From Parietichytrium sp. I65-24A (Eukaryota; Sar; Bigyra; Thraustochytrida; Thraustochytriidae): DNA of 47,535 bases. The notes under the pieces were generated by a model. The model did no database searches. It was not told the origin of the DNA and saw only the letters and a program-made list of their open reading frames with translations. Location: the NCBI GenBank assembly GCA_012862575.1, contig BLSF01000128.1, forward strand, positions 1 through 47,535. Reading direction: 5' to 3'. The translations under genes and the position numbers were made by a program. Each line of letters begins with the position of its first letter. Position 1 is the stretch's first letter. Positions 1 through 47,535 of the stretch are shown here, in pieces.

Positions 1-2326
1 ACTGGCTTCGAAGGAGTATGGCCTGAATGTGTCTGCGTCCTTTCAGTTCGACGAGCTCACCAAAAATGGAGATGGCAAGCGCAAGTCATTGGCCAGGTTG
101 AGCAGGAAGAAAGACAAGTCGGACCGTGCAGGCACGGTAGCCGCAGCTGACATGGTGTTTGTGCTCATCGACGAGGAGTACGACCAATGTATCGGTGGAG
201 GAGAAGCATCGCAAAGCAATACCTGCCGGAGCGAATTTGACCTAGCAGTGCAAAAGAAGGGACCCTGGCAGATGATGCCGGTCATCACGCAACGTACGGC
301 CTGGAATGATCGTCTCATTATGGAGCTCGGAGAAATGTTATACATCGATGCAACAAGCACGGAACGCTCTGGTGTGGCCAAGGATATGTCCAAACGGCTT
401 GCCGCTCGCCTCGATTTCAACCACGAAGAATGCTGGGACGTATTTTTCTCGCATGACTGGGGCGAAAAGAGCCTGAATCACAATAAAGTCGCCTCCATCG
501 CCGCTCAACTGGAGAAAAGGGGGCTGAAAGTGTGGATAGACTCAAAAGAGGACGGGGGAGGGGAGATGGCGAAGGGGTGTGGCATTGGTCAGGCCATGGC
601 AAACGGCATCAGGAAATCCAAATTTGTGGTGGTTTGTGTGACGAAGAATTACAGCGAAAAGGTTGACATAAAATGGTTTGGCACTGGGAAAACAAATGAC
701 AACTGCCTCCGCGAGTTCAATGCATCGGTGCAGATTCAAGGCGTCACTGGCGTCATTCCGCTGGTGATGGAGCCAGAGATGAGAGAAAGAAGAAATTGGG
801 GAGACCGGCTCAAGATGGACATTGGTGATCTCGACGTGGTGGACGGATGCGACGACATGAACGACCTCAAGCGAAGCAAAGACATTGCCCAGAAGTTGGA
901 AAATTACGTCCAAAAAAAAATGAAGGATGAAACGTATGGCATCAGTTCATTAGGCAAGACTCGTCTTAATTTATTCAAGGTTAAACTCGCGAATCCGGTG
1001 GAGAGAGCTATGGTTAAGGCAGAGGAGTTCGCGCAGGGCACACGACAGTGGATCTTGGACGAGCTACATCAGTGGTACTCGATGCCGGAAAAAGAGTGGA
1101 CGCGAGCCTTTGTACTTTTCGGCGGCCCTGGTGCTGGTAAATCCACCCTCGCAGCAGAGCTGGCGAGGCGTGGCGGGTTGTATGATGGAAGCACCGAATC
1201 GCTGTTGGCTACTAGAGACCAACGCAAGACTTCTATGGTGCAGCGCATGTCTCGACGTTTGTCTTTGCGACCAAGTGAGGCGAGGCAAGATGAAAAGGTT
1301 TATGTTGGGGCCTTTCACTCGTTCAAGCATGACGACTCAAACACGAGCGGCCTGCTCCAAGTTTTCAAGTCGATCGCCAACCAGCTAAGCCGTGTCGTAC
1401 CCGGGCTGAAAAAGGAGTTGATGGAAGACAAAATAGACATTTCTGATCTGGGCGAGAAGGACATCGCGAAAGCATTCCACAAGTTGATTGCAACACCATG
1501 CTGCAATGTCTCCGACCCGCGCGTTCGAATTTTGGTCGTCTTCGATGCTCTGGACGAGTGCGAGAAAGAGCCTCTGATAAGGTTCCTCAACTTGATCCAA
1601 ACCAAGTGGGTGAATGAGACGCCCAAATGGCTCGGGCTCGTGCTCACCTCCCGTCCAGAGAGCTTCATTTCCGACAAGCTGAGTAATTTCAACTCTATCA
1701 AAATCGATGTCGAGGTTGAAAAGAATGAACAAGATATGGCTGCCTACCTCCGGCACTACTTGTCCGGCAAAGTCCAGGAATCCGAGATGCAGCCAGTCGT
1801 CGACGAGCTTGTCAGTCGCTCGGAAGGCAAGTTCATCTACACACGCTTCTTGGAAGACATGCTCAAAGACACGGAATCCTTGACTTTGGAGGCTCTGCAA
1901 GATTACAGTCGCTTTCCGGCTACTCTGGATGCACTGTACGCAGAGTACTATGGACGACTCTATGACAAACTCGGAAANTGGAGTGCCAAGGACGGCGCGC
2001 TGCTTCACACGCTGGAGGGCCACACTGATACCGTGTGGAGCGTGGCCATCGACGGGGACAGGATTGTGAGCGTCGATGGGAACGGATCCACGCTTGTGTG
2101 GAGCGCAAGTACCGGCAAGCCGCTTGTCGGTGGCACCACCAGCGCGCAGACCTCGTTGCCTGGTTCTAGCGCTGTATATACTATCAGTGGCAATCAGCTT
2201 TCGGCAGATGGCGTGGTTGGTATATCGGTGGAAGGTCCAATTTCAGGGGAATGCCATAACTCGGATACAGTGGTAATTTGGAGTGGAAACTCAGTGCACA
2301 TTTGCTGTGAAGTCAGAGTAAATTAA
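1..2326 (+). CDS. TIR-TIR-NACHT-WD40 STAND-type protein, 5' partial
   Basis: The frame is open to the left edge (first full codon at 2) and ends at TAA 2324-2326; no start is visible, and the GTG at 29 is an internal Val. From about 8 to 420 lies the second half of a TIR domain. A complete TIR follows from about 431 (FFSHDWG, then GLKVWID, then FVVVCVT) to about 920. Both copies share the N-C-x-x-E-F, VIP/MMP and W-x-D-R-L landmarks, so they are a tandem duplication. A NACHT NTPase follows: P-loop GGPGAGKST at 1121-1147, Walker B LVVFDALDEC near 1530-1561, and a TSRPES sensor near 1650. After the N at 1978 come one or two WD40 blades (LEGHTDTVWSVA) and a weak tail. Such STAND proteins act as ligand-triggered oligomerising switches, often in immunity or cell death; TIRs can cleave NAD or serve as adaptors. 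The role here is inference. The position of the plant-type catalytic Glu in the complete TIR appears to hold Arg (GIRKS), so NADase activity is uncertain. Confidence 0.88.
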   Translation, partial: LASKEYGLNVSASFQFDELTKNGDGKRKSLARLSRKKDKSDRAGTVAAADMVFVLIDEEYDQCIGGGEASQSNTCRSEFDLAVQKKGPWQMMPVITQRTAWNDRLIMELGEMLYIDATSTERSGVAKDMSKRLAARLDFNHEECWDVFFSHDWGEKSLNHNKVASIAAQLEKRGLKVWIDSKEDGGGEMAKGCGIGQAMANGIRKSKFVVVCVTKNYSEKVDIKWFGTGKTNDNCLREFNASVQIQGVTGVIPLVMEPEMRERRNWGDRLKMDIGDLDVVDGCDDMNDLKRSKDIAQKLENYVQKKMKDETYGISSLGKTRLNLFKVKLANPVERAMVKAEEFAQGTRQWILDELHQWYSMPEKEWTRAFVLFGGPGAGKSTLAAELARRGGLYDGSTESLLATRDQRKTSMVQRMSRRLSLRPSEARQDEKVYVGAFHSFKHDDSNTSGLLQVFKSIANQLSRVVPGLKKELMEDKIDISDLGEKDIAKAFHKLIATPCCNVSDPRVRILVVFDALDECEKEPLIRFLNLIQTKWVNETPKWLGLVLTSRPESFISDKLSNFNSIKIDVEVEKNEQDMAAYLRHYLSGKVQESEMQPVVDELVSRSEGKFIYTRFLEDMLKDTESLTLEALQDYSRFPATLDALYAEYYGRLYDKLGXWSAKDGALLHTLEGHTDTVWSVAIDGDRIVSVDGNGSTLVWSASTGKPLVGGTTSAQTSLPGSSAVYTISGNQLSADGVVGISVEGPISGECHNSDTVVIWSGNSVHICCEVRVN
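1978..1978. other. Undetermined base N at the NACHT/WD40 junction
   Basis: This is the only non-ACGT character in the window. It changes one codon (Lys or Asn) without breaking the frame. The protein passes from the helical end of the NACHT region (near YGRLYDKLG) to a WD40 blade start (WSAKDGALLHTLEGH) with no linker. STAND proteins usually carry a longer helical region there. The N may stand for an unresolved stretch or a collapsed repeat rather than one unread base. Confidence 0.7.
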
Positions 2327-2664
2327 TCGAACCTCTTGGAATTCGGAGTGGCAAAGTCTAAGAGCATAGCGAATACTTTGAGGAGTCAATTGTTTGCTTT
2401 CTATTCTCAAGGAGTTGCCGGGGTGGACGGGAAGGAGAGTAAGATTTTGTCAGCGCGATTGTGAAAGTGTTTATTCTTGAAGAAAGCTACACAGTCATTC
2501 AAGTTTAAACCCATGTGAGAATTAAAAAAAGAAATTGAACAGAGATTAAAAGTGTAATGTGTCACACCCAAGAGAAGAGATGTGAACACAAGGCTCCTGG
2601 CGAAGCTGAAGAGCGCCGAAACAAAATAGATAACGAAAGAACCTCTTCCGCTGGAGAGGTCTGT
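2327..2664. other. Intergenic, AT-rich 3' flank between convergent frames
   Basis: This spacer lies between the end of the TIR-NACHT gene and the end of the possible minus-strand small gene. It presumably carries the 3' UTRs of both. I see no conserved motif or convincing reading frame in it. Confidence 0.5.
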
Positions 2665-3024
2665 CTACGTTTTCTTTAGAAGCTTTGGCTTATGACGGAT
2701 CTCCGGGAGCAGTTTGGGGGTTGGATTGGCTTTGGAAGTGTTTCTATGTGGCGGCAGATCCAAAGTCTCCAAGGTGTCGTCTGAACAGAATGGCTCTACA
2801 AACACGGCGAACCTGCCCTCTTTCTGCTCTTTCCGTTCATCTGCCTGCATGTTCTCAGAAGTTCTATTGTTGGCCCACTTGCAGATCAACATTTTCTCAT
2901 TCTTTATACTGCAAAACACTTCGTACGCATCCAAACTCAAGATGGTGGTCATTACAATTGCTACTATGGCATACACGGCTTGCGTCTGTTCATCTTTGTG
3001 GGTGCCGGTTACTGACCTAGACAT
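2665..3024 (-). CDS. Hypothetical small single-span membrane protein (119 aa)
   Basis: The frame runs from ATG (3024-3022) to TAG at 2665 on the minus strand. Residues about 17-38 (AVYAIVAIVMTTILSLDAY) would form one membrane helix. A charged stretch rich in Glu/Lys follows, then a Pro/Lys-rich C-terminus (PTPKLLPEIRHKPK). I do not recognise a family. The composition looks more protein-like than the overlapping 187-residue plus-strand frame, and the position convergent to the TIR-NACHT gene is plausible. It could also be the last exon of a longer gene, or chance. No function is proposed. Confidence 0.38.
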   Translation of the reverse strand: MSRSVTGTHKDEQTQAVYAIVAIVMTTILSLDAYEVFCSIKNEKMLICKWANNRTSENMQADERKEQKEGRFAVFVEPFCSDDTLETLDLPPHRNTSKANPTPKLLPEIRHKPKLLKKT

Positions 3025-4299
3025 CGTAGCGGACAGCCAAGCGACTTCACCTTCCTTTTTTGTCTGTAGATTTACGAGAGACTTTGTTTATCCCCCTAAT
3101 CACAAGAGAGAAAAGGGAGCATTACAGCAAACACGTGAAAAAAGGAAGAGAGGAAGAAAGGACCACGCACTAAGCACCGCCATAATGGGAGTCACCTCTG
3201 CAACCACTATTGGAACCACTACTGGAACCGCACCTGAAGCCACTGGAAATAGAACGAAGCCGCCCGACGCCTTCTAGATGCTTCTGCGAGGGAAAGCCGA
3301 ACCCTCGCTCCCTACCTGCGCGCCCCTGTTCGATCACGATCCATTCTCCAGGTTCAGTCTGAACGCCTTTGCCGCGTCGGATTGGCGCTGGCAGTGAGAA
3401 GAATAATGTATTGGAAGCGCAACCAACCTCGCGGCTTTACAAAGTGTGGAAACGTTGACGGATGGGAGATCGTATCAGAGCATTGAGACGCCCCGACCAG
3501 TCAACCAACCAATCAATCGATCAACCTGCGAGGCTTTCACGCAGCAAGGATTGCGAATGGATCGGCTGTGAAAAGCTAATCACGAATTGTAAGCAAGAAG
3601 AAAGAATCAACCACACACCACGAAGCAGTCGGCAAACGTGAGTGCCGAAGTCGCGGTGCTCGTAGTAGCGTAGGCAAACATCTCTTCCTCTTTTTCCTAC
3701 TAGTAGCCTGTCCTCACGCGTCAGCACTACTGTAGTACGATGTGGCTGATGTGCGGGGCGATACGTTACGATACGATGTGGAGACGACCCTGTCTCTGTG
3801 TACTCTGAGTACTCTGTGTCCATCTCTGAGTCTGTCTCTGTTTCTGGTTCGTCCTTTTTCATTTTTCAGAACATGGAATTGAGAAGTGCTACGGGAACCA
3901 AGACAGAAGAACCGTGCACCTGACTTCGAGGTTGGAATTCTTGTTTTTTTCCGAAGACGAAAAAGGAACCTCACGCGTGGCTTCGCAGACACGGACGATT
4001 TTCAGACAGAACAGGGAGAGAGAAGAGGACATACTTGCCGCCAAGCTCTGCACTACTATAACAGCATGAAACAGGAGAAGTAAAAAAGAAAAAAAAAGAG
4101 ATTTCCACCAAGTTCCACACCCTTGCAACGACCAGAGTTACGTATGTATACCCTTCGCGGCAGCAACTTTACAACCACCCAACCAACCAACCAACATTGA
4201 TGAACTCCAAATCGAAAACGAGGCGAATTTCACAGTTTCAATTTCATCGAAATCCGATACACTTAATGCAACATCCAATCAATCCAGCGTCCACCTCGT
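3025..4299. other. Intergenic region, no supported gene
   Basis: Short overlapping frames exist on both strands, but none carries a domain or a strong coding signature. The segment around 3793-3845 is a degenerate low-complexity tract of CTCTGAGTACTCTGTG-like units. It encodes an acidic Thr/Glu-rich peptide in one frame, which explains the longest minus-strand frame there (3521-3862). The part next to 4299 should hold the 3' UTR of the SERF-like gene. Confidence 0.5.
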
Positions 4300-4599
4300 T
4301 CAAAACGCCGCGGACTTTTTCGCCAGCTTTTCCGCGTACTTGGCATCCCGCTTGCCCGTGTGAGGGTTCACCACCGCCTCCACTTTCTTACTCGCCACAT
4401 ACTTGGAGCCCTTGTCCTTCTCCTTGAGCGCGCCTTCCTCTTTCATCTTTTGCTTGGCTGCTATCTTGGCCGCGAGAGCGTCTGCGTCTGTGTTCTTTCC
4501 GCCCACTTTTGGCGCACTGTGCGCGCTCTGTTTCGCGCCTTTGGCTGCGCGCGCCTGTGCCCGCGCACGGTCCGTTTCGCGCTGGTTTCCGCGCGTCAT
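4300..4599 (-). CDS. SERF/4F5-family small basic protein (99 aa)
   Basis: The frame starts at ATG 4599-4597 with MTRGNQRETDRARAQARAAK, the hallmark N-terminus of the SERF (small EDRK-rich factor, 4F5, Pfam 4F5) family. A Lys/Glu/Ala-rich segment follows (TDADALAAKIAAKQKMKEEG), then a C-terminal extension with VNPHTGKRDAKY and a basic end. SERF proteins are short, disordered, highly charged proteins that bind nucleic acids or nucleolar partners and, in animals, promote amyloid aggregation. At 99 residues this one is longer than the usual roughly 60-residue animal proteins, because of the extra C-terminal part. It is divergent from the large scaffold gene and shares its upstream region. Family assignment is strong; function in this organism is inferred from the family. 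Confidence 0.82.
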   Translation of the reverse strand: MTRGNQRETDRARAQARAAKGAKQSAHSAPKVGGKNTDADALAAKIAAKQKMKEEGALKEKDKGSKYVASKKVEAVVNPHTGKRDAKYAEKLAKKSAAF

Positions 4600-5781
4600 C
4601 GCTCCTTTTTCGCTAGCGGAATGCTAGGACCTCCGTACTCCTTCTTCTTTCTTTCCTACCTTTTTTTTCCTTCTCCCGATCGTGGGAACCGCGGAAGAGT
4701 ACGCGCGTATGTATGTGTGTCTTGTATGTATTATATGTATTATGTGGATGGGTGGGAGAAACTGTAAGGTGTGTTGGGGACGCACTGGAGGCCTTGTTCC
4801 AAGTGCCTCGCTCGGTTGCGGAAAATTTGGTCGTAAGGGATGCTAGCGTGGACGCGTAAGTGGCACTGGAGGGTTTGGTGTAGCGGAGGTAGGAGGTGTT
4901 AGGAGGTGGTGGGAGTCGTTGCGGTTTATGCGAGCCGGGATGGGGTGGTGGCGTGGTTTAATTTGGTGATGGAGAACTCGTAGCTTGCTCTGGAAAGTTT
5001 TAAGCGTGAACTCACTTTGGGAACTGGAAAGCTTGTGTGTGCTCTCAGTCGAATTGGTGGACTTTCTTAGCGGGACATGCTGAGATTACATAGTCAATAC
5101 GATAGGACACCTCGGGGCAGGGTCACATACCCCTCCACAAAATGGACGAAAAACTCGCCTGCCAATTTGTGACGCAAATGGTTCCTCCGTTACGCACCTC
5201 TTGTAATTACATATATCCGTTTAGCGTCACTGTGAGAATAACAGGATGCAAAAACAACCGTTGAAAAGTACCACACCGGCAGGAGTTGTGGAAGGCTTTG
5301 TGGGATCCTGTTCATCGAACAAATGTTCTTTTCTTCGTAACCATTCTTTTACGTCAAGCAATCAATCAATCAAATAAAATTACAATTCAGTCGGAACCAA
5401 ACAACGCAAAAGAATCAAGAATCAATTCAAAACAACACAAGATTCCGAAACGGAGAGACTTTCATAAAAGCACAACCAAAACCCATTGAACAACAATCCC
5501 AGTCAAATCAAACAAAGCACACACCACACCTCACAACACCTACCACACCTACCACACCACCCGCGTACATTATCCCTCTCATAGCCCCTCCTACCCTCCC
5601 GGGCGAGGACACCTCCACGTACGCGCCGCAGACCGTGCGCAGCGACCACGCGCAGAAGAAGCAAGCTAGGAAACAAGCAAGAAAGAAAGCAAGAAAGAAA
5701 GAAAGAGGAAGAAAGAGGAAAAAGAGAGAGAGAAGAGAGAGAGGAGAGCGTGGGACAGCGTGGGACGTGGGACGTGGGACG
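4600..5781. promoter_or_regulatory. Divergent promoter/5' leader region (SERF-like gene and scaffold gene)
   Basis: This 1.2-kb gap separates two divergent start codons and must contain both promoters. The part near 4620-4680 is pyrimidine-rich on the plus strand, the 5' leader side of the SERF-like gene. Around 5359-5378 there is an AATC microsatellite. From about 5655 to 5750 the plus strand is almost pure purine (AAGAAAG/GAGAGA units) and leads to the ATG at 5782. I see no clear TATA box. Confidence 0.5.
5655..5750 (+). repeat. Purine-rich AAGAAAG/GAGAGA tract in the leader
   Basis: This is a near-uninterrupted run of A and G in short AAGAAAG-type units just before the proposed start codon at 5782. 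If translated, it would give a Lys/Arg-only peptide. There is no ATG in frame upstream of 5782, so I treat it as leader. Confidence 0.7.
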
Positions 5782-8700
5782 ATGGAGAACCCGTCCGGCG
5801 GCGGTTGCGGAGAACCGGCGTTGGTTCTCCGCGGGTTCTCTGGCAGCGCGAGCCGTCGCGAGCTGAGTCTGCGCGCAGGGGAGAACGTGCTCGTTGTTCG
5901 TCGTCAGTCGCGCTCCGACCGCGGCGTGTGGTGGGAAGGCTACGACGCTCGCGGCCGCCGCGGAACGTTCCCGGACTGGTGCGTGGACTCCAGCGCGTTC
6001 TCGGAACAGCGCCTGCGCGAGGCCGCGCGCGCCCAACTGCGCGGAGCGTTCCGCGAACGCCGGGAACGCCGGGAACGCCGCCAGCGCGCTGCGGAACGCT
6101 CCGCGGAATGCTCCGCGGAACAGGACAACATGCGCGGCGGGCCCGCGGATGAGAAGACGCAGAAGACGCGGCTGGAGCCGCGGCAGACCCCGAACGCGGG
6201 AGCGCTGTGGGCGCAGGCGCTGCCAGGGGCGCCCGTGCGGCTGGGGTCCGTCTCGCTGGTCGCGCACGCGGGCCAGCGCGTCCCCGCCGTCGTTGTCGGT
6301 GCGAGCGCGGGCGCGTGGTACGCGCAGCTCACCGCGCAGCTGGGTTCCGGATCTGGTCTCTCTGGTTCTGGTTCTCACGGCTGTTCCGGCGGGTTCCCGG
6401 GGATCGAGGTGGAGATGACGGGCGAGGTGGCGGGACTGCAGAAGACGATGAGATTGTCGCTGGAGCCGATGCTGGCCAACCCAAACAGGGCGTTCGTGAT
6501 ACCCGGCGTGGCGAGAGTGTGGTTCGCGCCGGAGAGGAAGGCCCGCCGCGGAAGAGGGAACAATAAGAGATGGGGAAAGAGCAGCGCGCATGGACCGAGC
6601 GAAGGGGTCAGTATCCTGGAGGAGATGCCGCCCACGAGGACGCGCATAGCGGGGTTCCGCTGCGAGGATATTGGCATTCACATGAAGAGGGCGCTTCTGG
6701 AGGTGGCTATTCACGGGTGCCAGGAGGAGCTGGTGGCTAGCGCTGAAACGAATCTTGCGCCAGTGGAGAAGACGGCGATCGAGTTTGAACCGTGCTCGCT
6801 CGACGTTGAGGAACTAGACCCCCTCACGCTGCACTTTGGGTTCCTGACTGCCAGGCTCTTGTCGAAGTCCAGAAAAGTTCTCGGGGAGGTGCGCGTTCCT
6901 CTCGCCACCGTACATAACGCCCAAGTGCACAGGGCAGAGCCCGGCACCAAGATGATTGTCCCGCTCAACAGCCATGGCCGCATAGGGTCCACCAGAGTAG
7001 CTCACCTCGAGTTTTCCGCGTGGTTTGAGGATCAAGCTCCGCCGCCACAGTCGCCGCCACACTCATTGCCCAGTCCCGCTTCGCCGTACAGAGAGGAGGC
7101 GTCCAAATACATTTCGACTTTGCTAGGTGACCAGGTGGCGGTGGCGTCATCCAGTTCCAATCGCACTCCCAAGGGGCACTCTCCACTCAGAAATACCCCC
7201 AAGCACTCTGACGACGCGAAGCGCTCCATCAATCAGCTGCTCGGTGATTCTGCGATTCCTATCAGCCACGACCCGGGACAAGATGACGACACCGACAACT
7301 CGAGCGAGAGGGAGGACGACGACGAAGGGAAAAGCATCTACTCCACTGACAATAGCTCGGAGGCTTCCGAAGACGACTACCTCGTCCCGTCCGCAAAACA
7401 GCCAGGCGCGACGAAGTATGATCTTTCGGTTCAAAGTCCGTATACCAGCCCTGCTAGCGGTGGCACGATGGCGTCCGGCGCCGCGGGAACGTCACCTCAT
7501 AAGTTTGGCAATTCAAAGCCTGGACCCTCGAAGCAGCAAACAAGTCACCCCGGTCGTCAGAATTTTAATGTACATTATTATGCCGCACAGGACGTCGGGG
7601 AAAACAAACTTCACAGGCCAAGTAAACACACAAGTCCAAACGGAAACAATCTTTCCGTGCAGAGCCCGTACACAAGTCCGGTCAGCGGCACCACGACGGG
7701 ATCACCCAACGACTTTGGCCAGAGCACTTTTTCGACAACCAAGCAGCAAACAAACATCGCCGGTCAGAACTTCCCTGTACCGGACCAGCACTATTCACAC
7801 CACAGGCCATCAAAACACTCTAGCTCAATCGAGCACGGCCTTTCTGTGCAGAGTCCCAACCACTCAATTTCGCCGCATGGGGGCGCGGCGTCGCCTGCCA
7901 TTTCTGTTTCCATGTCTTCTCTCGACAATTTTGTGCATCACAACTCCCACGGCGTGGCAACATCTCCTGCAACCTCTAGCTTTTCTTCGCCAATGTTGGC
8001 GAACAAGCCGCACGAGGGCCGAAAGAGGCCATCATCATCATCACCCGTACCCAGTCCATTGCCGTCTTCACCTATTTCGCAGTGCAGACCTCCTTCCAAG
8101 AAGAATCAGGCCCATGGGCTCTCGCTGGGTGCTTCTATCTCCCCGGGATCGCCTTTCCGAGACGACCCGTTGCCCTATAGATATCCCGCCTTGTCCAGCC
8201 CCGCAAGTAACTCGCCCAAGATAATCTTACCTCCTATCTCGCCGCTCTCTGGAAAATGTAGCATGAGCCCCGATGGAATAGCCTCCCCACATCGGTCAGG
8301 GGATAATCACAGCAATGCGCAGCCCGTCTTCTCCGAGGCTGAGCCAACCACCCATCTTGCCGCTCAGCTCGGGGTCTCGATGGACCCGGAACCGTTGGGC
8401 AGGGATCCTTTGGGTCTCGCCAAGATTCTCGCCGAACAAGACAGGATGGAAGCTGTCCTTCGGGGGCTTGGGGGCTCGCTAGTGCTGCCGCGAGAAGACC
8501 TGTGGAAAGCTGTTGCAGACATGGGGTTGTGGCAGACCGTAGCTGCCAAGCTTGGCAACTTGCCGCAAAACTTCGATGTGGCAGTGCCACTTCTTGACCT
8601 TCAAGCTTTAGCCTCGGCATTCGGCCTGGGCCCATCAGAGCTTGCAATTAGACAACTTCACAAAGGTCTCCTCGACCTCCTTCGCGTCAACATTGTCGAG

Positions 8701-11700
8701 GAGCAGTATGAAAATTGGCAAATGGGAGAACTAGAGCGCGCTGCACATGGGGTAGTAGAATCGAAGGCACAAATAGAAGCTCGATTAAAGTTGATGACTT
8801 TTCTAGAGCCGATGGAGGAGTGGAGCACGGCGAAAGTCTGCACTTTCTTCGAAGCAAGCGGTGCTAGTTCGACAAGTGTACGTAAGATGGACCTCGATGG
8901 CCGGGAGCTCTCTGGCCTTGAGAAGCAAGGCATATACGGCATGAAGGAGGGCCTTCTGTCCCTGGGCGTGATAGATCCTGTGGTCGCACAAAGATTGCAA
9001 TTTCAGATCTGCTTAACAAAAATTCGTGAGAAAGTCGTCCAGGCCGTTCGGAATGGTCAAAACATTGCAGCTCTCGATACCTCGCTCTTGTACCAGAGCG
9101 ATCCTCAAGTACCTGAGACTGAGATACACGATCCCGCGTGGTGGGCAGGATCCAATCACGGTGTCCAGGCGAAAAAGTCGCTTGACAAGTGGACTGTTGA
9201 AGACGTAGTACGCTTTGCCATTGCTTTGAAGCTCTCTGGCCGAGCTGTGGATCGCCTCAGGGCATTTGCGATAGACGGAAAGTCTCTTTTAGAACTGAAC
9301 AGGTCCGACATGACAACGGAGCTGGGAATGAATTCTGGCGAGCAAGAAGCCCTCGCTGCCTCCATCATGCTTCTAAGTCGCCCTCCAGAAGTTTATTTTG
9401 GATCCTCAGATTTTTTGCAGCTTCGACTGGTTAATCGACATGGCGCGGTGCATTCGCGATCCGGTAACCCAATGTCTGAGAGCGAGCTTGCAGTTTTGGC
9501 GCGGGACAGGACGCACACAATCATCCTGCGCCCTGGCGACGCCTTGACAGCCGCAGTATGGCAGCTCTCGGAGACGTCCAAGTCTCGGTGGAGGCGAGCA
9601 TTTCCGGCAATCAGGATCTGGTATCGAATTTACGAGTTTGCTCCTGGCTTGACAAACGACAAGAAGAGCAGCACCTGGAAGCCTGTCAACAATATGTCTC
9701 TGAAAGCGGGAACGGCCGGGGCGGGTACCATCAAATCAGGAGGCAAATCTGGCGACTCACACAAATCCAACCTCGCATCTTGCCAAAGCTTTACAGATGC
9801 TGGACAAGTCTCACTATCCGCAACGCTTCGCCAAAACTTTGCTCGGATTTCGGAGGACAAGGTTTCAAGATGGGATCCCATTCATACACTTGTGGCCTCC
9901 CAATCGAGCGTTGTGAATGCTTGGCGATACCTGAGCACCACAACAATCGAGCGAGGAACGTTAGAAGAGTGCGCGAGGGTGAGCCTCTGCTTCAATTCTG
10001 AGGAAACCGGCGGCCAAGCTCCTTCTGACGCGGAGAAATACTATCGAATTTGCTTCGCTGTTCAGATCGGACAATTCGACAGTTTTGACAAGCCGATGCA
10101 GCCTTGCCAAGTACACGTTCAAGATCCAAACGCTCCTGGAAAACACGCAACACACCTTTTTACTTTGACCCCGGCTTTCTATGTCAGCGCGCCACCTCAA
10201 AAGCAAGTGAAGAAGACCAAAAAGAGTGCAGCAAAGAGGTCCAAAAAGGCCACCAAGAAGAGTGCACCAGCTTTGCAACATTCTCTAGCTCCTAAATCTC
10301 GGCCTGTGAAAAAGAGTCCGAAACCTAGGTTGCCAAAGTCCCCAAAACACAAATCCTCCCGGCCGCATCCTTTTTCCAAAATCGTAGGTGGGTCTACTTT
10401 GCTAGGGCAGGACTTGCCTCCTCGTGACCAGCGCGTGTTTGTTTACGCCGATGGATCCGAAGTGGAGCGCCTTGAGATGCTAGAGGAAAGCTACCGAGAG
10501 CATGAGGCGCGGTTCGCTCGGGGTAGGCACGAGAAACGCAAGATTTTAAAGGAGGAGAAAAACTTCGCTGGAGACCAACTGAAGACCAAGGTCGCCTCCG
10601 GTTTAGAGGCGCTCTTATTCTCATCTAGTGGAGAACCGCGCAGACCCGGAAACAATCAGCTCGACGTTTACGACGACGAGGAGGAGGATAACATTCAGGA
10701 ACAGGTTCGCAAGAAGCTAGATCACATCCATAATATGTTCGCCGTGGAACGTAAGTCGCCGTTGCATGTCCAAGCAAGTCGTCTTGAAACGCAATTTGCG
10801 ACCAGCGACAAATGGAAACAAATCCATTCCCCTTCGGAATCTTCTTGCTCGTCGTCAAGTGCATCTTCTTCATCAGAAGGATCTCTAGATGGCAAGGAGT
10901 TGGAATTTTTCTCGCAAACGGATGACTGGTCGCGCAAAATGGTGGCTGCAAAAGACAACGATGATTCGTGCGCCAACTTGAACTATCCCATGGCCGCAGT
11001 CAATTCCCCATCCTCCTCGTCTTCGTCCACTTCTTCATCGTCATCGTCGTCTTCATCATCATCATCATCGTCGTCGTCGTCCCCATCGTCGCGTTTGAAG
11101 AACGCCACGGTAGGAAGTGAGGATGCAGGAGTCGTCAGCAGAGCGGAAGAGTCTGGTATAGAGGACAAGAGTAATGATCTTGCATCTCTCTGGGCTGACC
11201 GAATATCGAATCGATTCCTTGGAAAGGAAGTTTTGAGGTATCCGCTGCGGCCTCAAAGTGGCGGGGCCAGCGCTCCGAGCTTTCAGTCGGAGCGTCAATT
11301 CAAAGGGCTTCGTCTCGCTGTCTCCCGTCTTGGCGCGCAGATGAGTTTAGAAAAGCTCAGTGCCCTGGACCCGTTCTTCTCCGGATGGTTGAGCGATCAC
11401 GTCTTTCAGCAGTTTATCCAGGAGGTAGGGCACGGGGCCCACAAGCAGGAAATACTTGAGAACCTGCTCCGCCTGGAAGAGAAACAGCTAGACCCGTTCT
11501 TTCGCGGACCAAAATTAGTGTGCAGGAATGGCGACTCGCTGTTCATCCGTTATGAGCGGCTGGTGTACGACTGGACAAGTGATGACAAGGTCTACGGATA
11601 TATGCTAGGCAAGAGACTGTGGAATCTAGCAGAACGTAAAGAATTTGAGCTCTTGTACTTCATGGAGACAGCCAAGGCTATCAAGCTTCAGGAGCTTCAG

Positions 11701-14022
11701 GAACTAGATCCTGATATTACGCCTGAAGATCTGGAAATACTGCTGAATTTTAGACCATCGTCCGACTATTTACAGAGTACCCTTCTTCGATCAAACAAGG
11801 ACAAGCTGTACGACGCAGTTGTCTCTATCTTGCGTGAAAGAGAGCACGAAAGCCTGGAACTCTTTGCGCGTTTCGATAGCTACGCCGAAGAGAGCATCAC
11901 TTCGGAGCACTTTGCACAATGCATTCAGCGGCTCTTAGGGCTCTCAATGACAGAGGAGGAGTTGGCATACTTTGCGCGGAAGACGAATTCATCACATTCC
12001 GAAAAAGTGCGATATCCTGTCCTCTTCGACGCCCCGAGGCACGTAGGCATGTTTGACCTAGATCTGCTTTTCGCACATTTGAAGAGCATTGACGCGTCAG
12101 GGTCCGGGTATGTGGAGGACGGGGATATGCACCAGTCTCTCAGGACCTCTCTAAAATCTCGCAGTCATGGTCAAGACCTTTTGAACCGGGTAGACGAGCT
12201 TGCCATGGATTACCAAAAGCGAAAGATTCAGTATGCCAAGTGGATTGAGCTCATGCTTAAGGCAAAACACGAGATGGTGGTTCGAGAAGAACTCGAAAGG
12301 CTCGGAGCGTGGTTCTCGGCGCAGAGCCAGACGTGCATTCGAGAGTTTCTTGAGGACATAACCAAATCGTGTGGAGTATTCAGTCATGCAAGGGTGGACA
12401 GGAAAGCTCTCGAGAGTATCTTGCTGAAGCAAGGCTTCAAGACAAATTATTTTTATGACATCACCCAGCTTGCGGCGGCCGACATTGGGTCCGAAACCAA
12501 TGCTGAGGTATTATTAGAGGCAGCTCTCGCGTTTGGCTCCAAAGCGACGAAAGCAAATACCAAGCTTTTCCGATACTTTGTGCTTTTTCGACTCGTTCGA
12601 AATGTGGGGGGTATCGCGAATGCGTTGCGAGATCTCAATTTTTGCGATCATGATGGAAGTGGGTGTTTACCACTCGATGTATTTGCACGGGCATTGCAGT
12701 GCAAGCCGGAAGAGCTCAAGCTAGCAATCGCCGTGGATCAGCAGAATATCCAATATGAAACGTTGCTGCAGGAAATGGTTCTTCTATTGGACAATCCTCA
12801 AGCGCAAGCAAAGACGTTGGTGTCCCAAAAGTTACGTAGAGCCATCAAGTTGTGCTCAACAACGCTGTCTTGCGGTTTGTATGATGCGCTGCTTTCGCAT
12901 GATGACACCAAGCAAGGTTTGATTACGATATATCAGTTATCTTGGGAACTGCGCTCCTACCAGGTCTTCCTTGAGCCCCAGGGCCATGAAGCAGATTACC
13001 TGTTGACACACTTTGGAGTTAAGAAGGAGGGGGTTTTACTCCTTGATTATGAATACCTCGTCTATAATGCAAGACTTGAGGACACTGTTACCCACGAGGA
13101 GCGACGCAAGGTTAAAAGGGAGTTCATTTTCCAGTTCTTCCGTCGGGAGCTAAATTCCTCGAACAAGTACGCCGGCATGCTTCACGTCTTTGATGTTGCG
13201 TGGGACGCTCTTCAGGGACCGGAGCACATTGGAGGGATGTGTTCGGCGTCCCTATTCACAGACGTACTGAAAAAAGCTTTTGAAACTTCGGCAGCGCCTT
13301 CAAAGCTAGGTATAGCGATTGCGATTGCCACCGAGCTGTACAAAAGTGAATTCCATGGAGGGAACGATGTTCACTACGATAAATTCGCTGCGGACGTTGG
13401 TGGTGGGTCGAGATCTGGCGCTCTGAGTGACAAGGCCACCCTCGACGATCAATACCGCCATTCTATTGTTCAATTCGTTCGCGAAACGAAGGACTTGAAC
13501 CTCTCAGTGTACGAGACTATAGCTGACTTTGATGGGGATATGGATGGGACGGTATCTCAGCGGCACTTTGCCAGAGCGCTTGCTCGCTTCGGCGCAACTG
13601 TCCCGCCTGAAGGGGCGCTAAAATTTCTGGGTGTTATTGTGGATGGTGGTGCCGTAGCGTATGAGCTCTTTATTGAAAGAGCGGAAGCCTTGTATAAAGG
13701 ATCCAAGCCAAAACTCACCGCTGAGCGTTTGTCGGCCCTTTTGCGTCGAATTAATGGACGAATCGCAAAGGCCAAGGGGCTCGTGTCTCCAAGCCAAGTC
13801 TATTCTATTTTGCTAGAGGACGCAGAGAAAGCAAGTCATTTAAACCAGTGGGATCTGTTTTACTTGCTTCGCGAGCATGGCGTGGACATCGCGACAGTCG
13901 AAGAGCTTGCGGATGCTCTCCGAAGACTTCTCGGCCGCTTCGACATTGTGCCGCACGGGGCTTTGGAACTCACCGCAGTTCACTGGCTCAGACTCTGTAG
14001 CTCTTTTGCAGAGCCTTTGTAA
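5782..14022 (+). CDS. Giant SH3 / C2-like / SAM / EF-hand-like scaffold protein (2,746 aa)
   Basis: I chose the ATG at 5782 because it is the first in-frame ATG and an SH3 domain begins 11 residues later; the frame upstream is a low-complexity purine tract with only a GTG. Visible parts: SH3 about 12-71 (ELSLRAGENVLVV, WWEGYD, GTFPDWCV); C2-like beta-sandwich about 290-416; Ser/Pro-rich region with three LSVQSP-type repeats from 548; SAM-like domain about 1010-1083; SAM domain about 1133-1199 (LDKWTVEDVVRF, IDGKSLLELN); Lys-rich segment 1474-1533; poly-Ser about 1744-1770; helical C-terminal third with EF-hand-like loops at about 2104, 2289 and 2584. SH3 and SAM domains mediate protein contacts and EF-hands bind calcium, so a cytoplasmic or cortical signalling scaffold is likely. 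I know no family with this order. No intron or internal stop is seen over 8.2 kb. Confidence 0.88.
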   Translation: MENPSGGGCGEPALVLRGFSGSASRRELSLRAGENVLVVRRQSRSDRGVWWEGYDARGRRGTFPDWCVDSSAFSEQRLREAARAQLRGAFRERRERRERRQRAAERSAECSAEQDNMRGGPADEKTQKTRLEPRQTPNAGALWAQALPGAPVRLGSVSLVAHAGQRVPAVVVGASAGAWYAQLTAQLGSGSGLSGSGSHGCSGGFPGIEVEMTGEVAGLQKTMRLSLEPMLANPNRAFVIPGVARVWFAPERKARRGRGNNKRWGKSSAHGPSEGVSILEEMPPTRTRIAGFRCEDIGIHMKRALLEVAIHGCQEELVASAETNLAPVEKTAIEFEPCSLDVEELDPLTLHFGFLTARLLSKSRKVLGEVRVPLATVHNAQVHRAEPGTKMIVPLNSHGRIGSTRVAHLEFSAWFEDQAPPPQSPPHSLPSPASPYREEASKYISTLLGDQVAVASSSSNRTPKGHSPLRNTPKHSDDAKRSINQLLGDSAIPISHDPGQDDDTDNSSEREDDDEGKSIYSTDNSSEASEDDYLVPSAKQPGATKYDLSVQSPYTSPASGGTMASGAAGTSPHKFGNSKPGPSKQQTSHPGRQNFNVHYYAAQDVGENKLHRPSKHTSPNGNNLSVQSPYTSPVSGTTTGSPNDFGQSTFSTTKQQTNIAGQNFPVPDQHYSHHRPSKHSSSIEHGLSVQSPNHSISPHGGAASPAISVSMSSLDNFVHHNSHGVATSPATSSFSSPMLANKPHEGRKRPSSSSPVPSPLPSSPISQCRPPSKKNQAHGLSLGASISPGSPFRDDPLPYRYPALSSPASNSPKIILPPISPLSGKCSMSPDGIASPHRSGDNHSNAQPVFSEAEPTTHLAAQLGVSMDPEPLGRDPLGLAKILAEQDRMEAVLRGLGGSLVLPREDLWKAVADMGLWQTVAAKLGNLPQNFDVAVPLLDLQALASAFGLGPSELAIRQLHKGLLDLLRVNIVEEQYENWQMGELERAAHGVVESKAQIEARLKLMTFLEPMEEWSTAKVCTFFEASGASSTSVRKMDLDGRELSGLEKQGIYGMKEGLLSLGVIDPVVAQRLQFQICLTKIREKVVQAVRNGQNIAALDTSLLYQSDPQVPETEIHDPAWWAGSNHGVQAKKSLDKWTVEDVVRFAIALKLSGRAVDRLRAFAIDGKSLLELNRSDMTTELGMNSGEQEALAASIMLLSRPPEVYFGSSDFLQLRLVNRHGAVHSRSGNPMSESELAVLARDRTHTIILRPGDALTAAVWQLSETSKSRWRRAFPAIRIWYRIYEFAPGLTNDKKSSTWKPVNNMSLKAGTAGAGTIKSGGKSGDSHKSNLASCQSFTDAGQVSLSATLRQNFARISEDKVSRWDPIHTLVASQSSVVNAWRYLSTTTIERGTLEECARVSLCFNSEETGGQAPSDAEKYYRICFAVQIGQFDSFDKPMQPCQVHVQDPNAPGKHATHLFTLTPAFYVSAPPQKQVKKTKKSAAKRSKKATKKSAPALQHSLAPKSRPVKKSPKPRLPKSPKHKSSRPHPFSKIVGGSTLLGQDLPPRDQRVFVYADGSEVERLEMLEESYREHEARFARGRHEKRKILKEEKNFAGDQLKTKVASGLEALLFSSSGEPRRPGNNQLDVYDDEEEDNIQEQVRKKLDHIHNMFAVERKSPLHVQASRLETQFATSDKWKQIHSPSESSCSSSSASSSSEGSLDGKELEFFSQTDDWSRKMVAAKDNDDSCANLNYPMAAVNSPSSSSSSTSSSSSSSSSSSSSSSSSPSSRLKNATVGSEDAGVVSRAEESGIEDKSNDLASLWADRISNRFLGKEVLRYPLRPQSGGASAPSFQSERQFKGLRLAVSRLGAQMSLEKLSALDPFFSGWLSDHVFQQFIQEVGHGAHKQEILENLLRLEEKQLDPFFRGPKLVCRNGDSLFIRYERLVYDWTSDDKVYGYMLGKRLWNLAERKEFELLYFMETAKAIKLQELQELDPDITPEDLEILLNFRPSSDYLQSTLLRSNKDKLYDAVVSILREREHESLELFARFDSYAEESITSEHFAQCIQRLLGLSMTEEELAYFARKTNSSHSEKVRYPVLFDAPRHVGMFDLDLLFAHLKSIDASGSGYVEDGDMHQSLRTSLKSRSHGQDLLNRVDELAMDYQKRKIQYAKWIELMLKAKHEMVVREELERLGAWFSAQSQTCIREFLEDITKSCGVFSHARVDRKALESILLKQGFKTNYFYDITQLAAADIGSETNAEVLLEAALAFGSKATKANTKLFRYFVLFRLVRNVGGIANALRDLNFCDHDGSGCLPLDVFARALQCKPEELKLAIAVDQQNIQYETLLQEMVLLLDNPQAQAKTLVSQKLRRAIKLCSTTLSCGLYDALLSHDDTKQGLITIYQLSWELRSYQVFLEPQGHEADYLLTHFGVKKEGVLLLDYEYLVYNARLEDTVTHEERRKVKREFIFQFFRRELNSSNKYAGMLHVFDVAWDALQGPEHIGGMCSASLFTDVLKKAFETSAAPSKLGIAIAIATELYKSEFHGGNDVHYDKFAADVGGGSRSGALSDKATLDDQYRHSIVQFVRETKDLNLSVYETIADFDGDMDGTVSQRHFARALARFGATVPPEGALKFLGVIVDGGAVAYELFIERAEALYKGSKPKLTAERLSALLRRINGRIAKAKGLVSPSQVYSILLEDAEKASHLNQWDLFYLLREHGVDIATVEELADALRRLLGRFDIVPHGALELTAVHWLRLCSSFAEPL
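7423..7900 (+). repeat. Intragenic tandem repeat (2 full units plus a partial) in the scaffold gene
   Basis: Units start at 7423, 7651 and 7840 and each opens with Leu-Ser-Val-Gln-Ser-Pro. Units 1 and 2 (76 and 63 codons) share, in order, LSVQSPYTSP, KQQT, GQNF-like and HRPSKH(T/S)S blocks. Unit 3 decays after LSVQSP. Bases differ among copies, so the duplication is not recent. The SP/TP content suggests a disordered, possibly phosphorylated linker. Confidence 0.8.
11011..11091 (+). repeat. Trinucleotide (TCN) microsatellite encoding poly-Ser
   Basis: This is a run of TCC/TCG/TCA/TCT codons giving an almost pure Ser tract interrupted by single Thr and Pro residues. It lies inside the scaffold gene in frame, so length changes would be tolerated by the frame. 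It also creates a long Asp-rich shadow frame on the other strand. Confidence 0.85.
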
Positions 14023-14994
14023 TTGAAAAAGTAACAAGCTAATGTCATAGATTTGTGTTCACTGCCAACAGCATTTTACCATTTTTTACCCTTCCGCACC
14101 TTCCGCATTGACGCCATACTATTATCTACCCTTTATCATAGAACTCTTTTTCTTGTATTGGGATGGTAATTAGGGTTCACACTTTCTCCCTTTTTTTGGT
14201 CTTTTTGGGACTTCGCTGTCCAACTTCCACCAAGTCGTTTTTGCGCGCACATGTCGGTTGCGAAAAGCCACCGGCAAGAAAAATACTACCAAACTTCAAG
14301 CATCGTCAAGTATCCGTGAATCCCCTGACTCCTCCGACCCCTTTCTTCGCTCTTCTTTCCCCTTTTTTCATTCGCCCCAATTTCCTTCCCCGCTGCACAG
14401 TTAGGAGTAACAGCAAAAAAACAAAAAAAAATCTTTGAACGCCTACCACTACGCGCTCGTTAGGACCCGTTACATATCTAAGGGAAGCCTTCGTTGTTCT
14501 TTCGCCGCCGTTCGCTCGGTTTCGCTTTTGGTCGCAGGAAGGACGCGGAAGCGGATGCCAGAGAGGAGTGACGTACCGGACGAGTCCAAAGAGCGGGGGC
14601 TCCTTAGAAAGAGTAGGAGAAGCAGAGCGGGTGCGTCGCTGCACGTGCACGCCGAGGTCCGCGGGTCTAGCGCTAGGCCGGGCGATCCCGTAAGAGTTGC
14701 GCGCGCGCCATTCCGCGAGGGTTCTCGGTCGGTACGCGCGGGCAGGGTGCTGGTGGAAAAGTACGCGAGATAAGGCGAAGAGGGCGAGATTGCGAGGAAG
14801 AAGTTGGCTTTGGGCGCTTGATGGGCTTGCGCGGTGCTGAGGTGCCATTCAACGCGTAAAGAATATACGAGATTGATACCCCGTTTGATTGTGTACTGGG
14901 GAGAGTTGGTCTAACGTGCAGAACCGCTGAGTGTTGGACGCAAGAAATAAGCTTGGGTCTCTCCCCATTTGGCTCGCGTATTGCAGGGAAATTG

Positions 14995-15105
14995 ATGAGA
15001 CGATTTTGGGAGCTGAAGCCAAGGAGACGATTCGTTGTTGTGGTTGTTGTTGTTGTCGTTGTTGTTGGAGGAACGCAGCTCGGTGGGCTCTGATTTCCTC
15101 GGATT
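14995..15105 (+). other. Possible upstream ORF in the HECT-gene leader
   Basis: The ATG at 14995 opens a frame of about 36 codons. It ends at a TGA about 60 bp before the main ATG and runs through the GTT microsatellite, giving a poly-Val stretch. If it lies in the mRNA it could reduce initiation at the main start. I cannot tell where transcription starts. Confidence 0.3.
15033..15069 (+). repeat. GTT trinucleotide microsatellite in the HECT-gene leader
   Basis: Repeated GTT with single substitutions, just upstream of the HECT coding region. In the HECT frame it reads as poly-Leu and mimics a hydrophobic signal sequence, but there is no ATG upstream in that frame. Confidence 0.75.
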
Positions 15106-15166
15106 ATTAGCTTGCTTGTCGCAAGAAAAGTGCGCTGGCCCGTTGGTGGTTTACAAGCAGGGAGAT

Positions 15167-18100
15167 ATGGAAAGACAAGCGGCGTTTGGCGATGCGGAGC
15201 TGAAAGGCACAGACAAGCTAAATGTGGACTTGGTGCAGAACGTTGTCCAGTCCACCTTGCCGCCGTACCTGGATGATTTCATCCTATCGAGATATGATCT
15301 AGATTCGCTCATCTCGACCAAATTGAACAGTAGAAATTTGCGCAACAAGAACTTGCGGGTCAAGAGAAAGGGGTCCGCGCAAGATGAGCTCGCTTCTCTG
15401 AAGACTGCAGATGTAAGCAAAGGTGAGGCCGACAAGGAAAATGTGTCTAGGCAACTGAACAAAGGCTCGGACGATGCGCTGATCAGATCGCAGCAGCAGC
15501 ACGTTCTGTCACAAATTCTCCTGGCCTATGACTCAGAGCAGCCCACTTCCAGCACGGTAGTGAATGACCTCGAGGAGCTCAGTTTGCCGTCCAAGTCTCC
15601 TGTCAGCTCTTTGAACGTCTCTAGGCTCCTACTTACAAACGCAATTCACGCGTCCGTTCTTTCCGTCAAGGACCAATACGCTCGCTATTCTTGGTCCTCG
15701 ACTGTTGAAAATGGATCGATTTCTTTGGGCAGTAGCTCGGAGAAGCTCAAGCAACTTTTAGCTGCTGCATATCCGGTGCAAAGCGCTCAAGATCCCGAAT
15801 TTGTGACAAGTTTAATGGAACAAGCAAAGGCTGAAGACCGTGAAGAAGACCTCATACAAATGCTCCGTTCCCGTGTGTCAGGACTTACCAAGCCAGGAGG
15901 GGAAACCTTGGAGCTGCAAACTCCTCAACAGCAGGAGCAGCAACAACCTGCCACCGCATTTCTGTCCATGGCTTTGATTGAGATGCAGCTTAATTCGCTT
16001 GACCATGCCTTTGAAGTTGGGTCCAAAGAGCATGCGGAACGACTGTTGCGCTCAACTTGCCACGGTCTAATGGGATTGTTTGAATCAATGCCTCTGGGCG
16101 GACTCTGTGGACTCTCGTCCTGGGAACAAGAAACCTTGGGCAAGATTTCTGACAAACTGGTGGATCTTGCGAAGAAGCACCACTTGGATAGAATTGACGA
16201 TGGTAGCAGCGGCAAAAATGGAGACGAGCTCAACCTCCTACTTTTGGGCCTCGCAATCCAGCGGGGGTGTCTAAGTGCCGCTCTTTCGTCCTTGCTCCGA
16301 ATTTTACGCTCTCAAACAGGGAGCAGCTCGCAGATACAGATCAGCGGTGTATTGCAGCAGCTTTTCAATCGGCTTGCATCGGCGACTACATTTTGCCCTC
16401 TCGATGTGGACTCAATTGCGGAAAAGGCTCGTCACCAAGTCCATGTGCGACTTGACAACTTCCACTGCTTTGAAGATGGAGAGCAGCAGGATGCGGACTC
16501 GAGGCACCACCACAACCCTCGCTCAAAACCGTCGCTGGGTCGCCGTAGGAGCACCATCGGGGCATCTATACAGGCAGCGACTAGTTCTTCGGGGTTGCGG
16601 CAGCGTCGACGACTTCGCGTAGGCGACTTGGTCATGCTTACGAGTCAGGCTGATCAGAATTCTGTCCTTCGAGCAGGCGAAATAGGAAGAATATTTTTTG
16701 ATGATGGAGGCGTGATGCCATTTAGGGTATGCGGGCCCCGCGGCGCGGGCGATGCGTGGTTTTACGAACATAGTTTGGTTCGCGTTGATCCAGAGCTCGT
16801 CCCAACGGCAACGGCAACGACCACGACGAACGTGAACAGTAACAGCAGCACAAGTGGTAGAAACTCCCGTCAAAGGGCATCTGCTCCTGCCAACGTTTTG
16901 CGCCAGGTTTCCAGGGATAGCTCAACAAGTAGCGATGTCACTAGCAGTGGACCTTCTGGGCTCGCAGAAAACTTTTTGAGTGGCGAAGACTTTTTGAATG
17001 GACAAACGGCTCTTCCCCTTCCCCCTTCGTCCTGCGATAGCATCTGCACCTCGGCGGATGGAAGATTCGTTTTCTTATGTGGGGAGTCTATTAGTGGACT
17101 CATGAAGGTAGGGTCTGGAAAAGGCACCCTCACCGCTAGCCCAACAATACCCGGACACGTTTACGCGCGGCTCCCGCTCAATTTCACTCGATATTCTCAG
17201 CCAAATGCCATTGAAGGGAAACAATTCGTTTACTCCTGGGTTGCTTCGGTGAATGATCGCCTGTTTATGCTCTCTCGCACCGCGGGAAGCTTGAATATTT
17301 GTATGGACTCCTTTAGTGCAGCATCTCTAGAAAGGTGCAAAGGCGGCAGTTCGGCCAGGTATCGGACGCTTTCAGCAGAAGACGTCAGCGTTGAACAGTA
17401 CACCGCTATTCGCGGTTCCGAGGGGGTTCTTGTTCGAAAAGCTGGCAATTGCAATGGGGTGAGTGTGGAACTCACCGCTTCGAATGCCATGGCCCAAGGA
17501 AGCGAGTATAGCACGGTAGCTTGGGGCGGGGCTGGAACAGCGTGGCTTAGCGGGGAAGGCGCGTGGTATTTTGAGGTCAAGATAGAAACGATGGGAAAGA
17601 TCTCGGTTGGCTGGGCCACCCCGGCATATTTCAATCAAGACGCATACAATGACTCAGCTTGGCTATTCAATGCGCACAACGGGACTATTGTGGACGAGAA
17701 CGGCACGTTGAAAAACTGGGGCCAAATTTGCAAGGAAGGCGATGTGATTGGGTGCGCCTTGCGGATCGAAAAGACCGACTCGCGCGTGGTTCTTTCATTC
17801 AGCAAGAATGGGCAATGGGCTGAGCCAATGGGCGTGGCGTTTGAAATCGAAAGCCCAGTCCTTTTCGTTCGGCCGATTGTTAAACTGGAACGTCCGCCTG
17901 CGCGTAACGTCCCTGATGCTGGGACTGGCAATAGCGGGCTTGAAAGCGCGCCCGGCTCTCCCAAAACCCCTGCCCAAACACCTCCGATTCAGGTTCCAAG
18001 GTTTAGTTTAGTTGGAAAGTCCCAAGCGGGAGTCGAGGACCCTGGGGAACAAGTGGAAACCAGCACAGTGACAACCGGAGTTTCTGCCCTTGCGAATGCT

Positions 18101-21100
18101 ACGGGAACCGGAATGCCAACAACAGGTTTATCTTCGAATGTTGCTGCAACTGCATCCTCCGCCCCCGCGAACTCCCAACCAAGCGCGGCAGCCCTTCCTG
18201 TTGTCACCGTCTACTGTGGAGCAATCAGGGAGTTTCCCGATGAGCGCCCTCTTGGCCAAAACAAGTTTTTTTACGCTCCCCCCGATCAAGTGTACCAGCC
18301 CGTGGCCTGGAGCAGCAGAGACGAAATGTCTGACGAAGACGAAGCTGATGAGGATTATGAGGACGAGGATGAGGACGAAGAGTTCGAGGGTGGGGTGTTG
18401 GCACCTTTGCCACCGCTTGCATGTGACGGGCGCTATATTTACTGCTTGCAGCGAGCTGCCCCATTGCTCCCTGCGTTTGACAACTTCCGGAACGAGAATC
18501 GGGGCGCAAACAAAAACTCTGACGCGGAGCTTGTAGTCGATATTTTAGATCCTCTGGACGATCTACGGCTTGTGGCTCGAAAACGCATCTCCGACACCAC
18601 TGTGTATCCCGAGGGATTCCCGTCTCTCTCCCGAATCTTGAGCTGGAAGATCTGCTCGAATGGCGATGAAATCTTTGTGCTTGACGAAGAAGAAATCATT
18701 GTTTCTAAGGAGAAAAAGCTGCGCGTTCGAAAAGCCGGGTGCGTAGGTATCCACGCCTTATTTGACAAGGCTAACGCAGAGCGTGAAAAGTGTTTTTGGC
18801 GAAAGGTGGAGTGGCCAAGCCGGAGTGCGAGCGTTCCGATTCGTTCTTGCACGCTCAGTTCAAACGCTGACTTCGTTGCGGACGCCTTGACATACTGCCC
18901 TGCGCAACACGCACTGTGGACGTGGCAAGCGCTTCACAATACGCTGGCCATGCGGGAAAACAGCGGCCTCTCAAGTCGCTCTCGAAAGCAAGTCGCTCAG
19001 ACCCCAAGGGAGTGGGGCGACTCTATTGATAGAGTATCCTTAGTACTCTGCGTTCTCCAAGCTATGTCTTCGTTGGCGACACCCTTCTTACCTCATCAGC
19101 CCTGCCATGGACTATTTGGCATGGTTTTGCGTGAGTTGGTTGGTGAGGCGATCGAAGTGCAAACTCTCGCAAAGTTTTGCTCGATCGAAGATGAGTTTCG
19201 CCAAAGAGAACTCTTCCTTGAGCAAGGAGAAATTGCTCCAAGCCTTCTCTTGGAGCTCTTGGAGCTTTTCTCCGCATCTCTAGAAGGAGACCATGGCGCG
19301 CTTCGGGAACAAATATTTTCTGACGGTGTTGCCCCGTGCCTTCGCCTCTTGATGAGCAACTGTATCGTGGCCAACGCTTGTCGCCTAGAGGGCCAGCATC
19401 AGCGACTTTCCTCTCAATTGCGCGATAAAATCTTCTCTCGATGTGTCTCGTTCATTTCAGAAAGTCGTGTGCCCAAGGAGATCTGCGAAATCTGTGTGGA
19501 GCTGGTATTGCACTGCCCGCTGTTATTTTTCAGTGAAGTGGAACAGCTGGCCAAGTTTGTTGCTAGCCTTCTCGGGAGGGAGGTGTCAGGAGAAAAGCTG
19601 AACAGCCATGAATCTCTGTTGGTCGGTGGGCTTATGCAAGTTATCGCCGCTGAGGTTCTTGCTCGACCGTTTAAAGACCAGATCAAACTAGTGGGAAGCC
19701 TCTTGCCGACCTTGTTTCTCATCGTGGATCAGAGAACTCGCGACAGGCTCTCTGTCATCACCACGACGACCGATCACATCGCCAACAAGTTGGAGGAAGG
19801 CGAGCCTTTTACTTTCATGTGTGATTCGGCATGTAGCATTGTTAGCTCTGTCTTGATTTCCGGTCTTTGCCAGGCGAATCAGGAGGGGAGCGACGGTTTA
19901 CTTGGAGAGGTTGTGGAGATTTTCGCGAATGTGTCAGATCATAGTAGTAGGATACTGCAATTTGCTTGGGATGCAGCCTCGGAGCTACAGAATAGCCGAA
20001 AGAACATCTCAGGATGCCGCGAAAGGCTTCAAATGTTGGTGGAATGCGTGCGGAACAGTCTGGTCGGCCGAGTCTTCCCTACCATTGCAAGTTGGGTAGA
20101 ATTTCTTCTTCGCTCGAAAAGCGAGCGGGGGAAAACGTCGTCAGCTTTGCTCTCTGCAGATTTGTCACTATCCCACCTCATAAGCGTTCTTGGATGTGTC
20201 ATTAAATTTTCTTCCATCATAGCGACGGACGGGGCCTCCCTAGTCAAATCATCTGCGCCTGAAGGGAATGGAGAAGAATCCAAACACCGCGAAAAGGGTA
20301 TGCGCCGTCGAAGCAGCACAATCGTCAATGCAGCTACGATCGCCGCCGAGCAAGCACACCAAACGAAATCCGAGGTTCGCCGCGTGTTCTGCTGGTCTAA
20401 ATCGTTTACGTCTGAAACAGTGTATGAGTCTGAGCATCCATACTCGAATGACATGATGAAGCATCACATCGTCGAGGTTCCCGGGGCGCAATACCTCACG
20501 ATCCGGTTTGATGAAAGGACTTCTACTGAGGAGAGTCGGGATTTCTTGCGCTTCCTGCGGCTACCACATGGCGAAGGTGTCCTGCCTTCCATGAATAACG
20601 TGGACTATTTTCCCGAAACAGCTGCAGAAAATATCCGATTTGGAGAAGAAAGGTACAGTGGTTCGACCGGCTGGCCTGGTACCGGTCAGATCCCGCCCCT
20701 GGTGATCCCGTCGAATCGATTTGCGTTTACATTCGTTTCCGATAAGACTGATGTGGACTGGGGTTTCAAATTTACGGTTGAAGCGTATGTGTCGATCCTT
20801 CGTCGCGTTGTGGTAGAGCCATGGTATTGTCATCTTGCGGCAGTCTCTCGCGATCTAGTCTCAAGTATCATTCACGCCACCGTGGCGAGTGCGAACTTGC
20901 TACACGATGCAGAGGTTCGACACCTACGTTGGATCCAGAATCCAATCCTTAGCGGAGGCCTCAAGGAGGCGTATCCGCCGAAGGTGGTGTCCTCGACGAG
21001 CCGTGCCGCTCGGCAGATCGACTCTGCTCCGCACAGCCCAGTTGAGTCTCTGGCGCTCGGGGGCGGGCCAAGCGTTCTTCCTCCTCTAGCTCCAGGACCG

Positions 21101-24100
21101 CCCTCTGCAAACTCTGATTCTGGTGCTCCACCACTTCCTCCGCTAAAGCGTATCAGAAGCCGATCGCGTTCTAGCTCTCACATTAGGTCATTCTCAATGA
21201 CAGATGAGGACAGGGTCACTTGCGACCTGATGTTCTTGGACATGCTCGCAGAGCGACCGTCACCACAGACCTTGGGAGGTGCACTCTTCAAATTTTTGCG
21301 AGAGCAGAGGGTGCCGTTGGACCAAGGCTTCTTTACTCATCGAGCTGCCGCGGCCCTTGGCGCTGCACTCTTGCGAGTGAATGGCATGGAGCGCGAGTGC
21401 CTTCGCATTGCACGGGCAATCATCTCTGGCCAAAAGCCTGACGCGCCTTCGACAAAATTGCTCAAAATATGGACAGCCGCCCAATACATTAGGTCTTGGG
21501 CTGACCAACTTGTGGTGAACGGCCAAGTACAACATCATATCGAAGCGAGCTTACCGTCGGATTGTCAGCTGCAAGCAGAGTTGTTAAAAAAGCTCGGCGA
21601 CATGGAAAACTTTGAGGACCCAGAGGAGCCGCAGTACGAAGTACTATGTGAAGTAGTCGCAAGCCGCGCTCGATTCTTGATCCTGGATGTCAGTCCGCCT
21701 GTCTCGCGGATGATATCCCTTCGCTCTGCAAGGCAAGACGCGGCTCGCGCAAGGTGGCATCGCCTTCGGAAACATTTCTGCCCAAAAACTCAACAAATGC
21801 TTCAAGAGCAAAAGAGATGGGACGTGTTGATTGGAGCGATTCGGGCGATTTCCTCATTGCGAGCCATGTTTGATATGCACAAAACCGCAGCCCAGCGAAT
21901 GGCCCACGTTGTGAATCGATCTCGGCCACCAGGGACGCTTACTAGGCACTGGTCATCCGACCTTCCTGTGGGCTCTCTCGGTACTGGCGAGTTTTCGCGA
22001 GACCGTTCTTTCAGCCGCGAGCGCTCATTCAGTCGCGATCGATTGGACTCTGGCGAGGAGAATCCATCTGTTGGCGCCAACGGCATGAAGAAGAAGTCTC
22101 AACAGAGGTCTCGGTTACCTTACTTGCGATTGACGAGGAGTAACAGCACTCACCAGTACCCTGGGATGGAAAGTCCGATGAACACTCCCCCGCACATGCT
22201 CTCGTCGAAATCTGCAACAAGTACAACGTCGACCTCCTCCTCGTCCTCTCATTTTTCGTTTCAAGGTCAGCCTCGCAAGCGGGAGCGGATGAGTGGTGGT
22301 TTACGCCGCGCATCGGTTATCGAGGCTGATGGCGACGTGGACATTGTTGTGCAAGAGCATGACCAGTCTTTATCAGAGTCCGTGATGACCTTTATGAAGG
22401 CTGCTGTTCCAATCGATTCAGAGAGTCTCAAGCAAGCCCTAGAGTCTCGGAACGAGAGGGCAATAATGCGAGTGGCAGGATTTGAGTTCATTAATTCGCT
22501 CATCGGCCTGGCGAGGTCCTTGCAGCGCCATTTGGAAGGGAGACAACTTTTTGACTCCGTTTTACTTTCTACAGCGCGGTCTTTGCGAGGCTTTGATTGT
22601 ACACACAACTTGTCAGTTGCCTCTGGGTCGCGTTTGAGTGGTCTTTTGCAGTCAGACACTTTGGGATCCTCCGCGTCAATTGCAGCAATAGCGGCGTCCG
22701 TTTCCATCGCGCTCTCCTCGTTTGGGGATTCTCGCTTCTCTGGCGCATTGCTTGGAAATGGCCCGAGGATTTCCGCCACGGAGGAGAGCGGTTCTACGCT
22801 CGCTTCTTCCGCCCATGTTGAGAACCTTCCTTTTACTGTTTTGGAGTCGCACTTTCTCACCGACATCCCAGGATGTAGCATATCGTTGCGAGAGGCGGTT
22901 TCTCGTAAATTTCTCAGTTTCTTAGGGTCCGTGGCAATGCTCTTGGAGCTCACAACGAGGCAAATGTCCTCAGTTCGAAAGGCGCTCAGGGGCGAGCACG
23001 CCATGCTGAGCCGTAAAGAAGACGTCTTGAAGCACAGTCAGAACCTGTCGGCGCTGTCAGTACAACTCATGGAGCAAGTCGTCCAGTTTTTGCAGGTTAT
23101 CTCTCTCGACTACGTGGAAAGCGATTTTGAGCTTTTGGCGGCCAGCAACATTGTGCCAGCGATTCGTGGTGTCTTGGCGCAAAATATGGAAGATAGTCAC
23201 GAATCAGAGAAGGTAAGAGCGACGGCATGGAGGTGTTTTGAGCTGCTCTTGCGCCGCTGTGTATGTGAGAGTGGAACTACAGACAATCCTAGTCGCCGGT
23301 TCACTTCTGGGAATAGCCTTCAACAGTCTCTTCTGGACGTTTTAGTGGGACTACTCGAAAGTTCTCTTATCAAGACAAACGCTGTTCGAACCATCTTTGA
23401 CGAGGAAAAGCATCGTCACGAAGTCGCTCATCCAGAGAAGGTTGTGCCGATCTTGACCCCCTCCGAGGCCCCCATCGACTTTGGAGCTGAACCCATGGGA
23501 CTTGTGGGGCCGATGGTGACACTCTCTCAGTCCTGTACAATTGGTTTTGCGCTTAATCTTGGCAGGGACAAGTTCAAGTCTGGGCGATTGTTTTCCCTCG
23601 GAAACCCGCAGACAGAGGTCGACGCTATTGGGCTGACTGGCTCCCAGCACATGGCTGCACCGCAGCAGGAGAAGGAAGTTCGGAGCAAGATCAGCTGGCT
23701 TGAGCTATTCATTGATGCACAGCAGCGGGTGGTTCTCAATTTTGGCGACCTGGCGGGTGTGTGTGCAACGGTGGTGTCAGAATACGCTCTTCCCGAGGAC
23801 GTCAAATGTAATGTTTGTGTTCAGATACACAGCCTCAGTACGGTCCAGTTGCACATTTTGAGCATCTTTCCAGAAGATGACCAACACGCTGAACAGCGGA
23901 TTTACACCGTGGAAACGTTCGAGGACGTTGTGTGGGAAGTTGGCCAATTGCCCGCTGATCTTCGAGATGACGTCGGGGATGATGAAGCGATGGAGCCTGG
24001 GTCCTATGCCCGTGTGATTCGCGGGACCTTCATTGGCTTCACGGGTCGGGTCATCGCCAAGAAAAACGGTTCTGCATGTGTTAGCCTCGACTTTCGTCGC

Positions 24101-27100
24101 TTCACTTCCAAGTGGATGAACGCAGCTGCCTTGGACAGCTGGCAGCACGTAGCTTGTTACATGTACCGTCGCGAGCCTCTGGCGGAGTCGACGCCATACT
24201 TTTGTGTCACGCTCCCTTGTACTCATCTCCTGCGCGTCCCGGACGACGCTCCACCGCTCTCTCTCTCCCTTCCCTCGGCAGTACGGAAGGCAATTGATGC
24301 TGATGATTTGGCGAGAAATGTGGATGCGATGGTTCGACCTCAGGCAATGAAGGCTCTCTCTGAGCTTGAGCTTGACTCTTCCGAGCTTTCGGCCGCCCTG
24401 AGTCTCCTGCAGGAGGTCGGCGAAGGCCGGCAGGGTGACGAAGAGCCGCGGAGAGCGCTTTTGTCCACCATCAAGTATGATCGCTTCATTTGCTCGCCAA
24501 TCTACGTCGGTAGCTGCCCGGACTGGGGTATGGGCAGCTTTCGCAAATGCGCTCAAGGTGTCGTTCTTCAAGAGATGTATTTGTGGCCAAATTCGCACTC
24601 CGCACCTCCAGGATCCCAAGGTCTCAATCCGACCGCAACGGTTTTAACTGCCGCGTCATCACTTCTGCCGACAGAGGGAAATGGCGGCTTTAAGTTGTCT
24701 TACCCTCTATCCGAGCTTGCGAACGAGGACTCCTCTGAGGTCAAGGAAGAGGATGAGGACGAGCGAAGGTCATTGTCAGGAAGCGGGATTTATCGCCCAC
24801 TCTTGGAGGATGGTGGCGTCGAAAAACAAAACATTCGAGCACTGCAAGTTCTTGCGCTGACGCACGCAGCTTGCGCGTCACCGGTTGGCCGGGCAAGACT
24901 CACCGCGCCTTTCCCACTTGCACTGCTCTTGCAAACTTGTGTAGCTGGCTCCGCGACGCTGGAGCTTCGCGTGGCAGCGGTTCGGGTCCTTGGCATCTTA
25001 CTCCTGGACGTTTCTCCGAGCACTGCTAGCCAGTGCGCTGAGCGGGTTTTGGAGGAGCTGAGATTGGCGAGTCCAGTAGATTCTGGGAATGCAATGATTT
25101 ATCTCTTGACACACACGATTGGCAGATCTTTGCAAGTGTTTCAAGTATCACAATCTGTCGCGACGCTTCGGCAAAGTGCGAATGAGGCCTACTCAGTCGC
25201 AATGCAGATGGTGGAACTGGTTCATCTGCTGTGCTCCAAGGAAACTTGGGCCGGCATGGTGTCGCGTTGGATCACTAGCGAACTAGAGAGGGTTGCAGAC
25301 TATTGCGAGAACTTTGCTGGGCGTGAATCTCCCGAAAACGAGCATGTATTGCAGGGAGCAATGGCTGCTTTGGCCGTCCTCGGCGGAGTGTATGAGTTCC
25401 CCCGTATTGGAGGGAGAGCTGTCACAACATCTTCGCATGGTCTGCTTTCAAAGAATGAGGTGGTTGTCCTTGGTAAGGAGATTCCAAAGTATAGCCCTTC
25501 AAAACCCAAGCCGCGGCGAAAAAAGAAGAATGAGCCTCAGGATATCACGGCAAAGGTTAAAGTCAGTGTATCGACGGACCAGCCGTCGGGTTCCGTGGGG
25601 CACGCGTCCGCTGTTCTCGATAGCACACCGAATTACTGGGAGAGTAACGGCTACACTCCGCACTGGATTCAGTTGGCAATTCCCTCGTCCATGATGTTTG
25701 CGAGCGTGAAGATGTTCACAAACGAGAATTTCGAGAACTACTCGCCTGAAAAAATAGAGATCCGTGTCGGGCCATCCGCTGAGTCGCTGAGAACTATTCG
25801 GGTCATGAAACTGCAATTTGCCACCAAGTGGGTAGAGCTTGTTTCGGAGACCGACGTGCGACCCTCGGACAAGGTCTTTCGCCTGGAGATTACGTCTAAT
25901 CATGCAGGTGGGTGCGACTCCCGTATTCAGCAATTTTCTGTGCTCGCGCAAAAGGCAGCTGTGGAGGTGGACAATTCCAAGCCAAGTATAAATGAGCGCT
26001 TCTTCGTACGCTCCATTTATGGTAACGAGGAAGACTCTTCTCCAGCACAAGACCCATCTAAATCAGACATAATGGTGGAGGAGGGTTCGCTTTTGGTCCC
26101 TATCCGCCTGAGCCCGCCCATGGAGCTTCTGGATGCCTTGAATCTTGACAGTGTTAAGGCTTTGCAGCGTATCTTGCGCAAGCAGAGTTCAACTATTGGG
26201 GAGATCGACATCAAGGCACGGGCTATGAAGGTTATTTGCGTGCTGCTTGAGAGCCAGGTCATGATGGAAAGCATTGGAGCCGCAATGCTGTCGCAGTTGT
26301 TGCGCGAAGCGAGCCTCCAGACACAGCACGGGCATCTCATTGCAACACCAGTGAGGTGGGCCCTGAACCCTGCTATGGCGAAGAAACTTCGTATAACCTC
26401 ATCATCATCGCTGTCCTTGCACGGTGACTCACCTGAAGAGGAGTTTTCTGATGCGGGGGGTAGTAGTTCTCAGCATTCCGCAGATGGCACCGAAGGCACA
26501 TCGTTTGAGTCCACTCTCACGTTTGTTGCCGCAGGGAAGATGCATCGTGTAGCTGCGCTTGACACCACACCGATGGTGTCCGGGCGGCATTACTGGGAGT
26601 GCACCATCATGGAGGACACTCGAGACGACGAAACGAGCTTGCTCGGCATCACTACCTTGAGTCGTATTGGAGCAGGAAGAGGTGCTCAGGGCGAGAACCT
26701 TCTAAAGCCTTCAGAAGACTTTTGGCTCTTGCAATGCTACAATGGGGCCAGACTTCACAAAGGCACATCCCAGCAGTGGGACGGTTCTCGAAGAATGCGG
26801 GCTCATCCTGGTGATACTGTGCGGTTTCTGCTCGATATGGACCTCGGGTCGCTGTGCATCGGTATAAATCAGGAGCCACTTGTGCGCGTCTTTTACGGAA
26901 TTGACAAAGAAGCTCTGTGGGGAGTGTACCCATGCGTGGCTTCTTACGGAAATCATACGGATGTCAGCGTACGCGTTCGAAATCTGCGCGTGTCTGGCAA
27001 CGCACAAAGTGCTTCCTTGCCACAACGTCATCTGCTTTTACACGGGTCCGTAGAGGATTTGGAAGCGCGAGCTGCACGTCTCAGCATGTTGTTGTACGAG

Positions 27101-30100
27101 GGCCACGTGTCAAACACGAAAGCCTTAGTTGACGAACCTCCCGCTCCATCGGTAGGTCATGCTGCTCCGCGCTTCTCCGACCTGTCCGAAGAGTCACACA
27201 GGCGAATGCCTTGGGAAGACGTTGTTCTCTCTCTTTCCGAGAATTACTGCTACCAGGAGAGCGACACGGAAGAGGACAGCGTAGGCGATCAGCTCCGGAG
27301 AGACACTCTCAGCTCGCTGACAAGCTACGATTCTTCGTTGACCAGCTCAAGTGCTCATAACTCTCGCATCCGACGTGGAGGCGCCACAAAAGCCCAAAAG
27401 CCATCCACTCCGGGGACCTCGGGGCAGGGCGCAGCTGGAAGCGGAAGTCAAAATACTGCTTCTGCAAGCCAGCAGATGATTCAGAAAATCAACGCCCTCT
27501 ACGAGGTTGCAGAGTCATCTGCAGAGCAGGACGCATCTCTCAAGCTATCCAAAACGGTAGTGGATGCCAGCAAACGTGATCAAGATATTCATGTCCTGAC
27601 AATGGGTCTGCTTTCCGATCCACGGTTTGTGACAAATCAGCAGTGGCTAGCAACTGCGGGAATGGAGGTTTACAAAGAGATTTACGTCAAAAGCTGCGAA
27701 AGAGCTTTAGAGAGACTGGTGGTAGACTGGTCAAGTTGCACCTCGCAACCGCTGCCATCGTTCCTGTTGGAGCCGGACGCGCTGGAAAAGACAATCAACT
27801 TGGTATTCAAGAGCAGCGACGGCAACTCTTATTCTCCGCACGGAATCGACGCTGTGTCATTTCTCTGTCATAAAGAAGAAGGGATGACCAGTACATTGGT
27901 GGACTTGTGCTCCTCAGTATTTGGGGTCGTCGGGGAAAGGCTCTCACAGGCCCATCTGGAGTACGAACGGAGGACCAGGAGGTTCAAGAGAGAGCAAGAA
28001 CAGCAAAGTGCCCAGCATGCGCAGGAGTCTGAAGAACGGGGTGACCAAACAGACGATCGGCAACTACATCACTCGCAAACTCTGCCTCCGCCTCCAACTG
28101 TCCCCGTTGTTCCGGACTTTTCCTCTATGGACTCTTCAAGCTCCACTCCTGGACACTCATCTGCAAGTTCAAGCAGTCGAGCCAGAAGCTTACCTTTGAG
28201 TGGTTTGGCGGGCGGAGGATCTGGGCCAATTCGAGACAGTCTCGTTCCTCGAGCCACTCGGCAGGAGGGCACTTTGTTGGTCGGTGACCGAGTACTGGCG
28301 CGTTACATGGGTGGGAGAAACTGGTTTAGCGGCAGAGTGTCAATGGTGTACCGAGATGGAACGTATGGTATAGACTACGACGATGGCGACAAGGAAGGCC
28401 ATGTTGCTCCACATCTTATTCAGCTTTTACAAGAAGTTGAAGTCGAGCAACAAGCTGCGCATGCGAGCCCTCTTCAACACGACTCTAATCGTTCAAGAAC
28501 TAGTGTTGTGCCCGAGTCGAGCAGTAGCAGCCCTTTCACCATTGGCCAAATGGTTCAGGTGCGGTTCAATGGGGAGTACCGTTGGTATGATGGCAGGGTG
28601 ACTCGCGCCAATGAGGACGGAACGTACGATATCCACTACGGAGATGGAGACTTTGAACGCGGGGTTCGCACACACTACATCCGTCGCCACCCTCGATCCA
28701 TTACGTCATCTTCTGCTTCGGTGGCCCCAGTCAGTAGCACGTCGTCTGTATCATCGGCCCCAGCGCAGCCGGCCGGGTCCAGGGCGTCCGCGGTGCCTGC
28801 TCCGGCCTCTGAAGAGCCGATTCACCAAGCTGCGAACTTGGAGCCGCAGGTGAGCTCCAAGCCTTTTGCTCCGGACGTGAGCCTTACTGGGGACGAGACT
28901 TACATGCTCATAGCTGACCGGTATCGCGGTGACATCCCTCCAAGCGGAAAGGCAGACTCTGCGCAGGTCAGCATAATCAACAGTCCTGCGGCAGCAGATG
29001 GCATTGTTCAATCGGTTCGTCTTCGGCTTGCCGAGCCTCCAGCCGGGGGCAACGGCAGCTGGGATGTATTGGTGTTTGAGCGAGCGGGAGACACGAGCAC
29101 ATTCTTCGTGGTCCCAGGCACGCAAACTCAGCCAACGCGAGCAACGCTGCGTTTCGATCCGCACACCACAGAGATTCAAACTGTTCCGCTCGGAACGCCA
29201 GTGCATATCTCCCAGGGCCAGTACTTGGGCGTTTTGAACCCGCGCGGCCGTCTGAACGTGGCGTACACGCCAGGAAAGAAGAAAATCGAAGAATCTTGGG
29301 CACTGAAACCCGTGGAGGTCTTCTACCTGATGCCCAAGAACGTTCCCGAACCATTCGTGGGCGGGCCGCATCGAACTCGACTTTGGCATGGCCGGGCCGG
29401 TTGGTGCGCAATTATGTTGGTTGCGAATTCAATGGAGAGCGGCGATAGTTCTCGCTTTTTGCGTCAGAGCGCGGAAGACGTATTTTCGTCCTCCCTGTCC
29501 TCGGGCCTTCGAGTGGAAGAGGCTCTTCGTCAAGCATGCTGGTTGCTAAAAATACTTGTGAGAGAGGAGTTTGTCCACTCCATAGACCTTCTCTCGGTGC
29601 GAGGCTTTGTGAATTCAATTCGAAGAATTTGCGAATACGGTATATTCGTTATAGATGGCGACTCCCGCGACCCTGAAGAAACGTCCTCTCTTTTGTTCGA
29701 CTGTTGGCTCCCTATGGTCGAAATGATTACTCAGATCTGTTCTCAGGTGGTTGAGAAGGAGAGCATGGAGATCTTGGTCAACGGGCTTCTCTCTCCGCTG
29801 CCCCGTGAGCAAGCCACCTCGCTCATTCGTCTACAGGCGATTCTGGAGCGAAAAGTGAATGATATGAACAAGCTTCGGCAGAAGCGGCTCCGCGATATCG
29901 TCAAGTCTAAATCTACGCTGCTATCGACCAACGCGGCAACAGCGACGTCAACTTCTGCCCCGAGCAGGGGTGAAATTGGCGTGAACGCTTCCGACGCTAC
30001 GGACCCGGCCTCGTTAGCAACCGTGGGTTCTATGGTCCCAAATCGTTTGGGAAGTGGCCCCGCGAGCGGTTCATCTGCACCGGACAGTCGTTCACAGCGG

Positions 30101-33100
30101 CAAAACAACGCGGACTTGGCCGCAAAAGTGGGTATGGGCCAGGCAGTTGGAACTGATGTTTCGGATGGTGACGAGGACGCGTTGTTTTCGGGCATCCACT
30201 TTCAGCGACTTTTGAAGTGCCTTGTCGCTGTTGACGACTTGGCGCGAAAAGACGGCTTAGAAGGCGAACTCTTCCTGATTGACTCTCCTCGGCGGTCTTT
30301 GAGTGAGAAGAATGATTGGGAGGACTTTGAATTTAGTTTGGTGAACCAAAACCTACTCACTCCAAGCGTTGTTCGCTTTGAGCTCGTGGAAGGAAAAATA
30401 TGCGTGAGCGAGATCCGCGAGGAGCCGTATGACCGCTTTGATCTTGGTGAGAAACAAAATTTGGAGGAAGTTAATAACCACTTGAGAATTGGCGACGAGC
30501 TTGTTGGTGTGGAGAGTTGGGATCTCGCGAACTCGAAAGAGCAAAAGGTGAAGGACTTACTCGTCATGATCGGAATGGCGGGGCCAAGAACTTGCTTTGG
30601 AGAAGACTCTGCGAATGGCTCCGGAATGTTGGATGCGACATCCTCGGGAAGCGAAGGCGGGGTAGAGAGTTTGTCCACTTCGCAACCTTGGTGGATCGAG
30701 AAGGAGGACCCATTCGACATTGATCTTTCGTCTTCATTCGATTACGCAGGTGTCCAGCTGCCCCCAGTCGAGCGCGCCAGAACACGTTCTTCCTCGGGCA
30801 CAGATTCATCTGTATCTACGACGCGCACCAATTCCAGTTTGTCGCTCTCGTTGAGCAAGCTCTCGACTGTGCCTCGACTTAAACTGATCTTTCGACGTCG
30901 GCAAGTGGCTCACACATTCAGTGAGACACTGCAGGCTGGAAAAGGCACGTCTTATCGCGGGGTTCGGGATTGCATTCCCAGCCTTGGGTCACAGTTTGAA
31001 GCTGGCGATCAAGAGTCTGAGGGAAGCTTGCTTGGTAACGCAGAGTGGTTGGACTCGTTGGTTACCGCCACAGAGCTCCTCAAAGCTTTTGCGTGCCAGA
31101 CCCTGCCGCCGGAGAGGTTTCTGAAGGAGCAATTTGGGCAGTGGTGCAGAAGAAAACGTCAGAGTATTTTGGAGAGTCGGCATCCGGTCTTTGAGGATGT
31201 CGGAGGGTTCACCCACACTGCGCGAGCCGACCCACTACCGCTTGAAAGAAAGCCGTCTAGGCAGCGGACCCACTCCAGAACGAGTGATGATGGGGCGTTA
31301 CCGTTGCCTCCTCCGCCAAACGCAGCAGCTGCGCTTGAGGAAACTTCTGATTTGATTCAGAGAAGGGGCGGTTTCGATGCAAGCAAATTGTTTGGTGGGG
31401 TGAAAACTGTTCACGGCACAGGAAAGTCGGGCCGACAAGAGATCACCATACCTGGGGCGACTGCCCTTCGTCTCTCTTGGGATCCTCGCAGCTGTCTTCG
31501 CAAGAATAGAAATGATTACGCCATCGTAGTGGAGGTTGATGGTCAAAAAGTTCGCGGCTTTGGAGGAATGCCCCCGATGCTCTCGGTAGTTGCGGGATCC
31601 ACCGTGGCAATTGCCGTCGAGGAGTTGGAGTCCCACAAGTCTGCGAACACACTAAAGCACGAGTCGAATAGCCTCGCACCGACCCTGGTCGGTGATGGGG
31701 CGAAGGAGGTCTCCGTTGCTGGACTGCAGAACCGAGCCGGGGCATACATTTGGCTAGGAACGAAGCAATACTTTCGTGCGAAATTCTTTTGTGGAAGAAG
31801 TTGGTCTGACATTGTTGGCTGGTCGCGATCAAACGGGACGTGCGGCCCGCTCGGAGACAGGCAGTGTCCAGATTGTGCTGTTTTTGTGCCGCGAAACTTT
31901 GCTGGTTCCCCGATGACTTGTGGGCTGTCCCGCACAACAGATGGAAAAGCTCGATACAAGGATTTGCTGTATTGCGAGCGCTGCGCGGATCCAGTTGTAC
32001 CTTGCGCTGACTGCCGAAAATTCCTAGAAGTGATGGTTCGCACGAAGGGCATGGCGCGCATCCCTTATCGCAAGGCGTCTCACTTTCAGACAGTGCAGGA
32101 GTATGGGCAATTTCTGTTTGAATTTGTGGTTCCGGGTATGCCTTTACGGGTTACCCAGGCCTCTAAGCGGCACAATCTGCGAGCAGGTACGATTGGCATT
32201 GTTATGACAATCTCAGAAAGCCATTGTGTCTTGCTTTTCCCAAAATTGCCAAGCAAGCCACAACTGGAGGTACCATTCCAATACGCAGAGCTGGTAACGT
32301 GCCGCGAGTTTGGCGGTGTGGACAACCGTGGTGTAGCGCTGGCAAACATGGCCTCCTTTGCGAGCCTTGCAAGTTCCATCGGAAGCTCATTGGCGGCTCG
32401 CAAAGTTCTTGACGAAGAAATCGACGAGAACGAAGAAGATATGGACGGCGCAAGTGGCGCCACGGGTTCGGATCGGGCTGGGGTTCGGTTTCTGGAAGCA
32501 AATGACTTCTTTTCACCAGCTGAATACGCGCGTTACATGGTTCGTAACTGCCACTTACGTGACAAGGTTCGCTGCTCCAGGCAGTATGAGAGCGTGCAAG
32601 AAAACGACGTTGGGGAGGTCATCCGTATCGATGATGGGGACGACTTGCCCTGCCAAGTCCTTTGGGAGAATCTTGGAGCCCAATACTGGCTGCCATGGGA
32701 TTGTTTGAGTTTGAACCTCACAAAGCCCGAACCAGCCGCTGCGCACGGAGGCGGTTTACTTAACGCACCAGATCCGAACCGAGCACCTCAAGGTTCCGTG
32801 TCAGACAAGTCCACTGACGATGCGAGTGCGTCCTTTTCTCCGAGCATGCTCGGAAACGGCGTGGAGCTGTACAATAACAATCGATCTGCAACTCGCAATA
32901 CCGGGCAAGGGTGGGGAACTCAGGTGCTAAACAGAGTCGTGGATTCATCTGTCGGGAAATTGAATGTCATGTTTCGAGTGGACGAAAGTACTGGATCCAA
33001 GCTCTTTGTTGGTGTCGTGGCAACGGATGGTGGGTTTGGCAAAGAAAGTGAGGCATCCACGCCAATGTCCGAGTCTGGCGCTTGGGCACTGAAGATGGAC

Positions 33101-35806
33101 GGGTCGTTGTATGTAGATGGCGTTGAGGTTCGAGGAAAGACGCCATCGAAAATGCTTCGCGTAGGGGATATCATCACCGTCTCGGTGGACATTATGAGTC
33201 AAAGCGTGACGTTTTTGCGTGGCAAACAGGTAATTGATACTGTTACGGGCATCCCGCCTCGCATAGTGCCTGCGGTCTCTCTTAGCTCAAGCTACCAAAG
33301 AGTGTCCATCAGGAAGGTGGAGGTTGGTTCCATGGCGGTGCTTTATCCGATAGAGGGATGGGGCTTCAAGGTAACGGTGCAGCCTGCATTTGACTCGACT
33401 CGTCTGCAAGCCAAAGCCGAACCGGATGCTAATGAAATGGACCGACTGTACAACTCTTATCTTGAGCGGCAACGTTCATGGACAACCAGAGATGACGAAA
33501 TGTTGGTGTCTTATGTGAACGATGCTGTGGACGGAAGTGGGGCAGAGCTCCAGCAGTTGCTACAAATGAACTGGGACGATTTGCTATCTATTTCGCCGCT
33601 GTCAGTACTGCGCCCTGGGTCAGCAGAAGGTGCTGCTGGAGGTTGGCACGATCCAGCAAGCTCGCGATGGGCTGGAAGCCCGGGGAGCCCGTTTGAGGAG
33701 GAGGTGCTATCTGGCTTGGAGGCGGCAAAGGAGATTATGGCGCTGTCCGATGGAGGCGGGGCGATGGTGAAGCAGACGCAAGCCGAAGGAGTTCCAAATG
33801 GTCTCTCATTGCAGGGAAATGGCGTCCTGTTGAGCTTGATCGTGCGTCGTTACGGGCGTCTCTTGGGGTTGACCTCAGTTCTCGGTCGATTAGATGAGGC
33901 ACAGGGCACGCAGAGCAATCTCCCGATTGCTTCGCTCGACCAAGTCGGGGAAGGGGACAAGATTCGTGTTGGTGAAGACATGTTACTGTTACGGACGGAA
34001 TTAGAAAATACACTGGATGATATTGCGCAACGATACGACCTTCTGCGCGCACTGAACAAGTCCGTTTATGATGCGCTTGGTTTGCTTGATCTCACTGCCT
34101 GGAAGGACCCGAGCAGCTCGGCCGCTTATCTTTCCGAGTGCTGCGGACTCATATTTGATAAGTTCAAAGTTCCTCTCTGGACGGACGCAGTGTCATCTAC
34201 GAAGGCGGAGGACATTCATAAGTTCGAAGTGGTGCTGGACTTTGGACGTGCTATGTCCAAGAGACACGTTGCAGATGTGCACGGAAGGCACACTGTGTTT
34301 GCTCAAGCATTCCGCGTGATGCACCCGATGCCGCCGAAAACGTTGCGCGCACATGGCAAACTGTACAAGTGTGTTATGCGAGGAATGGCTAGCCACGATG
34401 ATGGCGGGCCGTACAGACAAAGCTTTTCCGAGTACTGTGCAGAATTGCAAGCGCTTCCTGGCGTGGGGCTGCTGCTCCCGTGTTCGAACCGCGCGAACCA
34501 GATCCGGGTGAACCGCGATCGGTGGCTTCCAAATCCAGCTGCCACGTCACCGGTGCAAGTGTCCATGTTCGAATTTCTTGGGAAGCTTATGGGTATTGCA
34601 ATCCGGAATACAGAGCTGCTGGACTTGCGTCTACCTAGTTTAGTGTGGAAGCCTCTGGTGAATCAGGTGCCAACAATCGATGACCTTCGTGCGGTGGATG
34701 TTTTGACGGTCTCGAACACTGACCGCGAGACCGTCGACCCAAGCACCGTTCTAGCGACGCAGGACATCTATTTTACCGTGATTACGTTGGACGGGCGAGA
34801 AGTGGAGTTGATCCCTGGTGGTCGGCTCATTCAAGTGACGAAGGAGAATTACGGTGATTGGGCGGAGAGAACACTTGACTTTAAGATACATGAATTCGAT
34901 CTACAGGTGGAGGCCATCCGGCGCGGGCTGGCCACGATTGTGCCGCAAAGATTGCTGATGCTGTTTCGCTGGGATGAGCTTGAGCTCATGGTGTGCGGGC
35001 GCCCGAAATTAGACCTGGCGCTCTTGAAGCGCATGACGGTTTATTCCGATTGTTCCGAGTCGGACCAGCACATTCAGTACTTTTGGCAAGTGCTCGAAAG
35101 CTTTACAGAGGAGCAGAGGTCGGGCTACATCAAGTTCGTGTGGGGTCGCGCACGCTTGCCGATGGACAAGGAAAGCTGGGAGCAGCCACACAAGATTGCG
35201 GCGTTTCACCCTCCCAGGCCAGCGTATGGCAAGCCTCAGCCATCCCCGGATTCATTACTACCATATGCGCATACGTGCTACTTCACCATCGACTTGCCAA
35301 AGTACACTGCAGTCGATGTTATGCGCCGAAGACTCCTGTATTCCATTGAAAATTGCCCAGAGATCGATGGAGATCAGACAACAACAGGACGCCGTGCAGC
35401 TGCCATGGGCTTTGACATTGGCGATAGCGATGACGACGAGGATCTTTCCGATGATGTGTACGATCCGGATGAAGCAGAGGACGGGGACTTGCCTCCTTCT
35501 CCTCCGCCATTGAATGCTGTTGCCGGATCGCAATCTCCGACCTCTCCGGTCTTGGGCTCGGCATCTCCGTCAAGCCTTGGGAATGCTAGCTTGAGATTAG
35601 ACACGATTGCGGAAAACATCGGTGGGTCGCGGAGACGAATGCTGCTGAACGAGCTCCTGGATTCGGAAGGAACTCCGCGTCCAGCCCACTCTCTCCTCCA
35701 GAGACAACCGCATGCAATTTGGTCTAGATCTCCGGTCCTACAAGAAGACCCGTTTAGCGAATTCTATGACACGGTCCAACACCAGGACTCGGATGCCAGC
35801 GATTGA
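15167..35806 (+). CDS. Giant single-exon HECT E3 ubiquitin ligase, HECTD4/HERC2-like (6,879 aa)
   Basis: The first in-frame ATG is 15167; the frame upstream starts only with TTG in a microsatellite. Segments: MIB/HERC2-like about 480-545; SPRY about 775-895 (AWYFEVKIETMGKISVGWAT); beta-sandwich about 1750-1880 with WPG and DWGFKF; LamG-like about 2780-2910; DOC/APC10-like about 3460-3600; SPRY about 3780-3935 (HYWECTI); two Tudor-like domains about 4372-4420 and 4459-4508 (DGTYGIDYDDGD, DGTYDIHYGDGD); beta-domain about 4570-4700; PDZ-like about 5060-5145; Cys-rich cluster 5559-5616; SPRY-like about 5920-6060; HECT about 6378-6727 with the catalytic Cys6704 (AHTC, codon 35276-35278). Long helical, armadillo-like regions lie between. 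HECT ligases accept ubiquitin on the Cys and pass it to a substrate; the other domains should select substrates. About 150 acidic, Ser/Pro-rich residues follow the HECT domain. Family membership is sure; the closest subfamily is inferred. Confidence 0.94.
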   Translation: MERQAAFGDAELKGTDKLNVDLVQNVVQSTLPPYLDDFILSRYDLDSLISTKLNSRNLRNKNLRVKRKGSAQDELASLKTADVSKGEADKENVSRQLNKGSDDALIRSQQQHVLSQILLAYDSEQPTSSTVVNDLEELSLPSKSPVSSLNVSRLLLTNAIHASVLSVKDQYARYSWSSTVENGSISLGSSSEKLKQLLAAAYPVQSAQDPEFVTSLMEQAKAEDREEDLIQMLRSRVSGLTKPGGETLELQTPQQQEQQQPATAFLSMALIEMQLNSLDHAFEVGSKEHAERLLRSTCHGLMGLFESMPLGGLCGLSSWEQETLGKISDKLVDLAKKHHLDRIDDGSSGKNGDELNLLLLGLAIQRGCLSAALSSLLRILRSQTGSSSQIQISGVLQQLFNRLASATTFCPLDVDSIAEKARHQVHVRLDNFHCFEDGEQQDADSRHHHNPRSKPSLGRRRSTIGASIQAATSSSGLRQRRRLRVGDLVMLTSQADQNSVLRAGEIGRIFFDDGGVMPFRVCGPRGAGDAWFYEHSLVRVDPELVPTATATTTTNVNSNSSTSGRNSRQRASAPANVLRQVSRDSSTSSDVTSSGPSGLAENFLSGEDFLNGQTALPLPPSSCDSICTSADGRFVFLCGESISGLMKVGSGKGTLTASPTIPGHVYARLPLNFTRYSQPNAIEGKQFVYSWVASVNDRLFMLSRTAGSLNICMDSFSAASLERCKGGSSARYRTLSAEDVSVEQYTAIRGSEGVLVRKAGNCNGVSVELTASNAMAQGSEYSTVAWGGAGTAWLSGEGAWYFEVKIETMGKISVGWATPAYFNQDAYNDSAWLFNAHNGTIVDENGTLKNWGQICKEGDVIGCALRIEKTDSRVVLSFSKNGQWAEPMGVAFEIESPVLFVRPIVKLERPPARNVPDAGTGNSGLESAPGSPKTPAQTPPIQVPRFSLVGKSQAGVEDPGEQVETSTVTTGVSALANATGTGMPTTGLSSNVAATASSAPANSQPSAAALPVVTVYCGAIREFPDERPLGQNKFFYAPPDQVYQPVAWSSRDEMSDEDEADEDYEDEDEDEEFEGGVLAPLPPLACDGRYIYCLQRAAPLLPAFDNFRNENRGANKNSDAELVVDILDPLDDLRLVARKRISDTTVYPEGFPSLSRILSWKICSNGDEIFVLDEEEIIVSKEKKLRVRKAGCVGIHALFDKANAEREKCFWRKVEWPSRSASVPIRSCTLSSNADFVADALTYCPAQHALWTWQALHNTLAMRENSGLSSRSRKQVAQTPREWGDSIDRVSLVLCVLQAMSSLATPFLPHQPCHGLFGMVLRELVGEAIEVQTLAKFCSIEDEFRQRELFLEQGEIAPSLLLELLELFSASLEGDHGALREQIFSDGVAPCLRLLMSNCIVANACRLEGQHQRLSSQLRDKIFSRCVSFISESRVPKEICEICVELVLHCPLLFFSEVEQLAKFVASLLGREVSGEKLNSHESLLVGGLMQVIAAEVLARPFKDQIKLVGSLLPTLFLIVDQRTRDRLSVITTTTDHIANKLEEGEPFTFMCDSACSIVSSVLISGLCQANQEGSDGLLGEVVEIFANVSDHSSRILQFAWDAASELQNSRKNISGCRERLQMLVECVRNSLVGRVFPTIASWVEFLLRSKSERGKTSSALLSADLSLSHLISVLGCVIKFSSIIATDGASLVKSSAPEGNGEESKHREKGMRRRSSTIVNAATIAAEQAHQTKSEVRRVFCWSKSFTSETVYESEHPYSNDMMKHHIVEVPGAQYLTIRFDERTSTEESRDFLRFLRLPHGEGVLPSMNNVDYFPETAAENIRFGEERYSGSTGWPGTGQIPPLVIPSNRFAFTFVSDKTDVDWGFKFTVEAYVSILRRVVVEPWYCHLAAVSRDLVSSIIHATVASANLLHDAEVRHLRWIQNPILSGGLKEAYPPKVVSSTSRAARQIDSAPHSPVESLALGGGPSVLPPLAPGPPSANSDSGAPPLPPLKRIRSRSRSSSHIRSFSMTDEDRVTCDLMFLDMLAERPSPQTLGGALFKFLREQRVPLDQGFFTHRAAAALGAALLRVNGMERECLRIARAIISGQKPDAPSTKLLKIWTAAQYIRSWADQLVVNGQVQHHIEASLPSDCQLQAELLKKLGDMENFEDPEEPQYEVLCEVVASRARFLILDVSPPVSRMISLRSARQDAARARWHRLRKHFCPKTQQMLQEQKRWDVLIGAIRAISSLRAMFDMHKTAAQRMAHVVNRSRPPGTLTRHWSSDLPVGSLGTGEFSRDRSFSRERSFSRDRLDSGEENPSVGANGMKKKSQQRSRLPYLRLTRSNSTHQYPGMESPMNTPPHMLSSKSATSTTSTSSSSSHFSFQGQPRKRERMSGGLRRASVIEADGDVDIVVQEHDQSLSESVMTFMKAAVPIDSESLKQALESRNERAIMRVAGFEFINSLIGLARSLQRHLEGRQLFDSVLLSTARSLRGFDCTHNLSVASGSRLSGLLQSDTLGSSASIAAIAASVSIALSSFGDSRFSGALLGNGPRISATEESGSTLASSAHVENLPFTVLESHFLTDIPGCSISLREAVSRKFLSFLGSVAMLLELTTRQMSSVRKALRGEHAMLSRKEDVLKHSQNLSALSVQLMEQVVQFLQVISLDYVESDFELLAASNIVPAIRGVLAQNMEDSHESEKVRATAWRCFELLLRRCVCESGTTDNPSRRFTSGNSLQQSLLDVLVGLLESSLIKTNAVRTIFDEEKHRHEVAHPEKVVPILTPSEAPIDFGAEPMGLVGPMVTLSQSCTIGFALNLGRDKFKSGRLFSLGNPQTEVDAIGLTGSQHMAAPQQEKEVRSKISWLELFIDAQQRVVLNFGDLAGVCATVVSEYALPEDVKCNVCVQIHSLSTVQLHILSIFPEDDQHAEQRIYTVETFEDVVWEVGQLPADLRDDVGDDEAMEPGSYARVIRGTFIGFTGRVIAKKNGSACVSLDFRRFTSKWMNAAALDSWQHVACYMYRREPLAESTPYFCVTLPCTHLLRVPDDAPPLSLSLPSAVRKAIDADDLARNVDAMVRPQAMKALSELELDSSELSAALSLLQEVGEGRQGDEEPRRALLSTIKYDRFICSPIYVGSCPDWGMGSFRKCAQGVVLQEMYLWPNSHSAPPGSQGLNPTATVLTAASSLLPTEGNGGFKLSYPLSELANEDSSEVKEEDEDERRSLSGSGIYRPLLEDGGVEKQNIRALQVLALTHAACASPVGRARLTAPFPLALLLQTCVAGSATLELRVAAVRVLGILLLDVSPSTASQCAERVLEELRLASPVDSGNAMIYLLTHTIGRSLQVFQVSQSVATLRQSANEAYSVAMQMVELVHLLCSKETWAGMVSRWITSELERVADYCENFAGRESPENEHVLQGAMAALAVLGGVYEFPRIGGRAVTTSSHGLLSKNEVVVLGKEIPKYSPSKPKPRRKKKNEPQDITAKVKVSVSTDQPSGSVGHASAVLDSTPNYWESNGYTPHWIQLAIPSSMMFASVKMFTNENFENYSPEKIEIRVGPSAESLRTIRVMKLQFATKWVELVSETDVRPSDKVFRLEITSNHAGGCDSRIQQFSVLAQKAAVEVDNSKPSINERFFVRSIYGNEEDSSPAQDPSKSDIMVEEGSLLVPIRLSPPMELLDALNLDSVKALQRILRKQSSTIGEIDIKARAMKVICVLLESQVMMESIGAAMLSQLLREASLQTQHGHLIATPVRWALNPAMAKKLRITSSSSLSLHGDSPEEEFSDAGGSSSQHSADGTEGTSFESTLTFVAAGKMHRVAALDTTPMVSGRHYWECTIMEDTRDDETSLLGITTLSRIGAGRGAQGENLLKPSEDFWLLQCYNGARLHKGTSQQWDGSRRMRAHPGDTVRFLLDMDLGSLCIGINQEPLVRVFYGIDKEALWGVYPCVASYGNHTDVSVRVRNLRVSGNAQSASLPQRHLLLHGSVEDLEARAARLSMLLYEGHVSNTKALVDEPPAPSVGHAAPRFSDLSEESHRRMPWEDVVLSLSENYCYQESDTEEDSVGDQLRRDTLSSLTSYDSSLTSSSAHNSRIRRGGATKAQKPSTPGTSGQGAAGSGSQNTASASQQMIQKINALYEVAESSAEQDASLKLSKTVVDASKRDQDIHVLTMGLLSDPRFVTNQQWLATAGMEVYKEIYVKSCERALERLVVDWSSCTSQPLPSFLLEPDALEKTINLVFKSSDGNSYSPHGIDAVSFLCHKEEGMTSTLVDLCSSVFGVVGERLSQAHLEYERRTRRFKREQEQQSAQHAQESEERGDQTDDRQLHHSQTLPPPPTVPVVPDFSSMDSSSSTPGHSSASSSSRARSLPLSGLAGGGSGPIRDSLVPRATRQEGTLLVGDRVLARYMGGRNWFSGRVSMVYRDGTYGIDYDDGDKEGHVAPHLIQLLQEVEVEQQAAHASPLQHDSNRSRTSVVPESSSSSPFTIGQMVQVRFNGEYRWYDGRVTRANEDGTYDIHYGDGDFERGVRTHYIRRHPRSITSSSASVAPVSSTSSVSSAPAQPAGSRASAVPAPASEEPIHQAANLEPQVSSKPFAPDVSLTGDETYMLIADRYRGDIPPSGKADSAQVSIINSPAAADGIVQSVRLRLAEPPAGGNGSWDVLVFERAGDTSTFFVVPGTQTQPTRATLRFDPHTTEIQTVPLGTPVHISQGQYLGVLNPRGRLNVAYTPGKKKIEESWALKPVEVFYLMPKNVPEPFVGGPHRTRLWHGRAGWCAIMLVANSMESGDSSRFLRQSAEDVFSSSLSSGLRVEEALRQACWLLKILVREEFVHSIDLLSVRGFVNSIRRICEYGIFVIDGDSRDPEETSSLLFDCWLPMVEMITQICSQVVEKESMEILVNGLLSPLPREQATSLIRLQAILERKVNDMNKLRQKRLRDIVKSKSTLLSTNAATATSTSAPSRGEIGVNASDATDPASLATVGSMVPNRLGSGPASGSSAPDSRSQRQNNADLAAKVGMGQAVGTDVSDGDEDALFSGIHFQRLLKCLVAVDDLARKDGLEGELFLIDSPRRSLSEKNDWEDFEFSLVNQNLLTPSVVRFELVEGKICVSEIREEPYDRFDLGEKQNLEEVNNHLRIGDELVGVESWDLANSKEQKVKDLLVMIGMAGPRTCFGEDSANGSGMLDATSSGSEGGVESLSTSQPWWIEKEDPFDIDLSSSFDYAGVQLPPVERARTRSSSGTDSSVSTTRTNSSLSLSLSKLSTVPRLKLIFRRRQVAHTFSETLQAGKGTSYRGVRDCIPSLGSQFEAGDQESEGSLLGNAEWLDSLVTATELLKAFACQTLPPERFLKEQFGQWCRRKRQSILESRHPVFEDVGGFTHTARADPLPLERKPSRQRTHSRTSDDGALPLPPPPNAAAALEETSDLIQRRGGFDASKLFGGVKTVHGTGKSGRQEITIPGATALRLSWDPRSCLRKNRNDYAIVVEVDGQKVRGFGGMPPMLSVVAGSTVAIAVEELESHKSANTLKHESNSLAPTLVGDGAKEVSVAGLQNRAGAYIWLGTKQYFRAKFFCGRSWSDIVGWSRSNGTCGPLGDRQCPDCAVFVPRNFAGSPMTCGLSRTTDGKARYKDLLYCERCADPVVPCADCRKFLEVMVRTKGMARIPYRKASHFQTVQEYGQFLFEFVVPGMPLRVTQASKRHNLRAGTIGIVMTISESHCVLLFPKLPSKPQLEVPFQYAELVTCREFGGVDNRGVALANMASFASLASSIGSSLAARKVLDEEIDENEEDMDGASGATGSDRAGVRFLEANDFFSPAEYARYMVRNCHLRDKVRCSRQYESVQENDVGEVIRIDDGDDLPCQVLWENLGAQYWLPWDCLSLNLTKPEPAAAHGGGLLNAPDPNRAPQGSVSDKSTDDASASFSPSMLGNGVELYNNNRSATRNTGQGWGTQVLNRVVDSSVGKLNVMFRVDESTGSKLFVGVVATDGGFGKESEASTPMSESGAWALKMDGSLYVDGVEVRGKTPSKMLRVGDIITVSVDIMSQSVTFLRGKQVIDTVTGIPPRIVPAVSLSSSYQRVSIRKVEVGSMAVLYPIEGWGFKVTVQPAFDSTRLQAKAEPDANEMDRLYNSYLERQRSWTTRDDEMLVSYVNDAVDGSGAELQQLLQMNWDDLLSISPLSVLRPGSAEGAAGGWHDPASSRWAGSPGSPFEEEVLSGLEAAKEIMALSDGGGAMVKQTQAEGVPNGLSLQGNGVLLSLIVRRYGRLLGLTSVLGRLDEAQGTQSNLPIASLDQVGEGDKIRVGEDMLLLRTELENTLDDIAQRYDLLRALNKSVYDALGLLDLTAWKDPSSSAAYLSECCGLIFDKFKVPLWTDAVSSTKAEDIHKFEVVLDFGRAMSKRHVADVHGRHTVFAQAFRVMHPMPPKTLRAHGKLYKCVMRGMASHDDGGPYRQSFSEYCAELQALPGVGLLLPCSNRANQIRVNRDRWLPNPAATSPVQVSMFEFLGKLMGIAIRNTELLDLRLPSLVWKPLVNQVPTIDDLRAVDVLTVSNTDRETVDPSTVLATQDIYFTVITLDGREVELIPGGRLIQVTKENYGDWAERTLDFKIHEFDLQVEAIRRGLATIVPQRLLMLFRWDELELMVCGRPKLDLALLKRMTVYSDCSESDQHIQYFWQVLESFTEEQRSGYIKFVWGRARLPMDKESWEQPHKIAAFHPPRPAYGKPQPSPDSLLPYAHTCYFTIDLPKYTAVDVMRRRLLYSIENCPEIDGDQTTTGRRAAAMGFDIGDSDDDEDLSDDVYDPDEAEDGDLPPSPPPLNAVAGSQSPTSPVLGSASPSSLGNASLRLDTIAENIGGSRRRMLLNELLDSEGTPRPAHSLLQRQPHAIWSRSPVLQEDPFSEFYDTVQHQDSDASD

Positions 35807-36008
35807 GAGAAGGGCCGGCCGTCCAAACCATGAGCGACGCTTCGGTCTTTTTAAACTATTAGAACCCACGTAAAGAGGTACGTGTGTACACCTTTTTTTT
35901 TCCTCTTCCGGCTTTCTTATGCATTCGCCGGGTCGCCGCCGTCCATCCAGTTTCCGGGCAATATCGTTTCCCCTTCGTCTCGTTGCCACTCATCCCGTAC
36001 TTTTTGAG
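35807..36008. other. 3' flank of the HECT gene
   Basis: Short sequence after the TGA at 35804-35806, with a poly-T tract near 35891-35901. It probably holds the 3' UTR and polyadenylation region, and runs into a candidate exon at 36009. I cannot point to a specific poly(A) signal. Confidence 0.4.
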
Positions 36009-36089
36009 ATGGCAAGCGCTTCCAGCTCTCGGAATAGACTTACAGAGCCTGACTTGGAAAAGTTGCACTCGCAAAATCTCCTGAGCCAA
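36009..36089 (+). other. Candidate first coding exon of an unresolved gene
   Basis: ATG at 36009 opens a 27-codon hydrophilic segment (MASASSSRNRLTEPDLEKLH and seven more residues). It ends at CAA followed by GTAAGA, a good eukaryotic donor, at 36090. Downstream, three frames stay open for short stretches. A long CT tract followed by CCCTGAG (about 36297-36360) looks like a strong acceptor. I could not assemble a convincing spliced protein. The frame also reads through the donor for about 60 more codons. Confidence 0.28.
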
Positions 36090-36296
36090 GTAAGACGAAT
36101 CAAAGCTGCCTACGGATCGAAGGATGAATGGCGGCATTCACGAGCCAACGAATGGATCCGGGACACCTCACCACGCACCATGGACAGAAATTGCAACTGT
36201 TCACTCTCCGTGTGCTTCCACCCAAGCCAGAAATTTCGCCAAGGAGTGGGTGAGCGCGGGAGATCCGGGTCTCAACCTCGCGGACCACCCGTTTGT

Positions 36297-36297
36297 T

Positions 36298-36335
<38 letters not shown>

Positions 36336-36336
36336 T
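36297..36336 (+). repeat. (CT)n microsatellite
   Basis: A long run of CT dinucleotides, extended by a further pyrimidine tract up to an AG at about 36359. It could be an intron polypyrimidine tract or simply a microsatellite. Confidence 0.85.
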
Positions 36337-36604
36337 TTTCTCCTGACCGGCGCCCTGAGGATCTCGGGGTATCTATTCTTCTTTGGGTCGACAGAATTGT
36401 GCCGATTCCTCAAGTCAACTGGAGGTGTCTCGATATGTCTCGATGCACCCTTCTTGATCTTGTCCAAGTCCGGCGCGAGCGAGTTGGACTCGGAGCCTAG
36501 AGCCGTTTGGAGAGGTTCTCTCCGAGTCTTATCTAGTAGCGAGCGACAGAGAGAGAGAGAGATAAAGCAGAGTTTGGCTCAAGGCGAATGTCCATAACCA
36601 ATGA

Positions 36605-36668
36605 TTCTTCTCCTTCTTCTTCTTCTTCTCCTCCTTCTTCTTCTCTTCCTTCTTCTCATTCTCCTGTC
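36605..36668 (+). repeat. CTT/CTC trinucleotide pyrimidine tract
   Basis: Almost pure pyrimidine built from TTC/CTT units. It explains the poly-Leu (plus) and poly-Lys/Glu (minus) shadow frames in this segment. Confidence 0.85.
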
Positions 36669-37041
36669 TTTTCATCATCGGACCCATGGTCCGCATGAAC
36701 AAGGCACACATCCTCTCGGCCTGCATCATGATTTGTCGTGTGGCAACGGCCCGTGCGCTCACGACGCTCTCACATTCCGAGCTGCACACTTTTTTTGAGC
36801 CGCGCGAACTCTCGGAGATGCTCGCAAAGGCCAAGTCCTGTACAAAACACCTGCATTCGCAGTTTCCACACTCGCTCGCACATCTTTTGCCGGGGGAAGT
36901 CCACGTCCCGTAGCTCTTTTGGCAGCTCTTTCCCTCGCCCACATGCACACGGGGCCGCCCGTGAGAAGTCTCGGAGATGAGTTGAGATCTAAGTTATTTC
37001 TTGAACCATTGTAAGTCGAAAGTCTCAGGTCCCAGGTCTCA

Positions 37042-37103
37042 CAAAGCAAAGCAAAGCAAAGTAAAGTAAAGTAAAGTAAAGAAAGTAAAGGAAAGGAAAG
37101 AAG
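37042..37103 (+). repeat. AAAG-based pentanucleotide tandem array
   Basis: Consecutive 5-bp units CAAAG x4, TAAAG x4, then TAAAG/GAAAG variants. The variant units are grouped in blocks, the usual sign of stepwise slippage after point changes. Confidence 0.85.
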
Positions 37104-39013
37104 CTCTCTCTCGCTCTCGTCGTCTTTCTTCCGGTTGTCCGCGGAGCAATAGCCAAGTAAGTTGCTCACAATTGAATACTTTTCCTTCTCATTCGTCCGA
37201 AAAAATACAACTTTCAATGTTTCATAAGATTTAGTTTGGAAAGAAAGAAAATTTTGCTCTTTATTCCCACTTGCAGTTCAACATTTTCTTATTCTTTGTA
37301 ATTCTGTTTTTTGGAGGTTCTAAATTGCTTTCCAAAGTGAGAAGAATGGAAATGCACGCGACGACCATGGGAATTTTACTCTTAAGATATGTGTTAAACG
37401 ATACATACTGTAACTCAACTATATAACAGAGTAGCGGTTTCGTGTGCATCGCCAAACCAAACTACCAATTCGAAAATCTCGGGGGAAATCATATCAAGTA
37501 ATTTACTATTACGGATAATATGGACGAGTCCCGCCCCAGAATCTGCACTCCCCACACCTGTCAGGAAATTTGGTGTACATAATATTTCTCATTGGCAGAT
37601 CAAAGTCTTACTGATGGGCATAGAAAGCACGATATACCTCTGTTGGCGTTTTTGGATGGAACGGTGAGAAGACTTTTATGATCACGCCTGGACATCCCGT
37701 CCGCGCTCTTTCAACTAATGACCACATAAGGTTTATAATGGAACATGTTGCGAGAGGCGGGATGTCTGGGGGAAGAAATCGTTCTGTGCGTGAATTGGAC
37801 GAATGATTTGGCACGCGCGATGAGATCTTTCTTGGTTCAGTGTTTCGAAACAGAAACAGAGAAGGAAAAAAAAAAGTTAAGGCCCAGAAAAAGCAAAAGC
37901 TTCTAATTTCATGGTGAGCGAATAACACTTGACAGTGAGTACTGAGTAACAGAATTTGGATTTGAGGAGCTGGTCCAGGTCCTTCGAACAGACACATTCA
38001 GTTCGCCGTCAATCTAACAGCAAGTCACGATGTGTTCTTGAGACGTTTCCTGGGTGTGTCCTATCGCCTGCCAAGCTATGGTCAGCAGTGTCAGCAGATC
38101 AAAGTAGATTAGTACTGTAATCGCGCAATCGCATCCCGGAATGATGGGTGAATCAATGGATGAAGAATGTGTCAATTCTCATTGCGACAAGATCAAATCC
38201 TGTGTGCAAAATCCGACCATTCCAACGACAGAGAATTCATGCTCAGGGCTCATGCATCTCTCTCTCTTTCCTTTCTTGGATTCTTCTTAGATCGATCTCG
38301 CATCCATTCATCCATCCATTCATTCGTTGATCGAACCATCATACGAGTTGCCAATTTATCTTTCACCCACTCATTCCAATCATCCGCCAACGCTCTCTAG
38401 GCATCTGTATCTGTACACAGTGACAGTAATAAGAAGGGGAAACTGCGCTGTTCTTTAACAATAAGTTAGCTTTGTGTTTCTGTGTTTCCTCTAAATCAGC
38501 TACTGCGTTTCTGTCCAGTCCTATCGAGGCCATCACATCATATGATTACGACAGAGCCACGGATAAACTCTCTTTCGCTGTCGAAAAAGTAACTTGTCAC
38601 ACACACTGCTGGGTGGTAAGAGGAAAGAAAGATCCGCCGAGAGCCAAATGCATGTTAAGAATTAACAAACTTACAGTTGACTTGCATGAAATTTCCTCGT
38701 TGAAAGATGGAAAGTAGGAAAGATGGAGAGAATTGGGAGAATGAAAGAATGGCATGGACGAGTCAAAGCTGTTGCGAAGCTTATCTGTTGCTCCTGCTCT
38801 GTGTACTCTTGTGTTCCAAAAGTACGGGCCGAGATGCACGCAGGTCGCTCCGTTTATTATGCTTTCTCTGCCTCAGCTTGATCGTCTTTTCATTCGATTC
38901 ATTCGTGATGGAGGGTCTTGCCACGTGGAGATCGCGAGGATTCTCATCATCATCATCATCACAGTTCATGCCTCGTTTCCTGGCATCAAAAGACTGGCAA
39001 GTGTTCAGACAGA

Positions 39014-39325
39014 ATGCAGGAAGAGGAGCGAGACGTTTCTTTGGCGTCGAACTCCGAAGGGAAGCAGCTCTTCTCTGGCTCCACCAATCTCCAACAGCTC
39101 CGACTCCACCGACAGCTCAACGAGACCTGCAAGATCCTGACAGTCGATGGCGGTTATGGCGATGGGAGGTGTGCGACTGCTACTGCGAATGCGACTGCGA
39201 ATGCAGTGCAGTGTGCGTGGCCAGAGTGTGCTGCGCTCACAGCCAAGTGCAGAGTCCAGGCCCTTCCAGCGCATGCGAACAGATGCGTTGGCCTCCAAGT
39301 CCGACTGGTGGGTCTGGCGCGGTAG
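39014..39325 (+). CDS. Candidate fragment with a TRAF-type zinc-finger-like motif
   Basis: The frame from ATG 39014 to the stop at 39323-39325 gives 103 residues. At 39212-39286 it contains CAWPEC, 14 residues, then HANRC: the spacing C-x4-C-x14-H-x3-C with L-x-x-H resembles TRAF/SIAH-type zinc fingers. This is a pattern resemblance only. The segment is more GC-rich than its flanks, which fits an exon. All three plus frames and one minus frame (39005-39355) are open here, so the frame choice is uncertain. It could be an exon of an intron-bearing gene, a decayed gene remnant or chance. Confidence 0.25.
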   Translation: MQEEERDVSLASNSEGKQLFSGSTNLQQLRLHRQLNETCKILTVDGGYGDGRCATATANATANAVQCAWPECAALTAKCRVQALPAHANRCVGLQVRLVGLAR

Positions 39326-40252
39326 GAAGGCGCCCAGCATCGCCCAGCTGTCCAATCGAAGTGAAAGATTCGAAGCATGTCGCTCGCTCGCAGGTTTGGT
39401 TGATTAAAATTGATACTCGCCAGCGTGTGTTCTCTCTCTCTCCGTCTCTTGATGAGTGGGCGCGGGGAAACTCTTTCGCTGCTGCGACCACCCATTCATT
39501 CCTTCGTCTTTCGATGTCTTTTACATTCCTTTCAACAGATACCGGCATATGCTGTCACTCATGTAACATATAACTTGTAAATACAGCGGTGGGCCAAACA
39601 CGAATATTTCGAATAACTTGAGCTGATTGCCATTTTGTCATTTTGTTTGTTGTGCCTTTTTCCAACGCAGGACGTGCTTGACTTGCACTTGCACTTGCAG
39701 TCGCCAGCGTATCTTACTGCAAGAGCAGGATCTTCTTCTGCTCAATCAATCAAATGATTGTAATTAACCATTAAGTTAGAGTGAGAACTCAGCGAAAGAG
39801 TCGAATCGTTTCCCCATTCCAATCCATTCCACTCATTCCATTCATTCCAGCAAAAGATCAAATCTTTCCCAAAATTTCGCCAATAAAAAAAAGGCTTTAG
39901 CGTGCCTGTCGCTCTTTCTCAATCAATTTCAAAAATTGATCAATCGATCCACCAAATAGCAGTTCGTTCTGACACAGTTGCCGTCCTCAGAGGCTCAGCA
40001 ACTAAATGCAAAGAAGGGAAGATTGTTGAGAAGGACAAATAAAACCGAGTCGAGAAACGCAAACCCCGCGCACACTGAGGTTTTTCCTTTTTAAATTATT
40101 CTAGCCTTTTTCTTTTTTATTATTCTCCTTTTCTTCGTTGAGCTTACCCGGCAGCACGTGTGGTCCCGTTTTTTTTAGAATTTAGAAGTTAGAAGTTAGA
40201 CGCAGTTTCGTTGGACTACCAGCTGGCTCTAGTACTCAGTACTAGTGCCACC

Positions 40253-40281
40253 CACTCTCTCTATCTCTCTCTCTCTCTCTC
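40253..40281 (+). repeat. (CT)n microsatellite
   Basis: CT dinucleotide run with one TAT interruption. Confidence 0.8.
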
Positions 40282-40515
40282 ACGCACCAGCAGAAAGCTC
40301 GCAGCTAAACTGCCGACCCTTCTGTTCTTCTTTTCTGACAAACCATTTCGACAATTTCGACAGCGAATTCGGAACAGAAGTAAAAAATAGAAAGTCAAAA
40401 TTCTGAATTCTGAAAATTCTGAATTCTGAACTTTGATGCTGGATTTTTCAAAAGAGGGTTGGCTGTCGTGATATGTCGTGATGAAAGGATTGATAGATAG
40501 ATAGCAAGAGCATGG

Positions 40516-40588
40516 TGAATGAAGATGAACGAATGAACGAATGATTGAATGGACGAATGAGACGAATGGATGAATGGATGAATGGACG
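40516..40588 (+). repeat. Degenerate GAAT/GGAT/GAAC tetranucleotide array
   Basis: Tandem 4-bp units of GAAY and GGAT type with occasional slips. It explains the Ser/His/Phe-rich minus-strand frames in this stretch. Confidence 0.8.
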
Positions 40589-41847
40589 GCACACGTGGCA
40601 CATCCCACGATTTTAAATTTTGAATTGTGTTCACTGAGGTAATAGAACGAATCGCGAGTTGCTTGTGCAATGCATTTACCATGGCATCTCTCCGCCCCGT
40701 TGGCCGGACAAGTTTGCAGTCATAGCCAAACAAATTGTTTCTGTGTTGAACCTTCGTTCTTCTGCTCACTACTGTACTAATGTTCTGCACTTTTCTTTTC
40801 CCGGTTGCAGTATTGAGTACTGAGTACCTATGACTTTGTCAAAAGCTTCATTCCTTCCGCGGTAATTTGCCAAGTGAATGAGAAACGCAACAGTAGAGTA
40901 TCATGTTCACCCAACTAAAACTTTTTCATTTCTTTCTCTTTCTTCTTTCTCTTTTCCTTTTCCTTTCTTCTTCGTTCCGGAGTTCAGAGCTCACAGCTCA
41001 GAATTGTTTCAGTTGAACCGATATCATTCAGCTTCTCCTCTCCCTCGCTGCGTAAAGAGTTGACATTTTTATCTAATTCAGCTCCCAACTCGCGACCATC
41101 CATTTTGGGGCCGCTGCCCCTTCCCTTTCCTGCCCGCTCCTGCCGAGCTGCTTCTTCCTCCTCCCTCTCTTCCCCCCTCTCATTTCCATACTGGTGAGTG
41201 GTGAGTGGTGGGAGGTTGTTTGTGAGGGTAGAGCCCAGAAAACTTCTATTCTACTGAATATGATAGATGTATTAGAGATCCAATTTGGGGGGTGGAAGGG
41301 GGTGCCCCTCACAGTTCACTGAGCGGATTTCTGAACTCCAATCAACGTAGGACCATAGCCGCGGTGTAGGAGCTCGCGGGTTCAGGCGCGAACCTTGATG
41401 GCCCTCTCATCTGTGTTGTTAGGGAGCCGGGAGCCTTCCTCACAAGAACCCAGACCTCGCTTTCTGATTTTCTTTTCCTTCCCTATCCTTAATCTACCTT
41501 ATTCCTTTGATAACCCACGGGAGAAAGCAGTCTTATACCCCACCTTACCCAATCCACTAATGCCTACAAGATTCTGCGAGCCAATCACGACCGAATCCAG
41601 ATAGCACTATGCTAACGATACCACACATAGGCTTAGTCTCTAGGGCCACATTATGGCAGCCTAACATTCTGATAGGCTATTTTAGTTAGCTGCCTTAGCA
41701 GTAGACGGATGTCAAATCCGACTGTGTAGGGGAGATGAGAAACGCATGTAGTAGAGTGGAGAGACACTCTTGTGGAGATTTAAACATTAAACATTTAAAC
41801 TTGAGGCTATCTATTTCCCTCTCTCTTTCTTTTGACTTGGAATTTTG

Positions 41848-41850
<3 letters not shown>

Positions 41851-41880
<30 letters not shown>
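41851..41880 (+). repeat. (GATT)n microsatellite
   Basis: Perfect or near-perfect GATT tandem array of about seven units. Confidence 0.9.
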
Positions 41881-42518
41881 CTAGCGCACAAAAGTGCGTG
41901 AGACCGTGAAGCTTTCCATTCGTGCATTCACAAATGATGGAAGAGACACATCTATCTATGAGAGAGAGAGAGAGCATGAGTTTCGCCGTATTTTCCCGAC
42001 ACACAACCCTAGTACTAGCACTGGCACTCAACACCTACCCTCTTTACTAGTACTCCTCGCACACCAGAAACAGAGAGAGGAATGAGAGACAAAGAGACCA
42101 CAAGAAGTCACCTCTCCTACCATTTATATAGGCAAGCCTCTAGCACCAACCTGTCTCTCTCCGTCTCTCCCTGTCTCTATCCAAACAGCTATGTTAAAAG
42201 CTAACTGACTGTCCATCTTACTAAGGAGGGTTAGTACATGTCTATCAGCGTGGATTGGTAGTGAATTGATTAAGGTAAATGGTAGCGTGGGTGAGCTCCC
42301 CGAGATGGAGCGGCAGTCCTGAAAACGAATGAGTTGCAGTGAATGTGTTTGTTGTTCAATGAAGAAGAAGATAGCCTGAAAAAGAAACGATTTCCATCAA
42401 TCAGTCAATCAATTTGATTTTGATTTTGATCGAAAGAGAAGGTAGGTCCGTGAGTTTGGCCGAACAGCGAACGCATCAGACACGGACAGCTCGCGTCAGC
42501 TTGTGACCACGTGTCGTG

Positions 42519-42988
42519 GATATATATACATTCACGGTCAACGCTTTTGTGTTGTCACAAATCCGCTCGGCAGGGTTACAAAAAAGTCGCAGGCAAAGAC
42601 TCAAGACGCTTGTGCCACGCACACCACTCAACACACACTGCGACATATATATATACAAGCTATATATCCGCCCACACTGACTGGGGAGAGATATATAATA
42701 CAACATATATATCTTCAGTGTGAGAGTGAGGGTGAGCCCGACTGAGTCGATCTCGAATCCCAGGCCAGCTCTCCATCGTCCATCCTCCAGTTTGCAGGAA
42801 TTCTGTATTCACTCACTCAGTCACTCAGTCATTGATTCATTCGGTCCCTCATATCCCGAAACTTGCAAACGTGTAAACGTGCAAACGTGTAAACTTGCAA
42901 ACAAACGTCCACACGTCCATACGTCCCACATCTCCACGTGCTCGCAGAGCGAGGTGTTGGTGCGTTGGTGCGTTGGGAATCGTGCAAG
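42519..42988 (+). promoter_or_regulatory. Promoter/leader region of the tandem zinc-cluster gene
   Basis: Five TATATA-type blocks lie at 42521-42528, 42646-42655, 42661-42667, 42691-42697 and 42705-42712, any of which could act as a TATA element. A CACTCAGT/ATTC repeat tract (about 42812-42842) and then the 8-bp tandem array (42863-42926) precede the ATG at 42989. The TATA assignment is by consensus only. Confidence 0.45.
42863..42926 (+). promoter_or_regulatory. Eight tandem 8-bp units upstream of the zinc-cluster gene
   Basis: Units in strict 8-bp register: TTGCAAAC, GTGTAAAC, GTGCAAAC, GTGTAAAC, TTGCAAAC, then AAACGTCC, ACACGTCC, ATACGTCC. Five copies follow (T/G)TG(C/T)AAAC and three follow ANACGTCC. 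The array ends 62 bp before the ATG. It may be a cluster of binding sites or a minisatellite in the 5' UTR. Confidence 0.6.
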
Positions 42989-44233
42989 ATGCGTTGGGAC
43001 AGCAGCAGCAGCGAGCCTTGCGCGAAACGCGTCAAGATGGAGGACGGCAGCAGCAGCGAGGACGCGAAGAAGGCGTGCGTGCCATGTTGGCGGGCGCGTA
43101 AAAAGTGCGTGCGCGACCCGAGCGAGGACGCATGCAAGCGATGCATCAAGCACAACAAAACGTGCGCGGCGCGGGAAGCCGGCGATGAGGATCTGCACAG
43201 GTTCGAGCGCAAGAAGCCCAGCGCGTGCGAAGCATGCCACGTGGGCCGCCGAAAATGCGAGTTCGAGCCCGGGCAGATGAAGTGCAAACGCTGCGAGCGG
43301 ACGGGCAAGGTGTGTGTCCTCCGCGCGGTGCTTCGTGGCAAGGCCAGGGAGTTCCAGGAGGCCGACCATCCGCTCAGCTTCGCCATGGGCCGTACGGACG
43401 TGCTTGCAAACTACAGGTCCATCATGCAGATGGTCTCGGTGTACCAGGAGCTGGGACACAAGGAGCCCCCTGCCTTCGTAAAGTACCTCCTCAAGGCGCT
43501 CGGCCACGCGGCACTGGTGACCGGGTCCACTGCGAGGCTGCAGAGCGTTGCCACGCTTGCGCTTCGCGCCGGCATGGAGCTGGACATCGACTTTCTCCGC
43601 ACCAACCCGGAGGCGCCGATCGATATTGACGTGTACGAGCGCGAGATGGACCGGAGATTCTTCCACGGGAACGAAGGCGGGGCATGCTTCATCGAGCGCG
43701 CCTTCCTGGGCCGCCGCGAGGTCAAGGCAAACCCGATGTACGCAGCAATGTTTTCGACGAGTGCAGAGATTGCGGCTGATCACCTCAAGCCAACGGACTG
43801 CCCTTACCAGATGGCGTGGCGCAAATTCGTCCTTGCTCAAGAAGATGCTTGCTCGCAGTTCCTCACCGACGTGACTCGCGAGGCGTTGTCCTCTCCAGTA
43901 AACAAGGAGACTGGCATGATTGAGTACTCTTGCACAAGCACCGAAGACTTTTACATCCAGGACAAGTATGGCAACGAGTTCAAGGCCCAGCTCTTTGCGC
44001 ACGGCCTTTTGGCGCATGACGGTGCAATCGCGTACTTTACGTTTGGGTTCAAGCGCGTCGATCTCATGAACTCATCGTACAAGGCAGAGGAGGATTCAGA
44101 TGCGTCCAGCGACACTGAGCTCTTCGCTCCGCTACTGCCTACGCATGATATGGAGTGGGAAGCTCTCGACTTGCTGTTTGAAGAGCGACCAGACACCTTG
44201 AAGATGCTCTCTGAGCTTCCGCTCTGCGATTGA
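42989..44233 (+). CDS. Tandem Zn2Cys6 zinc-cluster putative transcription factor (414 aa)
   Basis: ATG 42989 is the first in-frame ATG. After a Ser/Asp-rich start come two complete Zn(II)2Cys6 clusters. The first has Cys at 30, 33, 40, 49, 52 and 59; the second at 80, 83, 90, 99, 102 and 109. Both have the spacing C-x2-C-x6-C-x8-C-x2-C-x6-C and they sit exactly 50 residues apart. Each carries basic residues between Cys 2 and 3 (RARKK, GRRK), the usual DNA-contact loop. In fungi this binuclear cluster, present once, defines Gal4-type regulators. The rest (110-414) has no domain I recognise; the tail is acidic and hydrophobic (EEDSDASSD, MEWEALDLLFEE) and could be an activation region. A nuclear DNA-binding regulator is the likely role. 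It is convergent with the amidase gene and has no visible intron. Confidence 0.9.
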   Translation: MRWDSSSSEPCAKRVKMEDGSSSEDAKKACVPCWRARKKCVRDPSEDACKRCIKHNKTCAAREAGDEDLHRFERKKPSACEACHVGRRKCEFEPGQMKCKRCERTGKVCVLRAVLRGKAREFQEADHPLSFAMGRTDVLANYRSIMQMVSVYQELGHKEPPAFVKYLLKALGHAALVTGSTARLQSVATLALRAGMELDIDFLRTNPEAPIDIDVYEREMDRRFFHGNEGGACFIERAFLGRREVKANPMYAAMFSTSAEIAADHLKPTDCPYQMAWRKFVLAQEDACSQFLTDVTREALSSPVNKETGMIEYSCTSTEDFYIQDKYGNEFKAQLFAHGLLAHDGAIAYFTFGFKRVDLMNSSYKAEEDSDASSDTELFAPLLPTHDMEWEALDLLFEERPDTLKMLSELPLCD

Positions 44234-45051
44234 ACCCGTGTATGGTCATCTTTGAATGAAGCAGAAACGCAAGAGACAATGTGCCTTGCAAAAAAAGGGG
44301 GAGAAGGAGATATATCCTCGTATTTCATGCACGCGTCCTCTTTGTGACACATACACTCACACACACTTTCACTCACGCAGCAAAAAAAAAAGAAAAAACA
44401 TTCGGGCGGACCTGGATACACAAGCGAAACAACCACAAAAAAAAACCTATTGAAATGCGCGCAAACGCCACCGTCTGGAGCTCAGCCAGTACCCTGGACG
44501 ACCAAAAGTCGCAGAGGGGAGGAAAGCTGGCTGACTGGCTTGATGATGATGATGGCACGGCAACAAGACTGACATCTTTGCGGAGAATGATCCATTAACA
44601 GTTGATGAAATTACCAACCACCTATTTATTTTTCCATACTATATATAAAAGTGTCGCGAGCAATGACTCACTGTCACGCTCCGGTGCGCTCCGGCTCTAT
44701 AGCTCGAGGTACAACCTCACGTTTCGCAAATCGCGATTTATATTCTAAGTATTTATTCTCTCTCTCTTTTACCTTTTCTTCACTCACTTGTCAATCAAAT
44801 TCAGAGCTATGCTGGGGATATATTTATTCGAAGAAAAACGATAATTTAATTCTCAGTCCATCAAAACTATCTGCGAGTTGCGAGTAAATGAGGGAAGAAT
44901 CTAAAAGCAGTGGAGCCGTACACGCAGTACACGCGGACGGAAAGCTATCGATCCGCCCACCCATCTGTCTGTCTGTCTACTAGAGCCTAGCTCTAGCTCA
45001 AGAGCGAAGCATTCATCCAGAAACTCCCCGAGAGAAGACCTCACTCGCATT
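44234..45051. other. Intergenic between convergent genes
   Basis: Contains the 3' flanks of the zinc-cluster gene and the amidase gene, several A-rich runs near 44289-44445, and an isolated TATA-like element at 44640. No convincing reading frame is present. Confidence 0.5.
44640..44651 (+). promoter_or_regulatory. Orphan TATA-box-like element
   Basis: TATATATAAAAG matches the eukaryotic TATA consensus very well, but it lies between two convergent genes with no recognisable transcript downstream. It may be chance in AT-rich sequence or the promoter of a short RNA that I cannot identify. Confidence 0.25.
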
Positions 45052-47052
45052 TTACTTGAGCCACTCTGCCAGAGGGTCAACAAAGTGCTCCGTTGGCAGC
45101 TTACGTTGCAGGAACCCACGTTCGATGGCATTAGCGAGGCGTAGAAGCTTGTGCTCTTCCCAGTGCGAGCCCATAAAGTGCATTCCAATCGGGAGGCCGG
45201 CATCGTCTTCGTAGCCCACCGGCACCGACAAGCCGGGCATGCCCAGGAGGTTGCAGAGGAAGACGAATTTGAGCACCTCATACATGAGTGCAAGGTCCGA
45301 CACGCCGTAGCCCCAGGCGGCCTCGGGTATCTTTGGAACCTTGACGGCAATGGTGGGCGAGACCATCGCGTCAATTTTCTGGTCCCTGAAGATGCCATCC
45401 CTAACGACGTTGAGCGCATATGCCTTGACTCTGGCGCTGGCGAGCAGCTCGTTGGCAGTGAACGTTTTACCCATGCTCACGGTCAACCTCGTCGCCGGCT
45501 CTATCTCCACGTCTGGGTCGTGGAACTTTTTGTCCCAGAGGAGCGCGAACTCGGACATGATGGTCATGGTGTGAGCCACGTTCATCTCATTGAGATGGGG
45601 GATGGTGACGTTAACCACCTGAGCGCCGCGGGCCTCCAGAAATCGCAGCGCCGCGATGCACTTTTCGCGCACCTCCTCGTCCGAGTCGACAAAGTGGTCC
45701 CAGTACACGCCTAGGCGCACACCACGCAGGTCCTGTACGTCCTGGAACCCGTGCGCGTGCGCCGGAGGCGGCCCGTGGTTTCCACCATCGTACAGCTGCG
45801 CGTAGAAATGGCCCATGTCAGGCTTCCCGGCCAGCGCCAGGTACCCTAGCGCCAGGTCTTCTGCCGACCCGGCGATGGGCCCGCCCTTAATCACCATGGA
45901 CACCTGCGCGTCCAGGCCCATCTGCACCCTTCCAAACGTCGTGGCCAGGCCCAGCACGCCAGACATGGCGGCGGGAAGTCTGATGCTGCCACCGCCGTCC
46001 ACGCCGACGGCCAAAGGCACGAGCCCTGCGGCCACGGCAACCGCGCACCCGCTGCTTGACCCGCCGCTGTAATGCTCCTCCGAGTAGGCGTTCAGCGGGC
46101 CTTCCCACCGCGCGTTGAATCCCAGCGGACTTGCGCCGCCCTCCGTCATCACGCCCATGCCTAGGACCACTGCGCCGAGCGACTTGAGGGCCCGCACCGT
46201 TGGGTCGTCCTCCATCTCAGTCCCGTTGGCTCGACCGTCCGTCTGCATGGGAATGGACCCGCCGAAGGAGACCGGGTGCGGTTTGGCCACCAACATGTCT
46301 TTGATGACCACAGGCACGCCGTCGAGCATTGACAGAGGTCGCCCTTGGCGCCAGCGGCGGCCAGCTTCGGCTGCTTGTTTCCGCACGTCTTCGCGATCAA
46401 GCGACGCGAACACCTTGAGCCGCGCGTCCAAAGCCTCCGCCTGCTCCAGAACGCGGGCCAGCACTTCCTCCGGCGAGCCCAGGCCCGACGAGTACACCTG
46501 GTGGTACTCGCGCGCCGTGCGGAGCCCCGGTCTGTTCCCAACTTCCTTGCGCTTTGCATCGCCGCTCTGGCGCGAGTCTGCGTCTGCGTCTGCGTCTGCT
46601 TCCGCGCTTTTGCTGCTGCTCGAGCTCTGGTCCGCGCGTTGCTTGTTGTTGTTTTTGGTTGTCGTGTGGTTGCTTTCGTCTTGGCCTAGTCCGTTTCGCA
46701 GGGTCGAGGAAAGGTTGGCGGCCATGCGCGCGTGTTCCAAGAACACCGCGTGCGGGATGCGGTGCATGGGAAAGTACTGCGGCGAAAGCCAAGGGAACTT
46801 ATTGGCCAGCTCTCGCACTGCCGGCAGACCGTTCGCGTTGGCCGTGGCGCGATTCGCTGCCGCTCCAACGCCCGTGCGCGAGCTCACATATGCGGCAGCT
46901 TCCAATGCCAGGCCCGACAGTCGCGGCACGGCCACATTCGCGAGATTGTACGTCGCATTCCCACGGCGCACTCCAATCGGTGGGCGCTCCTGCACGATGG
47001 AGAGCGAAGAAACCAGCGCGCACGCCGCCACGAACGCCGCCCAGGCCCACAT
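45052..47052 (-). CDS. Amidase-signature hydrolase, FAAH-like (666 aa)
   Basis: The first in-frame ATG on the minus strand is at 47052-47050. It starts a short hydrophobic N-terminus (WAWAAFVAACALVSSLSIV), a signal peptide or membrane anchor. A low-complexity insert rich in Asn, Ser and Ala-Asp repeats occupies residues about 124-167. The amidase-signature domain covers about 190-666. It has the full Ser-cisSer-Lys triad: Lys251 (VVIKD), Ser332 in SGGSSSG, and Ser356 in DGGGSIRLPA. The two Ser are 24 residues apart, as in mammalian fatty acid amide hydrolase (217 and 241). Such enzymes hydrolyse amide bonds of fatty acid amides, N-acylethanolamines or other small amides. The true substrate cannot be read from sequence. 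The hydrophobic N-terminus fits an endomembrane or secreted enzyme. GC content is high compared with the flanks. Confidence 0.93.
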   Translation of the reverse strand: MWAWAAFVAACALVSSLSIVQERPPIGVRRGNATYNLANVAVPRLSGLALEAAAYVSSRTGVGAAANRATANANGLPAVRELANKFPWLSPQYFPMHRIPHAVFLEHARMAANLSSTLRNGLGQDESNHTTTKNNNKQRADQSSSSSKSAEADADADADSRQSGDAKRKEVGNRPGLRTAREYHQVYSSGLGSPEEVLARVLEQAEALDARLKVFASLDREDVRKQAAEAGRRWRQGRPLSMLDGVPVVIKDMLVAKPHPVSFGGSIPMQTDGRANGTEMEDDPTVRALKSLGAVVLGMGVMTEGGASPLGFNARWEGPLNAYSEEHYSGGSSSGCAVAVAAGLVPLAVGVDGGGSIRLPAAMSGVLGLATTFGRVQMGLDAQVSMVIKGGPIAGSAEDLALGYLALAGKPDMGHFYAQLYDGGNHGPPPAHAHGFQDVQDLRGVRLGVYWDHFVDSDEEVREKCIAALRFLEARGAQVVNVTIPHLNEMNVAHTMTIMSEFALLWDKKFHDPDVEIEPATRLTVSMGKTFTANELLASARVKAYALNVVRDGIFRDQKIDAMVSPTIAVKVPKIPEAAWGYGVSDLALMYEVLKFVFLCNLLGMPGLSVPVGYEDDAGLPIGMHFMGSHWEEHKLLRLANAIERGFLQRKLPTEHFVDPLAEWLK

Positions 47053-47201
47053 TGCTTCCCTTTCTGCCTTCCGTGCGCAGCAGTCGTGCGAGGTCTGCAC
47101 CGAGCTTTTGCAACCTGTTCCCCACAGATGTTCCCGGTTGGATGGCGTCGGCCACGCAGATGATCTCCAGCGATGTGATACGATGCAAGATGCAATGCAA
47201 T
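47053..47201. promoter_or_regulatory. Upstream region of the amidase gene
   Basis: The amidase frame stays open without ATG up to a TTG at 47205, so the ATG at 47052 is preferred. This interval should hold the 5' leader. An ATGCAATTCA repeat starts near 47190. Confidence 0.4.
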
Positions 47202-47276
47202 TCAATGCAATTCAATGCGTTGCGATGCGAGATACAACGCAATGCGTTGCGAGAAGTGAGAAGTGAGAAGCAAGAT
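47189..47276. repeat. Short direct and inverted repeats upstream of the amidase gene
   Basis: ATGCAATTCA occurs twice in tandem (about 47192-47211). AATGCGTTGCGA occurs twice (47214-47225 and 47241-47252). CAACGCAATGCGTTG at 47235-47249 is an odd palindrome, and GAGAAGT/GAGAAGC units follow. The function is unknown; it could be regulatory or simple-sequence drift. Confidence 0.6.
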
Positions 47277-47535
47277 GTAAGAAGCGAGATACAAGACGCG
47301 ACGAGACCTCGTGACGCGGCAAACTAGGCGTGTCCTGCCGTTCGTCCTTTCAAACGTTCCTTTGTCACTTCCGCTTCTCTTTCTCTTTCGCTTCGTTGTT
47401 GGGTGGTTTCTCCTGCGACCCTTCCTTCTTCTTGGATAGCGTTTGCTCTGTTTGCTCGTGCTTCTTTTCTTGAACTTGTTCAGGGCTGCTTTCCTTGTCT
47501 TTGGGATCTTATCTTTAGGCTTCACTGTCAATGGA
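47202..47535 (-). CDS. Possible partial gene at the right edge, basic protein
   Basis: On the minus strand a frame enters from the right edge (5' partial, no ATG seen) and runs to a stop near 47202. Its first half is extremely Lys/Arg-rich. Another minus-strand frame over about 47375-47500 gives a Lys/Glu/Gln-rich peptide ending in EKEKRK and a TGA near 47373, which looks equally protein-like, but two in-frame stops precede it. I cannot decide between them. This may be the end of a charged, disordered protein, perhaps with an intron or frameshift, or non-coding simple sequence. Confidence 0.2.
   Translation of the reverse strand, partial: PLTVKPKDKIPKTRKAALNKFKKRSTSKQSKRYPRRRKGRRRNHPTTKRKRKRSGSDKGTFERTNGRTRLVCRVTRSRRVLYLASYILLLTSHFSQRIALYLASQRIELH

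Follow-up and report, generated by a model that had tools for sequence, protein, structure and literature searches.

A single open reading frame was found to encode a protein of 414 amino acids that carries two consecutive Zn2Cys6 zinc clusters on one chain, and we regard this protein as probably a sequence-specific DNA-binding transcription regulator, a prediction drawn from its sequence. The frame lies in a stretch of 47,535 bases, referred to here as the window, which is eukaryotic by gene content and probably not from a fungus.

Each Zn2Cys6 cluster binds two zinc ions and recognises a short DNA triplet, and the fungal members of the family bind pairs of triplets mostly as dimers. A covalent pair of clusters outside the fungi would be a natural test of whether this dimer requirement is essential. 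It would also add a lineage to the question of how the domain came to be spread so patchily outside fungi, by fungal transfer or by ancient origin and loss, which is called open in the available text of PMC5415576; one gene alone does not settle transfer versus loss.

Results

Two zinc clusters on one chain

The gene and its parts have the following coordinates in the window:

42989..44233, + strand: gene of the tandem Zn2Cys6 protein, an uninterrupted open frame of 414 amino acids, apparently intron-free
43076..43165, + strand: zinc cluster 1, residues 30-59, C-x2-C-x6-C-x8-C-x2-C-x6-C; Zn_clus 19.8 bits alone
43166..43225, + strand: linker between the clusters, 20 residues (60-79), net charge 0
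43226..43315, + strand: zinc cluster 2, residues 80-109, C-x2-C-x6-C-x8-C-x2-C-x6-C; Zn_clus 25.1 bits alone
43601..44074, + strand: candidate PAS-like domain, residues 205-362, a hypothesis from a single-sequence model and Foldseek
44072..44230, + strand: C-terminal tail of acidic composition (residues 362-414; net charge -12), a candidate activation region

The first-pass annotation had described two Zn2Cys6 clusters of perfect spacing, starting exactly 50 residues apart, in one protein at 43076-43315, and this description is borne out: the coordinates are exact, the opening cysteines of the two clusters stand at positions 30 and 80 of the protein, and both spacing and Pfam agree. Against the Pfam family Zn_clus (PF00172), which has a gathering cut-off of 21 bits, the whole protein scores 26.3 bits over two stretches; taken alone, cluster 2 passes this cut-off and cluster 1 falls just below it. 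Both clusters satisfy C-x2-C-x6-C-x5-16-C-x2-C-x6-8-C, the spacing given in the accessible part of PMC4827209, with x8 and x6 at the two variable places. Further Pfam matches are weak and below cut-off (PSP1 for the whole protein; DUF5651, DUF4211, Rep_fac-A_C and Dickkopf_N for pieces of the clusters). Searching the PDB sequences with a profile of the two clusters returned no Zn2Cys6 structure, and the sole match, IFT139 at E 3.8, is read as chance.

A chance origin of the clusters is ruled out by shuffling residues and dinucleotides. When the residues of the protein were shuffled 200,000 times, the strict cluster never arose and a looser form arose in 17 trials. The twelve-cysteine spacing pattern, which has one match in the window, appeared in 0 of 100 dinucleotide shuffles. 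When all six frames of the window were scanned for stop-free matches to C-x2-C-x6-C-x5-16-C-x2-C-x6-9-C, only two were found, at 43076-43165 and 43226-43315, each with eight residues between its third and fourth cysteines.

Between the second and third cysteines both clusters carry a basic stretch, WRARKK in cluster 1 and HVGRRK in cluster 2, in which one arginine and one lysine are identical. The net charge is +6 for cluster 1 and +4 for cluster 2. That the basic stretch is kept in both fits the possibility that both contact DNA.

Choice of reading frame

An in-frame stop stands directly ahead of the 32 codons that precede the first ATG of the frame. An alternative in-frame ATG occurs at 43037 (residue 17), and a start there would keep both clusters whole. 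GC at the three codon positions is 0.59/0.44/0.77. On the opposite strand an open reading frame of 398 amino acids (42821-44017, - strand) overlaps the gene; it was set aside, and the + frame taken as the gene, because the Pfam match belongs to the + frame. Codon use does not fully separate the two. Correlation with the adjoining amidase gene is higher for the + frame than for the antisense frame (0.89 versus 0.67), whereas correlation with the two giant frames of the window is slightly higher for the antisense frame (0.78 and 0.74) than for the + frame (0.76 and 0.71). Rfam and tRNA scans of the 47,535 bases gave no match in either case.

Relationship between the two clusters

The equal spacing and regular offset had been taken at first to indicate an internal duplication, and this is plausible, though not strongly shown. 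Pairwise BLASTP aligns the clusters without gaps at 14 of 34 identical residues (E=1e-7 for that single comparison). Much of this identity is due to the cysteines, and only 6 of 24 non-cysteine positions agree. At these positions 275 of 100,000 shuffles reached the observed BLOSUM score and 911 the observed identity. The two clusters thus appear related as family members, but any two members of the family share part of the pattern, which is why the case for a duplication within this gene is not a strong one. A duplication, if real, would be old since so few non-cysteine positions agree, and there is no sign of a recent one in the DNA, where 46 of 96 bases are identical.

The rest of the protein

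A Pfam search of residues 111-414 gave no match up to E 10, not even to a regulatory domain of the kind found in the middle of typical fungal factors, such as Fungal_trans. Shorter pieces of this region gave DUF6886 and PLA2_inh alone, at E 0.13-0.22, far below their cut-offs.

A PAS-like domain at residues 205-362 is a guess, one that we hold to be about evenly balanced, and it comes from structural modelling. AlphaFold2, run on the single sequence, gave a poor model of the whole protein (mean pLDDT 45.2) and a low-confidence one of residues 205-362 (mean 52.4), the latter with values above 50 at about residues 271-359 only and nearly all of its first 66 residues below 50. When this low-confidence model of residues 205-362 was compared with the PDB by Foldseek, the best 50 of 811 matches comprised 49 PAS/LOV proteins, counting phytochrome A, which we take to be one, and a single thioesterase. 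A few LOV proteins account for many of the 49 through repeated entries. The best E is 0.087 and none reaches 0.001, and PAS/LOV entries are numerous in the PDB. The separate full-length model gave 18 PAS/LOV proteins among the 50 PDB matches listed, none in the first ten and none reaching E 0.001. Against a viral library the 50 matches listed were scattered, two being annotated as histidine kinase and one as GGDEF.

At the level of sequence no PAS family profile was matched in Pfam or NCBIfam up to E 10, and none among PDB sequences. The one match of residues 205-362 to PDB sequences, sperm-associated antigen 8 at E 0.11, is read as chance. LOV photoreceptors carry an Asn-Cys-Arg-Phe-Leu flavin-binding motif, which is absent from the 414 residues.

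The last 53 residues form the acidic tail, whose composition, with a net charge of -12, makes it a candidate activation region.

Discussion

Proposed mode of DNA binding

If the family pattern applies, each cluster would hold two zinc ions and contact one short DNA triplet. Because the 20-residue linker joins the clusters, one chain could occupy two half-sites, and from this arrangement it is reasonable to infer monomeric binding of both. Such a monomer might reach two triplets at various spacings. Further along the chain, residues 205-362 could conceivably fold into a PAS-like domain for sensing or partner binding, and the acidic tail might recruit the transcription machinery. The fullest version of this scheme, a protist regulator whose built-in cluster pair reads a two-part site as a single chain and is switched by the PAS-like sensor behind it, is tentative, and we would put it at well short of an even chance. 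If true, single-chain reading of two sites coupled to a PAS-like sensor would differ from the usual fungal factors, which have a single cluster and form dimers.

One chain with both clusters on DNA has to be weighed against an arrangement in which DNA is read by cluster 2 alone, cluster 1 is a diverged copy serving protein contacts or stability, and the protein acts as an ordinary Zn2Cys6-style dimer. The Pfam scores lend themselves to this, as cluster 2 passes the cut-off by itself and cluster 1 does not, and so does the divergence between the clusters at all but 6 of 24 non-cysteine positions. Cluster 1, however, has retained all six cysteines, spaced as in cluster 2, and is the more positively charged of the two (+6 versus +4). 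Moreover, a crude heptad scan placed the five best stretches in the tail (from residues 383-386) and not behind cluster 2; this counts against a dimer because the coiled coil of a dimer would be expected behind cluster 2. We consider DNA reading by cluster 2 alone unlikely and a weaker alternative to reading by both clusters. Least credible is that the zinc-binding fold has been reused, without sequence-specific DNA binding, in a factor that binds chromatin, RNA or protein; this would suit the lack of a fungal-type regulatory domain in the rest of the protein but sits poorly with the basic stretch kept between cysteines 2 and 3 of both clusters and with the acidic tail.

Comparison with known Zn2Cys6 proteins

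The protein resembles the GAL4-type Zn2Cys6 factors (Zn_clus, PF00172) in the six-cysteine spacing, in the basic residues lying between the second and third cysteines and in a Pfam score above the cut-off. It differs from them in having two clusters where GAL4-type factors have one, in the lack of any Pfam match in residues 111-414 and in a probably non-fungal host. Fungal Zn2Cys6-PAS regulators of the ERT1, RDS2 and AcuK type have an N-terminal zinc cluster with a PAS domain behind it and, to our knowledge, one cluster only. Should the PAS guess hold, the order of an N-terminal zinc cluster followed by PAS would be shared with them; here there are two clusters, and no PAS-family profile is matched.

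That the fold might be distributed more widely than fungi, as the first-pass annotation proposed, is true and already published. Zn2Cys6 proteins are reported from Ectocarpus (24), Naegleria (71) and Capsaspora (7), while each dictyostelid species has one or two and diatoms have one (PMC5611559), from Acanthamoeba (22; PMC4053784), and from haptophytes, Nannochloropsis gaditana and Phaeodactylum (PMC4827209). In N. gaditana, knockout of one Zn2Cys6 gene doubled lipid according to a review, the gene restraining lipid production (PMC8399792). Our protein has the same domain as those of Ectocarpus, Naegleria, Acanthamoeba, haptophytes and Nannochloropsis; the available portions of these sources, which allow comparison by description, do not mention two clusters per chain.

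Two clusters in one predicted protein are also in print: PoZCP55 of the fungus Pleurotus ostreatus is described with two zinc cluster domains (PMC7295025). As far as the accessible text of that source goes, these are C-terminal in a protein with three septin domains, whereas here the clusters form a close N-terminal pair. PMC10305253 mentions, second-hand, two Zn2Cys6 domains in a protein of Alternaria; the reference cited there is a rice blast paper, and we give the mention little weight. The wording of PMC4192604 refers to two genes and not to two domains.

What we describe is hence an unusual arrangement of a known part and not a new kind of protein, as neither the presence outside fungi nor the two clusters are without precedent. 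A literature search listed no paper on a non-fungal protein with two Zn2Cys6 clusters, a weak negative given that spellings like Zn(II)2Cys6 cannot be searched as phrases; at that weak level, we found no published description of two clusters closely paired at the N-terminus of a protein from a probable protist.

Search for relatives

Searches of several DNA collections brought no confirmed homologue to light. Against viral_contigs the 414-residue protein gave 3 stretches matching a peptide pattern and against genome_contigs 30, none of them confirmed, and the cluster region alone had no pattern match in viral_contigs. A tblastn search of plasmids and phages returned no match at E 0.01, and the PDB sequences none up to E 10 for the whole protein. 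Scans of contigs with a single protein reach close relatives only, and missing homologues say little because the collections hold few if any protists.

A DNA pattern of the twelve-cysteine spacing alone matched 70 stretches in viral_contigs and 90 in genome_contigs, and 59 of these 160 loci had a stop-free in-frame match. Per 80 residues one arginine-rich locus had 21 cysteines and the other 58 had at least 36. The 59 were judged by cysteine content (the twelve lowest were looked at) to be low-complexity sequence.

Neighbouring genes

The other genes recognised in the window are:

2-2326, + strand: gene at the left end, encoding a TIR domain and an ATPase region of NACHT/NPHP3 type, followed by a stretch that by eye resembles WD40 repeats
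4300-4599, - strand: small protein with a SERF-like N-terminus
5341-14022, + strand: frame of 2,893 codons, whose matches to SH3 and EF-hand lie below the cut-offs and which has long serine runs
15017-35806, + strand: giant HECT-type ubiquitin ligase, encoded without interruption in 6,929 codons and containing SPRY, APC10, Cul7 and HECT domains
45052-47211, - strand: gene of the amidase signature family, in tail-to-tail orientation to the zinc-cluster gene and similar to it in codon use

The protein had been called non-fungal-looking from the outset, which the neighbours make likely but do not prove. In the giant ligase the HECT part scores best against HECTD3 (158.5 bits) and lower against TOM1 (98.1 bits), which we take to be animal and fungal proteins respectively. 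This speaks against a fungus, weakly so because solved structures lean towards animal proteins. Long, intron-poor genes of this kind occur in labyrinthulomycetes (thraustochytrids), a tentative pointer to the source. One ambiguous base, at position 1978, falls within the left-end TIR/NACHT gene.
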